Part shown: piece by piece, positions 1-64,000 of the stretch | Numbering within the stretch: the first letter of the stretch is position 1 | How the letters are laid out: every line of letters starts with the position of its first letter | Assembly: GCF_019797865.1 (NCBI RefSeq) | Contig: NZ_CP081869.1 | Location: 868,001 to 932,000, forward strand | Source of the DNA: Chenggangzhangella methanolivorans | GTDB taxonomy: Bacteria > Pseudomonadota > Alphaproteobacteria > Rhizobiales > Methylopilaceae | DNA: 64,000 nucleotides | Reading direction: 5' to 3' | The notes under the pieces: model-generated | Told to the model about the DNA's origin: nothing | What the model saw: only the letters and a program-made list of their open reading frames with translations | Databases searched by the model: none | Program-made: the position numbers and the translations under genes

Positions 1-1
1 C

Positions 2-2794
<2,793 letters not shown>

Positions 2795-2913
2795 GCGGCC
2801 CGGCTCGCCGAACCGACCGGAACGTCGAACGGGCTTCCGACGTTTCTGATCTTATGCGCGCTCGCTGTCGGCACACGGCGGGCGCGACGTTTTTGTGTCG
2901 AGAGAGAAGTGAA

Positions 2914-3387
2914 ATGGACAAGATCCCGATGACCGCCGCAGGCCATACGGCGCTGGAGGCGGAGCTGAAACACCGCGCTTCCACCGAACGGCCGCGCATC
3001 ATCGCCGCGATCTCCGAAGCGCGTTCGCATGGCGACCTGTCCGAGAACGCCGAGTATCACGCGGCCAAGGAGCAGCAGAGCCTGAACGAGGGACGCATCG
3101 CCGAGCTCGAGAGCATGATCGCGCGCGCCGAGATCATCGACGTCTCCAAGCTCACCGGCGACACCATCACGTTCGGGGCGACCGTCACCCTCGTCGACGA
3201 AGACACCGACGAGGAGAAGGCCTACCAGATCGTCGGCGAGGCCGAGTCCGACGTGAAGGCCGGCCGCGTCTCGATCGGCTCGCCGATCGCGCGCGCGCTC
3301 GTCGGCAAAAAGGTCGGCGACACCGTCGAGGTCGCGACGCCCGGCGGCGGCAAGAGCTACGAGATCCTGAACATCCGCTTCGCGTAA
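2914..3387 (+). CDS. greA: Transcription elongation factor GreA
   Basis: GreA binds the RNA polymerase secondary channel and stimulates cleavage of backtracked transcripts. The 157-residue product has the family length. Its N-terminal coiled-coil hairpin includes [17 protein letters not shown], with the acidic tip residues D and E that place the catalytic metal. The C-terminal FKBP-like domain includes [13 protein letters not shown] and [14 protein letters not shown]. The ATG at 2914 is chosen because AGAGAGAAG precedes it and the protein then aligns end to end with the family; an in-frame start 60 bp upstream would add an unrelated leader. The reading frame is intact. A strong terminator follows 22 bp after the stop. 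Confidence 0.96.
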
Positions 3388-3409
3388 ACCGCAAGCGTTC
3401 AGCCAAAGC

Positions 3410-3443
3410 AAAGCGCCCGAAGCCATGGCTCCGGGCGCTTTTT
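3410..3443 (+). terminator. Rho-independent terminator after greA
   Basis: AAAGCGCCCG (3410-3419) pairs perfectly with CGGGCGCTTT (3432-3441), and AGCC/GGCT extends the stem around a short apex. A T run follows. This should end the carB-greA transcript. Confidence 0.85.
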
Positions 3444-3461
3444 GTTTTCCGCGTCGTCTCA

Positions 3462-3496
3462 TCCGTCATCCCGGGCCTGGCCCGAATGGCGGATGC
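3462..3496. repeat. Short imperfect palindrome containing GTCATCCCGGGC
   Basis: ATCCGTCATCCCGGGCC is followed by its imperfect reverse complement ending in ATGGCGGAT. The GTCATCCCGGGC core recurs in the longer palindrome at 21101-21199, so this is probably a short member of the same intergenic repeat family. Confidence 0.55.
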
Positions 3497-3515
3497 GGAT
3501 TAAGCGCGTCTTTCG

Positions 3516-3720
3516 CTCAGCCCGCCGCGAAGAACACCGACCAGATCACCCACAGCGCCACCGCCGCGCCGACGGTGCTGACGAGCAGCACCACGGGCAT
3601 TCCGCGCGGCTTGTCGGTGCCTGCTTGGCTTGAACCTCGTGCTTGGCGGTCGTGGTCTCGCCGGCCGGCGGCCGGCGGCTCGGGGCTTCGCTCTGATGGA
3701 TGGTGTGGGCGTCGCTCATG
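3516..3720 (-). CDS. Small single-pass membrane protein, frame broken once
   Basis: This is a short gene of about 67 codons that needs one frame correction near 3622. It starts MSDAHTIHQSEAPS at 3720. After a hydrophilic, Pro/Ala/Lys-rich N-terminal half it continues in a second frame as GMPVVLLVSTVGAAVALWVI and stops with SVFFAAG at 3516. The C-terminal half is one clear transmembrane helix. The two halves join only if one base is removed or two added, like many other breaks in this window. I recognise no family. It lies on the same strand as the CDF exporter upstream, separated by a small hairpin. The continuity of a hydrophilic head with a TM tail is the main support. Confidence 0.5.
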
Positions 3721-3739
3721 GGAAACCTCCCTGCTTTCG

Positions 3740-3757
3740 CCGGGCGTCGTCGCCCGG
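3740..3757 (-). terminator. Possible hairpin between the CDF gene and the small membrane protein
   Basis: CCGGGCG, loop TCGT, CGCCCGG forms a perfect 7-bp stem between the end of the CDF gene (3826) and the next minus-strand start (3720). No T run follows, so it may be a weak terminator or only a structural element. Confidence 0.3.
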
Positions 3758-3825
3758 ACGTCTCAAGGGGGTAACGATCTAAGGCGCGAACCGATCCCTC
3801 ACGCCTGCGCGTGCGCCGGAAACGT

Positions 3826-4536
3826 TCAGTGCGAATGCCCGTGCCCGTGGGCGCCGTGCGCATGCGCGTCCGGCGCGTGGGCCTCGTGCGCATGGGCCTC
3901 GCCGCTCCCCTGCCCTGTCCGCTTCGCCTCGGCGACCTCGGCGAAGGACTGCCGCAGGATCTGGACCGAGGAAGTCAGGAACAGGCCGGCCATCAGCGCC
4001 GCGACGATGAGGTCCGGCCAGGCGGTGCCGCTCGCGAACACGCCGGCGGCCGCGAACATCACCGCGACGTTGCCGATCGCGTCGTTGCGCGAGCAGAGCC
4101 ACACCGAGCGCACATTGGCGTCGCCGTCCTTGTAGCGGACGAGGATAAGGACGCTCGCGAGATTGGCGGCGAGCGCCAGCAGGCCGACCACTCCCATCAC
4201 CTCGGCGGTGGGAACGCCCAGCACCAGCGTGTTGTAGGCCGTCATGCCGAGCACCCAGACGGCCATCGCGGCGAGGCTGAGCCCCTTCAGGAGCGCGGCC
4301 CTGGCGCGGGTCGCAAGCGAGGCGCCGATGACCGCGAGGCTGATGCCGTAGGTCGTGGCGTCGGCCGCGAAATCGAGCGCGTCGGCCTTGAGCGCCTGCG
4401 AGCCCGACAGCGCGCCCGCCGCCATCTCGACGACGAACATGGCGCCGTTGATCGCGATCACGGCCCAGAGGCGACGCTTGTAGTCCGCCGACAGCCCGTC
4501 GAACTTGGCGTTATGTCCGCAGCAACCAGCGCTCAT
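3826..4536 (-). CDS. Cation diffusion facilitator (CDF) metal exporter with His-rich tail
   Basis: This inner-membrane antiporter probably exports divalent metal (Zn, Co, Ni or Cd) against protons. The 236-residue product has six hydrophobic segments. The conserved metal-site stretches are ADALDFAADATTYG in helix 2 and SRNDAIGNVAVMFAAAGVF in helix 5. It ends in a His-rich tail (HAHEAHAPDAHAHGAHGHGH), and an N-terminal Cys pair with His lies near residue 5 (GCCGH). There is little cytoplasmic C-terminal domain, as in the short CDF branch related to DmeF. The ATG at 4536 is chosen over one 36 bp upstream because AAGGAG precedes it. The metal cannot be told from sequence. The frame is intact. 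Confidence 0.88.
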   Translation of the reverse strand: MSAGCCGHNAKFDGLSADYKRRLWAVIAINGAMFVVEMAAGALSGSQALKADALDFAADATTYGISLAVIGASLATRARAALLKGLSLAAMAVWVLGMTAYNTLVLGVPTAEVMGVVGLLALAANLASVLILVRYKDGDANVRSVWLCSRNDAIGNVAVMFAAAGVFASGTAWPDLIVAALMAGLFLTSSVQILRQSFAEVAEAKRTGQGSGEAHAHEAHAPDAHAHGAHGHGHSH

Positions 4537-4578
4537 GGCGTCTCTCCTTGCAACGGACAAGCAATACCCCAATCGTCC

Positions 4579-4613
4579 GATGTTACACTAGAACCATGAT
4601 TTTTCAGATGTTA
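4579..4613 (-). promoter_or_regulatory. Possible promoter or operator of the CDF gene (two TAACATC repeats)
   Basis: The gap between the CDF gene and the divergent hypothetical gene holds an AT-rich island. On the minus strand the heptamer TAACATC occurs twice, at 4613-4607 and 4585-4579, in direct orientation 28 bp apart. The position about 45-75 bp upstream of the CDF start suits a promoter with a regulator site. No regulator can be named. Confidence 0.35.
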
Positions 4614-4682
4614 TAAAATTACTTTTGAGCGCCGCCCGCGCAGCTGTTCCGATCGCTGAGAACGCTAAAAAGCCGACGAACC

Positions 4683-5128
4683 ATGACATGGCATGACGAC
4701 GAGCTGAGAAACGAACTGCGTGATCGCCTCGCCCGCGGCGCCGTGTCGATCGGCCCGGACGGCGAGGTCTTCAAGATGTTGGCCCGGCTTTACCCGCTCG
4801 CCGACAGCCGGATCGACTGGCGAAAGCTGGAGCTGCGCGTGCAGGGCGGGAGCGGCGACGAGCCGGACTGGACCAGCCGGTTCGTGTCGTTCTTCCGGGA
4901 ACAGCGCGACGTTCACGGCCTTTCGGGACGCGTGATCTACGCTGGCGACGGCGTCACCACGCTCGCCGTTCAGGCCGACATGGACGACATGATCGAGATC
5001 ATGCCGATCGTCCTGAGCTCCCGCAGCACCATTATTTCGTCAGCGAGCGCTACCGCTGGTGCTTTTGCATGAGCTTCGAGAATGCGATCGACTTCGGTCT
5101 GCCGGCGGCAGTCGGTTTTTCGTCGTGA
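4683..5128 (+). CDS. Conserved-looking hypothetical protein, frame broken near the 3' end
   Basis: The product is soluble and starts MTWHDDELRNEL. It continues without interruption to DDMIEIMPIVL near 5010. There the frame shifts, and the neighbouring frame continues plausibly as ELPQHHYFVSERYRWCFCMS and on to FGLPAAVGFSS at 5128. The complete product would be about 148 residues. No signal peptide or transmembrane segment is visible. I do not recognise a family. It is divergent from the CDF exporter and shares its 146-bp upstream region, which is the only hint at a link with metal handling. Confidence 0.55.
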
Positions 5129-5160
5129 TCCCGGTCACGTGACGCGTCCGGCCGCGCCTC

Positions 5161-6050
5161 TCAGTACGACCACTTCTGCGCCTTCTCGAGCAGGAAGTCG
5201 CGGAACACGTTCACGCGCGCGACGTTCTTGAGCTCCTCGGGATAGACGAAATAGGCCTCGAGCGCCGGCATCTCCATCGAGGTGAAGATGCGCGTGAGGT
5301 TCGAGGTCTCGTCGAGGAGATAATCTGGCAGGACCGCGAGGCCGACGCCGCGCTCGCACGCCTGCTTGATGGCCGCGACCGAATTGATCGTGAGGCTGGC
5401 GAGCCGCGGGTTCTTGGGCGCGCGGTTCGCGGTCTTCAGCCAGTTGATCGACTGCAGGAAGAACGGGATGGGCCCGCCGAACTCGATGATGCGGTGCTGG
5501 TCGAGCTCGTCGAGACCGCCTGGCTGGCCGTGGGAGTTCAGATATTCGGGCGAGGCGTAGGCGTGATAGTGCACCGTGAACAGCCGGCGCTGGATCAGGT
5601 CCGGCTGGGTGGGCGCGCGCAGGCGAATGGCGACGTCGGCCTCGCGCATGCCGAGGTCGAGCTCGTCGTCGGTGAGGATGAGCTGCACCTGGATGTCCGG
5701 GTAGCGCTCCATGACTGGCCGAGACGCGGCGCGAGCCAGGCGCCGCCGAAGCCGACCGTCGTGGTGAGCTTCAGGACCCCGTGCGGCCGCTCGCGGCTGT
5801 CGGTGAGGATCGAGCGCGCCTGCTCGAGCTTGGAGAACACGTCCTGCGTGGTGCGGAACAGCAGCTCGCCCTGCTCGGTCAGCATCAGCCCGCGGGCGTG
5901 GCGATGGAACAGCGGCGCCTTGAGGTCGTGCTCGAGCGCCGAGACTTGACGGCTCACCGCGGATTGGCTGAGCGCAAGCGTCTCGCCCGCCTTGGTGAAG
6001 CTGCCGGCGTCGGCCGCCGCGTGGAAGATCCTCAGCTTGTCCCAGTCCAT
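5161..6050 (-). CDS. LysR-family transcriptional regulator next to trxB, one frameshift
   Basis: A LysR-type regulator has an N-terminal winged helix-turn-helix that binds DNA and a periplasmic-binding-like effector domain. The start MDWDKLRIFHAAADAGSFTK at 6050 is typical, and the recognition helix is in LSQSAVSRQVSALEH. The effector domain runs from about residue 95 (GVLKLTTTVGFGGAWLAPRL) to the end (VNVFRDFLLEKAQ). The frame shifts near 5715, inside the effector domain; both halves together give about 296 residues, the family norm. It lies downstream of trxB on the same strand, as in other Hyphomicrobiales. The effector is not predictable. Confidence 0.85.
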
Positions 6051-6179
6051 TCCTGTCCCCGCAAGGGCTCGCACATGTCCCTCAAGCGGAGGGCGTTTAC
6101 GCCATTCTAGGATCTCGGTCCTTTCAGGCCCCTTTCGCGAGGCTGAAAAAACCGTGACCCGATTGGAAAACCCGCGCCG

Positions 6180-8141
<1,962 letters not shown>

Positions 8142-8238
8142 GCCCGAAGCATTCAGGCACAATCGGCCGCGCAGCCTCGCCATGCAAGCCAAGAAGACGG
8201 GCCATGCGCGCTACGCACAGCCTTCGCGGAGAGACGGC

Positions 8239-8469
8239 TCAGGCGGCGTCGCGCCCGCTCCAGCCGCGCCGCGCGGCCCCAAGGCTCTGCGCGAGGCGCT
8301 CGTCGAAATCGCCGGCCGCGCCCGCCGGCGCGACGCCGTGCTCGCCGAGCGCCAGCCGGATCTGCCAGCGATCGATGTCGCCGCGGTCGCGCATGGCGTT
8401 GGTCAACGCGTGAAGCGTATCGACCAGCGCGTCGAAATCGCAGTCGTTAAGAAACGTCGAAGCGCTCAT
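8239..8469 (-). CDS. Small acidic hypothetical protein (76 aa)
   Basis: The 76-residue intact product starts MSASTFLNDCDFDALVDTLH and contains ALTNAMRDRGDIDRWQIRLA. It is helical and charged, without a signal peptide or membrane segment. I recognise no domain. The ATG at 8469 is chosen because the frame upstream belongs to other coding sequence and GGGGCTTTGGGCGGA precedes it. It sits alone between the ELM1-like gene and the lytic transglycosylase gene, about 100 bp upstream of the former on the same strand. Confidence 0.5.
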   Translation of the reverse strand: MSASTFLNDCDFDALVDTLHALTNAMRDRGDIDRWQIRLALGEHGVAPAGAAGDFDERLAQSLGAARRGWSGRDAA

Positions 8470-8681
8470 TCCGCCCAAAGCCCCTCGAACCACTTGCTGA
8501 TCTAGGGTCCTCCGCAGACAAGCGCATCGACAAGAGCGTAGTTGCACGTATCCGATAAAACTTTTCTGGAGCTGCGCGGCGTTCGCGCAACCAGAACTCT
8601 TCGCCGTCAAGAAAACTAGCGCAGAAGATGCGAAACCGCCCCCAGATCGGCGCAGTCTTCGCGGTTCGTGGCGGGCTGAGG

Positions 8682-9914
8682 TCAGCCGCGAGAGGCGTTG
8701 AGGGCCTGCAGGAGCTCGACGGTCGGATAGCCGTCGGCCGGCAGGCCGAGCTTCTCCTGCGCCTTGCGGGTCGCGCGGCGCGTGTCGCCGCCGAGCTTGC
8801 CGTCGACCTCGTCCTCCGGCAGCCAGCCGTCCGCGCACGTAATGGCGCTGGAGCTCCTTGAGCTCGTCGCTTCCGAGCGGACGAACCGGGGCGTTGCCTT
8901 CCGAGATCTGCGGCGCGCCGGCGATGCGGGTCGCGAGATAGGCCGCGGTCGTCGAATAGATGAAGGACTGGTTCCAGGTCTTGTAGACGTCGAAGTTCTG
9001 GTAGGCGAGGAACGCCGGCCCGTTCTTGCCCATCGGCAGCAGCAGCGCGGCGGGCGCGCCGTCGGGCGCGAGCGCGCCCGTTGCGCGGCTTCACGCCCCA
9101 GGCTTTCCCACTGCGAGACCGGGTGCTTGATGTCGATGTCGGCCTCCTTCCACGGCATGTCGGCGGGCGCGACCACCTCCTGCAGCCAGGGCTCGCCGCG
9201 CCGCCAGCCGAGGTCGGCGAGATACTTGCCCGCCGAGTTCAGCGCGTCGGGCAGGCTTTTCATGAGATCGACGCGGCCGTCGCCGTCGGCGTCGACGCCG
9301 GAGCGGACATAGTCGACCGGCATCATCTGGGTCTGGCCGAGTTCGCCGGCCCAGGCGCCGCGCATGTCGGCGGGCGCGAGGTCGCCGCGGTCGACGATCT
9401 TCATGACGGCGATGAGCTGAGGCCGGAAGAAGGCTGGCCGCCGGCAGTCATGGGCCAGCGTCGCCAGCGCGTTTGCGGGTGTCGAACTGCCGAGATTGCC
9501 GCCGAAATCGTCTCGAGGCCCCAGAACGCCGCGATCACCTCGGCCGGGACCCCATAGGTCTTCTCGACCTGATCGAAGATGTCGCGCTTGGCCTTCACCT
9601 GCTTGATGCGTTGGGCAGCCGCGGGGCGGCGGCCATGCGGCCGGCGAACTGCAGGAAGGTCTGCTGAACACCGACTGGCCGCGGTCGGCGGCCAGCACTT
9701 TCGGCTCGATCCGCACGCCTTCGAGCGCCTGCGCAATCGCCTGGTCCGAAACGCCTGCGGCGCGCGCCTCGCTCTTCACGCCCTCGAGCCAACCGTCGAA
9801 GTCCCCGCCGCAGGGCGCGGCCGTCACGTCGGCGGGCGGAGGGGCGGCCATGGCGGAGGCGGCCGGAAGCGCGAACACGAAAGCGAGCGCTGCGCGACGG
9901 ACGAAAGGCGTCAT
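8682..9914 (-). CDS. MltB-type lytic murein transglycosylase with peptidoglycan-binding tail, frameshifted
   Basis: This periplasmic enzyme would cleave peptidoglycan glycan strands to give anhydromuropeptides. A signal peptide (MTPFVRRAALAFVFALPAA...SAMA) starts at 9914. The SLT-like catalytic domain contains IAAFWGLETDFGGN, whose Glu is the expected catalytic acid, followed by GAWAGELGQTQMMPVDYVRS and DADGDGRVDLM. The C-terminal PG_binding_1-like domain includes RRATRKAQEKLGLPADGYPT and ends VELLQALNASRG. Breaks lie near 9665, 9605, 9480, 9080 and 8845. The full span gives about 410 residues, as expected for family members with the C-terminal binding domain. It appears to be a single transcription unit. 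Confidence 0.85.
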   Translation of the reverse strand: MTPFVRRAALAFVFALPAASAMAAPPPADVTAAPCGGDFDGWLEGVKSEARAAGVSDQAIAQALEGVRIEPKVLAADRGQSVFSRPSCSSPAAWPPPRGCPTHQAGEGQARHLRSGREDLWGPGRGDRGVLGPRDDFGGNLGSSTPANALATLAHDCRRPAFFRPQLIAVMKIVDRGDLAPADMRGAWAGELGQTQMMPVDYVRSGVDADGDGRVDLMKSLPDALNSAGKYLADLGWRRGEPWLQEVVAPADMPWKEADIDIKHPVSQWESLGREAAQRARSRPTARPPRCCCRWARTGRRSSPTRTSTSTRPGTSPSSIRRPRPISRPASPARRRSRKATPRFVRSEATSSRSSSAITCADGWLPEDEVDGKLGGDTRRATRKAQEKLGLPADGYPTVELLQALNASRG

Positions 9915-10039
9915 CCAAGCATCCCGGACAGAAACGAATGCGGCGCCGCGACGGCGACCGCCGTTTCATTCGCGCGAGAATATCGGCGAAGACAAGGCGA
10001 AACGTCATTCTGGCGCGGATCGGCGTGAATTGAGGCGCT

Positions 10040-11092
10040 TCAGCGCCCCCGCTTCATCCGCTCGACCAGCCGCGCCACCGTCTTCTCCGCCCGTCGCAGG
10101 CCCGGCCGCCCGCGCGCGCCCTCATGCGCCTTCTTGAGCGCGCCGGACGCGAAGCCCTCGACCACCACCGCGTGGACATAGGACTTGCGAACCACCGCAG
10201 GCGTGTTGGCGAGCTTGTCGGAGATTGCGCGCATCACGGTCGCGAGCTGACGGCGCCGGCCGGTCTCGCTCGTCGCGGGGTCGAGCTCCACGAGCTCTTC
10301 GGCCGCGCTCGCGCTCGCGCCGAGCTGGCGAAGATCCTTGGCGGTCACCGGCAGGCCGGTGATCTCGCGGATATACGCGTTGACGTCCACCGAGGTGATG
10401 CGGCGCACCTTGCCGTCCGGATCCTTGTACTGGAACAGGCGGCGTCCCGGCAGCGAGCCGACGCGCCCCAGCGCCCGAGCGAGCCGCGGCGAACGCATCC
10501 GCAGGCGAACGTCCTTGCCGCCCTTGCCGCGAAAGGCGAGCTCGACGGCCTCGCCGCGCACCTTCACGTGGCGCTTGAGCAGCGTCGAGGCGCCGTGCGC
10601 CTTGTTGGTGCGGACGTAGGATTCGGAGCCGACGCGGATGTGGGTCTCGTCGATGAGCGCGACGGCGGCCGCAAGCGCCTTGGTCTTCGAAAGCTTCGGG
10701 CTCGCCATGTCGCGCTCGAGGGCGCGGCGGAGCTTCGGCAGCGCCTCGATCACCCGGTCGAGCCGCTCGACCTTGCGGGTCTCGCGCACCGCGTCCCAGT
10801 CGGGATGGTAGCGGTATTGCGTCCGCCCCGCCTCGTCCTTGCCGACGGCCTGCAGATGGAGCGCAGGATCGGCCGCGATCCGGACGTCCTCATAGGCGGG
10901 CGGGATCGCCAGCGACTTGATGCGGGCCACGACCTTGGCGTCGGAAATCCGCTTGCCGTTCCCGTCGATGTAGAAGAAGCCCTTGCCCGACCGGCGACGC
11001 GTGATGTCGAGGTCTTCGGCCGAGGCGATCTTCAGCCCGGCCTCGCGCGCGATTTCTTCGACCGAGGCCGCATCGTCGTCCGGCCCCGCCAT
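10040..11092 (-). CDS. DNA topoisomerase IB
   Basis: A poxvirus-like type IB topoisomerase relaxes supercoils by nicking one strand through a 3'-phosphotyrosine. The intact 350-residue product has the N-terminal domain near RRRSGKGFFYIDGNGKRI. The catalytic domain includes YRYHPDWDAVRE, GSESYVRTNKAHGASTLL and TAKDLRQLGAS. The probable nucleophile is Tyr305 in VVRKSYVHAVV. The start at 11092 is chosen because ATGA overlaps the stop of the upstream small gene; the open frame further upstream would lie inside that gene. The pairing suggests translational coupling with the Rho_N-like protein. Confidence 0.92.
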   Translation of the reverse strand: MAGPDDDAASVEEIAREAGLKIASAEDLDITRRRSGKGFFYIDGNGKRISDAKVVARIKSLAIPPAYEDVRIAADPALHLQAVGKDEAGRTQYRYHPDWDAVRETRKVERLDRVIEALPKLRRALERDMASPKLSKTKALAAAVALIDETHIRVGSESYVRTNKAHGASTLLKRHVKVRGEAVELAFRGKGGKDVRLRMRSPRLARALGRVGSLPGRRLFQYKDPDGKVRRITSVDVNAYIREITGLPVTAKDLRQLGASASAAEELVELDPATSETGRRRQLATVMRAISDKLANTPAVVRKSYVHAVVVEGFASGALKKAHEGARGRPGLRRAEKTVARLVERMKRGR

Positions 11093-11391
11093 CAATGCGT
11101 CCTCAGCGCGTGGATGATGTCGCCTTTGCTCGCGCGCGAAAGACCGGCGAGGCCGATCTCGCGGGCCTTGGCGTAGAGGTCGTCGCGCCGCCACTCTTCG
11201 TAGTCCGGCGATTTGCCGCCCTTGGTCGAGGGCGCGTTCTTGCCCTTGGTTCCGTACTTCGCCTGCGCGTTCGAGATGCGCGCGGCCTTTTCGGGGCTCG
11301 CGCCCTGTTCGCGCAGCGCCTCATAGACCTCCGGATTCTTGATCGACGGATTGTCTTTCGGAGATTTTTTGGACGCCTTCGTCGCCGCCAT
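11092..11391 (-). CDS. Small Rho_N/SAP-like protein upstream of topoisomerase IB
   Basis: The intact 99-residue product has a Lys-rich, low-complexity N-terminal half (MAATKASKKSPKDNPSIKNP, then GASPEKAARISNAQAKYG). Its C-terminal helix-extended-helix motif, RRDDLYAKAREIGLAGLSRA, resembles the Rho N-terminal or SAP fold used for nucleic acid binding. I infer a small DNA-associated protein. Its stop overlaps the topoisomerase start (TGA/ATG), which supports a shared operon and perhaps shared work on DNA. AAAGATGGCG-type sequence around the start shows no strong Shine-Dalgarno. Confidence 0.65.
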   Translation of the reverse strand: MAATKASKKSPKDNPSIKNPEVYEALREQGASPEKAARISNAQAKYGTKGKNAPSTKGGKSPDYEEWRRDDLYAKAREIGLAGLSRASKGDIIHALRTH

Positions 11392-11590
11392 CTTTCGCCT
11401 CCCTCGCGAAGTCGACGAGACCTCAACTCGGGCGCGGGAGACTCCGTTCCCGCGCCTTTCGAACGACGCGCGCTAGATTGCGCGACGCCATCCCCTGACC
11501 GAGGACGCCGCCATCGCCCCCTCCCCCACGCTCGTCGAAGTCACCCGCGGGCTCGCGGTCGAAAGCCGGCACTGCGGCGCCGTCGCGGTC

Positions 11591-12523
11591 GTGGACGCCG
11601 ACGGCGCGACCGTGCTGGCGCTCGGCGACGTCGAGCGGCCCGTGTTTGCGCGCTCGTCCGTCAAGGCGCTCCAGGCGCTGCCCCTCGTCGAGAGCGGGGC
11701 GGCGGACCGCTTCGGCTTCGCCGAGCCCGAGCTCGCGCTCGCCTGCGCCTCCCATGCCGGCGAGCCCGAGCATGTGGCGACCGCGGCCGGGGCGCTGGCG
11801 CGGCTCGGCCTCGACGACGCGGCGCTCGAATGCGGCGCTCACTGGCCATTGAGCGACACGGCGGCGCGGGCGCTCGCCGCGAGCGGCGTGGGGCCGAGCC
11901 CGCTGCACAACAACTGCTCGGGCAAGCATGCGGGCTTTCTGTGCCTCGCCTGCGCCATGGATGTCGCGCCTGCGGGCTATGTCGAGGCCGCCCATCCGGT
12001 CCAGCGCGAGGTGACGGCCGCGATCGAGGCGACGACCGGGGCGAGCCTCGCCAGCGCGCCGGTCGGCACGGACGGATGCGGCGTCCCGACCTACGCTATG
12101 CCGCTCGTCGCGATCGCCCGGGGCTTTGCGCGCTTCGGATCGGGCCAGGGGCTGACGCCGGCGCGCGCGGCCGCGGCGCGGCGGCTGATGGCGGCCGTGT
12201 GGTCGGCGCCCAACCAGGTCTCCGGGACCGGGCGCTTCGACACGCAGGCGATCCAGGCGCTCGGCGACGCGGTGTTCGTCAAGGTCGGGGCCGAGGGCGT
12301 CCATGCGGCGGCGCTTCCAGCGCTCGGGCTCGGGATCGCGATCAAGATCGACGACGGCGCGGCCCGCGCCTCGGAGACCGCGATGGCGGCGGTGCTCGCC
12401 CGATTGCTCGCGCCGACCGGCGACGCCGGCGACTGGCTCGCGGACCGAGTCCGGCGCCCGCTCCGCAACGTCGCGGGCAAGGAGGTCGGCGAGGTCCGCG
12501 CCGCGGACGCGCTGCTGCGATAG
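11591..12523 (+). CDS. L-asparaginase, Rhizobium etli AnsA-type family (PF06089)
   Basis: This family, unlike the E. coli enzymes, is related to beta-lactamase folds and hydrolyses asparagine to aspartate and ammonia. Diagnostic stretches are FARSSVKALQALPLVESGAA, CASHAGEPEH, NNCSGKHAGFLCLA and GTDGCGVPTYAMP. The given start is the GTG at 11591, but clear family sequence (LVEVTRG...VESRHCGAVAVV) continues upstream in the same frame to about 11527 without an ATG or GTG. The true start is therefore upstream, hidden by an indel or a rare start codon. From 11591 the frame is intact for 310 residues. A hairpin terminator lies downstream. Confidence 0.85.
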   Translation: MDADGATVLALGDVERPVFARSSVKALQALPLVESGAADRFGFAEPELALACASHAGEPEHVATAAGALARLGLDDAALECGAHWPLSDTAARALAASGVGPSPLHNNCSGKHAGFLCLACAMDVAPAGYVEAAHPVQREVTAAIEATTGASLASAPVGTDGCGVPTYAMPLVAIARGFARFGSGQGLTPARAAAARRLMAAVWSAPNQVSGTGRFDTQAIQALGDAVFVKVGAEGVHAAALPALGLGIAIKIDDGAARASETAMAAVLARLLAPTGDAGDWLADRVRRPLRNVAGKEVGEVRAADALLR

Positions 12524-12587
12524 CGCCTCGCCGCGGGGCTACGAGCGGCGCGCCGTCTTCCGGGACCAGGCCGCAGCGCGAACGAAA

Positions 12588-12612
12588 ACGGGGGCGCACA
12601 AGGCGCCCCCGT
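12588..12612 (-). terminator. Hairpin terminator between converging genes
   Basis: ACGGGGGCGC pairs with GCGCCCCCGT around a short loop. Read on the minus strand it is followed by TTTT, so it probably ends the channel-like gene at 12649. It may also serve the asparaginase gene from the other side. Confidence 0.75.
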
Positions 12613-12648
12613 CTCATTGATCCCTGAGGATCAGCCGTTCCGCTCGTC

Positions 12649-13503
12649 TCAGTACTTGGTGACGAGCGGGGCGGCCGGGGTCTCAGGCGTCCACAGCGGG
12701 ATGATCACGCGGGTCCAGCCACGGGTGTCCTTGCCGCCCATGTTGCGCTGGTAGACGTCGCGCGTCAGGTAGGCCTGGAGGATGACCGGGCCGAAGTTGT
12801 AGCCGACGAGCGGGCCGACGGCGAACTGCTTCATCTTGCCGCCGAGCGCGTTGTTCGGACGATCGTACTCGGTCGAGCCGAAGCCGACGGCGCCGATTTC
12901 CCACTTGCCGAAGGTCTTCGTGGCGGTCAGGTCGAGGTTGAAGCCGTTAGCGGTCTTGTTGCCGGCGAACTTCGACGTGTCCCAGGTGATGCCCCAGAGC
13001 AGGTTCGCGGTCAGGTTCCAGCCGTCGCCGGTGTACGAGATCGCGAAGTCCTGACGCCAGGTGTTGGCGGGGACGCGGATGCCGCGCTCGCCGACGTTGA
13101 AGTAGTTGCCCGACAGGTAGCTGAAGCCCGAAGCCGCCGCCGAGATCCCAAGCGATACGGGCCGCGAGGATCGGGTTGTAGAAGCCGTAGTTGTCAGCCG
13201 CGCCGGGACCGTCGGCGTGGATCGCCGGGGTCGCGCCGATCAGCTGCAGGTTGCCACCGAAGATCGACCACGGGGTCGACCAGGCGATGATCGGAATGGT
13301 GACCAGGGACTTGGCGTCCTGACCCGGGAGCTTGCGGACACCCCAGTCGAGGGTGTTCACGAAGTAGACGCCTTCCGGGAGCGGCGCGCCGCTGGCCAGA
13401 CCGACGGTCTGCCGGGCTGCGCAGTCGCGCCGGCGAAGGCCGCCGAGGTGGTGGCGGCGAGGGCGAACACGCCCGCGGCCGCGATTTTCAGAAACTTCTT
13501 CAT
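12649..13503 (-). CDS. SphA/phenol MetA-type outer-membrane protein, frameshifted
   Basis: The product looks like a member of the phenol_MetA_deg/SphA group of outer-membrane channels. MKKFLKIAAAGVFALAATTS with AFA at the end is a signal peptide starting at 13503, with AAAAGGC upstream. Family-like blocks are LPEGVYFVNTLDWGVRKLPG, IPIIAWSTPWSIFGGNLQLI, YNPILAARIAWDLGGGFGL and VGPLVGYNFGPVILQAYLTR. The barrel ends in VIIPLWTPETPAAPLVTKY. Breaks near 13420, 13145 and 12900 separate the pieces, which together give about 285 residues. The substrate is not visible. Confidence 0.7.
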
Positions 13504-13879
13504 GTTGCCTTTTTCCTCCGATCGGCGCCCTGCCGGGAACGCCGCCTCTCCGAGCATTGCTTTGTTTCGTCTTCGCCTTCCGGTGCGGTGTCGTCCGTCC
13601 CGAATTCGAACTGTCGGACCACAACCGATAGGCTCAACGTGCGCCCCCGACTCGGCGCCGCCTTCCTCAGAGGACATTTTTTAGGCGGCGTTTGCTACCG
13701 GATTCACGTCTTCGCGACGCCGTTCCGCCCCAAACTGTCTCTGAAATGTCGCAACTGTGGCAGCCAAGAAACGCCGGGCTTTGAGGGCAGTCGGCGCCCG
13801 AGAATTGGGCAAACTATAAGAAATCCAATTGGTTGCAGGACGCCCGCTTCGAGAGCGTCGTGAAACTGTAAATGAGGCC
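13504..13879. other. Non-coding stretch upstream of the outer-membrane protein gene
   Basis: This 376-bp stretch has no supportable gene. It is less GC-rich than its neighbours, notably around 13740-13850, where ATTGGGCAAACTATAAG is followed by AAATCCAAT (a loose inverted repeat). It must hold the promoter of the minus-strand gene that begins at 13503. No RNA gene or riboswitch fold was recognised. Confidence 0.5.
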
Positions 13880-15245
13880 TTAACGAACCGCGTTCTGGGA
13901 CACCAGGAGCCCCGATCGCCTGTCGCCGCCCGCGAGAGTCAGATCCTGGGTCACAACCTCGCGCCAGCGGTATCCAAGAACCGCCCCGAGACGACAACCA
14001 GAGATAGTGTTGCCGACGACCGAGGCCGCGCCGACGCCTTCTACGACCGAAACCCCGATCCCGACGCCGCAGGCGCGCACGACGTTGCCCGACACCGTCA
14101 CGTCGCGAAGATACGGTCCGAAGCCCGCCAGGATCCCGATCTCCGGGGCGTTCTCGACGACGTTTCCGGTCACCGCGGTGTCGGCCTCGACGCCGATGCC
14201 GCCGCCATAGCCTTCGCCCGGCTCGTCGAGGTTCTTGCGGCGGAACAGGTTGCGGACAAGGTTCGCCGAGACGGTCGCGAGCCGGCCGCCCTCGTTGAAG
14301 TTGACGACCGAGACGCCGTTCGCGGCCCCGTCCACGAGGTTCGCGGAGATCACCGCGCCCGAGAAGCCGTATTCGGCGTAGATCCCGGTCTCGCCGCTGT
14401 CGAGGCAGAGATTGTCGGTGATCACGGCGTCGTCCGCCTCGTGGGCGCGCACCGCGCTGAAGGCCGCGCGGCGGATCGAATTGTTGGCCACCATCACGCC
14501 GGCGGCCTTCGACACGTTGACGGCGTTGCCGTTCCAGCCGAGGCCGCCGTCGAGCGCGCCGATGTCCTCGATGCGGTTGCGGGAGACCACGGAGCCGTCC
14601 GGCCCCTTGATCGAGCGGCGGATCCCACGCCGTTGTTGCGGCAGTTCCGGACGACGCAGTCCGCGACCGAGAGCCCGCGGCCGTCGAGCGCGAACAGCCC
14701 CGCGTGGCGGGCGCCCTCGATGCGGCATTGACGGACGGCCCCGCCGACGCGGTTCAGCACGATGGCGCTGCCGCCCGCCCCGTCACGGCGACCTCGTCGA
14801 GCGTCAGCGTCTGCACGTCGTCGGCCGCCAGCACGCCGATCTCCTGCCCGGCCGGGACATTGGCGCCGTCGAGCGCGACGCCGCGCAGCGAGACCCGCCG
14901 CGCGCCCTGCGCCGTCATCAGCGGCCCGGAGCCGACGAGCTCGATCCGGGTGAGCTCCGGCGCGCCGACCAGAACGGTTCCGTCCGGCAGCGTGAGGCCT
15001 GCGGCGCGGTAGAGGCCGGGCGCGAGCGCGAGCGGGCGCCCGTCGCGCGCGGCGCGGTCGAGCGCCCGCTGGAGGCCGCGGCTCTGGTCGGCGTCGCCCG
15101 GCTTCACGCCCATCGAGGCCGCGTCGAGCGCGCCCGGCAGAGCCTGGGCGTAAGTCGGGGCCGCCGACAGCGCCGCGAGCGCGCCTGCGCCGAGCAGCAG
15201 GCGGCGGCGAAGCGCGTCGATCTCGACGGCGACGGAACGGTCCAC
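13880..15245 (-). CDS. TIGR03808-type twin-arginine beta-helix repeat protein, frameshifted
   Basis: The product fits the Tat-exported, right-handed beta-helix family known mainly in Hyphomicrobiales; its function is unknown. The N-terminus has LRRRLLLGAGALAALSAAPT, a twin-arginine-like signal, from a GTG start at 15245 preceded by GGGGGAT. The body is made of short repeated strands such as VSRNRIEDIGALDG, VMVANNSIRRAAFSA, AVITDNLCLDSGETGIYAEY, VTGNVVENAPEIGILAGFG and VVGNTISGCRLGAVLGY. The C-terminus is LLVSQNAVR. Breaks near 14775 and 14640 split an otherwise normal product of about 455 residues. Beta-helix proteins often bind or cleave polysaccharide, but that is inference here. Confidence 0.82.
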
Positions 15246-15366
15246 GCGGCATCCCCCGGGCCCCGGCGACTGCGGGACGGGGCGATCCTATGCGGCCGCC
15301 GCGCTTTCGGGAAATCGCAGGCGCTTGAGCGCGGGGGCCTCCGGTCTGCTAAGGGTGCGCCGAACC

Positions 15367-16121
15367 ATGACGCCCAGCCCCCGCCCCGCCGCCGCGCCGA
15401 CGTGCTGCTCGTCGAGCTCGGCCTGTTCGAAAGCCGCGCCAAGGCGCAGGCCGCGATCGCCGCGGGCCTCGTGCGCGCAGGCGGCGAGACCGTGCGCCGC
15501 GCCTCCGACATGCTCGCCGCCGACGCTGCGATCGAAGCCGAGCCGGCGCACCCTTACGTCTCGCGCGGCGGCGTGAAGCTCAGCGCCGCGCTCGACCTGT
15601 TCGGGCTGTCGCCAAAGGGCCTCCATGCGCTCGACGTCGGCTCCTCGACCGGCGGCTTCACCGAGGTTCTGCTTGAACGAGGCGCGGCGCACGTCACGGC
15701 CGTCGACGTCGGCCGGGGCCAGCTTCATCCGAAGGTCGCCGCCGATCCGCGCGTGACGAGCCGCGAGGAGACCGACATTCGCGCGCTCGCCGCCGCCGAC
15801 CTGCCCGAGCCGCCGGGCGTCGTCGTCGTCGACGTCAGCTTCGCGCCGCTCTCCGCGGTGCTGCCGGCGGCGCTCGCGCTCGCAGCGCCGGAGGCGACGC
15901 TCGTCGCGCTCGTGAAGCCGCAGTTCGAGGTCGGCCGCAAGGAGATCGGCAAGGGCGGGATCGTGAAGGACGAGGCGCGCGGCTGCGCGCTCGAAGGCGC
16001 GGTCGCGCTGGTCGAGAGCCTCGGACTGACGGTTCTCGGCCACGCGCCCTCGCCGATCTCAGGCGGCGACGGCAACGTCGAATATCTTCTCGCAGCAAGA
16101 CGGAGGGGCCCGCGTGGCTGA
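15367..16121 (+). CDS. tlyA: TlyA-family rRNA 2'-O-methyltransferase
   Basis: TlyA-type enzymes have an N-terminal S4 RNA-binding domain and a C-terminal FtsJ-like SAM methyltransferase domain. Here the S4 part is RADVLLVELGLFESRAKAQA, VSRGGVKLSAALDLFGL links the domains, and the SAM site is ALDVGSSTGGFTEVLLERGA. VKPQFEVGRKEIGKGGIVKD completes the fold. The ATG at 15367 is out of frame with the body by one base: a C seems missing from the C-rich run near 15385. A start further upstream in the body's frame is not supported. The stop overlaps the next gene by eight bases, so the two RNA methyltransferases are probably co-expressed. Confidence 0.85.
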
Positions 16122-17343
16122 GCTCGTGCGGATCGAACGCCTCGCGCGCGGCGACGGCGTCGCCTCGACGGCCGACGGACCGCTGTTCGTCGCCCGCGCG
16201 CTCGCCGGCGAACTGGTGTCGGTCGAGCGGAACGGCGAACGCGCCGCCCTTCGACGTGGTGGGCCCTCGCCGGACCGCGTTGCGGCCTACTGTCCCGAAG
16301 TCGGCCGCTGCGGCGGCTGCGCCACGCAGGAATTCGCGCAGAGTCCCGCGCTCGCCTGGAAGCGGGATCTCCTCATGGAGGCGTTGTCGCGCGAGGGCGT
16401 CGCCTGCGAGGGGCTGGTCGGACCCTGCGTCGACGCCCACGGCGCCGGCCGCCGCCGCGCGACCTTCCACGCACGGCGCGGACCCGACGGGCGGTCCGTG
16501 GTCGGTTTCTCGGAGGCGCGCAGCCATTCGGTGATCGCGCTCTCAGACTGCCCGCTGCTCGCGCCCTCCATGGCCCGGGCGCTGCCGGCCGCGCGCGCCG
16601 TCGCCGCCGTGCTGCTCGGCAAGGGCAAGCCGCTCGACCTCGCGGTGACCGCGACCGACACCGGGCTCGATCTCGACGTCCGCGGCCTCGGCCCCCTGCC
16701 CGAGCCGATGCGGCTGAAGCTCGTCCGGCTCGCCGAAGAGCTCGACCTTTCCCGCCTCTCGATCCATGGCGAGGCGGTGGTGGCGCGGCGCAAGCCGACG
16801 CTCGCCGTCGGCCGCGCAAGTCTCGCGCCGCCGCCCGGCGGGTTTCTGCAGGCGACCGAGCTCGGCGAGCGGACCCTCGCGGAACTTGCGCTCGAGGGCG
16901 TCGGCAAGGCCAAGCGCGTCGCGGATCTTTTCTGCGGATCGGGCGCCTTCGCGCTGCGTCTCGCCGAGCGCGCCGAAGTCTATGCGGCCGATACGGAAAA
17001 GCCCGCGATCGCCGCCCTCGACGCCGCCGCGAGGGGCGCGCAGGGGCTGAAGCGCGTCACCGCCGAGGCCCGCGACCTGTTCCGCCGGCCGCTCACCTCG
17101 TCGGAGCTGTCGCGCTTCGACGCCGTCGTGTTCGACCCGCCGCGGGCCGGCGCCGAAGCCCAGGCGCGCCAGCTCGCGGCCTCGAAGGTCCGGACGGTGG
17201 TCGCGGTCTCGTGCAACGCCGTGACGCTCGCCCGCGACGCCGCGATCCTGATCGCGGGCGGCTACCGGCTGGAGCGGGCCGTGCCGATCGACCAGTTCCG
17301 GCACTCGGCGCATGTCGAGACGGTGGCGACGTTCAGGAGGTGA
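16114..17343 (+). CDS. TrmA/RumA-type RNA m5U methyltransferase
   Basis: The intact 409-residue product belongs to the class I SAM-dependent RNA (uracil-5-)methyltransferases. Cys60, Cys66 and Cys69 in YCPEVGRCGGC are placed like the ligands of the 4Fe-4S cluster of RlmD-type enzymes. The SAM-binding domain has VADLFCGSGAFALRLAE and VVFDPPRAGAEAQARQL. The catalytic Cys is in VAVSCNAVTLARDA, and HSAHVETVATF closes the protein. A TRAM-like N-terminus is short (VRIERLARGDGVAS). The GTG at 16114 overlaps the tlyA stop. Target RNA and position cannot be told from sequence. Confidence 0.88.
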   Translation: MAELVRIERLARGDGVASTADGPLFVARALAGELVSVERNGERAALRRGGPSPDRVAAYCPEVGRCGGCATQEFAQSPALAWKRDLLMEALSREGVACEGLVGPCVDAHGAGRRRATFHARRGPDGRSVVGFSEARSHSVIALSDCPLLAPSMARALPAARAVAAVLLGKGKPLDLAVTATDTGLDLDVRGLGPLPEPMRLKLVRLAEELDLSRLSIHGEAVVARRKPTLAVGRASLAPPPGGFLQATELGERTLAELALEGVGKAKRVADLFCGSGAFALRLAERAEVYAADTEKPAIAALDAAARGAQGLKRVTAEARDLFRRPLTSSELSRFDAVVFDPPRAGAEAQARQLAASKVRTVVAVSCNAVTLARDAAILIAGGYRLERAVPIDQFRHSAHVETVATFRR

Positions 17344-17354
17344 AGCGCCTCCCA

Positions 17355-17468
17355 TGTCCCGGCCTTGAGCCAGGACCCAGAAGCGGTTCGCGCGCCGGAT
17401 GAGGCTCCCTGGCGAAGGCCTTTTCTTGAAACGACAACGGTTCTGGGTCCCGGCTCAAGGCCGGGACA
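17355..17468. repeat. Long interrupted palindrome (TGTCCCGGCCTTGAGCC ... GGACA)
   Basis: The left arm (17355-17382, TGTCCCGGCCTTGAGCC followed by GGACCCAGAA) is the near-perfect reverse complement of the right arm (17441-17468, TTCTGGGTCC then CGGCTCAAGGCCGGGACA). About 58 bp separate the arms. It fills the gap between converging genes and is probably a REP-like or MITE-like intergenic element that may also act as a terminator. Confidence 0.7.
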
Positions 17469-17477
17469 AGGAGCAGA

Positions 17478-18052
17478 TCAAATCCAGCGCCACCGGCCGT
17501 CTTCGATCGCGAGCGCCCTGCCCTGCTGGATGCGGATGTCGGCGAGTTTCGTCCGGTCGGCGCCGCAAAGCGCCAGCACCGCGCGCGCCACGCCGCCATG
17601 GCTCACCAGCACGGCCGGCCGGTCGAGCCCGCCGAGCAGCGCGCCGACGCGTTCGCAGACCTGCACGTAGCTCTCGCCGTCCGGCGGCACGTGGGACCAC
17701 TTGTCGGCCTCGCGCGCCTTCATGGCCGCGGGCTCGCGCTCGCCAATCTCGCGGAACGTCAGCCCCTCCCAGCGCCCGAACGACATCTCGGCGAGCCGCT
17801 CGTCGGTGGAGAAGCCGTCCGGATCGAGCCCCATGGCCGCGCGCATGCGGCGCATGGTGTCGACGGCGCGGGTGAGCGGGCTCGCGAGGAAGACGCGATC
17901 GGAGATGTCCGGAACGTCCCTCAGCGCGCGGCCGACGGAGTCCGCCTGGTCGCGGCCCTTCGGATTGAGAGCGGCGTGTCGGTGCGGCCCTGCAGGCGGC
18001 CGGCGACGTTCCAGTCGGTCTCGCCGTGGCGGACGAAGATCAGCGGCGCCAT
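17478..18052 (-). CDS. Histidine phosphatase (phosphoglycerate-mutase-like) family protein, one frameshift
   Basis: The histidine phosphatase superfamily uses a catalytic phosphohistidine. The start at 18052 reads MAPLIFVRHGETDWNVAGRL, which carries the RHG motif. After a break near 17966 the product continues with FSTDERLAEMSFGRWEGLTF, PPDGESYVQVCERV and VLVSHGGVARAVLALCGAD, where the second catalytic His lies. The length is about 190 residues. It is eight bases downstream of fabI on the same strand, so the two probably form an operon. The substrate is unknown; similarity does not prove mutase activity. Confidence 0.83.
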
Positions 18053-18060
18053 CGAGCGCG

Positions 18061-18872
18061 TCAGACCACGGAGATGTCGGGCGCTTCCGGGTTCTTCATG
18101 CCGACGATGTGGTAGCCGGCGTCGACGTGGTGGACCTCGCCGGTGACGCCGCGGCCCATGTCGGAGAGCAGGTAGAGCGCCGAGTCGCCCACCTCGTCGA
18201 TGGTGACGGTGCGGCGGAGCGGGGCGTTGTATTCGTTCCACTTGAGAATGTAGCGGAAGTCGCCGATGCCCGACGCCGCCAGCGTCTTGATCGGACCGGC
18301 CGAGATCGCGTTGACGCGGATGTTCTGCTGGCCGAGATCGGCCGCGAGATAGCGCACGCTGGCCTCGAGCGCGGCCTTGGCGACGCCCATGACGTTGTAG
18401 TGCGGCATCCACTTCTCCGCGCCGTAATAGGTCAGCGTCAGGATCGAGCCGCCGCCGCCCATCAGCTTCTCGGCCCGCTGCGCCACCGCGGTCAGCGAGT
18501 AGCAGGAGATGAACATCGTCTTGTTGAAGTTGTCGGCCGTGGTCTCGAGATAGCGGCCGTCGAGCTGGTCCTTGTCGGAAACGCGACGCAGTGGACCAGG
18601 AAGTCGAGCCCGCCCAGAACCTCGCCGGTCTTGTCGAACACCGCGTCGATGGAGGCGGCGTCGGTGACGTCGCAATGGCCGACCACCTCCGCGCCGAGTT
18701 CGGCGGCCAGCGGCTCGACGCGCTTCTTCAAGGCGTCGCCCTGGTAGGTGAAGGCGAGCTTCGCGCCGGCGTTCGCGCAGGCCTTGGCGATGCCCCAGGC
18801 GATCGACCGATTGTTCGCCACGCCCATGACGAGGCCGCGCTTGCCGGCCATCAGGCCACGGACATCGGTCAT
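18061..18872 (-). CDS. fabI: Enoyl-[acyl-carrier-protein] reductase (NADH), one frameshift
   Basis: FabI carries out the last reductive step of each fatty-acid elongation cycle. The NAD-binding start GLVMGVANNRSIAWGIAKA is typical. CDVTDAASIDAVFD and LVHCVAF follow. The active site Tyr and Lys are in HYNVMGVAKAALEASVRYLA, and the substrate loop includes AISAGPIKTLAASGI. The frame breaks near 18588, where TTTCC appears instead of TTTTCC or TTCTCC. MTDVRGLMAGKRG at 18872 is taken as the start because an open frame further upstream has no family similarity. The full product is about 270 residues, the family length. Confidence 0.93.
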
Positions 18873-19133
18873 GAACCCACCTCTTGCGCGGGCGCCGGGG
18901 AACGAGCCTCGGCGCTGCTTCGACACGTCGTTTGGACGGGCTGGCTATGACACAGGCCGTCGACCCGCATCAAGCCGTCCGAGGTCCGACGAGGTCACGC
19001 CGCGTTTCGCATCGCGATACCGCCCGCCTCCTCTAAATCGAGCGCCGGCGGACGATCCCGCATTGACCGCGGACGCCGCGCCATGATCGTCTTGCGCGCG
19101 ATTTATCCAAATGATCAACAGGCGAGATCCGCG

Positions 19134-19605
19134 ATGTCCGAAGCCCGCCCGCCATTTCCCCCCTTCGACCGCGATTCGGCGGCCTTGAAGGCCCGCAAGG
19201 CCGAGGACGCCTGGAAACACCCACGACCCGGAAAAGGTCTCGCTCGCCTACACCGAGGATTCGACCTGGCGGAACCGCTCGGAGTTCTTCGCCGGGCGTC
19301 CGGCGATCGTCGAGTTCCTGACGCGCAAGTGGCGGAAGGAGCAGGAGTACCGGCTGATCAAGGAGCTCTGGGCCTTCCACGAGAACCGCATCGCGGTGCG
19401 CTTCCAGTACGAATGGCATGACGCTGCGGGCGACTGGTTCCGCTCCTACGGCAACGAGCAGTGGGAGTTCGCTGAGAACGGCCTGATGCGCCGCCGCGAG
19501 GCCTCGATCAACGACGTTTCGATCAAGGAGAGCGAGCGCAAGTTCCTGTGGCCCAAGGGCCCGCGGCCGGAGGATTTTCCGGGACTGACCGAACTCGGTC
19601 TCTGA
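19134..19605 (+). CDS. DUF1348 (SnoaL-like) family protein, one frameshift
   Basis: DUF1348 proteins are small, soluble, NTF2-like fold proteins of unknown function. The start at 19134 reads [20 protein letters not shown]. After a break near 19217, where AAA replaces AA, the conserved body follows: [40 protein letters not shown] and [20 protein letters not shown]. It ends [11 protein letters not shown] after 156 residues. The family similarity covers the whole length. It stands alone after fabI on the opposite strand, and nothing here hints at a substrate. Confidence 0.83.
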
Positions 19606-19691
19606 AGCCCGAAAAGAATCGCCCTCGCCTGTCGGATCGGCGATGCTCAGAACGTCCTTGCCTCGTGTGACGACACGAAAGGGAGGCCGAG

Positions 19692-20769
19692 ATGGGCGCG
19701 ATGGTGCTTGTTCTGCTCGGAACCAAGAAGGGCGCGTTCATCCTGAAGAGCGACGCCGCGCGGAAGGACTGGGAGCTGTCCGGTCCGTTCTGCGAGACAT
19801 GGCCGAGAACCATGTGGTCGGCGTTCCCCGAACCGGCACGATCTACGCCGGCGGCGGCAATGAGTGGTTCGGGCCGGCGGTCTGGAAGTCCGAGGATCTC
19901 GGCGAGACCTGGTCGCATTCGAGCCAGGGCCTCGCCTATCCGGAAGGCCACGACCCGATCACCGCGGTCTGGAGTCTCGCCGCCGGCCATGGCCGGCTCT
20001 ACGCGGGCGTCTCGCCCGCCGGGCTGTTTTCGAGCGACGACGGCGGCCTCCTGGAGCCCGATCGAGGGTCTGCAGCGTCATCCGACCCGGCCCGAATGGC
20101 AGGCGGGCGGCGCGGGGCTGATCCTGCATTCGATCGTGCCGGACCCGGACGACGAGAAGCAGATCTGGGTCGGCATGTCGTCGGTCGGCGTGTTCCACAC
20201 GGGCGACGGCGGCGAGACCTGGGAGCCGCGCAATTCCGGCACGCGCTGCGATTTCCTGCCCGAAGGCCAAAAATATCCCGAGTTCGGCCAGTGCGTGCAC
20301 TGCATCGTCATGGCGCCGGGCGGCTCGGGCCGGCTCTACCAGCAGAACCATTGCGGCATGTACCGCTCCGACGACGGCGGGAAAAACTGGGCCTCGATCG
20401 AGAACGGCCTGCCGTCGAGCTTCGGCTTCCCGGCGGCCGTCCACCCGCGCGATCCCGAGACGCTCTACTTGCTGCCGCTCAACGGCGACATCCACGGCCG
20501 CTACATGCCCGACGCCAAGGCCGCCGCCTGGAAGACGCGCGACGGCGGCGCGACATGGGCCGACAAGCGCGCGGGGCTTCCGCAGAAGAACGCCTATCTC
20601 AACGTGCTGCGGCAGGCGCTCGCCGTCGACCGGCTGGAGCCGGCGGGCGTCTATTTCGGCCGGCTCCGGCGAGCTCTACGCCAGCCGCGACGAGGGCGAG
20701 ACCTGGGACTGCGTCGCCCGCCACCTGCCGTCGATCTCGTCCGTCGAGACGCTGGTGGTGGAGCGATGA
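19692..20769 (+). CDS. BNR/Asp-box repeat (sialidase-like beta-propeller) protein, frameshifted
   Basis: The product is a beta-propeller built from Asp-box repeats (S-x-D-x-G-x-x-W), seen as SEDLGETW, TGDGGETW, SDDGGKNW, TRDGGATW and SRDEGETW. It begins MGAMVLVLLGTKKGAFILKS with AGGGAGG placed five bases before the ATG, and has no signal peptide, so it is probably cytoplasmic. True sialidase catalytic residues are not evident. Breaks lie near 19800, 20050 and 20665. The assembled product is about 358 residues. Its stop overlaps the start of a MoaD/ThiS-like gene (ATGA); this pairing recurs in bacteria, as far as I recall, and suggests a joint function. Confidence 0.8.
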
Positions 20770-21057
20770 GCGGCGTCTCGCAGGAAAGCAAAGCCCCGCC
20801 CGTCACCGTGCGGCTGTCGCCGCTTGGTTCGCCTGTTTCCCGAGGCCGACCGCGAGGTGGATCTGCCGGCGTCGGTCAAGGAGATGGTCGACGCGCTCGA
20901 CGCCCGCTGGCCGGGCATGCGCGACCGCATCTGCGACTCCCGCCCCGCGATCCGTCGGCACATGAACGTCTTCGTCGACGGCAAGCGCGCCAGGCTCGAC
21001 GCCAAGCTGCTGCCTGGCGCGGAGGTGGTCATCCTGACGGCGGTGAGCGGGGGGTAG
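20766..21057 (+). CDS. MoaD/ThiS-like beta-grasp (ubiquitin-like) protein
   Basis: This small protein of about 96 residues has the ubiquitin-like fold of sulfur-carrier proteins. The body reads LVRLFPEADREVDLPASVKE, VDALDARWPGMRDRI, NVFVDGKRARLDAKLLPGAE and VVILTAVSGG. It ends exactly in Gly-Gly, as sulfur carriers and ubiquitin-like modifiers must. The start at 20766 overlaps the stop of the BNR-repeat gene, and one base is out of register near 20820. No molybdopterin or thiamine gene is nearby, so a role as a sulfur carrier or protein tag for the propeller partner is open. Confidence 0.8.
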
Positions 21058-21100
21058 GGCGAGGGCGCCATCGTCCGACGACGCGCTCTGGAACCTGAGA

Positions 21101-21199
21101 CCGTCATCCCGGGCTTGACCCGGGATCCATCGCCGCTGACGGCTCGAAACTTTCCGCCGTTCGGCGTTCATGGATCCCGGCTCTTCGGCCGGATGACGG
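21101..21199. repeat. Interrupted palindrome GTCATCCCGGGCTTGACCCGG / ATGGATCCCGG...GATGACGG
   Basis: The left arm 21101-21130 (CCGTCATCCCGGGCTTGACC, then CGGGATCCAT) and the right arm 21170-21199 (ATGGATCCCGG ... CCGGATGACGG) are imperfect reverse complements about 40 bp apart. The element overlaps the last 30 or so codons of the LysE gene. It shares its core with the short palindrome near 3462. Confidence 0.7.
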
Positions 21200-21847
21200 C
21201 GGCGCGTCGTCCGCGCTCAGCGCCGCGTCGAGCGCCATCCTGACCGCGAGCGCGCCCAGCACCGTCGCCATCAGCCAGCGCTGGACCACCGCCCAGAACG
21301 GGCGGCCGGCGAGAAAGGCCGCGATCGTTCCCGCGGTCATCGCGATCAGGGCGTTGATCGAGACGCTCACCAGGATCTGCGCCGCGCCGAGCGCGAGCGT
21401 CTGGGTCAGCACCGAACCCGCGGCTGGATCCACGAACTGCGGCAGCAGCGCGAGATAGACCATCGCGATCTTGGGGTTCAGCAGGTTCGTCACGAAGCCC
21501 ATCACGAACAGCCGCCTGCCGCTCGCGGCCGGAAGCTTGCTCACCTGAAACGGCGAGCGCCCGCCGGGGCGGATCGCCTCCCAGGCGAGCCATGCGAGAT
21601 AGAGCGCGCCGGCGATGCGGAGCGCGTCATAGGCGTAGGGCACGAGAAGCAGCAGCGCCGTGAGGCCAAAGGCCGCCGACATCGCCCAGAACACGAAGCC
21701 GAGCGCCACCCCGCCGAGCGAGATCAGACCCGCGCGCACGCCCTGAGAGATCGAGCGCGAGATCAGGTAGATCATGTTCGGCCCGGGCGTCAGCACCATG
21801 CCGAGCGCCACCGCCGCGAAGGCGAGAAGGGTCGTGGGTTCGGGCAT
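21104..21847 (-). CDS. LysE-family amino-acid exporter with repeat-encoded C-terminal tail
   Basis: LysE/RhtB-type proteins export amino acids or related metabolites through the inner membrane. The start at 21847 (GGAGATCCGCC before it) gives MPEPTTLLAFAAVALGMVLT followed by PGPNMIYLISRSISQG, the family signature. About six transmembrane helices follow, including FVTNLLNPKIAMVYLALLPQ and WLMATVLGALAVRMALDAAL. The family normally ends there. Here the frame runs on for about 33 residues through an intergenic palindrome (RRTAESFEPSAAMDPGSSPG), so the tail is repeat-derived or an indel removed the true stop. The cargo is unknown. Confidence 0.85.
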   Translation of the reverse strand: MPEPTTLLAFAAVALGMVLTPGPNMIYLISRSISQGVRAGLISLGGVALGFVFWAMSAAFGLTALLLLVPYAYDALRIAGALYLAWLAWEAIRPGGRSPFQVSKLPAASGRRLFVMGFVTNLLNPKIAMVYLALLPQFVDPAAGSVLTQTLALGAAQILVSVSINALIAMTAGTIAAFLAGRPFWAVVQRWLMATVLGALAVRMALDAALSADDAPPSSGRRAGIHERRTAESFEPSAAMDPGSSPG

Positions 21848-21960
21848 GGCGGATCTCCGGCTGTGGGCGGGCGATCCGAAAAAGATGCGCCCGCGCCCGC
21901 CGCCGGTCCAACCAATGATCCTCATGAGGCCCATTCGCGCCTGCGATGGGCGACGGCCCT

Positions 21961-22670
21961 TCAGCCCGAGTATTCGCGCGTCCAGCGACAGAACGGATCG
22001 TCGGACGTCTCGTCGTCCATGTCCGCGGTGGTCGCGACGATTTCGGACGCCGTCGCCGGAACCGTGACGCCGAACGTCGTCTCGACCCAGGCGCGGAACG
22101 CGACCGGTTCGACCTCGTTCGGGTCGGGAACGACCAGCTCGCCGTCGTCATCCCTGACGGCCCTCCGCTCCCTAATCTCGGACGGCGTCAGCCCGTAGTC
22201 CTCCGGCCAGCAGAGCTCGTCGTAGCCGATGGCGCACAGCCGCAGGATCTCGACGGGGTCGTCGGGCAGCACGCACACCATCGTGGAGCCGGAGCCGACC
22301 CCATATGCACGATGCGCTGGCGCCCCTCGTCGTCGAGCCAGAGACCCGCGCGGGAGCCGTCGCCGCCGGTCTGCATGATGACGGCGACGCGATCGGCGAC
22401 GTCCGGCTCGTCATTGGCGAGCCATCCGCCGAACCAGTCGGACTCGTTGGTGCTGAAGGCGATGCAGGACTTCAGACCGCCCGGGTCGCCTTTTTCGGAA
22501 ACAAGCCCACATAGCTGAGCCCGATCTCCTCGACCGTCTCGACGTGCCCTCTCGGCTCCATCCAGTCGAAACATCTTCCGGAACGCGTCCGGAAGCTCGA
22601 AGCCCTCGGGCAGCGACGCCGCCACCTCGTCCGCGAAACTCGCCAAGCCGTTCTCCCCGGTTGTCTGCAA
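21961..22670 (-). CDS. Hypothetical protein, possibly SMI1/KNR4 (SUKH)-like, frameshifted
   Basis: The soluble acidic product would be about 236 residues. Recognisable stretches are SLPEGFELPDAFRKMF, SCIAFSTNESDWFGGWLAND, VLPDDPVEILRLCAIGYDEL and VAFRAWVETTFGVTVPATAS. The phrase with LRLCAIGYDELCWPE and the closing AFRAWVETTFG pattern resemble SUKH-type immunity or housekeeping proteins, but the match is from memory and weak. Breaks lie near 22565, 22515 and 22300. No toxin gene is adjacent, so an immunity role is not supported by context. Confidence 0.45.
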
Positions 22671-22737
22671 CCGGTTCTAGAACCGGTCGCAGCCGAGGCC
22701 AGTCATGCGGGCGGCGACCCACGGGATGGTGATCGGG

Positions 22738-23692
22738 TTACCCTCGCGGGTCGTAGGGCGCGTTGTCGCGCATCGCCTCGGCGTATTCGGTGAGGCGCGC
22801 GTCGCCGCCCTTGGGCAGCGCGATGCGAAGCTCGACCAGCAGGTCGCCGGCGCCGGACTTCGCCTGCACCCCTTGCCCCGCAGGCGCAGCGTGCGCGCCC
22901 CGTCGGAGCCGGGCGGCACCTTCATCTCCACCTGTCCGTCGAGCGTCGGCACCCGCACCTTGCCGCCGAGCACCGCCTCATAGAGCGTGATCGGCACCTC
23001 GACGCGCACGTCCTTGCCCTCCGCCTTGAAGGCGGGATCCTTGCCCACATGGACGACGATAAGCACGTCGCCGGCCTCGCCGCCGAAGCCGGACTGGCCG
23101 CCCTGCCCTTTCAGGCGGATGGTCTTGCCGTCCTCGACGCCGGCCGGCACCGAGACCTCGAGCTCGCGCCCGTTCGGCAGGCGCACGCGCGTCTTCGCGC
23201 CGAGCGCCCAGTCGCGGAACGGCACGGTGACCTCGGCGCGCAGATCCTCGCCCTTCGGGGCCTGGCCGCCGCCGCCGAACGCGCTCTCGGCGCGCGAGCG
23301 CCGACCGCCAAAAGCCCCGAGGATCTCGTCGATGATGTCGTCGTTGCCGCCCGGCTGGCCGCGCCGGCCGCCGCCGAACGGACCGCCGCCGCCGAAATCG
23401 AACTCGTGGCGCTGGCCGCCGGCGCGCTGCGCCCAAGGGCCGCCTCCGCCCCAAAGCCCTGGAAGCGCGGCTTTCCGTCGGCGTCGATCTCGCCGCGGTC
23501 GTACTGCCCGCGCTTGTCCTTGTCGGAGAGCAGCTCATAGGCCGAGCCGATCTCCGCGAACTTCTCCTTGGCGTTCGGGTCGTCGGGCTTCTGGTCGGGG
23601 TGCCAGGTCTTGGCGAGCTTGCGGTAAGCCTTCTTGACGTCGGCTTCGCTCGCAGTCTTGGCGACGCCGAGCACGGCGTAGGGGTCGCGCAT
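22738..23692 (-). CDS. DnaJ/CbpA-type co-chaperone without zinc finger, frameshifted
   Basis: The protein would stimulate DnaK and may bind curved DNA like CbpA. The J domain is [20 protein letters not shown] and the HPD motif is in [14 protein letters not shown] Gly-rich linker follows, then the C-terminal substrate-binding domains with [40 protein letters not shown] and [19 protein letters not shown]-like sequence (as [17 protein letters not shown]). No CxxCxGxG zinc-finger repeats are seen, which separates it from DnaJ. Breaks near 23445 and 22872 divide it; the corrected end is a TAA at 22738 after YDPRG. The product is about 317 residues. Confidence 0.83.
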
Positions 23693-23881
23693 CGCGGTCT
23701 ATGGAATCCGTCGGTTCGAGGGGGCGTCGTCGCGCAGACTTAACCCGCGGACGCCGTCTCCCTCAATGTGGGCGCCTGTCACCCGAATGCAACAGTCGTG
23801 CCGACGCAGGAAGAGCGAAACTGGAGCGTCGCGCAAGCGAACGGCGTGCTTGGATCCGATCCGGCGTCCGCAAACACGCGC

Positions 23882-24489
23882 TCAGAGCGTGCGGCTCGCC
23901 GTCGTCTTGAGCGCCACGGCTTCCCAGTAGCCGGCCGCCGTGCGGCAAGCCGTGCCTTCGGCTGCTCGTGGCCGCCGCCCGAATGGCTCGCGGCGAAGGA
24001 GCGGCAGGGTCGCCGTTTTCCGTGGTCGCGCCGGCCGAGGCCGAGAACGAGCCGTAGGCGCCGGTGTCGGGGTTCGCCCACGGCACCGAGGCGTTCACCG
24101 CGTCCGCGCCCATCGCAAGGCTCAGCGCTCCGCGGGCGTAGGCCCAGTCCGAGGGGGTGATGGCGGGGTCGTCGTCCTTCTTGGACGCGGGCGCGTAGGC
24201 CACGGGCCTGGCCTGCGCGGCCGGCGCGGCGGCGCTCGCGCCCGGCGGCGGGGCGAGCGGGCTCGAGGCGACCGCGTCCTTCGGAGCGGGGCGTCACGGC
24301 CGCGCGCGACGCGTCGACGCTGCCGGTCTTGATGTCGTCGGAGCCGTAGATCGGATAGGAGACGCTGCAGGCGCCAAGGCCGAGCGACAGCGCGGCCGCG
24401 GCGGCGACGGCCGACAGCCGGCCTCGCGGCGGGCGGGGCGCTCGTGTAGATCTGGTCGCAAGCGTCGCGTGCGGATCGTGGCTACGCAT
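23882..24489 (-). CDS. RT0821/Lpp0805-type surface lipoprotein, frameshifted
   Basis: The product resembles the 17-kDa surface-antigen-like RT0821/Lpp0805 family of alphaproteobacteria. The N-terminus is basic, followed by a hydrophobic stretch and a lipobox-like LSLGLGAC. The conserved middle is [18 protein letters not shown] and [20 protein letters not shown], with [20 protein letters not shown] after that. The last frame ends [14 protein letters not shown] at 23882. Breaks lie near 24285, 24000 and 23935. The expected role is an outer-membrane or periplasmic lipoprotein of unknown function. Confidence 0.7.
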
Positions 24490-24541
24490 CGGTACTCGAA
24501 AACTCCAGGATCGCCCGGCGAGTAAAGGCGAGGAGCAGTTA

Positions 24542-25164
24542 ATGTCGCGTGACCTTCCGGCGGCCTCCGTCGCCCTCCACGAGGCCGAGGATCCCTATCC
24601 CCTGTTCGAGGCCTGGTTCGCCGAAGCCAAGGATAGCGAGATCAACGATCCGAACGCCATGGCGCTCGCGACCGTCGACGCCGAAGGGCTGCCGGATGTC
24701 CGGATGGTGTTTGCTGAACGGACTCGATGCCCGCGGCTTCGTCTTCTACTCCAACCGCGGCAGCGCGAAGGGGCGGGAGTTGCAGGGCCAGCCCAAGGCC
24801 TCCGCCGTGTTCCACTGGAAGTCGCTGCGCCGGCAGGTGCGCGTGCGCGGCCCCGTCGAGGAGGTCTCGGCCGACGAGGCCGACGCCTATTACGCGAGCC
24901 GCCCGCGGCTTTCCCGCATTGGCGCATGGGCCTCGATCCAGTCCCGCCCGCTCGCCTCGCGCTCCGAGCTCGAGCAGGCGGTGGCGACCCGCGAGGCCGA
25001 GTTCGAGGACCGCGAGCCGCCGCGCCCGGCATGGGACGGGCTGGCGCATCGTCCCCACATCGGTCGAGTTCTGGCTCGACATGCCCTACCGTCTGCACGA
25101 TCGCGCGGTCTTCACGCGCGCCGGGGCGGCCGCGCCCTGGGTCCGCACGAGGCTCTATCCATGA
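24542..25164 (+). CDS. pdxH: Pyridoxamine 5'-phosphate oxidase, two frameshifts
   Basis: PdxH is the FMN enzyme that oxidises pyridoxine or pyridoxamine phosphate to pyridoxal 5'-phosphate. The product begins [20 protein letters not shown]. Conserved blocks are [59 protein letters not shown] and [17 protein letters not shown]; the C-terminus is [17 protein letters not shown] ... VRTRLYP. Breaks occur near 24713 (TTT where TT fits) and near 25065. The full length is about 207 residues, as expected. Its stop overlaps an ATG (ATGA) opening a small frame ahead of the SDR gene. Confidence 0.93.
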
Positions 25165-25421
25165 CCGACGACAAGCGGTCCGGCCCCGAAGGCGCGGACA
25201 AAACGAAGGACGGCGCGCTGTGCCCGTTCACCGGCCAGCGCGCGGGCGACGCCGGCCCGCAGCAGATGGGCTCGCTGTCGGCCGCAAGCGCCGGCGCGGT
25301 GGCGGCTCCGCACGCGCCGACCCCGCGCCGTCCGCCATGCCGCGGCGCGCCGGCTCCAACGAGCCGCGCAAGACGCTGCTGCTCACCGGCGCGAGCCGGG
25401 GCATCGGCCATGCGACGGTGA
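25161..25421 (+). CDS. Small frame between pdxH and the SDR gene, uncertain
   Basis: An ATG overlaps the pdxH stop and opens 86 codons beginning [19 protein letters not shown], then [11 protein letters not shown]. The last third overlaps the SDR gene in another frame and looks like out-of-frame sequence. It may be a real small protein, a leader fused to the SDR by an indel near 25322, or nothing. The CPFTG stretch is unusual but matches no motif I can name. Confidence 0.3.
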
Positions 25422-26089
25422 AGCGCTTCTCGGCCGCCGGCTGGCGGGTCATCACCTGCTCGCGCCACGCCTTTCCGGAAGAATGCCCCTGGGGCGCGGG
25501 GCCCGAGGACCACATCCAGGTCGATCTCGCCGACGTCGACAACACCGTGGAGGCGATCGCCGACGTCCGCGAGCGCCTCGAAGGCGGCGCGCTGCATGCG
25601 CTCGTTAACAACGCCGGCATCAGCCGAAGGGCCCCAACCGCGAGCGCATGAACGCGATCGACACCGGGCTCGACGACTGGAAGACGGTGTTCCAGGTCAA
25701 TTTCTTCGCGCCCATCATGCTGGCGCGGCCTCGCCGCCGAGCTCACCGCAGCCCGCGGCTCGATCGTCAACGTCACCTCGATCGCCGGCGGGCGGGTGCA
25801 TCCCTTCGCCGGCGCGGCCTACGCCACCTCGAAGGCGGCGCTTGCGGCCCTCACCCGCGAGATGGCGGCGGATTTCGGGCCGCTCGGCGTGCGCGTGAAC
25901 GCGATCGCGCCGGGCGAGATCGACACCGCGATCCTGTCGCCCGGCACCGACAAGCTGGTGGCGCAGATCCCGCTCCGCCGCCTCGGCACGCCCGACGAGG
26001 TGGCGAAGACGATCTACTTCCTGTGCACCGAGAACTCGTCCTACGTGACGGGATCGGAAATCCACATCAACGGCGGCCAGCACGTCTGA
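25337..26089 (+). CDS. Short-chain dehydrogenase/reductase (SDR) downstream of pdxH, frameshifted
   Basis: An NAD(P)-dependent SDR of about 250 residues. The nucleotide site is [20 protein letters not shown], followed by [47 protein letters not shown] with K next (the Y-x-x-x-K pair) and [20 protein letters not shown]. The end is [12 protein letters not shown]. Breaks lie near 25628 and 25730. The start [12 protein letters not shown] at 25337 fits family length; an upstream fusion to the small frame at 25161 is the alternative. A linked pdxH-SDR order is, as I recall, common in Hyphomicrobiales; the substrate is unknown. Confidence 0.82.
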
Positions 26090-26097
26090 GGCTGCAC

Positions 26098-27180
26098 TCA
26101 GGCGCGGGCGCGGAGCTCGGCCTGCGCGCGGGCGATGAGGCCCGGATAGCGCTTGCCCGGATACCAGGGCGTGGACATGAGCTCCGCAAAGCCCGGCAGG
26201 CTCTCCATGTGGCCGATCATGCGGGCCCGCATCGCCTCGTCGGGCAGCGGGCCGCGCAGCGCCTCCATGTTCTCGACGAGATGGTCGGGGTTCGAGGTCG
26301 AAGGCAGCGCGCAGGTCACGGCCGGATGGCCGAGCACGAACTTCAGGAAGAACGCCGCCCAGCTCTTCGCGCCGATGTCGGCCGCGAAGTCCGGCAGCGG
26401 ACGGCCCTCCACGAGCTTGAACAGGCGCGCCTTCTCGAACGGCATGTTGATTAGCACGCCGCAGCCCTTGGCGGCCGCCTCCTTCAGCACGCTCGCGGCG
26501 CGGTTGGCGATCGAGTAGTTGACCTGCACGAAGTCGAGCCCGCCGCGCCCGATCCAGCCCGCGAGCACGCTCTGATAGGCGTTCTCGTGGTGCGAGGCGC
26601 CGACGAAGCGCACCCGCCCCTCCTTTTTCCAGGCCTTCATCAGCGGGACCACGACGTCGACATTGACGAGGCTGTGGCACTGCATGACGTCGATCTTCTC
26701 GCGCCAGAGCCGCCCGAGGCTCTGGTCGAGGCTGCGGCGCGCATGGCTGTCGTCGGCGAGATACTCGCCCGTCGACCAGATCTTGTTGGTGACGAAGACG
26801 TCGTCGGTCCCCTCGATCGAGGCGAGCGCCGCCCCCACGGTGATCTCGCCGGAGCCGTAGAGCGGCGACGTGTCGATCACCCGGCCGCCCGCGGCGCGGA
26901 AGCGGCGCACGACCTCGATGAGGTGGCCGCGTTTCTGGCCCGGAACGACGTCGAAGGTGAGGAAGGTGCCGAGCCCGACCGCGGGCAGGACCTCGCCGCT
27001 GCGCGGGATCGCGCGGGAGATCACGTCGCCGGCCGGAACGGGCGCCGGCCCGGCGGCGGGCGTCTGGGCCGCGGCGGGCGACGTCGCGGGGCCGGCGGCC
27101 AGGACAGCGGAGGCCGCGCCGAGGCTTGCGGCTCCGCTAAGCACGCCGCGGCGGCTGAGTGTCGGGGTCGTCAACGGCAT
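26098..27180 (-). CDS. Tat-exported aldo/keto reductase
   Basis: The intact 360-residue product starts MPLTTPTLSRRGVLSGAASL at 27180. The SRRGVL core plus a hydrophobic Ala-rich stretch forms a twin-arginine export signal. The mature part is an aldo/keto reductase barrel: GLGTFLTFDVVPGQ, GGRVIDTSPLYGSGEITVG (with the catalytic Asp and Tyr), VFVTNKIWSTG (Lys) and IDVMQCHSLVNVDVVVPL (His). Export of an NADPH-type reductase is unusual, so the cofactor may be loaded in the cytoplasm. It is divergent from an AraC regulator across 103 bp, which probably controls it. Confidence 0.88.
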   Translation of the reverse strand: MPLTTPTLSRRGVLSGAASLGAASAVLAAGPATSPAAAQTPAAGPAPVPAGDVISRAIPRSGEVLPAVGLGTFLTFDVVPGQKRGHLIEVVRRFRAAGGRVIDTSPLYGSGEITVGAALASIEGTDDVFVTNKIWSTGEYLADDSHARRSLDQSLGRLWREKIDVMQCHSLVNVDVVVPLMKAWKKEGRVRFVGASHHENAYQSVLAGWIGRGGLDFVQVNYSIANRAASVLKEAAAKGCGVLINMPFEKARLFKLVEGRPLPDFAADIGAKSWAAFFLKFVLGHPAVTCALPSTSNPDHLVENMEALRGPLPDEAMRARMIGHMESLPGFAELMSTPWYPGKRYPGLIARAQAELRARA

Positions 27181-27283
27181 GGCTCGCTCCGGGGCGTGAT
27201 GTCCTTGCCATCGCCTAAGCCTTTCGGCGAAGCTCGGCGCGCGCGCGATCCTGATCCGCGGGACGCGATCCTGATCTTTCCGG

Positions 27284-28132
27284 ATGGACCGCAGATGTTT
27301 CGCCGCGTGCACGAGCCCGAAGCGCAGGATCGTCGATCGGCGATCTGGGGGCGGCCGCTTCGACGCCGGACGACGGCCCATGACGCGCCGCGTCGAGGGC
27401 GTGACGCGCAGCGACGACCACCTTCTGCTGGTGACGCTTTCGGGCGGCGCGAAGCGGCTCACCGTCGTCGCCGACGACGGCCACCGCTATGACGGGCCCG
27501 ACCGCGCCGGCGCCGTCTCGTTCCTGCCGGCCTTTTGCGAGCGGCGCCTGACGCTCGACCATGTCGAGGCCGAATGGGCCTCGATCTCGCTGTCGCGCGC
27601 GTCCTTCGGGCCGCTCGAGACCGCCGCGCGGCTCGCGCCCTTCAGCAATGTCGAGGATCCGGTGGTGTTCGCGATCGTCGGCGAGATCGACCGCATGCAT
27701 CGCGCCGACGGCGCGGTCGACGCCGCCTACGCCGAGACCATGGCGTTCGCGCTCGCGCGCCACGTCGCCCGCCGCGCGGGCGTTTCGGCCGAACGGGCCG
27801 GACGGACGCCCGCGCTGCCGCGGTGGAAGCTGAAGCGGGTGCGCGACCATGTCGAGGCGCATCTCGACCGGCAGATCTCGATCGCGGAGCTCGCGGAGGT
27901 CGCCGGCATGTCGGCGGGCCACTTCCACCGAGCCTTTCGCGAGGCGACCGGCGCGACGCCGCTGCGCTTCATCCAGGAGCGGCGCGTCGAGCTCGCCGCG
28001 CGGCTGCTGCGGACGGGCGAGGCCTCGGTCGGCGAGGTCGCGGCGAAGGTGGGCTTTGAGAGCCAGAGCCATTTCGCGCGCGTTTTCCGCGCGATCGCAG
28101 GTCGCCGCCCTTCTGAGGCGGGCGGCGGCTGA
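27284..28132 (+). CDS. AraC-family transcriptional regulator
   Basis: The intact 282-residue product has an N-terminal sensing region and a C-terminal AraC-type double helix-turn-helix. The latter reads RVRDHVEAHLDRQISIAELA, EVAGMSAGHFHRAFREATG, ATPLRFIQERRVELAARLL and VAAKVGFESQSHFARVFRAI. It is divergent from the aldo/keto reductase gene, the standard layout for a regulator and its target. The start is the ATG at 27284, but MTRRVEGVTRSDDH (32 codons later) is possible. The stop lies five bases from the end of the converging cyclic-di-GMP gene. Confidence 0.87.
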   Translation: MDRRCFAACTSPKRRIVDRRSGGGRFDAGRRPMTRRVEGVTRSDDHLLLVTLSGGAKRLTVVADDGHRYDGPDRAGAVSFLPAFCERRLTLDHVEAEWASISLSRASFGPLETAARLAPFSNVEDPVVFAIVGEIDRMHRADGAVDAAYAETMAFALARHVARRAGVSAERAGRTPALPRWKLKRVRDHVEAHLDRQISIAELAEVAGMSAGHFHRAFREATGATPLRFIQERRVELAARLLRTGEASVGEVAAKVGFESQSHFARVFRAIAGRRPSEAGGG

Positions 28133-28136
28133 AGCC

Positions 28137-30484
28137 TCAGCCGGCCGCGAGCATCCGCTGGCGCGAGAACGGCGATTCGAACGAGACCACCGGGCTCGGA
28201 CGGCCGACCAGATAGCCCTGGATCTCCTCGCAGTTGAGCTCGGCGAGGAAGGCGCGCTGCTCCGGCGTCTCGACGCCCTCGGCCGTGATCGGCATTTCGA
28301 GGCTTTCGCCGAGCGCGATCACCGCGCGCACGATGGCCTTGGCCTGCGGGCTGGTCGAGAGCGTGCGGATGAACGAGGCGTCTTGATCCGGTCGAACGGA
28401 AAGGCCTGCAGGTAGCTGAGCGACGAGTAGCCGGTGCCGAAGTCGTCCATGGCGATCTGCACGCCGAGCGCCTTCAAACGCCGCAGCGTGTTGAGCGCGC
28501 CGGTGAGGTTGTCGAGCAGCACGCCTTCGGTGATCTCGAGCTCGAGGCGGGCGGCCGGCAGACCGGTCTCGATCAGGATCGAATGGACGAGCTCCACGAT
28601 GTCGCCGTGCTGGAACTGCACCGGCGACAGGTTGACCGCGACCTTGCCGGGCTTCGCCCATTTCATGCCTTCGCGGCAGGCGGTGCGCAGCACCCACTCG
28701 CCGATCGGCACGATCGCGGCGGTCTCCTCGGCGACCGGCACGAACTGCACCGGCGGCACCACGCCGCGGGTCGGATGCTTCCAGCGGATCAGCGCCTCGA
28801 AGCCGACGATCTCGCCGGTCTTGGCGTTGGCCTGCGGCATCCAGTGCAGGAACATCTCGCCGCGGGTGATGGCGGTGGTGAGGTCCTGCTGCAGCGCCCG
28901 GCGCTCGCGAAGCGCGAGGTCCATCTCGGGCTCGAAGCCGCGCGCGAGGCCGCGCCCGTCCGCCTTGGCGCGGTAGAGCGCGGCGTCGGCGTTGGAGAAC
29001 AGCGTGTCGACGTCGCCGCCGTGATGGGGATAGACCGCATAGCCGACGCTCGCGCCGCAGCGGATCGTGCGGCCGGCCACCACCGTGTCGGTGTTGAGGC
29101 GCTCGGTGACGCGCAACGCGACCTTGTCGGCGTCGCCGGCGTCGGCGCCGGTGCCGATCATCACGAACTCGTCGCCGCCGAGGCGGAACGCCATGCAGTC
29201 CGGCGCGGCCGCGGTGAGGCGGCGGGCGGCCGTGCGGAGGATGTCGTCGCCGGCCGAATGGCCGAAGACGTCGTTCACTTCCTTGAACTTGTCGAGGTCG
29301 ACGCAGAACAGCGCCACCTCGCCGCCGCGCTTCAGCGCCGAGGACAGCGCCTCGCCGAAGGCCGCGCGGTTGGCCAGGCCGGTCAGCGGGTCGTGATAGG
29401 CCAGATGCCGGATCTGGTGCTCGTTGCGCTTCTGCTCGGAGAGGTCGCGCAGCGTGAAGACCCGGCGCTGGCGGTTCTCGATCGCGACGTCGCGGCTCGA
29501 GATCTCGACCCAGGAGGCCTCGCCTCCCATCGCCTTCACGGCGACTTCCTGGGGCTTGGCGAGGCTCGCCGACAGGATGCGGTCGGGATCGGGCGCGTCG
29601 AGGAAGTCACGGAGCGCGCGGGCGCGCATCACCGAGGGGTCGAGCCCGACGAAGCGCGCGGCCGCGAGATTGACGTCGACGATGCGCGCGTCCTCGCAGA
29701 TCACGATGCCCTCGCGCGTCAGGTCGGCGAAGGCGCGTTCGCGCGCGGCGGAGCGGCCCGAGGAGAGCCGGGCGCGCAGAGCCGGGCCGACGGACGCCCC
29801 GATGACCACGGCGGCGAACACCAGCGCCGCGACCAGCTCGAGCGCTTCCTGGCCGACCATGAGGCCGCTCGGCGCGAGCCGCGGATTGGCGGCGAACGAC
29901 AGGGCGTCGGCCGCGATGACGTGGAAACCGGTGACGCCGGCGGCGAAGAGCGCGGTGGCGAGCGCGAAGCCCGCCCGTCGTTCGATCTTCGCCGCGATCC
30001 AGAACGCGCCCGCCGCGGCGCCGACCGAGAGCGCGACGCCGATCGCGAGTTCGCCGTTTTCGAGCGCGAAGCGGCCGGGCCCGCGCATCGCGGCGACGCC
30101 GACGTAATGCACCGCCGCGACGCCCGCGCCGAGCGCGACGCCGGCCGAGGCGGCGGAGCCGCCGTTCGCCCCGTAGAGCGTCATCGCGAGCGCCGCCGTG
30201 ACGAGCGCCACGACAGCGGCCGCAGCCGTCATCCGCGGGTCGTAGCCCACGAGGGCGGAGCCGTCGACGCCCAGGATCGCGACGACATGCGCGCACCAGA
30301 TGGTCGCGGCGACGGTGACCGCGGCGATGACGGCCGCGCTCGTCCGGCTCGCCCGATCCTGCGGATCGGTGAGGCGACCGAGATAATAGACGGCGAGCGC
30401 CCCGCCGATCAGGCACAGCGACGCGACCGCCGCGAAGGCGAACGGCGCAAGTTCATGTGCGAAGGCAGGCGCAGAGAAGGGCAT
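28137..30484 (-). CDS. MHYT-PAS-GGDEF-EAL cyclic-di-GMP protein, one frameshift
   Basis: This inner-membrane protein of about 783 residues should make or break cyclic di-GMP. The first 240 residues are hydrophobic and carry three His-centred motifs of an MHYT sensor: WCAHVVAIL, VHYVGVAAM and GFHVIAADAL. All are degenerate, with Met replaced. A PAS-like region (GIVICEDARIVDVNLAAARF) follows. The GGDEF domain has an intact FRLGGDEFVMIG, and the EAL domain has FEALIRW, LELEITEGVL and MDDFGTGYSSLSYL. A four-base loss near 28383 (ATCAAGACGCC for ATCAAGATCGACGCC) breaks the EAL domain, likely an assembly error. Confidence 0.9.
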
Positions 30485-30560
30485 GGAACCCCGCAGGGAG
30501 AAATCTTCCCCTGCGATAGTTACCGACGCCCCGATAACAATTGGTAAGCGGCCGGGAGCG

Positions 30561-31538
30561 TCAGAGCCACCGACGCCACTTGAAGAAGAGGTAGGGCAAG
30601 ATGGCGCTCAGCACCATGAACCCGAGCGCCATCGGATAGCCGTGGGCCCATTTGAGCTCGGGCATGTTCTCGAAGTTCATTCCGTAGATGGACGCCACCA
30701 GCGTCGGCGGCAGGAACACCACCGCCATCACCGAGAACAGCTTGACGATGTCGTTCTGCGCGAGGCCCACCATTCCGAGCATGGCGTCGAGCAGGAACGT
30801 GATCTTGTCGTTCAGGAAATTGGCGTGCTCCATCAGCGAGGCGACGTCGCGCTGCATCGGCTTCAGCTGCTTCTGCGTCTCCTTCGAAGGCGCGCGCCCG
30901 TCGATCTCGGCCGCAAGATAGAGCAGGACGCGTTGCAACGTGACGAGGCTCTCGCGGGCCTTGGAGTTGAGGTCGCCCTTGCGGCCGATCTGCTTCAGGA
31001 GATCGGTGTAGGGCTTGCGGTAGGCCTGCGCGCCCACCCTTCGGAAAATGGTGGCGGACAGCTGGTCGACCTCCGACCCCACGATCTCGAGAATGTCGGC
31101 CGTGCGGTCGATGACGGCGTCGAACAGGCCGAGCAGGACGCCCTCCGGAGATGTCAGGCTCGGCGAGCTCTGCGCCTTGCAGGCCCGGGAGGCGAACAGC
31201 TCGAACTTCGGTGTGTCGTAGCGCACCGTCACCAACGCCTTGGGCGTCAGGATGAAGGTGACGGCGGACAAGTTGGGAGACAGCGCGTCGACGTTGCAGA
31301 TGAGAGACGCCGTCATGTAACGGCCGACGCCGTCGACATAGAGCCGGCTCGACGGCTCGATCTCGACCATCTCCTCGCGCGTCGGCACGCTCGCGCCGAT
31401 CGTCTGTTCGACGAAGCGGTCCTCCTCCGCGGTCGGCTCCAGCAGATCGATCCAGACGACGCCCTCCGGCAGCGGCCGCCCGACTTCGGACGCGACGCGT
31501 TCCAGCCCGCCGGGGCGATGGGCGTAGGCGATCAGCAC
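30561..31538 (-). CDS. corA: CorA-type magnesium/cobalt transporter
   Basis: CorA-type pentameric channels carry Mg2+ and sometimes Co2+ or Ni2+ inward. The intact 325-residue product has a large cytoplasmic N-terminal domain and two C-terminal helices. The signature is VASIYGMNFENMPELKW, with Gly-Met-Asn at the pore mouth. It ends in LPYLFFKWRRWL. The GTG at 31538 (VLIAYAHRPGGLERV) is chosen because GGAG sits eight bases upstream and family members begin here; the frame stays open upstream without similarity. The 169-bp gap to the next gene holds no other feature I can support. Confidence 0.9.
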   Translation of the reverse strand: MLIAYAHRPGGLERVASEVGRPLPEGVVWIDLLEPTAEEDRFVEQTIGASVPTREEMVEIEPSSRLYVDGVGRYMTASLICNVDALSPNLSAVTFILTPKALVTVRYDTPKFELFASRACKAQSSPSLTSPEGVLLGLFDAVIDRTADILEIVGSEVDQLSATIFRRVGAQAYRKPYTDLLKQIGRKGDLNSKARESLVTLQRVLLYLAAEIDGRAPSKETQKQLKPMQRDVASLMEHANFLNDKITFLLDAMLGMVGLAQNDIVKLFSVMAVVFLPPTLVASIYGMNFENMPELKWAHGYPMALGFMVLSAILPYLFFKWRRWL

Positions 31539-31707
31539 CGCTGGGGCTCCGTTGGACGATAACGGGAGGGGATGTCTCGCCTCCGCTCCGCAGATCAAGC
31601 GGACGGGCGACTGGACAGAGAAATCAGGTAGCGCGATACTTAATCCACCGCATTGCAGCAAGATTTAGTCGATCCAATCCTCGCCCCTCGTGGTTCCGGA
31701 GTCCCCG

Positions 31708-32279
31708 ATGACGAACCGCTTCGCGATTGTGCTTGTTGCGTTTTTCTCCGTCATGACAGCCGCGGCCCCGCGGCCGCAGACCCTGTCGTGGTCGGATCAG
31801 GTCCCTGCGTCTACCAGGGCGGGTACTGTACGGAATTTGGCACCTACAGCGAGTTCGGGCCGATCAACAAGCTCAGCTTCCGCGCGCCGAACTCCGGCAA
31901 GGTCATCGTCACCGCGACCGGGGCGATGCAGTGCTTGAACACTGAGACCCGGGTTGGAAATTACGGCGTGATCGACCTGTCGGCGCGCATCAACACCCCC
32001 GACGAACCGTTCAGCGCTACGGGAGACGGCGTCACCCGCTTCGCCATGCGGATGCCCCCGGTCACGACGTCGACGCCGCTCGGCGAGAGCGTCGCCGTCA
32101 ATCTGTCGAACACGCGCGTGTTCAAGATCAACAAGGGCCCGGTGTCGTTCGAGTACCGGTTCGTCAAGAACCGGATGGACGAGGGAACCTATTGCTACGT
32201 CCACAATCTGAGCCTGTCGGGATCTTCGTCCCCTGACAGCAGCCCAAGCGCGCGCGGAGCCTATTCGGGATCGGCTTGA
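31708..32279 (+). CDS. Secreted hypothetical protein, one frameshift
   Basis: The product begins MTNRFAIVLVAFFSVMTAAA, a signal peptide, at the ATG at 31708. After a break near 31780 it continues as DPVVVGSGPCVYQGGYCTEF and KLSFRAPNSGKVIVTATGAM. The body has four or more Cys residues (PCVYQGGYC, MQCLN, GTYCYV), which suggests disulfides in the periplasm. The total is about 190 residues. I recognise no family. Its 3' end overlaps the converging xseB gene by some 19 bases. Confidence 0.6.
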
Positions 32280-32505
32280 GGCCGCTCGCCCCGCCGTCGG
32301 CCCCCACCGCGATGGTCTCGACCCGCGCCTCGGCGCGCTTCAGCAGCTCGTCGCAGCGGACTTTCAGCGTCTCGCCGCGACGGTAGAGGTCGATCGACTC
32401 CTCGAGCGGCGCCTGGCCCTGCTCGAGCCGCGCCACGATCTTCTCGAGTTCGGCGAGCGCGGCCTCGAACGCCATGGTCTTCGGATCGGCAAGCGGCTCG
32501 GTCAC
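32261..32505 (-). CDS. xseB: Exodeoxyribonuclease VII small subunit
   Basis: XseB is the small subunit of the nuclease that degrades single-stranded DNA in both directions. The product starts MTEPLADPKTMAFEAALAEL and has the conserved EKIVARLEQGQAPLEESIDL, then YRRGETLKVRCDELLKRAEA. Family members are about 80 residues. The uncorrected frame runs on to 113 residues into the opposing gene, but one missing base near 32270 brings a TAG at 32261 into frame after about 81 residues, and I take that as the end. It is 19 bases downstream of the histone-deacetylase-like gene; the large subunit xseA is not in the window. Confidence 0.88.
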
Positions 32506-32524
32506 GGGGGCGGTCTTCCTGCGC

Positions 32525-33451
32525 TCAGGAGCCCATCAGGGCTCGGACATGGGCGGCCGTCGAGTCGGCGAGGCCCTTCAGGTCGTAGCCGCCTTCGAGC
32601 ACCGACACCACCCGCCCCCCGGCTGTTTCCTCCGCGACGTCGAGCAGCGCGCGCGTCATCCAGCCATAGTCCTCGGCGGTGAGCTCCAGGCTGCCGAGCG
32701 GGTCGCGCGCATGGGCGTCGAAGCCCGCCGAGATGATGATGAGGTCGGGCGAGAACGTCCTGAGCGAGGGCAGGATCGACTGGTCGAAGGCCTCGTGGAA
32801 CCGCGAGCCGCCGTCGCCGGCGCGCATCGGGCAGTTCACGACGTTGCCGACGCCGATCTCGGACCGCGCGCCGGTGCCGGGGAACAGCGGCATCTGGTGG
32901 GTCGAGCCGTAGAAGATCGATTTGTCGGACCAGACAAGGGCTTGCGTGCCGTTGCCGTGATGGACGTCGAAGTCGACGATCGCGATCTTCTCGAGGCCGT
33001 GCTTCTTCTGCGCGTGCTTGGCCGCCACCACCGCGAAATTGAACAGGCAGAAGCCCATCGCGACCTCGGCCTCGGCGTGATGTCCGGGCGGACGCTGCGC
33101 GCAGAAGGCGTTCTTGACGCGGCCCTCGACGACCTCGTCGACGGCGTGGATCGAGGCGCCGAGCGCGCGCAGCACCGCCTCCCAGGTGCCGGGGCTCATG
33201 ACGGTGTCGCCGTCGATCCGCACCATGCCTTCGCGCGGCCGCGCCTCTTCGAGCGCGTCGACGAAGCGCGCGGGATGGGCGAGCTTGGCGACCTCGGGCT
33301 CGGCGAGCGGCGCGGCCTCGCGCAGCAGCGCCTGGAACGCCTCGGCCTCCAACGCCTGCTCGACGGCGCGCATGCGCTCGGGCCGTTCGGGATGGCCGGG
33401 CGGCACGAGGTGCTCGGCGTAGGACGGATGCGAGATCAGCAGCGTGCTCAC
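32525..33451 (-). CDS. Histone-deacetylase/acetoin-utilisation family hydrolase
   Basis: The intact 308-residue product belongs to the arginase-deacetylase fold, Zn-dependent amidohydrolases acting on acetyl-lysine, acetylpolyamines or similar. Conserved blocks are HPSYAEHLVPPGHPERPERM, QRPPGHHAEAEVAMGFCLFN (the His pair), VDFDVHHGNGTQ (Zn ligands) and SAGFDAHARDPLGSLELT. The start is a GTG at 33451 with GGGAGG upstream; no ATG fits. It is upstream of xseB, an order found in many Hyphomicrobiales. The physiological substrate is not known from sequence. Confidence 0.9.
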   Translation of the reverse strand: MSTLLISHPSYAEHLVPPGHPERPERMRAVEQALEAEAFQALLREAAPLAEPEVAKLAHPARFVDALEEARPREGMVRIDGDTVMSPGTWEAVLRALGASIHAVDEVVEGRVKNAFCAQRPPGHHAEAEVAMGFCLFNFAVVAAKHAQKKHGLEKIAIVDFDVHHGNGTQALVWSDKSIFYGSTHQMPLFPGTGARSEIGVGNVVNCPMRAGDGGSRFHEAFDQSILPSLRTFSPDLIIISAGFDAHARDPLGSLELTAEDYGWMTRALLDVAEETAGGRVVSVLEGGYDLKGLADSTAAHVRALMGS

Positions 33452-33560
33452 GGCGGGAGCCCTCCCTCGGGCGGCCTTCGTCGGCGGTCTTGTGTCGGCG
33501 CTTGCGCTTTCGGCGATCAAGATGGCGCGCAGGACCCGCGCCGTCGAGGCATGCCAGAGC

Positions 33561-35336
33561 TCAGAGCGCGAGCGCGGCCTCGACGTCGGCCCCGGAAAGC
33601 GCGTCGGCGCCTTCCATGACGCTCGTCGCGAGACCCCGCGCCGCCACAGCGAGGTTCTCGGCGAAGAAGCGGGCGAGCGCGGCGCGCGCCTCGGCTCGCG
33701 CGTCTCCGGACCGGCGGGCGGCGAGCGCCTCCTCGACCAGCGCCGCCCCGCCCGCCGCAAGGCCGAACAGCCGCAGGTAAGGCGTCGCGCCGGCGAGCGC
33801 ATGGGCGGACGAACGGTCCGGCGCCGAAAGCCATGCTGTCGCGTCCTCGAGCGCGTCGAGCGCGTCGTCGAGCCGGTGGGCGGCCGCGCCGAAGCCGGGC
33901 GCGTTCGCCTCGGCGGCGCGGCTTGCGACGCCGCGGAGGTCGGCGATCACGCCCCGCACGGTCTCGCCGCCGGAAAGCGGCAGCTTGCGGGTGACGAGGT
34001 CGATCGCCTGGATGCCGTTCGTGCCCTCGTAGATCGGCGCGATGCGCGCGTCGCGCAGGAACTGGGCCGCGCCGGTCTCCTCGACGAAGCCCATGCCGCC
34101 GAACACCTGCACGCCGAGCGAGGCGACCTCGCAGCCGACGTCGGTGCCGAACGCCTTGGCGATCGGGATCAGCAGGCTTGCGCGCTCCTGCGCGGCCTTG
34201 GCCTCTCCTGTGTTTTCAAGGAAGCGTCCGCGATCGAGCTCGACTGCGGCGCGGTAGCAGATCCCGCGCGACGCGGCCGTCAGCGCCTTCATGGTCAGCA
34301 GCATCCGCCGCACGTCCGGATGGGCAACGATCGGCGCCGGGCCCGGCTCGTCGGCGGCTTTCCCCTGCCGGCGCTCATGGGCGTAGGCCAGCGCGTGCTG
34401 GGTCGCGCGCTCGGCGACCGCGACGCCCTGCAGGCCGACCGCAAGCCGCGCGTTGTTCATCATCGTGAACATGCAGGCCAGGCCCCGGTGCTCCTCGCCG
34501 ACCAGAAAGCCGACCGCGCCGCCGCCCTCGCCATAGGCCATCGTGCAGGTCGGCGAACCGTGGATGCCGAGCTTCTCCTCGAGCCCCGCGCAGACGACGT
34601 CGTTGCGCTCGCCCGGCGTCCCGTCCGCGTTCGGCAGGAACTTCGGCACGAGGAACAGCGAGATGCCGCGCGTGCCCTCGGGCGCGTCCGGCAGCCGCGC
34701 AAGGACGAGATGGACGATGTTCTCGGCCATGTCGTGCTCGCCATAGGTGATGAAGATCTTCGATCCGAAGATCCGGTAGCTCCCGTCGCCCGCCCGATCG
34801 GCGCGCGCGCGCAGCAGCGCGAGGTCGGAGCCCGCCTGCGGCTCGGTGAGGTTCATGGTGGCGGTCCAGGTCCCGGCCACCAGCTTGTCGAGATAGGCGG
34901 CCTTGAGCTCGTCGGAGGCGTGGCGTTCGAGCGCCTCGATCGCGCCCTGGGTCAGGAGCGGACAGAGGCCGAACGCCATGGAGCCCTGCGACCAGAGCTC
35001 GCTGGTGAGCGCCCAGACCGCGGTGGGCAGGCCCTGTCCGCCATGCGCTTCGCCGGCCAGCACTCCGTTCCAGCCGGCGGCCGCCCAGCGCTGATAGGCG
35101 CCGGCCCAGCCGGCCGGGGTCGTGACCGCGCCGCCTTCGAGCCGGCAGCCCTCGCGGTCGCCGGCGAGGTTCAGCGGCGCGAGCTCCCCGCTCGCGAAGG
35201 CGCCGGCCTCCTCGAGGATCGCCGCGATCGTCTCGCTGTCGAGTTCGGCGTAGAGGCCCTCGTCCCGCGCGGCCCAGAGCCCTCCTGCGTTTTCGAGCGC
35301 GAACAGCATGTCGGCGACGGGGGCGCGGTAGGTCAT
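33561..35336 (-). CDS. Acyl-CoA dehydrogenase (DmdC/FadE-like, C-terminal extension)
   Basis: The intact 591-residue flavoenzyme oxidises an acyl-CoA to the enoyl-CoA. MTYRAPVADMLFALENAGGL is the start of the long type with an N-terminal domain. NLTEPQAGSDLALLRARADR is the FAD/substrate-binding block, IFITYGEHDMAENIVHLVLA follows, and the probable catalytic Glu is in APIYEGTNGIQAIDLVTRKL. A C-terminal domain of about 130 residues after it matches the DmdC-like (3-methylmercaptopropionyl-CoA dehydrogenase) or FadE5-like branch. Chain-length preference cannot be inferred. It is a single gene divergent from the TsaC gene. Confidence 0.92.
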   Translation of the reverse strand: MTYRAPVADMLFALENAGGLWAARDEGLYAELDSETIAAILEEAGAFASGELAPLNLAGDREGCRLEGGAVTTPAGWAGAYQRWAAAGWNGVLAGEAHGGQGLPTAVWALTSELWSQGSMAFGLCPLLTQGAIEALERHASDELKAAYLDKLVAGTWTATMNLTEPQAGSDLALLRARADRAGDGSYRIFGSKIFITYGEHDMAENIVHLVLARLPDAPEGTRGISLFLVPKFLPNADGTPGERNDVVCAGLEEKLGIHGSPTCTMAYGEGGGAVGFLVGEEHRGLACMFTMMNNARLAVGLQGVAVAERATQHALAYAHERRQGKAADEPGPAPIVAHPDVRRMLLTMKALTAASRGICYRAAVELDRGRFLENTGEAKAAQERASLLIPIAKAFGTDVGCEVASLGVQVFGGMGFVEETGAAQFLRDARIAPIYEGTNGIQAIDLVTRKLPLSGGETVRGVIADLRGVASRAAEANAPGFGAAAHRLDDALDALEDATAWLSAPDRSSAHALAGATPYLRLFGLAAGGAALVEEALAARRSGDARAEARAALARFFAENLAVAARGLATSVMEGADALSGADVEAALAL

Positions 35337-36505
35337 GGGTCGTCCTCCGGGCGGCTTTTTTCTCGCGGCTTGACGGCCGCCGCTCCAACGCGTCTATCCG
35401 CCATCGCGCGCCGCCCCGCAACCGCCGCGCCGCGGCGCGGGGTCCACCCAACGCCGAGACCGAAGTGACCGCCCCCGCCGCCGATCATCCTGCGAGCCGC
35501 GCCACCCGCCGCCTCACCGCCGCCGACGTCGCGGCGGCCGGCCGGCTGATCGCGAAGGGAGGTCTCGTGGCCTTCCCGACGGAGACCGTCTACGGCCTCG
35601 GCGCGGACGCCACCGACCCGATGGCGGTCGCCTCGCTCTACGCCGCCAAGGGAAGGCCCTCGTTCAACCCGCTGATCGCCCATGTGCTTTCGCTTGAAGC
35701 CGCCTTGGCGCTCGGGCGGTTCGACGCGACCGCGCGAATGCTCGCCGCAGCGTTCTGGCCGGGTCCGCTGACGCTCGTGGTTCCCTGCGAGGAGACCTCC
35801 CCGGTCTGCGATCTGGCTCGCGCCGGCCTTCCGAGCGTCGCGCTGCGCGCGCCCGACCATCCGCTCGCCCGCGCCCTTCTGGAGGCCGCCGGCCGCCCTG
35901 TCGTCGCGCCCTCGGCCAACCGCTCAGGCCGCGTGAGCCCGACGACCGCCGACCATGTTCTCGCCGATCTCGACGGCCGCATCGACGCGGTCCTCGACGG
36001 GGGCGAAACGGCGGTCGGGGTCGAATCCACGATCGTCGCGTGCCTCGACGCAGAGCCGCGGCTGCTGCGGCCCGGAGGCCTGCCGCGCGAGGCGATCGAA
36101 GCCGTGCTCGGGCGCTCTCTGGCGGAGGCCGTCTCCGACGAGGCCGCGCCGCTCGCGCCCGGCCGCCTCACCTCGCATTACGCCCCGAACGCCGCTGTGC
36201 GGCTCGACGCGACGGAGCTCTCCGCAGGCGAAGCCCTTCTGGGGTTCGGGCCGGACCATGGCCTCGGCGCGCAGGCGGCGGCTTACGAGAACCTGAGCCC
36301 GTCGGGCGACCTGCGCGAGGCGGCCGCGCGCCTGTTCGCGGCGCTGCGCCGCCTCGACGCTTCCGGCGCCGCCCGCATCGCGGTCGCGCCGATCCCGGCG
36401 ACCGGCCTCGGCGAGGCGATCCGCGACCGGCTGGAGCGGGCCGCCGCCCGCGCGGGTGAGCGCCCGAACCTCCGCCGGTCCTCACTTCCCGCGCTCGCTC
36501 CGTCA

Positions 36506-36658
<153 letters not shown>

Positions 36659-36683
36659 TGCGCCGAAGGCCGCTCCCGCGCCC

Positions 36684-37430
36684 TCAGCCCGGCTTGAACA
36701 CCAGCGCCTGCACGGTCGGCAGCTCGATCAGCCGCGCGTCCTTGTCGGCGAAGAACTCGTCGAAGGCCTGCTTGGCGCCGGGGCACTTGCGCGAGCCGTA
36801 GTCGTCGCAGACCACCACCGCCCCCGGGACCATGCGCGGCCAGAAGAACTCGAGCGAATCGACCGTCGGCCGATAGAGGTCGACGTCGACATGCAGCAGC
36901 GCGAAGGTCCGGTCCGCGACCTCCGGGAAGCGCGTCGGGATCCAGCCCTTGTAGAAGTGCAGGTCCTGGCCGAAGCCCTGGAGATCCCGCCGCACGATCT
37001 CCTCGGGCACGTCGAGGTCGGACTTGCCCCAATGGGCCTTGCCGGTGTCGGCGAGCGCGTCCGCGGCTTCCGGCTCGGAGAGGCCCTCGAAGCTGTCGAA
37101 CAGGCGCCAGGAGCGGTCCTTGCGCGGGTCGGCCTCCAGCATGAAGGCGGTGCTCTTGCCGAAGCGCAGCCCGCATTCGGCGACGTCGCCGGGCACGTCC
37201 TTCAGCGCGCGGATGACGTTCTGCAGCACGAAGCAGCGCTCGTCGGGGATGCCCTCGATGGCGTGGCCGCGCGCGGAGGCGAAGTAGTCGCGCTTGCGCC
37301 ATTCCGGCAGGCGCTTCTCGATCTTCTGAAGACCGAACTTCGCAAGCCCGGCGATGAGCATCTCGCGCCGAACGCGCTTGCCCTCGGAGGCGCTCTTGCG
37401 CCGGCCCATCGGCCCCTGTTTCACGCTCAT
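36684..37430 (-). CDS. TylF/MycF-like class I SAM methyltransferase
   Basis: The intact product of about 248 residues resembles the macrocin O-methyltransferase family. Recognisable parts are GIPDERCFVLQNVIRALKDV, DVAECGLRFGKSTAFMLEAD (SAM site), SWRLFDSFEGLSEPEAADAL, ALLHVDVDLYRPTVDSLEFF and GAVVVCDDYGSRKCPGAKQA; the Asp residues bind Mg2+ in known members. It ends VQALVFKPG. MSVKQGPMGRRK at 37430 is taken as the start; an in-frame ATG lies 15 bp upstream. Family members act on sugars or antibiotics, but no biosynthetic cluster is nearby, so the acceptor is unknown. Confidence 0.82.
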   Translation of the reverse strand: MSVKQGPMGRRKSASEGKRVRREMLIAGLAKFGLQKIEKRLPEWRKRDYFASARGHAIEGIPDERCFVLQNVIRALKDVPGDVAECGLRFGKSTAFMLEADPRKDRSWRLFDSFEGLSEPEAADALADTGKAHWGKSDLDVPEEIVRRDLQGFGQDLHFYKGWIPTRFPEVADRTFALLHVDVDLYRPTVDSLEFFWPRMVPGAVVVCDDYGSRKCPGAKQAFDEFFADKDARLIELPTVQALVFKPG

Positions 37431-37552
37431 CTCGGTTCCCCACATTCGCGTGGAGCTAGAAGCTTGGCGCGCCCGCTCGTCAAGGCGCCGGAGCGGCGTT
37501 CAGAACATTGCGTGCGGACCCCGCCACACGAGAATGCTAACCTCGCGCCGCC

Positions 37553-38997
37553 ATGACCGAGACCGCAGCCGCCGCCCCCCTGTCGCCAGACCTCATCGCC
37601 CGTTTCGCGGCCCTCGTCGCCGACCGCGACCGGCTCGACGACGACGCGGCCGCGCCGAAGCTCGCCGAGCCGCGCGGACTCTACAAGGGCAAGGCCGCGC
37701 TCGTTCTGACGCCCCGGACCGTCGAGGAGGTCTCGGCGATCGTCGCGCTCGCGCATGAGGCCGGCGTCGCGGTCGTGCCCCAGGGCGGCAACACCGGGCT
37801 CGTGGGCGGCCAGACGCCGGATCTCAGCGGCGCAGATCCTCGTCTCGACCGCCAAGCTCGACCGCATCCGCGAGGTCGACGCCGACGAGAACCTGATGGT
37901 GGTGGAGGCCGGCGTCACGCTCCAGCGCGTCGCGAGGAGGCGGCCTCCGAGGCCGGGCGGCTGTTCCCCTTGGCCTCGGCTCGGAGGGCACCTGCACGAT
38001 CGGCGGCAACATCGCGTCGAACGCCGGCGGCGTCGGCGTCGTGGCCTACGGCAACACTCGCGACCTCGTGCTCGGCGTCGAGGCGGTGCTGCCCGACGGG
38101 CGGATCTGGAACGGGCTGAGACGCCTGCGCAAGGACAACACCGGCTATGACCTCAAGCATCTCTTCATCGGCTCGGAGGGCACGCTCGGCGTCGTCACCG
38201 CGGCGGTGATCAAGCTGTTTCCCGCCGCGCGCGAGACCGCGACGGCCTTCGTGGCCGTGCCCTCGCCGCACGCCGCGCTCGCGCTGTTCCGCGCGGCGCG
38301 GGCGAGCGCCGGACAGGCGCTCACCGCTGCGAGCTGATGCCGCGCATCGGCCTCGAAATGACCTTCGCCCATGTGCCCGGCACGCGCGACCCGCTCGCCG
38401 AGCCCTCGCCCTGGTACGTGCTCTTGGAGCTGTCGTCGCCGCTCGAGGTCGGGCTCGCGCAGGACCATGGAGCAGATCCTCGAGGCCGCTTCGAGGACGG
38501 GACCGTCACGGACGCCGCGATCGCGGCGTCCGGCGAGCAGGCCGAAGCCTTCTGGCGCATCGGCTCGGGCTGTCCGAGGCCCAGGGCCATGCCGGCGGCT
38601 CGATCAAGCACGACGTCTCGACGCCGCTCTCCAAGGTCGCGGACTTCATCGTCGAGGCCACGGCCGCGGTCGAGCAGCATCTCGACGGCGCGCGCGTCGT
38701 CGCCTTCGGCCATCTCGGCGACGGCAACATCCACTTCAACGTCAGCCAGCCGGTCGGAGCCGACAAGAAGACCTATCTCGAAGGCTGGGACGCGATGAAC
38801 CGCGTGGTGCACGACATCGTGGCGGCCTATGGCGGCTCGATCGCGGCCGAGCACGGCGTCGGCCGGCTGAAGCGCGACCTGCTGCCAGGCGTGAAGTCGC
38901 AGGTCGAGCTCGACCTGTTCCGCACCGTGAAGCTCGCGCTCGATCCGAAGGGCCTGTTCAATCCGGGCGTGCTGCTCGCGCCGGAAACCGCGCTTAA
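37553..38997 (+). CDS. FAD-linked oxidase (D-2-hydroxyacid dehydrogenase/GlcD type), frameshifted
   Basis: The product belongs to the FAD-binding type 4 family that oxidises D-2-hydroxy acids such as D-lactate or D-2-hydroxyglutarate. FAD-site stretches are VALAHEAGVAVVPQGGNTGL and VGGQTPDLSG; DLKHLFIGSEGTLGVVTAAV follows. The C-terminal FAD-linked oxidase domain has VVAFGHLGDGNIHFNVSQP and SIAAEHGVGRLKRDLLPGV. Breaks near 37830, 37935, 38332, 38465 and 38570 scatter it over three frames. I place the end at the TAA at 38995, after FNPGVLL; an alternative frame runs on into the next gene. The substrate is uncertain. Confidence 0.85.
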
Positions 38998-39040
38998 CCA
39001 CGGTCTCCATGATGCGGCTCCAGAAGTCCTGTGGAGCCGC

Positions 39041-39364
39041 ATGTCCCGCGTCGCCGGCCGCCTCTTCGTCGCCTTGATGGCGGCGCTCGTCCTCTCGTTC
39101 TCGGCCAAGGCCGCGACCGCCCGATGGGCGGAGGCGTCAGGGTGACGGTCGACGCCTGCGCGCGCCGCGCGTCGACGTCGTCGCTACAAGGAGCAGGTCT
39201 GCCAGAAAGGCGCGGGCGGCTATGCGGCCTGCCGCTGGGTCCGAGCGCGAACATGCGGCGTCGAGAGCGCGGGCGTCTGCGAGCCGGTCGACACCGCCGA
39301 GCGCGCCCGTCCGACCGAACGCGGCGTGTTCCCGCCCTACTCCCGCGTCGCGCCGCGCGGCTGA
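39041..39364 (+). CDS. Small secreted Cys-containing hypothetical protein, frameshifted
   Basis: The product begins MSRVAGRLFVALMAALVLSF with SAKA, a signal peptide, at 39041. Pieces in the other frames read MGGGVRVTVDACARR, YKEQVCQKGAGGYAACRWV and ESAGVCEPVDTAERARPT; it ends FPPYSRVAPRG at 39364. Breaks lie near 39110 and 39170, and near 39240 if the last pieces are in order. The four Cys residues suggest a periplasmic disulfide-bonded protein of about 107 residues. I recognise no family, and the reconstruction depends on correcting several indels. Confidence 0.5.
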
Positions 39365-39369
39365 GACCG

Positions 39370-40072
39370 TCAGATCAGGCGCGGCTGCGCCGGGTCGCCC
39401 TCGCCGCGCTCCGGCGCCGGCTGCTGGACCTCGGGACCGTCGTTCGACGGCCGGTTGATCAGCGCGCCGATCGCGATCGTCTCGAAGGTTCCGGCCGACG
39501 CAGGCTCCAGGCACCGCAGCGCGAGGCCGCCCGTCGACCCGGCGCGTCGAGCCAGGCGTCGCGATGCTCGGGCGCGACGACCGCCGGCATGCGGTCGTGG
39601 ATCCCCGAGACGTCGGCGCCGGCCGCCGTGGTGACGATGGCGAGCGCCCTCACTTCTGGCCGTCGGCCAGGGTCGCGACGTCCCACAGCCGCGAAGGTCA
39701 CGAGCGCGCGGTCGGCGCGGCGGATGAGATAGGGCTGCTTGAAGCGCCCGAGCGTCTTCCACTCATACCAGGCGTCGGCGGGCACGAGGCAGCGGCGCCC
39801 ATGCAGCGCGGAGCGGAAGGCCGGGCGCTGCGCCGCGGTCTCGGCGCGGGCGTTGACGACGAGCTGCGGCGCGCCCCCCCCTCGGTGGCGAAGCCCGGCG
39901 AGAGCCCGAAGCGATAGTCCGAAATCAACCGCTTATCGCCGTCTTCGGCGACGGCCTTCACCATTTGCGACGGCGAGATGTTATAGCGCGGCTCGAACTC
40001 CGCGGCCGAGACGGCGCCCGTCAGCGCCTCGACGGCGGCTCTCGGCGAAGTCAGGGCGAAGCGTCCGCACAT
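39370..40072 (-). CDS. SOS-response-associated peptidase (SRAP, YedK/HMCES-like), frameshifted
   Basis: SRAP proteins crosslink to abasic sites in single-stranded DNA through Cys2. The start at 40072 is MCGRFALTSPRAAVEAL, which exposes the catalytic Cys. Next come FEPRYNISPSQMVKAVAEDG and NARAETAAQRPAFRSALHGR, then RCLVPADAWYEWKTLGRFKQ (active-site Glu region) and VSGIHDRMPAVVAPEH (His-Asp-Arg-Met-Pro). Breaks lie near 39880, 39672 and 39542. The corrected length is about 234 residues, the family norm. It is divergent from the Nudix gene with 111 bp between. Confidence 0.88.
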
Positions 40073-40183
40073 GATCGATGTCCTGCATCGCGGCGACCGA
40101 GTCTCTTCGGCGCCCCGCCTTCCGGCGCCCGGCGTGCTCGCACGGCTCAACGGGTCCGATCAAGCGGAATCGGGAGGCGCCGC

Positions 40184-40624
40184 GTGACCGGCGGCCAGGC
40201 GCCCCGGCCGATCCTCGCCGCGAGCCTCGCCTGTTTCCGCGACGGCAAGGTGCTGATCGCGCGCCGCGTCCGCGAGCCCGGACGGGGGCTCTGGTCGTTG
40301 CCGGGAGGGCGAATCGAGTTCGGCGAGACCGCCATGGAGGCGGCGCGCCGGGAGCTCATGGAGGAGACCGGCGTCTCGGCCGAAATCCTGGGCCTCGCCG
40401 AGGTCGTCGAGGCGATCCGGCGGAACGACGGCGGAGACGCGCTCAGCCACGCCGTGATCTTCGCCTATTGCGGCCGCTGGACGGCGGGCGAAGCGAGCGT
40501 CGGCGACGAGGCCGACGCGATCGCCTGGGTCGGCCCGGACGAGATCGGCGGCTACGAGACCACCGAGGGGCTCGCCCGCGTGATCGAGCGCGCGGCGGCG
40601 CTTGCGAAGGAGGCGGGATCGTGA
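40184..40624 (+). CDS. Nudix hydrolase
   Basis: The intact 146-residue protein carries a complete Nudix box, GGRIEFGETAMEAARRELME followed by ETGV (G-x5-E-x7-R-E-U-x-E-E-x-G-U), so it should hydrolyse a nucleoside-diphosphate derivative. The start is a GTG at 40184 preceded by GGGAGG. The remaining Nudix fold is ILAASLACFRDGKVLIARRV and AIAWVGPDEIGGYETTEG. Its stop overlaps the next gene (GTGA), a TIGR02301 protein, a pairing common in Hyphomicrobiales. The substrate is unknown. Confidence 0.9.
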   Translation: MTGGQAPRPILAASLACFRDGKVLIARRVREPGRGLWSLPGGRIEFGETAMEAARRELMEETGVSAEILGLAEVVEAIRRNDGGDALSHAVIFAYCGRWTAGEASVGDEADAIAWVGPDEIGGYETTEGLARVIERAAALAKEAGS

Positions 40625-41079
40625 GGCGCGCCGTCGTCCTACTTGCGGCGCTCGCGCTCGGCGCCGCGCCGCTCGCCGCGCAGCCGGGCGACGCCGGCCG
40701 GCAGCGCCATTCGCCCCCGACGCCGACCGCCGCGCCCCCTCCCCCGGCGCGGCCGGCCGCGCCCGATCCCAACGCGCCGCCGCCCTATGAGCCGCAGATG
40801 ATGCGGCTCGCCGAGCTGCTCGGCGCGCTCCACCACCTGCGGACGGTCTGCCAGGAGAGCGACGCCAACCAGTGGCGCGACCGGATGGCGGCGCTCATCG
40901 AGGCGGAGCAACCGGCGCCCGACCGCCGGGATCGCCTGGCCGGCGCGTTCAATGCGAGCTTCCGCACCTGGGCGCGCAGCTACCGCGCCTGCACGCCGGC
41001 CGCGCGCGCGGCGAGCCGGCTGTTCCTGGCCGAGACCTCGAAGATCGCGACGGACGTGAAATCTCGTTACGGACCGTAA
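40621..41079 (+). CDS. TIGR02301-family secreted protein
   Basis: The intact 152-residue product starts with a GTG overlapping the Nudix stop. It has a signal peptide (MRRAVVLLAALALGAAPLAA), a Pro-rich linker and a compact domain, PPYEPQMMRLAELLGALHHL followed by RTVCQESDANQWRDRMAALI. The family is conserved in Hyphomicrobiales, exported and of unknown function. Two Cys residues (TVCQES and YRACTPA) may form a disulfide. Operon membership with the Nudix gene is supported by the overlap. Confidence 0.83.
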   Translation: MRRAVVLLAALALGAAPLAAQPGDAGRQRHSPPTPTAAPPPPARPAAPDPNAPPPYEPQMMRLAELLGALHHLRTVCQESDANQWRDRMAALIEAEQPAPDRRDRLAGAFNASFRTWARSYRACTPAARAASRLFLAETSKIATDVKSRYGP

Positions 41080-41186
41080 ACGGCCACCCCCGAGTTTTCC
41101 GAAGCGCGTTAACCCTTTCTTCGAGAATCGGCTTCGCCCGGGCCTGAAACCCGATACGGTCCTGAGTCTGGGAGCAGGGACCGAGT

Positions 41187-41441
41187 ATGAGTCACGACGA
41201 TACGACTACGGACGACACCCCTGTCGACGGCCGCCGCGCCGCGCTCGCTTATCTCGACGAGGCCTGGGAAGAGGCCCTGCTCGACGGCATCTCGCCCGAC
41301 TGCGTCGCGCATGCGGCCCTGTTCGCGGCGCTGAAGGAGCTGGTGCTGTCCTTCGGCGAGGAGGCCACCGCCCGCTTCGCCGAGAAGCTGCCCGAACGCA
41401 TCCGGACCGGCGGCTACACGCTGCCGCGCCTGCCGCACTGA
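41187..41441 (+). CDS. Small conserved-looking hypothetical protein (84 aa)
   Basis: The intact 84-residue acidic protein starts MSHDDTTTDDTPVDGRRAAL. It is mostly helical: YLDEAWEEALLDGISPDCVA, HAALFAALKELVLSFGEEAT, then ARFAEKLPERIRTGGY. No signal peptide or membrane segment is seen. It is preceded by a GGGAGCAGGGA purine stretch that can serve as ribosome-binding site. I recognise no named family. It is a single gene, followed by an inverted repeat. Confidence 0.65.
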   Translation: MSHDDTTTDDTPVDGRRAALAYLDEAWEEALLDGISPDCVAHAALFAALKELVLSFGEEATARFAEKLPERIRTGGYTLPRLPH

Positions 41442-41521
41442 TCGGTCGGCGCGCGCTCTGGACTTCGCCGGGCGTGCGACCGCAGCTTTCCGACACGCCC
41501 GAGCGCCAAGCAACATTGGTC

Positions 41522-41558
41522 ATCGTCGAGCGATCAGAAGCATTGATCGCCCGACGAT
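41522..41558. promoter_or_regulatory. Inverted repeat upstream of the secreted protein gene
   Basis: ATCGTCGAGCGATCA (41522-41536) and TGATCGCCCGACGAT (41544-41558) are reverse complements with one mismatch, seven bases apart. The arm length and spacing suit a dimeric regulator site. A terminator is less likely because no T run follows. It lies about 75 bp upstream of the start at 41634. Confidence 0.45.
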
Positions 41559-41633
41559 AACTTTGCGTCAATTGCCCGAAACTTGAAGCTGTACTACAGC
41601 ACTCCTGCAAACGTCGTTTGTGGGGGAATACGC

Positions 41634-42023
41634 ATGTCTAAGCTTTTCGCAGCGCTCGCGGTTTCGGCGAGCCTCCTGATGGTCGGCCCGAGCGTCGCCG
41701 GCTCCGCGCTCGGCGCGCCCAGCTCGGCGGCGGCGGTCGACCTCGACGGCGCGCTCATCAACGGCATCGGCGTCGACTCGGTCGTTCGCGCCAATGGCGG
41801 GGCCAAGGACGGCCAGTGGGCCGTCAAGTTCAAGCGCGACCTGACCGGCTGCGTGTGGACGGGCTCGATCGGCTACGGCCGCTTCCGGGGCTTCTTCCCG
41901 CCGAACTTCATCACCGTCAGCGGCCTCTTCGGCACCACCGACACGCTCTATGTCGAGACCTTCAACGGCAAGAGCCGCAAGGAGCAGGACGCTCCCTTCA
42001 CGCTCATCGTGATCTGCGGCTGA
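41634..42023 (+). CDS. Secreted hypothetical protein (129 aa)
   Basis: The intact 129-residue product has a signal peptide (MSKLFAALAVSASLLMVGPS, with cleavage near VAGSALG or ALGAP). The mature part contains VVRANGGAKDGQWAVKFKRD, CVWTGSIGYGRFRGFFPPNF and YVETFNGKSRKEQDAPFTLI, then VICG. One Cys pair may form a disulfide. GGGGGAAT lies just upstream of the ATG. I know no family. The inverted repeat at 41522-41558 is a likely control element. Confidence 0.7.
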   Translation: MSKLFAALAVSASLLMVGPSVAGSALGAPSSAAAVDLDGALINGIGVDSVVRANGGAKDGQWAVKFKRDLTGCVWTGSIGYGRFRGFFPPNFITVSGLFGTTDTLYVETFNGKSRKEQDAPFTLIVICG

Positions 42024-42036
42024 CCTGACGAGGCGG

Positions 42037-42060
42037 CGCGGCGGCTCCCGAGCCGCCGCG
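42037..42060. terminator. GC-rich hairpin between converging genes
   Basis: CGCGGCGGCTC pairs with GAGCCGCCGCG over 11 bp with a two-base gap. It lies between the secreted protein gene and the LysE gene, which end toward each other. The T run is absent, so the terminator call is tentative. Confidence 0.5.
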
Positions 42061-42063
42061 TCC

Positions 42064-42696
42064 TCAATAGCCGAGCGCGACGCCGATCAGCACGATGAAG
42101 CCGAAGATCGCGAGCGCGCCGCCCGAGATCGTGTTGATGCGCCCGAGCCATTTCTCCGCGATTCGCTCGCGCAGCCGGCTGGCGCCGGTCGAGAGCAGCG
42201 CCCACCAGGCCGCGCTTCCGATCGCGACCCCGATGGTGAGCTGCGCCGCCGTGCCGTAGCCCGGATCGTCGCCGATGCCGGCGAGCCCGCCGAAGATCGC
42301 GAAGAAGCCGAGCAGCACGGCCGGGTTGGTCGCGGTCAGCACCAGCGAGGTGAGCGCGGCGTGGAACAGCGACAGCTTGGTGTCGTTGGCGGGCGCCGAG
42401 CTCATCGAAGACGGCGCATAGAGCAGCTTCATCGCGAAGGCGATCATCACCGCGCCGCCCACCACCTTGATCACCGGCAGATGGCCCTCGACGAAGGCCG
42501 AGATCGCCGTGACGCCGAAGGCGGCGGCGGCGGCGAAGATCACGTCCGCCACCCACGCCCCGAAGCCCGCCGCCATCGCCGAGGTCGGTCCGTTCCGGAT
42601 CGCCCGGTGGATGCACATGACGTTCACCGGACCGACGGGCGCGTTGACGCCCACGCCGATGGCCATGCCGGTCGCGATCAGCGACAGGTCCATCAC
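42064..42696 (-). CDS. LysE-family exporter
   Basis: The intact 210-residue membrane protein has the LysE signature at its start: GVGVNAPVGPVNVMCIHRAI. Six hydrophobic segments follow, including GFGAWVADVIFAAAAAFGVT, LVLTATNPAVLLGFFAIFGG and IFGFIVLIGVALGY. It differs clearly from the LysE homologue at 21104. Export of a small amino-acid-like metabolite is the likely role, but cargo cannot be told. The gene starts MMDLSLIATGMAI and is separated from dihydroorotase by 133 bp. Confidence 0.85.
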   Translation of the reverse strand: MMDLSLIATGMAIGVGVNAPVGPVNVMCIHRAIRNGPTSAMAAGFGAWVADVIFAAAAAFGVTAISAFVEGHLPVIKVVGGAVMIAFAMKLLYAPSSMSSAPANDTKLSLFHAALTSLVLTATNPAVLLGFFAIFGGLAGIGDDPGYGTAAQLTIGVAIGSAAWWALLSTGASRLRERIAEKWLGRINTISGGALAIFGFIVLIGVALGY

Positions 42697-42829
42697 GACG
42701 GGCGTCTCCTCGGCACGATGGTTCGGCTTTCGCTGGAGAGTCGGGCGGGGCGCAGGGTCGAAGTGGCGTCCGCCGCCTGCGAAGCAAGCCGCGGGCCGCA
42801 GGCCCGGCCAGATCGTCCCGCCGCGCCGC

Positions 42830-44159
42830 TCACGCGGCGAGCGTGTCGATGAAGCGCACCGGCTCGCCGGATCCCGGCGTCACGATCTCCCCGTCCCACA
42901 TCACGCGCCGCCCCCGAATGACCGTCCCGACCGGCCACCCGGTGACCGACCCCGTCATAGGGCGTCCAGCGGCTTTTTGAGCCGATCCACGCATTGGTGA
43001 TCGTCTCGCGGCGCTTCAGGTCCACCACCGTGACGTCGGCGTCATAGCCGACCGCGATCCGGCCCTTGCGCGCGATGCCGAAGATGCGCGAGGGCCCGTG
43101 GCTCGACAGGTCGACGAAGCGGGCGAGGCTGAGGCGCCCGGCCGCGACGTGGTCGAGCATGATCGGCACAAGCGTCTGCACGCCCGTCATCCCCGAGGGG
43201 CTGTCGGGATAGGGCTTGGCCTTCTCCTCGAGCTGATGGGGCGCGTGGTCGGAGCCGAGCACGTCGACGACGCCCTGACGGAGCCCCCACCAGATGCCCT
43301 CGCGATGGGCGTCGTCGCGCACCGGCGGGTTCATCTGCGCCTTCGCGCCGAGCCTTGCGTAGGCGTCGGAGCCGAGCGTGAGGTGGTGCGGCGTGCATTC
43401 GACCGTCGCCACGTCCTTGTAGTCGGCGAGGAAGCGCATCTCCTCGGCCGTCGAAATGTGCAGCACATGGATCTTGGCGCCGTGCCGGCGGGCGATCGCC
43501 GTGAGGCGGCGCGTGCATTTCATCGCGACCTCGACGTCGCGCCACACCGGGTGGCTCTGCGGGTCGCCGGGGATGCGCTCGCCCTTGCGCTCGACGAGCC
43601 GCGGCTCGTCCTCGGAATGGAACGACACGCGCCGGCGGGTGCGCCTGAGGATCTCGGACACGCCGTCGTCGTCCTGAACGAGCAGCGAGCCGGTCGACGA
43701 GCCCATGAAGATCTTGATGCCGGCGGCCCCCGGAAGGCGCTCCAGCTCGGCGACGTGCTTGGCGTTCTCATGCGTGCCGCCGACGAAGAAGGCGTGGTCG
43801 CAATGCATGCGGCCCTTGGCCCGCGCCAGCTTGTCGGCGAGCGCCTCGGGCGTGACGGTGAGCGGATTGGTGTTGGGCATCTCGAACACCGCCGTCACGC
43901 CGCCGAGCACGGCCGCGCGCGAGCCTGATTCGAGGTCTTCCTTGTGCTCGGCGCCCGGCTCGCGAAAATGCACCTGCGTGTCGATGACGCCGGGCAGCAA
44001 ATGAAGGCCCGCGCAGTCGATCGTCTCTCCGGCCGAGGCGCCGGACAGATCGCCGATCTCGGCGATGCGGCCGTCGCGCACGCCGATATCGGCGCGGCGT
44101 TCGCCGTCATGGTTCGCGACGACGCCCGGGTCATCACGAGGTCGAAGGTCTCGGGCATG
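42830..44159 (-). CDS. Dihydroorotase (amidohydrolase), frameshifted at both ends
   Basis: Dihydroorotase cyclises carbamoyl aspartate in pyrimidine synthesis. The start MPETFDLVM at 44159 is followed by an early break near 44130. The body then reads LHLLPGVIDTQVHFREPGAE (metal-binding HFREP), GGVTAVFEMPNTNPLTVTPE, AKIHVLHISTAEEMRFLADY, ECTPHHLTLGSDAY and DVLGSDHAPHQLEEKAKPYP (metal Asp). A second break near 42948 precedes the C-terminus. The product is about 440 residues. A hydantoinase or allantoinase assignment is possible, but HFREPG and SDHAPH favour dihydroorotase. Confidence 0.83.
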
Positions 44160-44252
44160 TGTTCCCTCCTCGTCGAAGGACCCGCTTGAGGCCGCTCCCC
44201 CGGCCAGCTACCTTTGCGCGGGGCTGAAAGCAACACGGACAGGAGAAGCCGG

Positions 44253-45119
44253 ATGCGCGGCGCTTTCCTAGACGGTCGCGGCGTCCTCCACGTGACGGGG
44301 TCGGACGCCGGCCGGTTTCTCGATAATCTCCTGACCAACGACGTGGGCAAGCTCGCGGCGGGACGGGCGGCCTATGCGGCGTTGCTGACGCCGCAGGGCA
44401 AGATCATCGCCGACATGCTGGCCTCGCGAATCGAGGGCGGCTTCCGCCTCGACCTGGCCGGACATCTCGCCGCCGACATCGCGCGGCGGCTCACGCTCTA
44501 CAAGCTGCGCTCGAAGGTCGAGATCGAGGACGCGAGCGACCGGTTCCGCACGCTCGTCGTCTGGGGCGACGGCCAGCTGCTGCCGCGCGGCGGGCCCGAC
44601 TTCGTGATCGACCCGCGCCTGCCCGGGCTCGGCGCGCGCGCCTATGTCGCGCCGGGCTCGGCGATGCCCGACGGCGTCGCCGACGTCGGCCTCGAGCGCT
44701 ACCGCGAGCACCGCATCGCGCTCGGCGTGCCGATGGGCGGGCTCGACTTCGTCTATGGCGACGCGTTTCCGCACGAGGCCTGCCTCGACCAGCTGAACGG
44801 CATCGACTTCAAGAAGGGATGCTATGTCGGCCAGGAGGTCGTGAGCCGCATGGAGCATCGCGGCACGGCGCGCACGCGGGTGACGCCGGTGCGGATCGAC
44901 GGCCTGCCGCCGGAAGTCGGCGCGGCGGTGCTGGCCGGCGAGAAGACGGTCGGCCGCATGGGCTCCTCGGTGGAAGGACGCGGCCTCGCGCTGATTCGTC
45001 TCGACCGCGCGGCCGAAGCGCGAGAGGCGGGCCAGCCGCTGATCGCGGGCGCGGCCATGCTCACCGTCGAGAAGGCCGGCTGGACGCGCTTCCCGGCGCC
45101 GGGCGAGACCGCGGCTTGA
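44253..45119 (+). CDS. ygfZ: YgfZ/GcvT-like folate-binding protein for Fe-S cluster repair
   Basis: YgfZ-type proteins bind tetrahydrofolate and help maintain certain Fe-S enzymes. The intact 288-residue product starts MRGAFLDGRGVLHVTGSDAG after AGGAGAAG. FLDNLLTNDVGKLAAGRAAY and ALLTPQGKIIADML form the folate-binding part. The diagnostic KGCYVGQEVVSRMEHRG contains the conserved Cys. Its stop overlaps the start codon of the next gene (TTGA), so it is coupled to tag. It is divergent from dihydroorotase with 93 bp between. Confidence 0.92.
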   Translation: MRGAFLDGRGVLHVTGSDAGRFLDNLLTNDVGKLAAGRAAYAALLTPQGKIIADMLASRIEGGFRLDLAGHLAADIARRLTLYKLRSKVEIEDASDRFRTLVVWGDGQLLPRGGPDFVIDPRLPGLGARAYVAPGSAMPDGVADVGLERYREHRIALGVPMGGLDFVYGDAFPHEACLDQLNGIDFKKGCYVGQEVVSRMEHRGTARTRVTPVRIDGLPPEVGAAVLAGEKTVGRMGSSVEGRGLALIRLDRAAEAREAGQPLIAGAAMLTVEKAGWTRFPAPGETAA

Positions 45120-45721
45120 GCCAAGCCTCGGCGAAACCCTCGGTCCTTGTCCATCCGGACGGGAAGACGCGCTGCGCCTGGTGCGGGACCGACCCGCTCT
45201 ATGTCCACTATCACGACACCGACTGGGGCCGCCCGGAGCGCGACGCCCGCGCGCTCTATGAAAAGCTGGTGCTCGACGGCTTCCAGGCGGGTCTCGCCTG
45301 GATCACGATCCTGCGGAAGCGCGAGGCCTTCCGCGCCGCCTTCGAGGGGTTCCGGCCCGAGATCGTGGCGGCTTACGGCGAGGCCGACGTCGCGCGCCTG
45401 ATGGCCAATCCCGGCATCGTGCGCTCGCGCTCCAAGATCGAGGGCGCGGTGAAATCCGCCCGCGCCTATCTCGCGATGGCCGAGAAGGGCGAGGATTTTT
45501 CCGACTATCTCTGGGGCTTCGTGGACGGCGCGCCCAAGGTCAACGCCCCGCGCGCCTTCGCCGAGGTGCCGACTTCGACGCCGCTCTCCGAAAAGCTCTC
45601 GAAGGACCTGAAGAAACGCGGCTTCGTGTTCTGCGGTCCGGTGATCGTCTACGCCTTCATGGAGGCGGTCGGCATGGTGGACGACCACATGCACGAGTGC
45701 TGGCGCGCCGGCGGCCGCTGA
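45116..45721 (+). CDS. tag: DNA-3-methyladenine glycosylase I
   Basis: Tag removes 3-methyladenine from alkylated DNA. The 201-residue product has the zinc-binding start TRCAWCGTDPLYVHYHDTDW, the helix-hairpin-helix region with GFQAGLAWITILRKREAFRA and ANPGIVRSRSKIEGAVKSAR, and a C-terminal MVDDHMHECWR that supplies the remaining His and Cys ligands. The start is a TTG overlapping the ygfZ stop; no ATG or GTG fits the family start. The frame is intact. A rare start codon in a coupled pair suggests low expression. Confidence 0.92.
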   Translation: MSQASAKPSVLVHPDGKTRCAWCGTDPLYVHYHDTDWGRPERDARALYEKLVLDGFQAGLAWITILRKREAFRAAFEGFRPEIVAAYGEADVARLMANPGIVRSRSKIEGAVKSARAYLAMAEKGEDFSDYLWGFVDGAPKVNAPRAFAEVPTSTPLSEKLSKDLKKRGFVFCGPVIVYAFMEAVGMVDDHMHECWRAGGR

Positions 45722-45818
45722 CCGCAGAAAAAAGCGCCCGAACCGCCGGCGTCATTCCGGCCGAGGCGGGACTGACGGCTGCGGATCTCCCGCAAATCCC
45801 GGGAACCGGCGATAACGC

Positions 45819-47174
45819 TCAGGCGCGCAGCGCGGTCGGCGGCGTGCCGAGATCGGCGCCTTCCCACGCCACGCGCCCGGCGAGCGTCGAGACCGCGCCT
45901 CTGGCGAAGTCCACGACGTGCTCGGCCTGGATCGGCCGCGAGAGAAAATAGCCTTGCGCCTTGTCGACGCCGAGGTTCCTGAGGGTCAGCAGCTCGGCGG
46001 CCGTCTCGACGCCCTCGGCCACGATCTTGCAGTTCGTCTGGTGGCCGAACTCGATCAGCGAGCTTGCGAGCGCCTGCCGCGTCCGGTCTTCCTCGATGCC
46101 GCGCGTCAGAGTGAGGTCGAGCTTGATGTAGTCGGGCGCGACATGAACGATGTGGCGCATGCTGGCGTAGCCCGACCCCGCGTCGTCGACCGCCACGCGC
46201 ACGCCCATGCGCCGCAGCGGCTCGAGCGCGGCCAGCAGAGGGCCGTATTCGGCGACGTGGTCGTGCTCGGTGATCTCCAGGATCAGCCGCTCGCACGGGT
46301 CGTGGCGGAAGAAGGCCGCGAGGTCGCCCTCGACAATCGTCTGCGGCGAGCAGTTGACGCTGAGATCGATGGGGCTCGCCGTCCAGATCTCGCGGCAGCC
46401 GTCGATCGCGTTGCGGATCGCCTGTTTCTCGAGCGCGGTCCGCATGTCGAGCGCGCCGGCTTCGGCGAACCACACGTCCGGCGCGCGCCTCGGCTCGAGC
46501 CCGAAGCGGGCGAGCGCCTCGGCGCCCGCGATGCTCATGTCGAACATCTTGAAGATCGGCTGGTAGACGATCGCAGGCTCCTGCCGGAGCATCGCGGCCG
46601 CGAGCCGATCGATGAGCTCGTCGCGCGAGCGCAGCGCCACGAGCTGCGTCTCGATCTGGCAGGCGAGCACGTCGGCGAAGGCGGCGAGCAGCGCGAGGTC
46701 GCGCTCGTTCAGCGTGACGTCCGGCGCGAAGCTGAAGCAGCACAGCGTGCCGTAGACGCGCCCGTCCGCGAGCACGAGCGGAACCGACAGGTGCGAGCCG
46801 ATCGGCACGGCGCGCGTCGCGGGGATCTCGCGCGCCGCCGGATGCCGCGAGGCGTCGACGATGAGGCCGGGCAGCAGCCCGTCCACCACCTTCTTGCAGT
46901 AGCCGTCCGCGATCGGGACCGAGAGCCCGGCCCAGATCGGCGCGCGGCCGGCGCGCGAGCGGACGTAGCGGAAGGTCTTGGCCGCGCCTGCGAACTCGGA
47001 AATGGACGCGACGTCCATCCGCAGATGTCGCCGCACGCTTTCGAGCGCGCGGCCGATCGGATCGTCGGTCCCGATCGCGGCGACGCCCGCATGATCGGCG
47101 AGCGCCTCGGAGACCTTGATCGAGACGCCGCCAGGCGATCCCTGGGGGATCGGCTTTGAGCGAGAACTTCCCAT
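45819..47174 (-). CDS. GAF-EAL cyclic-di-GMP phosphodiesterase
   Basis: The intact 451-residue cytoplasmic protein has an N-terminal GAF-type sensor of about 170 residues (WAGLSVPIADGYCKKVVDGL, HLSVPLVLADGRVYGTLCCF). The C-terminal EAL domain reads VYQPIFKMFDMSIAGAEALA, IDLSVNCSPQTIVEGD, RLILEITEHD, VAVDDAGSGYASMRHIVHVA and DYIKLDLTLTRGI. The catalytic Glu, the Asp pair and the Lys appear present, so it should hydrolyse cyclic di-GMP. GAF may sense a small ligand. There is no GGDEF domain and no membrane segment. Regulation is not evident. Confidence 0.88.
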   Translation of the reverse strand: MGSSRSKPIPQGSPGGVSIKVSEALADHAGVAAIGTDDPIGRALESVRRHLRMDVASISEFAGAAKTFRYVRSRAGRAPIWAGLSVPIADGYCKKVVDGLLPGLIVDASRHPAAREIPATRAVPIGSHLSVPLVLADGRVYGTLCCFSFAPDVTLNERDLALLAAFADVLACQIETQLVALRSRDELIDRLAAAMLRQEPAIVYQPIFKMFDMSIAGAEALARFGLEPRRAPDVWFAEAGALDMRTALEKQAIRNAIDGCREIWTASPIDLSVNCSPQTIVEGDLAAFFRHDPCERLILEITEHDHVAEYGPLLAALEPLRRMGVRVAVDDAGSGYASMRHIVHVAPDYIKLDLTLTRGIEEDRTRQALASSLIEFGHQTNCKIVAEGVETAAELLTLRNLGVDKAQGYFLSRPIQAEHVVDFARGAVSTLAGRVAWEGADLGTPPTALRA

Positions 47175-47249
47175 GGGACCAAGGTGATGGTCCCGAGACC
47201 TTAACCCAAGGTTGCCGAAAGCGGGACGACTCTTACTATCGGCTGCATT

Positions 47250-48581
47250 TTATCCATTCGCCGCACCCCTGCTCTCGCCGGACGGTACCGAGGTCTTGCC
47301 GTTGAGCTCGGCGTGCAGCTTCTCCTCATCGAGCGCGCCCTCCCACTTCGCCACCACGATGGTCGCGACGCCGTTGCCGACGAGGTTGGTGAGCGCGCGC
47401 GCCTCCGACATGAAGCGGTCGATGCCCAGGATGAGGGCGATCGCGGCGGTGGGAATGTGCTCCACCGACTGGAGCGTCGCGGCGAGCACGATGAAGCCGG
47501 AGCCCGTGACGCCCGCCGCCCCCTTCGAGGTGAGCAGCAGGATCAGCAGGATGACGATCTGCTGCCAGAGCGTCTGCTCGGTGTTGGTGGCCTGGGCGAG
47601 GAAGATCGCGGCCATCGTCAGATAGATGCAGGTGCCGTCGAGATTGAACGAATAGCCCGACGGGATGACGAGCCCGACGACGCTCTCCTCCGCGCCCGCC
47701 CTTTTCATCTTGTCGAGCATGCGCGGCAGCACGCTTTCCGACGAGGACGTGCCGAGCACGATCAGCAGCTCCTCGCCGATGTAGCGGACGAACTTGAAGA
47801 TCGAGAAGCCGGTGAGCCAGCCCACGATCCCCAGCACGCCGAACACGAAGATCAGGCAGGTGAGGTAGAAGCCGAGCATGAGATAGGCGAGCGAGGCGAG
47901 CGCGCCGACGCCCTGGCTGCCGATCGTGTAGGCCATCGCGCCGAAGGCGCCGATGGGGGCCGCGCGCATCACGATGCCGACGATCTTGAAGAAGATCTCC
48001 ATCGAGGCGTCGATCAGGTCCATGACCGGCTTGCCCTTGTCGCCGATCATGTGCAGCGCGAAGGCGAACAGGATCGCGAAGAACAGCACCTGGATGATCT
48101 CGCCCTGCGCGAAGGCGCCGACCACCTGGTCGGGAATGATGTGCAGGAAGAAGTCGGTGATGGTCTGGCCTTCGGCGGCCTTCTGGTATTTGGCGACCGA
48201 ACCGGCGTCGAGCTTCGACGGGTCGACGTTCATGCCGGCGCCGGGCTGCAGCAGGTTGACGATCACGAGGCCGATGATCAGCGCCACCGTGGTCATGAGC
48301 TCGAAGTAGACGAGCGCCTTCACGCCGACGCGGCCGACCTTCTTCATGTCCGACATCGACGCGATGCCGTGCACCACGGTGAGGAAGATGATCGGCGCGA
48401 TCACCATCTTCACGAGCTTGATGAAGCCGTCGCCGAGCGGCTTCATCGCCTTGCCGAGATCGGGGTAGAAGTAGCCGAGCGCGACGCCGATCGCGACCGC
48501 GATCAGCACCTGGACATAGAGGATCTTGTACCAGGGCGTGGCTGTCGGCGCGGGGGCCGTCTCGGCCGTGGTGGATGCCAT
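47250..48581 (-). CDS. dctA: C4-dicarboxylate transporter DctA
   Basis: DctA imports succinate, fumarate and malate with protons or sodium. The intact 443-residue product has the sodium:dicarboxylate symporter fold. Signature stretches are [40 protein letters not shown] and [18 protein letters not shown], with [20 protein letters not shown] in the substrate-binding helix and [21 protein letters not shown] regulator pair such as DctBD is not in the window. The upstream 160 bp holds no clear operator I can support. Confidence 0.95.
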
Positions 48582-48742
48582 GTCGCGTCTCCGCCTGATT
48601 GGTCTTGCGGTCCCGGCGGACCGAGGGAGGTGGAGACGTCATAGGGCGTGGATCACGAAACGCTAGCGGCGCCGTGACCGTCGAGGGGTCCTTTCCCGCG
48701 CAAATCGAGCGGGGCCTCGGAAAATTTGCGCGCTTCGCGCAG

Positions 48743-49393
48743 TCAGGTCGTCCCCGCCACGACCTTCTCGCCATATTGCTCGATGGTGAGTTCGCCGGCC
48801 TGCGCCGCCGGCGCCTTGTCGCGCTCGGGCAGATGCGGCTGGACGGCGTCGATGCGCTTCCATTCGGCGAGCGGCTGGCCGTCCTCGGTCGGCACGTGGC
48901 GGGACGTCTCGACGCGGCTCATCTTGTGGATGTAGCGGCCGCAATTGACGAAGGCGTCGGTGATCCGGACCTTCACCGCATAGGCCGCGCCCACGAAACT
49001 CTCGACGAGCTCGCCCTCGCGCACGATCTCGCCCTCGCCCTGCACGCGCAGGCGATGCGGCGTCTCGAAGTCGATGAACAGCAGCCCGACCTTGGCGTTC
49101 TCGGCGATGTTACCGGCCGACAGGAACATGCCGTTGCCGTCGTATCCCGGGAAGGCGAGCGTCCGGGCGTCGAGCACGCGCACGAAGCCGGGCGCGCCGC
49201 CCTTGTAGGAGACGGTCGGCCAGCCGCTGGCGTCGACGGTCGAGAGGAAGAAGTAGTCGCGCGAGGCGATGAAGCCCTGCTCTTCGGGCGCGAGCTCGCC
49301 GTGGATCAGCATCTGCTGCCAGAGGTCCGCGAGCCGGCGCGAATCGTGCTCGTCCTGAAGCGCGCGGTGCTCGTGGCCGTAGAGGATCGTCAT
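48743..49393 (-). CDS. Pyridoxamine-phosphate-oxidase-like FMN-binding protein
   Basis: The intact 216-residue product has the split-barrel FMN-binding fold: DYFFLSTVDASGWPTVSYKG, GAPGFVRVLDARTLAFPGYD, GNGMFLSAGNIAENAKVGLL and FIDFETPHRLRVQGEGEIVR. It is not PdxH, which lies at 24542; it belongs to the general stress or PPOX-like group of unknown reductases. Its start is ATG at 49393. It is divergent from the HD hydrolase gene across 120 bp. Confidence 0.83.
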   Translation of the reverse strand: MTILYGHEHRALQDEHDSRRLADLWQQMLIHGELAPEEQGFIASRDYFFLSTVDASGWPTVSYKGGAPGFVRVLDARTLAFPGYDGNGMFLSAGNIAENAKVGLLFIDFETPHRLRVQGEGEIVREGELVESFVGAAYAVKVRITDAFVNCGRYIHKMSRVETSRHVPTEDGQPLAEWKRIDAVQPHLPERDKAPAAQAGELTIEQYGEKVVAGTT

Positions 49394-49513
49394 GGGGTTT
49401 TTCCGTCCCTTTTGAGTTTTTGTCGTTTGGGCCGCATGGTTCGGCCCGCGCCGCGCCTCTGTCAAAGCCGAATCGCGGCCAAGCGACCCTGCCCGTCCCG
49501 CCCTTGCGCCCCG

Positions 49514-50140
49514 ATGCCCGACCGTCCCCCGACCACGCCCATCCGCGCCCCGAAACGCGCCGCCGGTCCGCGCGCGTGGCAGCGCATGCTGTCTGGACGG
49601 CGGCTCGACCTGCTCGCCCCCTCCCCGCTCGACGTCGAGATCGAGGACGTCGCCCACGGCCTCGCCCGGGTGGCGCGCTGGAACGGACAGACCACGGGCG
49701 AGCACATTTTTTCCGTCGCCCAGCACTCGCTGCTGGTGGAGCAGATCGCCCGCCGCATCGAACCGGCGGCGCCGCGCGCGTCCCTCCTCTGGGCGCTGCT
49801 GCACGACGGGCCCGAATATGTCGTCGGCGACATGATCAGCCCGTTCAAGGCGGTGATCGGCGACAGCTACCGCGAGGTCGAGGCGCGGCTCGCCGCAGCC
49901 GTGCGCCTGCGCTTCGGCCTCTCGCCGGAGCCCGACGCCGCCTGCCTCAAGCTCGTGAAGCGCGCCGACCAGAGCGCCGCCTTCCTGGAGGCGACACGGC
50001 TCGCGGGCTTCTCGCTCGCCGAGGCCACGACGGTCTTCGGCCGCCCCGTCGGCGCGCCGCACGACGCCGACCTCACGCCCTGGCCGGCCGAGACCGCCAA
50101 GCGCCGGTTTCTGGACCGCTTCGCCGAGCTTGCGGTCTGA
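49514..50140 (+). CDS. HD-domain phosphohydrolase (YfbR-like)
   Basis: The intact 208-residue protein carries HD-type metal ligands: TTGEHIFSVAQHSLLVEQIA, LLWALLHDGPEYVVGDMISP and KRADQSAAFLEATRL. The HDGPEYVVGDM block is typical of YfbR-like 5'-nucleotidase/dNMP phosphohydrolases, so a nucleotide substrate is likely but unproven. The ATG at 49514 gives MPDRPPTTPIRAPKRA. It is the first of four plus-strand genes (with the phosphatase, NrtR-like protein and phospholipase D), the next 34 bp away. Confidence 0.85.
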   Translation: MPDRPPTTPIRAPKRAAGPRAWQRMLSGRRLDLLAPSPLDVEIEDVAHGLARVARWNGQTTGEHIFSVAQHSLLVEQIARRIEPAAPRASLLWALLHDGPEYVVGDMISPFKAVIGDSYREVEARLAAAVRLRFGLSPEPDAACLKLVKRADQSAAFLEATRLAGFSLAEATTVFGRPVGAPHDADLTPWPAETAKRRFLDRFAELAV

Positions 50141-50174
50141 GGTCGGCGCGGATGACGCATCCCCCGTATGAGGT

Positions 50175-50720
50175 ATGCGCGACGCCCTCAAGTTTGTTAT
50201 CGTTCGACCGATGATCGCCGTCTGCCCCATCACCCGACTGAAGGAGAGCGCCGAAGCCTTCGGCGTCCACCGCATGCTGTCGCTGGTGGCCGAGGGCACC
50301 GAGATCGAGCGCCCGGCCCGGATCGCCCCGGACGATCACCTCACGCTCTACTTCCACGACATCGTCGAGCCGCTCGAAGGCTATGTGCCGCCCTGCGAAA
50401 GCCACGTGGCCGACGCGCTGGATTTCGCGGCCGCCGACGACCGGCCGATCCTCGTGCACTGCTATGCGGGCGTCAGCCGCTCCACCGCCATGGCGTTCGC
50501 CATCGCCTGCGCGCGCGAGCCGGCGCGCGACGAATTCGAGCTCGCGCGCACGATGCGCGAGCTCAGCCCCACCGCGACGCCCAACCGCCTCATCGTCAGC
50601 CTCGCGGACGCCGCGCTCGGCCGCGGCGGACGGATGGTCGAGGCGGTGGCCGCCATCGGCCGCGGGCGCGACGCCTTCGAGGGCGCGCCCTTCGCGATCG
50701 ACCGCGCCGACCGCTCATGA
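50175..50720 (+). CDS. Dual-specificity/tyrosine phosphatase-like protein
   Basis: The intact 181-residue protein has the phosphatase loop VHCYAGVSRSTAMAFAIACA, with Cys96 as nucleophile and Arg102 (the C-x5-R signature), and an acidic loop around Asp62 (YFHDIVEP). This makes it a tyrosine or dual-specificity type phosphatase. The start is ATG 50175; MIAVCPITRL at 50211 is possible. Its stop overlaps the next gene by four bases (ATGA), so the two are co-translated. The substrate might be a phosphoprotein or a small molecule. Confidence 0.85.
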   Translation: MRDALKFVIVRPMIAVCPITRLKESAEAFGVHRMLSLVAEGTEIERPARIAPDDHLTLYFHDIVEPLEGYVPPCESHVADALDFAAADDRPILVHCYAGVSRSTAMAFAIACAREPARDEFELARTMRELSPTATPNRLIVSLADAALGRGGRMVEAVAAIGRGRDAFEGAPFAIDRADRS

Positions 50721-51682
50721 ACGAAGCCGCCGCGGCCGTCGGCGTCGGCCTGTCGGCGGCGGTGGTCGCCGTCGAGAACGAGGCGCCGGAAATTCTCGTC
50801 ACGCGCGGCGGCGGCGGGCCGGCGGGCCTTCCCTCCGGCGCCTTCGATCCGGCGCGCGACCGCACGCTCGAAATCGCGCTGCGCGCCTCGATCTTTGACC
50901 AGACCGCGCTCGACGTCGGCTATGTGGAGCAGCTCTACACCTTCGGGGACCGCGGCCGCGCGCTCGTGCCCCAGGCCCGGCACATGGTGTCGATCGGCTA
51001 TCTCGCGCTCACCCGCCGGCCGCGCGACCGCGCGGCGCTCGAGGCGGCCGGCGCGGCGTTCCGGCCGTGGTACGCCTATTTCCCCTGGGAGGACTGGCGC
51101 CGCCGCCGGCCCGAGGTGCTCGACCACGCTATCCTGCCCGCGCTCAACGACTGGATCGCCGAGGCGCCCGAGGCCGAGACCGGCCGCGCGCTGCCGCGCC
51201 TGGCCCGCGCGCGCTTCTGTTTCGGCCTCGACGAGGCGCCCTGGGACGAGGAGAAGGTGCTCGACCGCTACGAGCTGCTCTACGAGGCCGGGCTCGTAGA
51301 GGAGGCCTGCCGCGACGGCCGCCCGGCGGCGCTCGCAAGGACCGACGCGCCGCGGCTCGGAGAGGCGATGCGCGACGACCATCGCCGCATCCTCGCCACC
51401 GCGATGGGGCGGCTGCGATCGAAGCTGAAATATCGCCCCGTGGTGTTCGAGCTGATGCCGCCGCGCTTCACGCTGACCGCGCTTCAGCTCGCCGTCGAGG
51501 CGGTAGCGGGCCGAAAGCTCCACAAGCAGAATTTTCGCCGCCTCGTCGAGGCCGCGGCGCTGGTCGAGCCGACGGGCCAGTCCGAGACCCAGACGGGCGG
51601 GCGCCCCGCCGCGCTCTATCGCTTCCGCCGCGAGGTGATCGAGGAGCGCCCGGCGCCCGGCCTGCGGTTCGGGCGGGGGTGA
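50717..51682 (+). CDS. NrtR-like protein: degenerate Nudix domain fused to winged helix
   Basis: The intact 321-residue product resembles NAD-biosynthesis regulators of the NrtR type and COG4111. The N-terminal half is Nudix-like (AAVVAVENEAPEILVTRGGG, QLYTFGDRGRALVPQARHMV), but where the catalytic box should be it reads EIALRASIFDQTALDVG, lacking the R-E-x-x-E-E residues; it should not hydrolyse. The C-terminal helix-turn-helix-like part is LRSKLKYRPVVFELMPPRFT, LTALQLAVEAVAGRKLHKQN and GGRPAALYRFR. It overlaps the phosphatase gene. I infer a ligand-sensing regulator, possibly of NAD or ADP-ribose. Confidence 0.75.
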   Translation: MNEAAAAVGVGLSAAVVAVENEAPEILVTRGGGGPAGLPSGAFDPARDRTLEIALRASIFDQTALDVGYVEQLYTFGDRGRALVPQARHMVSIGYLALTRRPRDRAALEAAGAAFRPWYAYFPWEDWRRRRPEVLDHAILPALNDWIAEAPEAETGRALPRLARARFCFGLDEAPWDEEKVLDRYELLYEAGLVEEACRDGRPAALARTDAPRLGEAMRDDHRRILATAMGRLRSKLKYRPVVFELMPPRFTLTALQLAVEAVAGRKLHKQNFRRLVEAAALVEPTGQSETQTGGRPAALYRFRREVIEERPAPGLRFGRG

Positions 51683-51703
51683 GGCGCGAACTCTTTTCGG
51701 CGC

Positions 51704-51750
51704 GCCGGCCCCCTCCACCATGGCTATCGCCATGGTCCCCCTCCCCGAGG
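51704..51750. repeat. Family B repeat: hairpin ACCATGGC-TATC-GCCATGGT in a C-rich frame
   Basis: The perfect hairpin at 51717-51736 is flanked by CCCCCTCC and CCCCCTCCCC. The same design, with ACCATCGC-GACA-GCGATGGT, occurs at 63553-63572, so this is a dispersed intergenic family. Confidence 0.6.
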
Positions 51751-51838
51751 ATCCGCGCACGCCCTCGCCCCGCCTCGCCCCTGACGAAAGTCGCGCTATA
51801 ACCCGGCCGGGCTGCGTGATTTTCCCCCGGACGACCTC

Positions 51839-53281
51839 ATGACATCCGATAGCATTCTCGTTCCGGGCGACACCTGCTGGCGCATCGAGCGGGCGGAGCG
51901 CTTCGCCTTCATCGTCGACGCGAACGACTATTACCGCTTCGCAAAGCAGGCGATCCTGAACGCGCGCCATTCGGTGATGCTGATCGGCTGGGACTTCGAC
52001 AGCCGCATCGAGCTCGAGCCCGAAGGCGCGACGCTCGAAGGCCCCAACCGGCTCGGCCCGTTCCTCACCTGGATCGCCGACCGGCGGCCGGAGGTGGAGA
52101 TCTATCTCCTCAAGTGGCGCTTCGGCATCGTCGAGACGCTCTCGCGCGGCGAGACGCCGTTCTACCTGCTGCAGTGGATGGCCAAGAAGAACATCCGCCT
52201 GAAGCTCGACGGCGCGCATCCGCCGATGGCGTCCCACCACCAGAAGATCGTGGCGATCGACGACCGGCTCGCCTTCTGCGGCGGCATCGACATGACGCTC
52301 GGGCGCTGGGACACGCGAGAGCACCGCGAGAAGGACCCGAACCGCCGCTCGCCCTGGGGCCGCTCGCTCCAGCCCTGGCACGACGCAACGACCTGCGTGG
52401 ACGGAGCTGCCGCCAGGGCGCTCGGCGAAATCGCCCGCGAGCGCTGGTTCCGCGCGACCGGCGAAAAGCTCGCCGAAGGGCCGACGGGCGAGGATCTGTG
52501 GCCGGAGCCGCTCGCCCCCACCTTCGAGGGCGTCGACGTCGCGATCTCGCGCACGGTCGCAGCCTATGACGACCATCCGCAGGTGGCCGAGATCGAGGCG
52601 CTCTATCTCGCGGCGATCGCGACCGCGAAGCGCAGCCTCTACATCGAGAGCCAGTATTTCGCGAGCCGGCGCATCGCCGAGGCCGTGATCGCGCGCCTCG
52701 TCGAGCCGGACGGGCCCGAGATCGTCATCGTCAATCCCGAGAGCCAGGACGGCTGGCTCGAGGAGGCGACCATGGGCGCGGCCCGGGCGCGGCTCATCGA
52801 CCATGTGCGCTACGCCGACAAGCAGAAGCGCTTCCGCGTCTATTATCCCGCCACCGCCTCGGGCGCGCCGATCTACGTCCACGCCAAGGTGATGATCGTG
52901 GACGACCGGCTGCTGCGCGTCGGCTCCTCCAACCTCAACAATCGCTCGATGGGCTTCGACACCGAGTGCGATCTCGCGATCGACGCGCACGACGACGAGG
53001 CGCTCTCGAAGAAGATCGCGGCGGTGCGCGACGACCTTTTGGCCGAGCATCTCGGCGCCACGACGGAGGTGGTGGCGGCCAAGCTCGAGGAGACCGGCTC
53101 GCTGATCGCGACCATCGAGGCGCTCGGGCGCAACGGCCGGCGGCTGATCGAGCTCGAGGTGCGCGAGCTCGGCGAGGTCGAGGAGGCGCTCGCCGAGACC
53201 GACTTCGTCGATCCCGAGCGCCCGCCCGGCGTGATGAAGCGCGCCAAGCACAGGATCATGCGGCGCCTGCCGCGAGGCTGA
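51839..53281 (+). CDS. Phospholipase D-family protein (two HKD motifs)
   Basis: The intact 480-residue protein has two HKD motifs. Motif 1 is SHHQKIVAIDD, with His134, Lys136 and Asp141; motif 2 is VHAKVMIVDD, with His348, Lys350 and Asp355, followed by GSSNLNNRS. These make a bilobed phosphodiesterase active site, which may act on phospholipids, as phospholipase D or cardiolipin synthase do. VMLIGWDFDSRIELEPEG near the start is typical of bacterial phospholipase D. No signal peptide is evident. It is the last gene of the HD/phosphatase/NrtR group, separated by 156 bp with a repeat, so its operon membership is uncertain. Confidence 0.9.
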   Translation: MTSDSILVPGDTCWRIERAERFAFIVDANDYYRFAKQAILNARHSVMLIGWDFDSRIELEPEGATLEGPNRLGPFLTWIADRRPEVEIYLLKWRFGIVETLSRGETPFYLLQWMAKKNIRLKLDGAHPPMASHHQKIVAIDDRLAFCGGIDMTLGRWDTREHREKDPNRRSPWGRSLQPWHDATTCVDGAAARALGEIARERWFRATGEKLAEGPTGEDLWPEPLAPTFEGVDVAISRTVAAYDDHPQVAEIEALYLAAIATAKRSLYIESQYFASRRIAEAVIARLVEPDGPEIVIVNPESQDGWLEEATMGAARARLIDHVRYADKQKRFRVYYPATASGAPIYVHAKVMIVDDRLLRVGSSNLNNRSMGFDTECDLAIDAHDDEALSKKIAAVRDDLLAEHLGATTEVVAAKLEETGSLIATIEALGRNGRRLIELEVRELGEVEEALAETDFVDPERPPGVMKRAKHRIMRRLPRG

Positions 53282-53286
53282 GACCG

Positions 53287-53407
53287 ACTGCGTGCTTCGA
53301 GACGCCCGCCGATGGCGGGCTCCTCAGCATGAGGAAGGTTTGCAGACTTTCACGACGGTCCTCATGCTGAGGAGCGGCCTTTCGGCCGCGTCTCGAAGCA
53401 CGCAGTT
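53287..53407. repeat. Palindromic repeat family A, copy 2 (inverted pair)
   Basis: ACTGCGTGCTTCGAGACG ... CTCCTCAGCATGAGG (53287-53336) and CGGTCCTCATGCTGAGGAG ... GTCTCGAAGCACGCAGTT (53355-53407) face each other across 18 bp in the gap after the phospholipase D gene. Inner hairpins are GCCCGCCGATGGCGGGC and GCGGCCTTTCGGCCGC. Confidence 0.85.
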
Positions 53408-53497
53408 CCTTTCGACCGCTCCAACTCCTTCGTCGGCTTCCTCTCCCGAACGCGGCGCCCTAACGTCGCGCCCTCGCGGCATCGGGGGGCGGCGGCT

Positions 53498-56157
53498 TTG
53501 GACGAATTCGGGCTGCTGATCCTGCTGGTGCTCGCCGTGCCCGTCATGGCGATCGCGGGGCTGACGCTCGGCCTTTCGGCCCGCCGGCGGATCGACACGC
53601 TCGAACGGCGCCTCGCAGCCCTCGAAAGCGCCTTCGCCCGCAAAGCCGCGGCCGAGCCGTCACCCCTCCCGTCGCAGGCGCCGCAGCCGGCCCCGGCGAC
53701 CGCGCAGGCGCCGCCCGCGCCGCCGCCGCCGCGTCGCCGCCGCGCATGTCCGTCCCACGCCCCCGGCGCCCAAGCCTGCGCCTCCCAAACCTGCGCCGCA
53801 AAAACCCGGGCGCTCGCTGGAGGAGCTCGTCGGCGCGCGCTGGAGCGTGATCGTCGGCGGGCTCGCGCTCGCGCTCGGCGGCATCTTCCTCGTCCGCTAT
53901 TCGATCGAACAGGGGCTGATAGGCCCCGCGGCGCGGATCACGCTCGGGGCGCTGTTCTCGGCCGGGCTGCTGGCGCTTGGCGAACGGCTTCGCCGCGCGG
54001 AAGGCTCCGGCCCCCGCAAGGCCATCGACATTCCCGCCGTCGTCACCTCGGCCGGCGCGACCAGCGCCTTCGCGACCGTCTACGCGGCCTATGCGCTCTA
54101 CGGCTTCCTGCCGCCGGCCGCCGCCTTCCTCGCGCTCGGGATCGTGGCGGTCGCGACGCTCGTCGCGGCCGTGCTGCACGGGCCGGTGCTCGGCGCGGCG
54201 GGCCTCATCGGCGCCTACGCCACCCCTCTCCTGGTCTCCTCCGACGAGCCCAACGCGATCGCGCTTTTCGCCTATCTCCTCGCGCCGACGGCCGCCGCCT
54301 TCGCGGTCGCGCGGATGCGGAACTGGCCGCCGCTCGCGCTCGCGGCGGGGATCGCGGCCTTCGCCTGGGGGCGCTTGCGGTTCTCGGCGGCCTCGCCGCC
54401 GGTTCGGGGCCGCTGCTGGCTTACGTGGTGGGGCTCATCGCGCTCGCCGCCGCGATGCATTCGGGCCTTTCCGCCAAGGCGCCCGAAGCCGCGGCGCCGG
54501 ACTGGATCAGCGGGCCCCTGATCGCCCTGTTCGCGCTGCTCGCGACCGCAGCGCCCGCGATCGACGGCTTCGGCGCCGCCACGCTCGCGGCGACCGGCGC
54601 GGTGATGCTGGCGCTGCTGGGCCTCGCGGCCTGGGCGCCGGGCCTTTCGCCGCTCGCCCCCGTCGGCGCGGTCCTCGCGGCGCTCGTCACGCTCTCCTTC
54701 GACGACGGCGCGCTCACCGCCATGGCCGAGGCCACGAGCCTTCCCGCCCCGGCGAGACGCCGCGCAGCGACGGGCTCGGCGGCTTCCTCGCCTTTTGCGG
54801 CGTCCTCGGCGCGGCGTTCCTCGCGGCCGGCGCGTTCGCGGCCCGCATCGCCTCCGCAAGCCCGGCGTGGCGAAGCGGCCTGCTGGCCGCCGCCGCCGCG
54901 GCCGCGCCGCTGCTCCTCATCGCGAGCGCCTACTGGCGTGTCGCCGAATTCGCGCCGGACCTGCGCTTCGCGGCGATCGCGGTGCTGGTCGCAGCCGCGC
55001 TCGCCGCGCTCACCGAAGACGCCGCCCGCCGCGAGCCCTCCGGCGCCGCGAGCCCCGCCGCGACCGCGGCCTACGCCACGGGCGCCTCCGCCGCGCTTGG
55101 CCTTGCGCTCGCCATGGCGATGCGCGACGGCGGGCTCACCGTCGCGCTGTCGTTCCTCGCCATGGCGCTCGGCCTCGTGGCGGCGCGCCGGAACATCCGC
55201 GCGCTCGGCTGGCTCGCGATCGTCGCGGCCGCGATCGTGCTGGTCCGCATCGGCGTCGACCCGCGAATCGTCGGCGACGACCTCGGGGACGACGCCGCTG
55301 TTCAACGCTCTGCTCTGGGGCTACGGCGCGCCCATGGTCGCGTTCTGGATCGGCGCGCGCGCCTTCGCCAAGGCCGGCCAACCCCTTCCCTCGCAGGCGC
55401 TCGAAGGCCTCAGCCTCGTGTTCGCGCTGCTCTTGAGCTTCATGCAGGCGCGCCATTTCGCCACCGGCGGCGAGGTCGCGACGCCGGGCGTCGGGATCCT
55501 GGAGGCGGGCCTCGACGCGACCGTCGCCTTCGCGCTGTCGGCGGCCGCCGGAAAAACTGTCGCTCGGCCGCGCTTCCCCCGTGCTGAACTGGGGCGCGGT
55601 GATCGCGGGCGGTCTCGGCGCCATCATCTCGGTCGTCGGCCTGCTGCTCGTCTCGAACCCGTTCTTCACCGGAGAGCCGGTCGAGGGCGGCGCGGTCTTC
55701 AACGCGCTGATCCGGCTACCTGCTGCCGGCGCTCGCAGCCTTCGCGGCGGCGCGCTTCGCCGGCGAGGGCCGCCCGGTCTGGCTGCGGCGGGCGCTCGGC
55801 GGCGCGGCGCTCGCGCTCGCCTTCGCGTTCCTCACGCTCTTCGTGCGCCGCGCCTTCGCGGGCCCCGAGCTCGACGGCCCGTTCGAGAGCGACGCCGAAT
55901 GGTACGTCTATTCCGCCGTCTGGCTCGTCTTCGCGCTCGCGCTTCTGACGGTCGGCGTCGTGCGGCGCTCGCAGACGCTGCGGCTCGCCTCGGCGCTCAT
56001 CGCCGTTCTGGTCGTGCTGAAGGTATTCCTGCTCGACCTCGCGGGCCTCGGCGGCGTCTGGCGCGCGGTCTCCTTCATCGGCCTCGGCGGCGTGCTGATC
56101 GGGGTCGGCCTCGTCTATCAGCGATTGTTGTTTCCAAAGCCCGCCGCCTCTGCATGA
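53498..56157 (+). CDS. DUF2339 polytopic membrane protein, frameshifted
   Basis: The product of about 886 residues is a large integral membrane protein of unknown function. It starts with a TTG (MDEFGLLILLVLAVPVMAIA), then a Pro/Ala-rich segment, and is followed by some twenty hydrophobic segments, such as SVIVGGLALALGGIFLVRYS, ALLATAAPAIDGFGAATLAA and LLSFMQARHFATGGEVATPG. The C-terminus WRAVSFIGLGGVLIGVGLVY is typical of DUF2339. Breaks near 53750, 54375, 54745, 55300, 55555 and 55725 spread it over three frames. The role is perhaps in the cell envelope, but no experimental function is known to me. Confidence 0.8.
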
Positions 56158-56226
56158 CTTGTGCCGAACAATCGGCTATGTGGCTTGCGGGGACGCAAGA
56201 CGACTTCTCACAAAACGGCTTGCTCG

Positions 56227-57127
56227 ATGCTTCAATGGGATGATTTCCGGCTGGTGAAGGCGATCTCCGAGCGGAGGTCGCTCGCCGGGGCCGCCGAGAT
56301 GCTCGGCGTCAACGCCTCGACCGTGTTCCGGCGCCTCGGGGCGCTCGAGGAACGGCTCGGCGCGCGCCTGTTCGAGCGCGGCCGCGCCGGCTACGGCCTG
56401 ACGCCGGCCGGCGACGAGATGTCGGCGATCGCCGACCGGATGGCGAACGACATCGTGTCGTTCGAGCGCCGGGTGCTCGGCCAGGACCTCGCGCCGACCG
56501 GCGAGCTGCGCGTCACCACCAACGACGGCCTGCTGATCCACGGCCTGACCGACGTGTTCGCGAGCTTCCGCCGCGCCTATCCCGAGATCACGCTCGACGT
56601 GGTGGTGGGCAACGCGGTGCTGAACCTCTCCAAGCGCGACGCCGACATCGCGCTGCGCGTCACCTCCTCGCCGCCCGAGACGCTGGTTGGCCGGCGCCTC
56701 GCCTCGATCTACTGGGCGGTCTACGGCCTCGCGCCGCTGAAGGAGGTCGACAGCATCGAGGCGCTCGACCACCTGCCCTGGATCGGCCCTGGCGACATGC
56801 TGGCGGCGCTGCAGCGCTGGCTCCGCGACGTGGTGGGCGAGCACAAGATGGTCTACCGCCTGAACACGGTGCTCGGCATGGCCGAGGCGATCGCGGCCGG
56901 CATCGGCGTCGGGCCGCTGCCCTGCTACATCGCCCACCGCTTCCCGAGCCTGGGTGCGGCTCTACGATCCGCCCGGCCAGCAGCCGCCGGGCCTGTGGAT
57001 CCTCACCCATCCCGACCTGCGCTCGAGCGCGCGCATCCGGGCGTTCATGGACCATGTCGGCCAGGAGCTCTCGAGGCGGCGCCCCTGCTTCGAGGGGATC
57101 AAGGAGCGCGAGCGCGAGCCGGCGTGA
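56227..57127 (+). CDS. LysR-family transcriptional regulator, one frameshift
   Basis: The product begins MLQWDDFRLVKAISERRSLA with the winged helix-turn-helix at AAEMLGVNASTVFRRLGALE. The effector domain reads GELRVTTNDGLLIHGLTDVF, DADIALRVTSSPPETLVGRR and LNTVLGMAEAIAAGIGVGPL. A break near 56953 (one extra G) is followed in the correct frame by VRLYDPPGQQPPGLWILTHP, ending FEGIKEREREPA at 57127. The length is about 300 residues. Effector and targets are unknown. The downstream gap holds the first palindromic repeat of the GIY-YIG region. Confidence 0.85.
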
Positions 57128-57143
57128 GGCGGGGCTGAGACGG

Positions 57144-57276
57144 ATCGCGTGCTTCGAGACGCCCGCCTTGCGGCGGGCTCCTCAGCATGAGGATCGTCGA
57201 GAGGCCGTAGTCGCAGAATGCATCTCGACGAACCTCATGCTGAGGAGGTCCGAAGGACCGTCTCGAAGCGCGCAGT
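57144..57276. repeat. Palindromic repeat family A, copy 3 (inverted pair)
   Basis: ATCGCGTGCTTCGAGACG ... CTCCTCAGCATGAGGATCGTCGA (57144-57200) and TCGACGAACCTCATGCTGAGG ... GTCTCGAAGCGCGCAGT (57225-57276). The second unit ends five bases from the stop of the GIY-YIG gene. Internal hairpins are GCCCGCCTTGCGGCGGGC and GGTCCGAAGGACC. Confidence 0.85.
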
Positions 57277-57281
57277 GCGCC

Positions 57282-57569
57282 TCAGCTGCGCGTTCGCGCG
57301 GCCAGCCTCGGCAACAGATCCAGACGTCCGGCGATCAAAGCTTCCTTCTTGGCGCGCGACCATCCCTTGATCTGGCGCTCGGCCGCGATCGCGTCCTCGA
57401 CGCGGACGAAACGCTCGGAGAAGACCAGCGCCACCGGCAGCCGCGCGGCGGTGTAGCCGCCGAAAGCGCCGCTCTGGTGCTCGGCGAGACGCTTCTCAAG
57501 CGCGCCGCGGGTGGAGCCCACATAGTAGGAGCCGTCGGAGCAGCGGAGGATGTAGATCCAGGCGTCCAT
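57282..57569 (-). CDS. Small GIY-YIG nuclease-domain protein (UPF0213-like) enclosed by repeats
   Basis: The intact 95-residue product starts MDAWIYILRCSDGSYYVGST (GIY-YIG elements IYIL and YYVG), then ALEKRLAEHQSGAFGGYTAA (Arg region) and DAIAAERQIKGWSRAKKEAL (catalytic-type Glu). It ends LPRLAARTRS. GIY-YIG proteins of this size are single-strand nicking nuclease-like, but most have no known function. The gene lies five bases from palindrome copy 3 and 12 bases from copy 4, with no room for an independent promoter of normal size. The open frame continues upstream through a repeat, but MDAW is the family start. Confidence 0.9.
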   Translation of the reverse strand: MDAWIYILRCSDGSYYVGSTRGALEKRLAEHQSGAFGGYTAARLPVALVFSERFVRVEDAIAAERQIKGWSRAKKEALIAGRLDLLPRLAARTRS

Positions 57570-57581
57570 GAGCGGAGACGG

Positions 57582-57760
57582 ACTGCGTGCTTCGAGACGC
57601 CCGCTTTGCGGGCTCCTCAGCATGAGGGCCGTCGAGGCGATTGGAAAGAGGCCGACCGGCTGTTGCTGAAAGAGAAAAGGCGGCGACCGATCAGAACTCC
57701 GACTCCAGCCTTCCTCATGCTGAGGAGGCTGCGAAGCAGCCGTCTCGAAGCACGCAGTTC
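57582..57760. repeat. Palindromic repeat family A, copy 4 (inverted pair, long spacer)
   Basis: ACTGCGTGCTTCGAGACG ... CTCCTCAGCATGAGGGCCGTCGAG (57582-57633) faces TTCCTCATGCTGAGGAGG ... GTCTCGAAGCACGCAGTTC (57709-57760) across 75 bp. It begins 12 bp upstream of the GIY-YIG start codon, so it covers the 5' end of that gene. Confidence 0.85.
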
Positions 57761-57787
57761 GCTTCAACCGCGATGCGACGGAGACGG

Positions 57788-57842
57788 ACTGCGTGCTTCG
57801 AGACGCCCGCTTTGAGGGTTCCTCAGCATGAGGACCGTCGAG
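57788..57842. repeat. Palindromic repeat family A, copy 5 (single unit)
   Basis: ACTGCGTGCTTCGAGACG ... TTCCTCAGCATGAGGACCGTCGAG is one unpaired unit. It repeats the opening of copy 4, including GAGACGG before it, in direct orientation, consistent with a tandem duplication. Confidence 0.8.
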
Positions 57843-57867
57843 ACGACTGAGACGAGAAAGAGCGCCC

Positions 57868-59468
57868 TCAGGCCGCCTGCTTGCGCACGTCCTTCACGTC
57901 GGTGAACTCGACGGTCTCCCAGCGCTCCTTGGCGCGTCCCATCTGGAACGCGGAGCCCGCCAGCAGCACCGGATCGCCGTCGAGGTCCTCGGCGAGGCTC
58001 GAGCGGTTGGCGGCGAGGAAATCCTCGAGCGTCTTGCGGTCCGGCGCCGTAATCCAGCGCGCGATCGAGTACTGGCTCTGCTCGAAGCCGACCTCGAGGC
58101 CGTATTCCGCCAGGAGGCGCCCCGTCAGCACGTCGAGCTGCAGCGCGCCGACGACGCGACGAGGGCGGGCGAGCCGTCGAACGGGCGGAACACCTGCACC
58201 ACCCCCTCCTCCGCGAGCTCCTGCAGCGCGGACTTGAGCTTCTTGGCCTTCATCGCGTCCTCGAGCCGCACGCGGCGCAGGATCTCGGGCGCGAAGCTCG
58301 GCACGCCGAGGAAGCTGATGTCCTCGCCCTCGGTCAGCGTGTCGCCGATGCGAAGCGCGCCGTGGTTCGGGATGCCGACCACGTCGCCGGCGTAGGCCTC
58401 CTCGGCGAGCTGGCGGTCCTGCGCGAAGAAGAACTGCGGCGCATGAAGGCCGATCATCTTCTGGGTGCGGGTCTGCCTGGCCTTCATGCCGCGCGTGAGC
58501 TTGCCCGAAATGAGCCGCACGAAGGCGATGCGGTCGCGGTGGTTAGGGTCCATGTTGGCCTGGACCTTGAACACGAAGGCGGTCATGCGCGGCTCTTCCG
58601 GCGCGACCGCTCGCTTGTCGGCGTCGAGACCCTGCGGCGACGGCGCGAGATCGGCGAGCGCGTCCAGCAGGTCGCGGACGCCGAAGTTCCGGAGCGCCGA
58701 GCCGAACAGCACCGGCGTCAGGTGGCCCTCGCGGAACGAGGCCATCTCGAAGGCCTTCAGCGCGCCCTGCGCGAGTTCGAGCTCGTCGGTGACCTCCGCG
58801 AGCCGGTGCTCGTTCACCAGCCCCTTCAGCGCGCCCAGGCCCTCGCCCGCGCTCTCGTCGCCGCCGTCGACGAGGCGGATGCGGCCGGTCTTCAGCTCGA
58901 AGGTGCCGGCGAACTCCTTGCCGCGGCCGATCGGCCAGGTGAGCGGCGCGACGTCGAGCGCGAGCGTCTGCTCGATCTCGTCCAGAATCTCGAACGGGTC
59001 GCGGCTCTCGCGGTCCATCTTGTTGACGAAGGTCACGATCGGGATGTCGCGCAGGCGGCAGACCTCGAACAGCTTTCGGGTGCGCTCCTCGATGCCCTTG
59101 GCGGCGTCGATGACCATCACGGCGGAATCGACCGCGGTGAGGGTGCGGTAGGTGTCTTCCGAGAAGTCCTCGTGGCCCGGCGTGTCGAGCAGGTTGAACA
59201 CGCAGTCGCGGTACTCGAAGGTCATCACCGAGGTGACGACCGAGATGCCGCGGTCGCGCTCGATCGCCATCCAGTCGGAGCGCGTGCGGCGGCGCTCGCC
59301 CTTGGCCTTCACCTGGCCGGCGAGCTGGATCGCCCCGCCGAACATCAGGAGCTTCTCGGTCAGCGTCGTCTTGCCGGCGTCAGGATGCGAGATGATCGCG
59401 AAGGTGCGGCGGCGTTCGACCTCGCGCGACAGCGGAGACGGGGCGGACGGGGAAGCGACTTCGGTCAT
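57868..59468 (-). CDS. prfC: Peptide chain release factor 3, one frameshift
   Basis: RF3 is the GTPase that recycles class I release factors from the ribosome. The G domain shows FAIISHPDAGKTTLTEKLL (P loop), DRGISVVTSVMTFEYRDCVF (switch I), LLDTPGHEDFSEDTYRTL (G3) and VTFVNKMDRESRDPFEILDE (G4). LRIGDTLTEGEDISFLGVPS lies in domain II. A break near 58152 is followed by VLTGRLLAEYGLEVGFEQSQ and a normal end (FTDVKDVRKQAA). The full length is about 533 residues. The shift falls inside a conserved region, so it is probably an assembly error. Confidence 0.93.
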
Positions 59469-59673
59469 CTGAGGGATCTGCCAGCGGCGACGGTCTTGCG
59501 TGCTTTCAGGACGCCGTCTCCGCAGCCCCGGCGAGACGTCGGAAGAGCTGGCCGTCGCGACGCTTGCGCCGAGCCGCGCTTGCGCGCGCGTTCGGCCGCG
59601 CCGGCGCGGGATGTCAGGCGTTCGGGGTTGCTCGCACGACGCGTCGCCGGGCGCAAGCGCCGGCAGGATCGAG

Positions 59674-60657
59674 CTACTGGCTCGGCGGCGTCCAGATCGC
59701 CAGTTCAGAGGTCACGACCTTGCGGGGGAACAGGCCCTCGCCGAAGAAGGCGTCGGCGATCTTCTGCTGCTCGGAGAGCCCCTCGCGCGTCACGGCGCCG
59801 ATCTTGTAGGACCGCCGGCCGTTCGCCTTCTCGATGCTGGCCGCGTCCATGGCCCAGAGGCCGGTGAGCTTCTCGGCGCCTGCGCGCGGATCGGCCTTGA
59901 GCTGCTCGCCCGCGGCCTTCAGGCGGCCGACGATGAGGCCGAGCGCCTCGCCGCCGCGATCGGCGAAGTCGCGGGTCGCGAGATAATAGCGCTTGTAGCC
60001 GGAAAGCCCGGTCCCGTCGGCGAGGACGCGCGCGTCGGTCTGCGCCTGGATGCTGGCGATGAACGGATCCCAGATCACCACCGCGTCGACCTTGCCGGCG
60101 ACGAGCGCCGCGCGCCCGTCGGCGGGGGTGAGATAGGCCGGCGTCACGTCCTTGATCGAGAGGCCGGCCTTGGCGAGCGCCGCGAGCAGCAGGTAATGGC
60201 TGCCTGCGCCCTTGGTGACCGCGATCTTCTTGCCCTTGAGGTCAGCCACCGAAGCGACGCTCGACGAGGCCGGCACAAGGATCGCCTGCGCGGACGGCGA
60301 GGCCGCCTCTTCGGCCACATAGACGATCTTCGCGCCGGCGGCCTGGGCGAACACCGGCACCGTGTCGGCGACGTCCGCGCTGAAGTCGATCGCGCCGACG
60401 TTGAGCGCCTCCAGCATCGGCAGGCCGCTGGTGAATTCGTGCCAGGTGACCGCGACGCCGCGCTCGCCCAGCGCCTTTTCGAGCGAGCCGTCGGCCTTGA
60501 GCAGGCTCATCAGCGTCGACGAGCGCTGAAACCCGATCCGCACGGTCTTCGGGGCCTCGCCGAACGCCTCGGGCGCGTGAAGAAGCGCCGGAACCACGAA
60601 GGCGGCCCCCGCCGCCAGCAGGACAAAACGGCGGGTGACGTCGGCGGCGCGGCGCAT
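59674..60657 (-). CDS. Sulfonate/taurine-type ABC transporter substrate-binding protein
   Basis: The intact 327-residue periplasmic binding protein starts MRRAADVTRRFVLLAAGAAF, a signal peptide. The mature domain contains VRIGFQRSSTLMSLLKADGS, VAVTWHEFTSGLPMLEALNV, LKGKKIAVTKGAGSHYLLLA, ALVAGKVDAVVIWDPFIASI and ELAIWTPPSQ, which place it with aliphatic-sulfonate (SsuA) binding proteins. No permease or ATPase gene follows, which is unusual, so the rest of the importer must lie elsewhere. An AT-rich region with GTATAC palindromes precedes it. Confidence 0.87.
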   Translation of the reverse strand: MRRAADVTRRFVLLAAGAAFVVPALLHAPEAFGEAPKTVRIGFQRSSTLMSLLKADGSLEKALGERGVAVTWHEFTSGLPMLEALNVGAIDFSADVADTVPVFAQAAGAKIVYVAEEAASPSAQAILVPASSSVASVADLKGKKIAVTKGAGSHYLLLAALAKAGLSIKDVTPAYLTPADGRAALVAGKVDAVVIWDPFIASIQAQTDARVLADGTGLSGYKRYYLATRDFADRGGEALGLIVGRLKAAGEQLKADPRAGAEKLTGLWAMDAASIEKANGRRSYKIGAVTREGLSEQQKIADAFFGEGLFPRKVVTSELAIWTPPSQ

Positions 60658-61033
60658 CTGGGCTCTCTCGTTCGAACTGTCGGCGCCCCGAGCGCCGTCA
60701 ATATGTATACATAATACATAGAATGCATTGAGTGAAGCGCAGAAAGGCGCGCAGGACGCCGGGACGGCTTGCGGCCGTCAGGCGCCGAAAGCTTTGTCGC
60801 GTCGCGGAACTGCGGACCTTCGTCCTGCGGAGACTGAAATATGAATATTTCGTATACGGTCAAGCAATAAAGACAGACATCTCAGAACAACGGCCTTCCG
60901 GCGGCTGATCAAAAAATCTCGCCTGAGCGGAACCAATCGCTGCGCCGCACAATGGCCTCATAGTGCTCACGCGAGGCTCACATTCGACCGCTACTCCTCC
61001 GGACATAGACTTTCCAACGGGGAATTAGATCCT
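60658..61033. other. Long AT-richer intergenic region with GTATAC palindromes
   Basis: This 376-bp stretch separates the sulfonate-binding protein and the RlpA gene, which are transcribed in opposite directions. Its A+T content is well above its neighbours around 60700-60720 and 60840-60880. It holds TATGTATACATA (60702-60713), AATGCATT (60722-60729), CGTATACG (60851-60858) and a GC hairpin CGGCGC...GCGCCG (60681-60697). It should contain both promoters. No gene was recognised. Confidence 0.6.
60702..60713. promoter_or_regulatory. Palindromic operator candidate TATGTATACATA
   Basis: A perfect 12-bp palindrome about 45 bp upstream of the sulfonate-binding protein start, in an AT-rich island. 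It resembles sites bound by GntR-type regulators, but no regulator gene is nearby, so this is a candidate only. Confidence 0.4.
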
Positions 61034-61387
61034 ATGAGTAAATCCGCCATGCTGGCGCTCGCCGGCGTGACCGCGCTCGCCTGCGTTTCGGCCGCAGCGC
61101 CCGCCTCCGCCCAGTGCGGCAAGGCCTCCTGGTACGCGCTGCATTCCAAGACCGCGAGCGGCGAGCGCATGCAGCCCTACGCGCTGACCGCCGCCCATCG
61201 CAGCTTGCCGTTCGGCACCAAGATCCGCGTCAGCAATTCGAGGACCGGCAAGAGCGTGGTGGTGCGCATCAACGACCGCGGCCCGTTCATCCGCGGACGG
61301 TTCCTCGATCTCTCCAAGGGCGCGGCGCGCTCGATCGGCATGGGCGGCGTCGGCAGTCTGCATGTCGAAGATCGGCTGAGCCGTTAG
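61034..61387 (+). CDS. Short RlpA-like double-psi beta-barrel protein
   Basis: The intact 117-residue product has a signal peptide ([20 protein letters not shown] then AAPASA). The double-psi beta-barrel domain of RlpA follows: [40 protein letters not shown] and [20 protein letters not shown]. RlpA proteins are septal-ring lytic transglycosylases, but this one lacks the C-terminal SPOR domain, so it may be a soluble accessory enzyme. Its TAG overlaps the stop of the converging toxin gene. Confidence 0.85.
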
Positions 61388-61668
61388 AGCAGATCCTGCC
61401 ATCGCCGCGCCCCATGGACGACGCGGACGATCTCCGCGCCGCCCTCGATCCCGCGATAGAGGATCAGGTAGTTTCCCAACGGAAACATGCGCAGCTCAGG
61501 CCGCACGTCCGGCCTGGAGACGCCCATCCCGGGATTTTGGCTGAGCGCCCGGCATCGGTGCTGGACCGCGTCGATCCAGTTCAGCGCGGCCCTCGGATCG
61601 TCGGCGGCGATGTGGCGAGCGATCCTCAGGATGTCGGCCTCGGCCTCAGGTCGAAGGCGAAGCGTCAT
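61384..61668 (-). CDS. RelE/ParE-family toxin
   Basis: The intact 94-residue basic protein starts [20 protein letters not shown] and has [40 protein letters not shown] and [20 protein letters not shown], then RRWQDLL; this is the RelE/ParE fold. It is 14 bp downstream of an antitoxin-like gene on the same strand. ParE-type toxins poison gyrase and RelE types cleave mRNA; the two cannot be separated here. Its end overlaps rlpA in convergent arrangement. Confidence 0.85.
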
Positions 61669-61682
61669 CGCGCGGCTGCGTC

Positions 61683-61943
61683 CTACGCCTTCAAGGTCAA
61701 AGCGCGTCTGACACGGTCGAAAGCCTCGTCGCCGTCCGTCGTGGGTCCGCTCGAAACGCCGACGTCCCACAGGCGGCCGATCTCTTCGATCGCCTTCTCG
61801 CGCTCAGCCCGCTGGGCCTTCCAGTCTCGCAGCGCCTCCCGCATCACCTCGCTGGCTGACGCATATTCCCCAGACGCCACCGCCTCGCGCAGCATCGCGG
61901 CCATCTCGGGCGTGAGAGCGACGAGCTTCTCGACATTCGCCAT
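61683..61943 (-). CDS. ParD/CC2985-type antitoxin
   Basis: The intact 86-residue protein begins MANVEKLVALTPEMAAMLRE, then AVASGEYASASEVMREALRD (ribbon-helix-helix region), and has a charged C-terminal tail (WDVGVSSGPTTDGDEAFDRV) that would wrap the toxin. It is the first gene of a type II toxin-antitoxin pair and should repress its own promoter through the N-terminal DNA-binding domain. GGAGG precedes the start. Confidence 0.85.
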   Translation of the reverse strand: MANVEKLVALTPEMAAMLREAVASGEYASASEVMREALRDWKAQRAEREKAIEEIGRLWDVGVSSGPTTDGDEAFDRVRRALTLKA

Positions 61944-61997
61944 CGGTGAGGCCTCCTTCCTGAAAAGTAGGAAAGATTGCTACCGGAGACAACGGCC

Positions 61998-62465
61998 TCA
62001 GCGCAGCCGGACCGTCTTCAGCCTGGCGCCGGAGAGCAGGACCTCGCTCTCCTTCACCGGCTCCAGCTGGTAGGCCAGAATCCCCTGCCCCATGCCGGCG
62101 TATTTGACGAGAAAGAACCCGTTGAGCCGGACGAAGCCGCGGCCCTCGACGAAGCCGCCCGCAAAGGACAGCTGGTATTTCTGCGCGTCCGAGCGGCCTG
62201 TCGCCGTGCTCGACAGAAACACGACGAGCGCCTCGTCCGGCAGCCTGTCGGCTACGAGGCCGGCGGCGGGATCGAGCGTCGCCTTCAGCCCGATGATCTT
62301 GTCGGAAAAGCCTGCGACCCGCTCGAAGACGCCTTGAGCGTTCTTCGCCGACACAGCGCCTTCGAGCACCGGGATCGGCGCCGGCGCGGCGGCGAGCTTC
62401 GTGGCGGGGAACGCCAGCGTCGCCGCGGCGGCGATGCGGACCGTGGCGGCTCGGCGCGAGATCAC
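61998..62465 (-). CDS. Secreted hypothetical protein (155 aa)
   Basis: The intact 155-residue product starts with a GTG at 62465, preceded by AGAGGAGAACC. An N-terminal basic residue pair and hydrophobic stretch (ISRRAATVRIAAAATLAFPA) looks like a signal peptide. The mature domain reads GAVSAKNAQGVFERVAGFSD, LPDEALVVFLSSTATGRSDA and GFVRLNGFFLVKYAGMGQGI, ending SGARLKTVRLR. No family is recognised. It lies in the same direction as the metallophosphoesterase upstream, with 35 bp between, so an operon is plausible. Confidence 0.65.
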   Translation of the reverse strand: MISRRAATVRIAAAATLAFPATKLAAAPAPIPVLEGAVSAKNAQGVFERVAGFSDKIIGLKATLDPAAGLVADRLPDEALVVFLSSTATGRSDAQKYQLSFAGGFVEGRGFVRLNGFFLVKYAGMGQGILAYQLEPVKESEVLLSGARLKTVRLR

Positions 62466-62500
62466 GGGCGGCGGTTCTCCTCTTTGACGGCGCAGGCCGT

Positions 62501-63399
62501 TCAGCCGAGCCCCGCGGGCGCGTTGCTGCGGCGGGCGAGCTCGGCGACGCGCGGCTGCACGAAGGCCTCGCGCACGAGCGTCGGCTCGGGCAGCGGCGGC
62601 TTGCGGCGCGCGCAGCCCTGCTCGCGGGCCGGAACGTCGCGCCAGCCATGGCCGTCCCAGGCCCGCACCAGGATGTCGACGAGGCCCGACCGGTCGACCT
62701 CGATGCGGTGATAGGCGTTGGGCTCGCCGCGAAGCCGCGTCGAGGTCGCGGTGGAGACCTGCGCCACGGTGAGCACCGGCATGTCCTCGCCCAGCGGCTC
62801 GTGGTTGGTGAGGTAGCCGCGGTGGTGATGGCCGGCGAGCACGAGGCCGACGCCGAGGCCGCGAAAGGTCTCGAGCGCGTGAGTGGCGCGCCCCACGATG
62901 TCGAGCTCGGGCTCGGCGTCGGGCGGATGCAGCGCGTGATGCGCGACCACGATCCGGAACAGGTTCTTGGGCAGCGCCTCGACGCGGCGCTTGAAGCGCA
63001 TCAGCTGCGGCAGGCTGAACGCCCGTTCGACCAGTCGAGCGAGAACGCCATGCGCCGCGCGGTGTTGAGGCCGAGCACCGCCACGGTGTCGTCGGTCCAG
63101 GTCGGCTCGAGGTCGCGGCTGACATAGCGCCGCCAGCGCCGGAACGGATCGACGAAGCGCTGCAGCAGGTGGATGTAGGAGATGTCGTGATTGCCCGGCA
63201 CCGCGAGCACCGGCGCGTGGAGGCTCTGCAGGAACTCCGCGCCGCGTCGGTATTCGTTGCGATGGGCGCGCTGAGTGAGATCGCCCGAGACCACCACGAG
63301 ATCCGGCGGATCGTCGTTGATCTCCTGCTTCAGCGCCTCGACGATGACGGGATCGACGCGGTCGAAATGCAGGTCGGAGAGGTGGACGAGGCGGGTCAC
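62501..63399 (-). CDS. Metallophosphoesterase (calcineurin-like), one frameshift
   Basis: The product has the five motifs of binuclear metallophosphoesterases: VHLSDLHFDRVDP (D-x-H), VVVSGDLTQRA (G-D), LAVPGNHDISY (G-N-H-D), VVAHHALHPPD (H) and LVLAGHHHRGYLTNHEP (G-H-x-H). The start is a GTG at 63399 that overlaps the diacylglycerol kinase stop (GTGA). A break near 63020 lies between the N- and C-terminal motifs. The length is about 300 residues. The substrate may be a nucleotide or phospholipid-type phosphodiester; the coupling to a lipid kinase favours lipid. Confidence 0.87.
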
Positions 63400-64000
63400 G
63401 CCGAAACCCCGGCGATCGACGCGCGATCGGAAAGGCGCGGCGCCGGCCCCCTTCGCCGCTTCGCGGCGCCCCTCCCCCGCCTGCGGCAGGGGAGGATCCG
63501 CTGGAGCCGCGTCTCGCCCTCTTGATCCTCCTTCGCGGAGCGGAGAAGGGGGACCATCGCGACAGCGATGGTGGAGGAGGCGTGCGCTCCCCTCCCCGGA
63601 TGTTCCGTCCCGCTCACGCCGCGCTCTCCCAGCTCCGGCGCGGGCGCGGCGGATTTCGGCCGCAGCACCTTCAGCGCCTTGGGGAGAATTCTATATTTCA
63701 GCGGCGGTGCGATGAGGCGCGTCTCGCCGTCGTTCATCACCCTGAGCAGTCGCCTGCGGCTCGTCACCGTCAGCTCCTTCACGTGGGTGGGTCTCGAGAT
63801 CGACGTCGTCGGTCCAGCGGCCGAGCGCCATGCGGATCGACAGGCGCACCAGCGGCCAGGCGCTGAGGCGACGCGTCGCGTAGAGGGTCAGTTCGCCCCG
63901 GTCGAGGCGCGAGCGGGTCAGCACGTGTCCGAACCCTTCGTCATAGGCGTTGTCGGCCACCACGACGGCCTTGGAGCGGATCGTCACCGGCCCGTCGCCG
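63396..64000 (-). CDS. Diacylglycerol kinase-like lipid kinase, 5' part outside the window
   Basis: Only the C-terminal part is visible. It reads TIRSKAVVVADNAYDEGFGH, LTLYATRRLSAWPLVRLSIR and, after a four-base duplication near 63785, VNDGETRLIAPPLKYRILPK-type sequence (as MNDGETRLIAPPLKYRILPK), ending ALKVLRP. This is the typical end of diacylglycerol/sphingosine kinase-like proteins. Here the frame continues for about 85 residues through a repeat (ASSTIAVAMVPLLRSAKED) to a stop that overlaps the metallophosphoesterase start. So the tail is repeat-derived, or an indel hid the true stop. The gene is transcribed toward lower coordinates. Confidence 0.75.
63442..63582. repeat. Composite of family B-type hairpins in the kinase C-terminal frame
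   Basis: Successive hairpins include CGCCGC-TTC-GCGGCG (63454-63468), CCTCCCC...GGGGAGG (63471-63494) and ACCATCGC-GACA-GCGATGGT (63553-63572). The last matches the copy at 51717-51736 in design. The block lies entirely inside the extended reading frame of the lipid kinase. Confidence 0.6.

Follow-up and report, generated by a model that had tools for sequence, protein, structure and literature searches.

Bacterial genomes commonly contain dispersed palindromes, many families of which are not known to have a partner enzyme. According to a 2025 study in Nature Communications, GIY-YIG nucleases named Ssn reportedly cut single-stranded DNA at cognate repeats, first in Neisseria. The Neisseria repeat is said to be present in hundreds of copies, and Ssn reportedly affects transformation. 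In the RAYT (TnpA-REP) systems, with their REP, REPIN and BIME sequences, the enzyme gene is bracketed by a dispersed palindrome, often in the form of inverted dimers, the repeats occur also without the gene, and the types of gene and repeat match (see PMC3733652). For REPs with the CGTC tag, no dedicated transposase was reported (Di Nocera et al. 2013, PMC3733652).

The window considered here is a stretch of 64,000 nucleotides that extends from base 868001 to base 932000 in an assembly of 5.54 Mb, which consists of a single contig and has a listed completeness of 88%. A gene on its minus strand (57282-57569, ATG at 57569) encodes a GIY-YIG endonuclease of 95 amino acids containing the full PF01541 domain; it belongs to the genes called group B below. 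Together with the surrounding hairpin repeats it forms an insert (57139-57867) between the stop codons of two genes which we take to be a LysR-type gene (ending at 57138) and prfC (ending at 57868); the names mfd and dsbA used below are likewise our own assignments. Both neighbors (56161-57138 and 57868-59468) are apparently frame-shifted compared to the congeners, prfC being split between two ORFs that overlap. A further gene, at about 53498-56157, is possibly broken as well. These defects may reflect either indels in the assembly or decay.

All elements described at this locus in the sequence-only reading are present. At the 3' end of the gene, units 1 (57149-57192, plus strand) and 2 (57233-57271, minus strand) form an inverted dimer (57144-57276), predicted to fold into one large hairpin of -58.6 kcal/mol with DNA parameters. 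At the 5' end, unit 3 (57587-57627, plus strand), which adjoins the gene start, and its inverted mate, unit 4 (57713-57753, minus strand), form a second dimer (57579-57761) with a predicted fold of -62.2 kcal/mol. Unit 5 (57793-57833, plus strand, in a region near 57785-57842) is single and has a weaker inner hairpin. The distances of 5 and 12 bases between the gene and the two dimers are as originally given. The repeats at 36.5 and 53.3 kb, assigned by the same reading to the same family, indeed belong to it: both are dimers without a gene, one with the tails inward (36511-36621) and the other with the tails outward (53292-53401). All four dimers are predicted to form large hairpins, with energies between -54 and -62 kcal/mol (DNA parameters). 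A run of GA dinucleotides (approximately 36628-36656) directly adjoins the dimer at 36.5 kb.

The unit consists of an outer stem, a TC bulge, a GAG/CTC stem, a small internal loop, a variable hairpin and a TGAGG tail; unit 1 reads TGCT-TC-GAG-AC-hairpin-TC-CTC-AGCA followed by the tail. The core alone can also fold, as seen in the predicted fold of unit 2. In a set of 212 distinct units, the two bases in front of CTTCGAG each form a pair with a base of the CCTCANNNTGAGG core. The first of these outer-stem pairs is C-G in 168 units and G-C in 42, and the next one is T-A in 175 and C-G in 23. In 198 of the 212 units the two pairs are both Watson-Crick, compared to a mean of 105 and a maximum of 127 in 1000 shufflings. 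This covariation shows the unit to be a single bulged hairpin in which the changes are compensatory. A perfect stem of 5 or more is found in the inner hairpin of 144 of the 212 units, and arms of at least 4 occur in 76 distinct versions. No Rfam family scored above its gathering threshold in the region 56900-58100.

The core with at most three mismatches has 10 matches in the window (mean 1.94 and largest value 5 in shuffled sequences), one of which, at 42706 with three mismatches, is probably due to chance. Across the genome the TCCTCANNNTGAGGA core occurs 110 times and its reversed control never. The whole-unit pattern, CTTCGAG followed after 10 to 38 bases by CCTCANNNTGAGG, has 181 matches (93+88), again with none for the control. 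Outside the window, cores of the TCC- and TGC-types alternate in G000 (C1 65138-65524) with a period of approximately 186 bp, apparently forming a tandem array, and a unit pair (L006 1941-2043) starts approximately 217 bp past the GIY-YIG match in uvrC of G000.

The flanking of small GIY-YIG genes by repeats is group-specific. It was analyzed in 186 distinct loci, left from 217 after removal of two without a match (uvrC and L007), one that was too short (L035) and 28 duplicates. Loci were assigned to clade A, group B or the UPF0213 type by the best tblastn score and not by the tree. Units were recognized by the pattern xxxTTCGA-N3..46-CTCAx'x'x' within 400 bp of the gene. Among the group-B loci, which were fetched by protein similarity, 112 of 123 carry TTCGA/CTCA units, 76 of them on both sides. 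Thus the genes do not lie at random with respect to the repeats, and the specific partnership of nuclease and repeat proposed in the earlier reading is borne out. Clade-A genes have TTCGA/CTCA units at 0 of 57 loci and are flanked instead by CGTC-tagged repeats at 43 of these loci, on both sides at 32. Neither family was found at any of the six UPF0213-type loci, and the label 'UPF0213-like' attached earlier to the genes of interest was therefore too loose.

By these patterns, no unit was seen at 11 of the 123 B loci and no CGTC repeat at 14 of the 57 A loci. Six B loci with TTCGA/CTCA units on both sides are matched on one side by the loose CGTC pattern as well, and the clade-A locus L222 has a B unit by an older, looser pattern and none by the later one. 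Four group-B loci (L245, L249, L251 and L252) have similar left and right flanks (scores 32-103) and no unit recognized by the pattern; these flanks possibly represent a further repeat family. At ten loci (L093, L094, L095, L126, L140, L144, L146, L148, L150, L152), three of which are listed as sphingomonads, the unit has the short TTCGACARGCTCA form or is close to it. This form seems to us to resemble a very widespread intergenic repeat, whose partner enzyme may be the present GIY-YIG group.

The first version of the unit pattern missed variants and left 16 of 102 B loci bare, a number that fell to six after widening. Since the motif was widened on these 102 loci, a cleaner test is provided by 20 loci fetched after it had been fixed. 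Units flank 15 of them, on both sides at 11, with 0 distal units. Of these 20 loci, 18 come from outside the order and three from outside the class, two of the latter being flanked. The set is what remained of 26 new loci after exclusion of six that re-fetched earlier genes; some listed matches yielded no locus.

The units are concentrated close to the genes. In the best 80 of 563 loci, ranked by protein-profile similarity, the sequence up to 350 bp from the gene (54,498 bp in total) contains 191 units, and the sequence beyond 1 kb (287,970 bp) contains 11. In the same best 80 of 563 loci, the left and right 400-bp flanks are similar (score of at least 30) for 55 of 77 genes versus 9 of 2359 control positions, three loci having too little flank for the comparison. 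In the window and 20-kb surroundings, this test was passed by 17 of 20 small GIY-YIG genes and by 70 of 3220 control positions, and uvrC failed it; neither uvrC nor the 439-aa GIY-YIG ORF of G000 has any similarity between its left and right flanks. The score of the gene itself is also reached by a few control positions: one of 146 near L003, eight of 147 near L004 and three of 146 near G238. A pure chance association was rejected on these flank-similarity controls together with the counts of 112/123 versus 0/57 and 0/6.

The 95-aa protein is a minimal GIY-YIG domain. Its only Pfam match is PF01541 (E 1.4e-15), and it does not conform to the definition of HUH (Y1) tyrosine transposases. Residues Y6, Y16, G18, R27, H31 and E64 are invariant in 34 sequences and include those presumed to be catalytic. 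The AlphaFold2 model is confident (pLDDT 91.3). The nearest solved structures, both by sequence and by fold, are the UPF0213 proteins 1zg2 and 1ywl, which we take to be of the YhbQ type. Weaker fold matches (E 0.02-0.19) involve Slx1, a nuclease of branched DNA, and this likeness of the model would be compatible with hairpin cutting. Matches to the protein were found in 4 records of the plasmid collection and in 21 of the phage collection, all of the latter below 60% identity.

In the protein tree (150 proteins, 93 columns), which leaves many forks unresolved and omits the clade-A loci L207 and L221 and further loci of one query, a branch with support 100 separates clade A from all other rows. 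The six UPF0213 rows group together on a starred branch of their own, which has a long stem and contains no B rows. As this branch arises from among the B rows, B is called a group and not a clade. Within both sets the similarity of repeats follows that of proteins: in the Mantel test, none of 999 permutations reached the observed correlation for clade A (r 0.45, 35 loci) or for group B (r 0.181, 86 loci), the latter lying only just above 0.175, the highest of the permuted values. Where two clade-A proteins are at least 70% identical, they have a repeat in common (mean similarity 0.89, 17 pairs), and clade-A genes from one genome have different repeats (similarity 0.05-0.48, 7 pairs). The four other small GIY-YIG genes of the source genome are flanked by repeats that differ from those in the window. 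CGTC-tagged palindromes were recognized beside three of them, and the repeat of L003 is a related-looking palindrome not matched by the pattern.

Gene presence and repeat number co-vary within families. A match was accepted as the gene when its E value did not exceed 2.6e-20; 11 genomes whose matches fell short of this were treated as lacking it. By this measure, the close gene is present in 26 of the 297 genomes of the order, 24 of which have units; at least one unit occurs in 50 of the other 271. A Fisher test of gene against repeat ignores kinship, and thus a test stratified by family was preferred. In 12 families, comprising 26 genomes with the gene and 103 without, the gene bearers have more units, an excess equaled in 0 of 20000 permutations. 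Hence the link between repeat number and gene presence, on which the earlier interpretation depended, holds within families, with family f35 running against it. In all eight genomes that represent genus g36 of this family in the order sample (G035, G112, G143, G171, G194, G216, G253 and G270), the close gene is absent and the number of units ranges from 14 to 89; a ninth genome, G643, has both gene and units. These units may have persisted after loss of the gene, or else a more distant gene may serve them. Four congeners of the source genome also lack the close gene and have 20-87 units. The gene is single in 23 of the 26 gene-bearing genomes of the order and present in two copies in 9 of the 28 genomes of the phylum sample.

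The sites of the gene differ among congeners. In the genus group of 13 genomes it is present in three (G000, G193 and G297), each time in different surroundings and each time with units beside it. The gene of G297 (L071 1250-2050) has no 5' part and retains units on both sides; apparently it is a decaying copy. A comparison for empty sites was suggested in the sequence-only reading, and such sites were found: in the four of 12 congeners where both the LysR-type gene and prfC border the junction, gene and units are absent. In the other eight the LysR-type neighbor was not found within the stretch fetched. The two neighbors nearly touch each other in G111 and are separated by approximately 500 bp of other DNA in G298. 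No target duplication or exact junction was readable in the comparison of the window junction with the congeners, and horizontal transfer with recombination between repeats would look identical to transposition.

The site after mfd, occupied by the gene in G193, lacks the gene in the corresponding stretches of all 12 other genomes and lacks units in ten. G142 has an uninterrupted unit pair there and G170 has one unit, both without the gene; thus repeats can occur at this site in its absence. The dsbA neighbor was found in only two of the 12 stretches, with 687 bp (G111) and 525 bp (G269) of other DNA in between, which makes this a weaker empty-site comparison than the window junction.

These observations probably reflect a REP-associated GIY-YIG nuclease module, in which an endonuclease specific for both structure and sequence acts on the REP hairpins belonging to it, in the manner of RAYT/REP systems but with an unrelated enzyme. 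The partnership itself is observed, whereas the cutting and the mobility are what such a module would be expected to do. The small protein would be the endonuclease, and its substrate would be its own repeat unit, either single-stranded or extruded. The features recognized would be those of the bulged hairpin: the conserved TTCGA...CTCA, the covarying outer stem, the variable inner hairpin and the 3' tail. If units or inverted dimers were nicked in the course of replication, repair or DNA uptake, this would favor their copying and recombination. These processes in turn would scatter the repeats and occasionally relocate the gene, which is bracketed by two units. Thus, from the earlier proposal of an autonomous mobile unit, with the lone pairs as putative non-autonomous copies, the partnership of nuclease and repeat stands, and a simple autonomous transposon is disfavored: the gene is mostly single-copy, units exist in genomes without the close gene, and there are gene-less units beside mfd.

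One alternative, which we find unlikely but worth serious attention, is that the protein serves the host. Similar to Ssn, it would be a site-specific single-strand nuclease that controls DNA uptake or recombination by cutting incoming strands at the repeats and has no part in their spread. The conserved catalytic residues and the repeats adjoining the gene fit this explanation equally well, and there is the reported precedent in Neisseria of a GIY-YIG enzyme cutting single strands at a high-copy repeat. However, host use alone explains neither the position of the gene between units nor its differing sites in the congeners.

A rather improbable alternative is homing: as a selfish, free-standing element, the gene would have landed in pre-existing repeat dimers, the repeats having spread by other means. 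Homing agrees with the orientation of the nearest two units, which are mutually inverted at 43 of 57 two-sided B loci (and also at 24 of 28 A loci), and with the situation just after mfd, where the uninterrupted pair of G142, in a stretch in which the dsbA neighbor was not found, can be set against the units and gene of G193. On the other hand, a homing gene would not make the number of repeats follow its presence within families, or their sequence track protein similarity. Moreover, it would leave dozens of intact targets in the same genome, and the window site in the four congeners has no repeats to land in.

Finally, it is hardly credible that the repeats simply collect in intergenic gaps where small GIY-YIG genes happen to lie: units do occur beside ordinary genes (at one of 12 congener prfC loci, at two of the 12 mfd loci from genomes other than G193, and past uvrC in G000), and at the clade-A locus L004 the score of the gene is reached by eight of 147 control positions, but such a hot spot would explain neither the absence of units from the other GIY-YIG groups (0/57 and 0/6 versus 112/123), nor the different repeat family of clade A in the same genomes, nor the excess of flank similarity at the genes of the best 80 of 563 loci (55/77 versus 9/2359).

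If the module interpretation is extended to both sets of genes, GIY-YIG enzymes would form a second class of REP-processing and REP-spreading enzymes, independent of RAYT, with clade A acting on CGTC repeats, another group acting on TTCGA/CTCA repeats, and each gene type having its own hairpin. We suggest this tentatively, as a possibility that falls somewhat short of being probable. Were it true, a partner enzyme would be identifiable for many of the palindromes interspersed in the genomes of Alphaproteobacteria and other taxa. Already, two repeat superfamilies can be assigned from flanking sequence to groups of small GIY-YIG genes. With CGTC REPs assigned to clade A, one can directly test which agent cuts or moves them, using a protein of approximately 95-100 residues and a short hairpin. 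The loci also provide many candidate pairs of nuclease and site, which could serve as tools for single-strand cutting.

Of the known systems, the UPF0213/YhbQ proteins (1zg2, 1ywl) are the closest solved relatives of the 95-aa protein, but, unlike it, they form their own branch and have repeats at 0 of 6 loci. The similarity to Ssn, as reportedly described, lies in the combination of a small GIY-YIG nuclease with a cognate high-copy repeat situated around the gene and across the genome; the repeat in the window is of the TTCGA/CTCA type. If Ssn is as reported, the kind of system is already known, and the present group is a further one with its own repeat superfamily. Among the matches listed in the literature search, no paper ties GIY-YIG genes to REPs, and 'GIY' is not mentioned in the text of PMC3733652. 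The CGTC REPs, as described there, have the same tag, stem and CCA-like tail as the repeats flanking clade-A genes of the source genome and other genomes, and this flanking bears on the 2013 statement that they have no dedicated transposase (PMC3733652). The window unit is not of the CGTC type, as the units do not show the set of features by which such REPs are recognized (the CGTC tag, a stem of 8-9 bp starting with AT, and the CCA-like tail). Compared to RAYT/REP systems, the enzyme is a GIY-YIG protein and not an HUH tyrosine transposase, the units have the TTCGA...CTCA consensus and the TGAGG tail in place of the GTAG tag, and mobilization is only presumed. The arrangement is nevertheless the same: the enzyme gene is bracketed by a dispersed palindrome, often in inverted dimers (on both sides at 76 and on any side at 112 of the 123 B loci), the repeats occur also without the gene, and gene and repeat types match.
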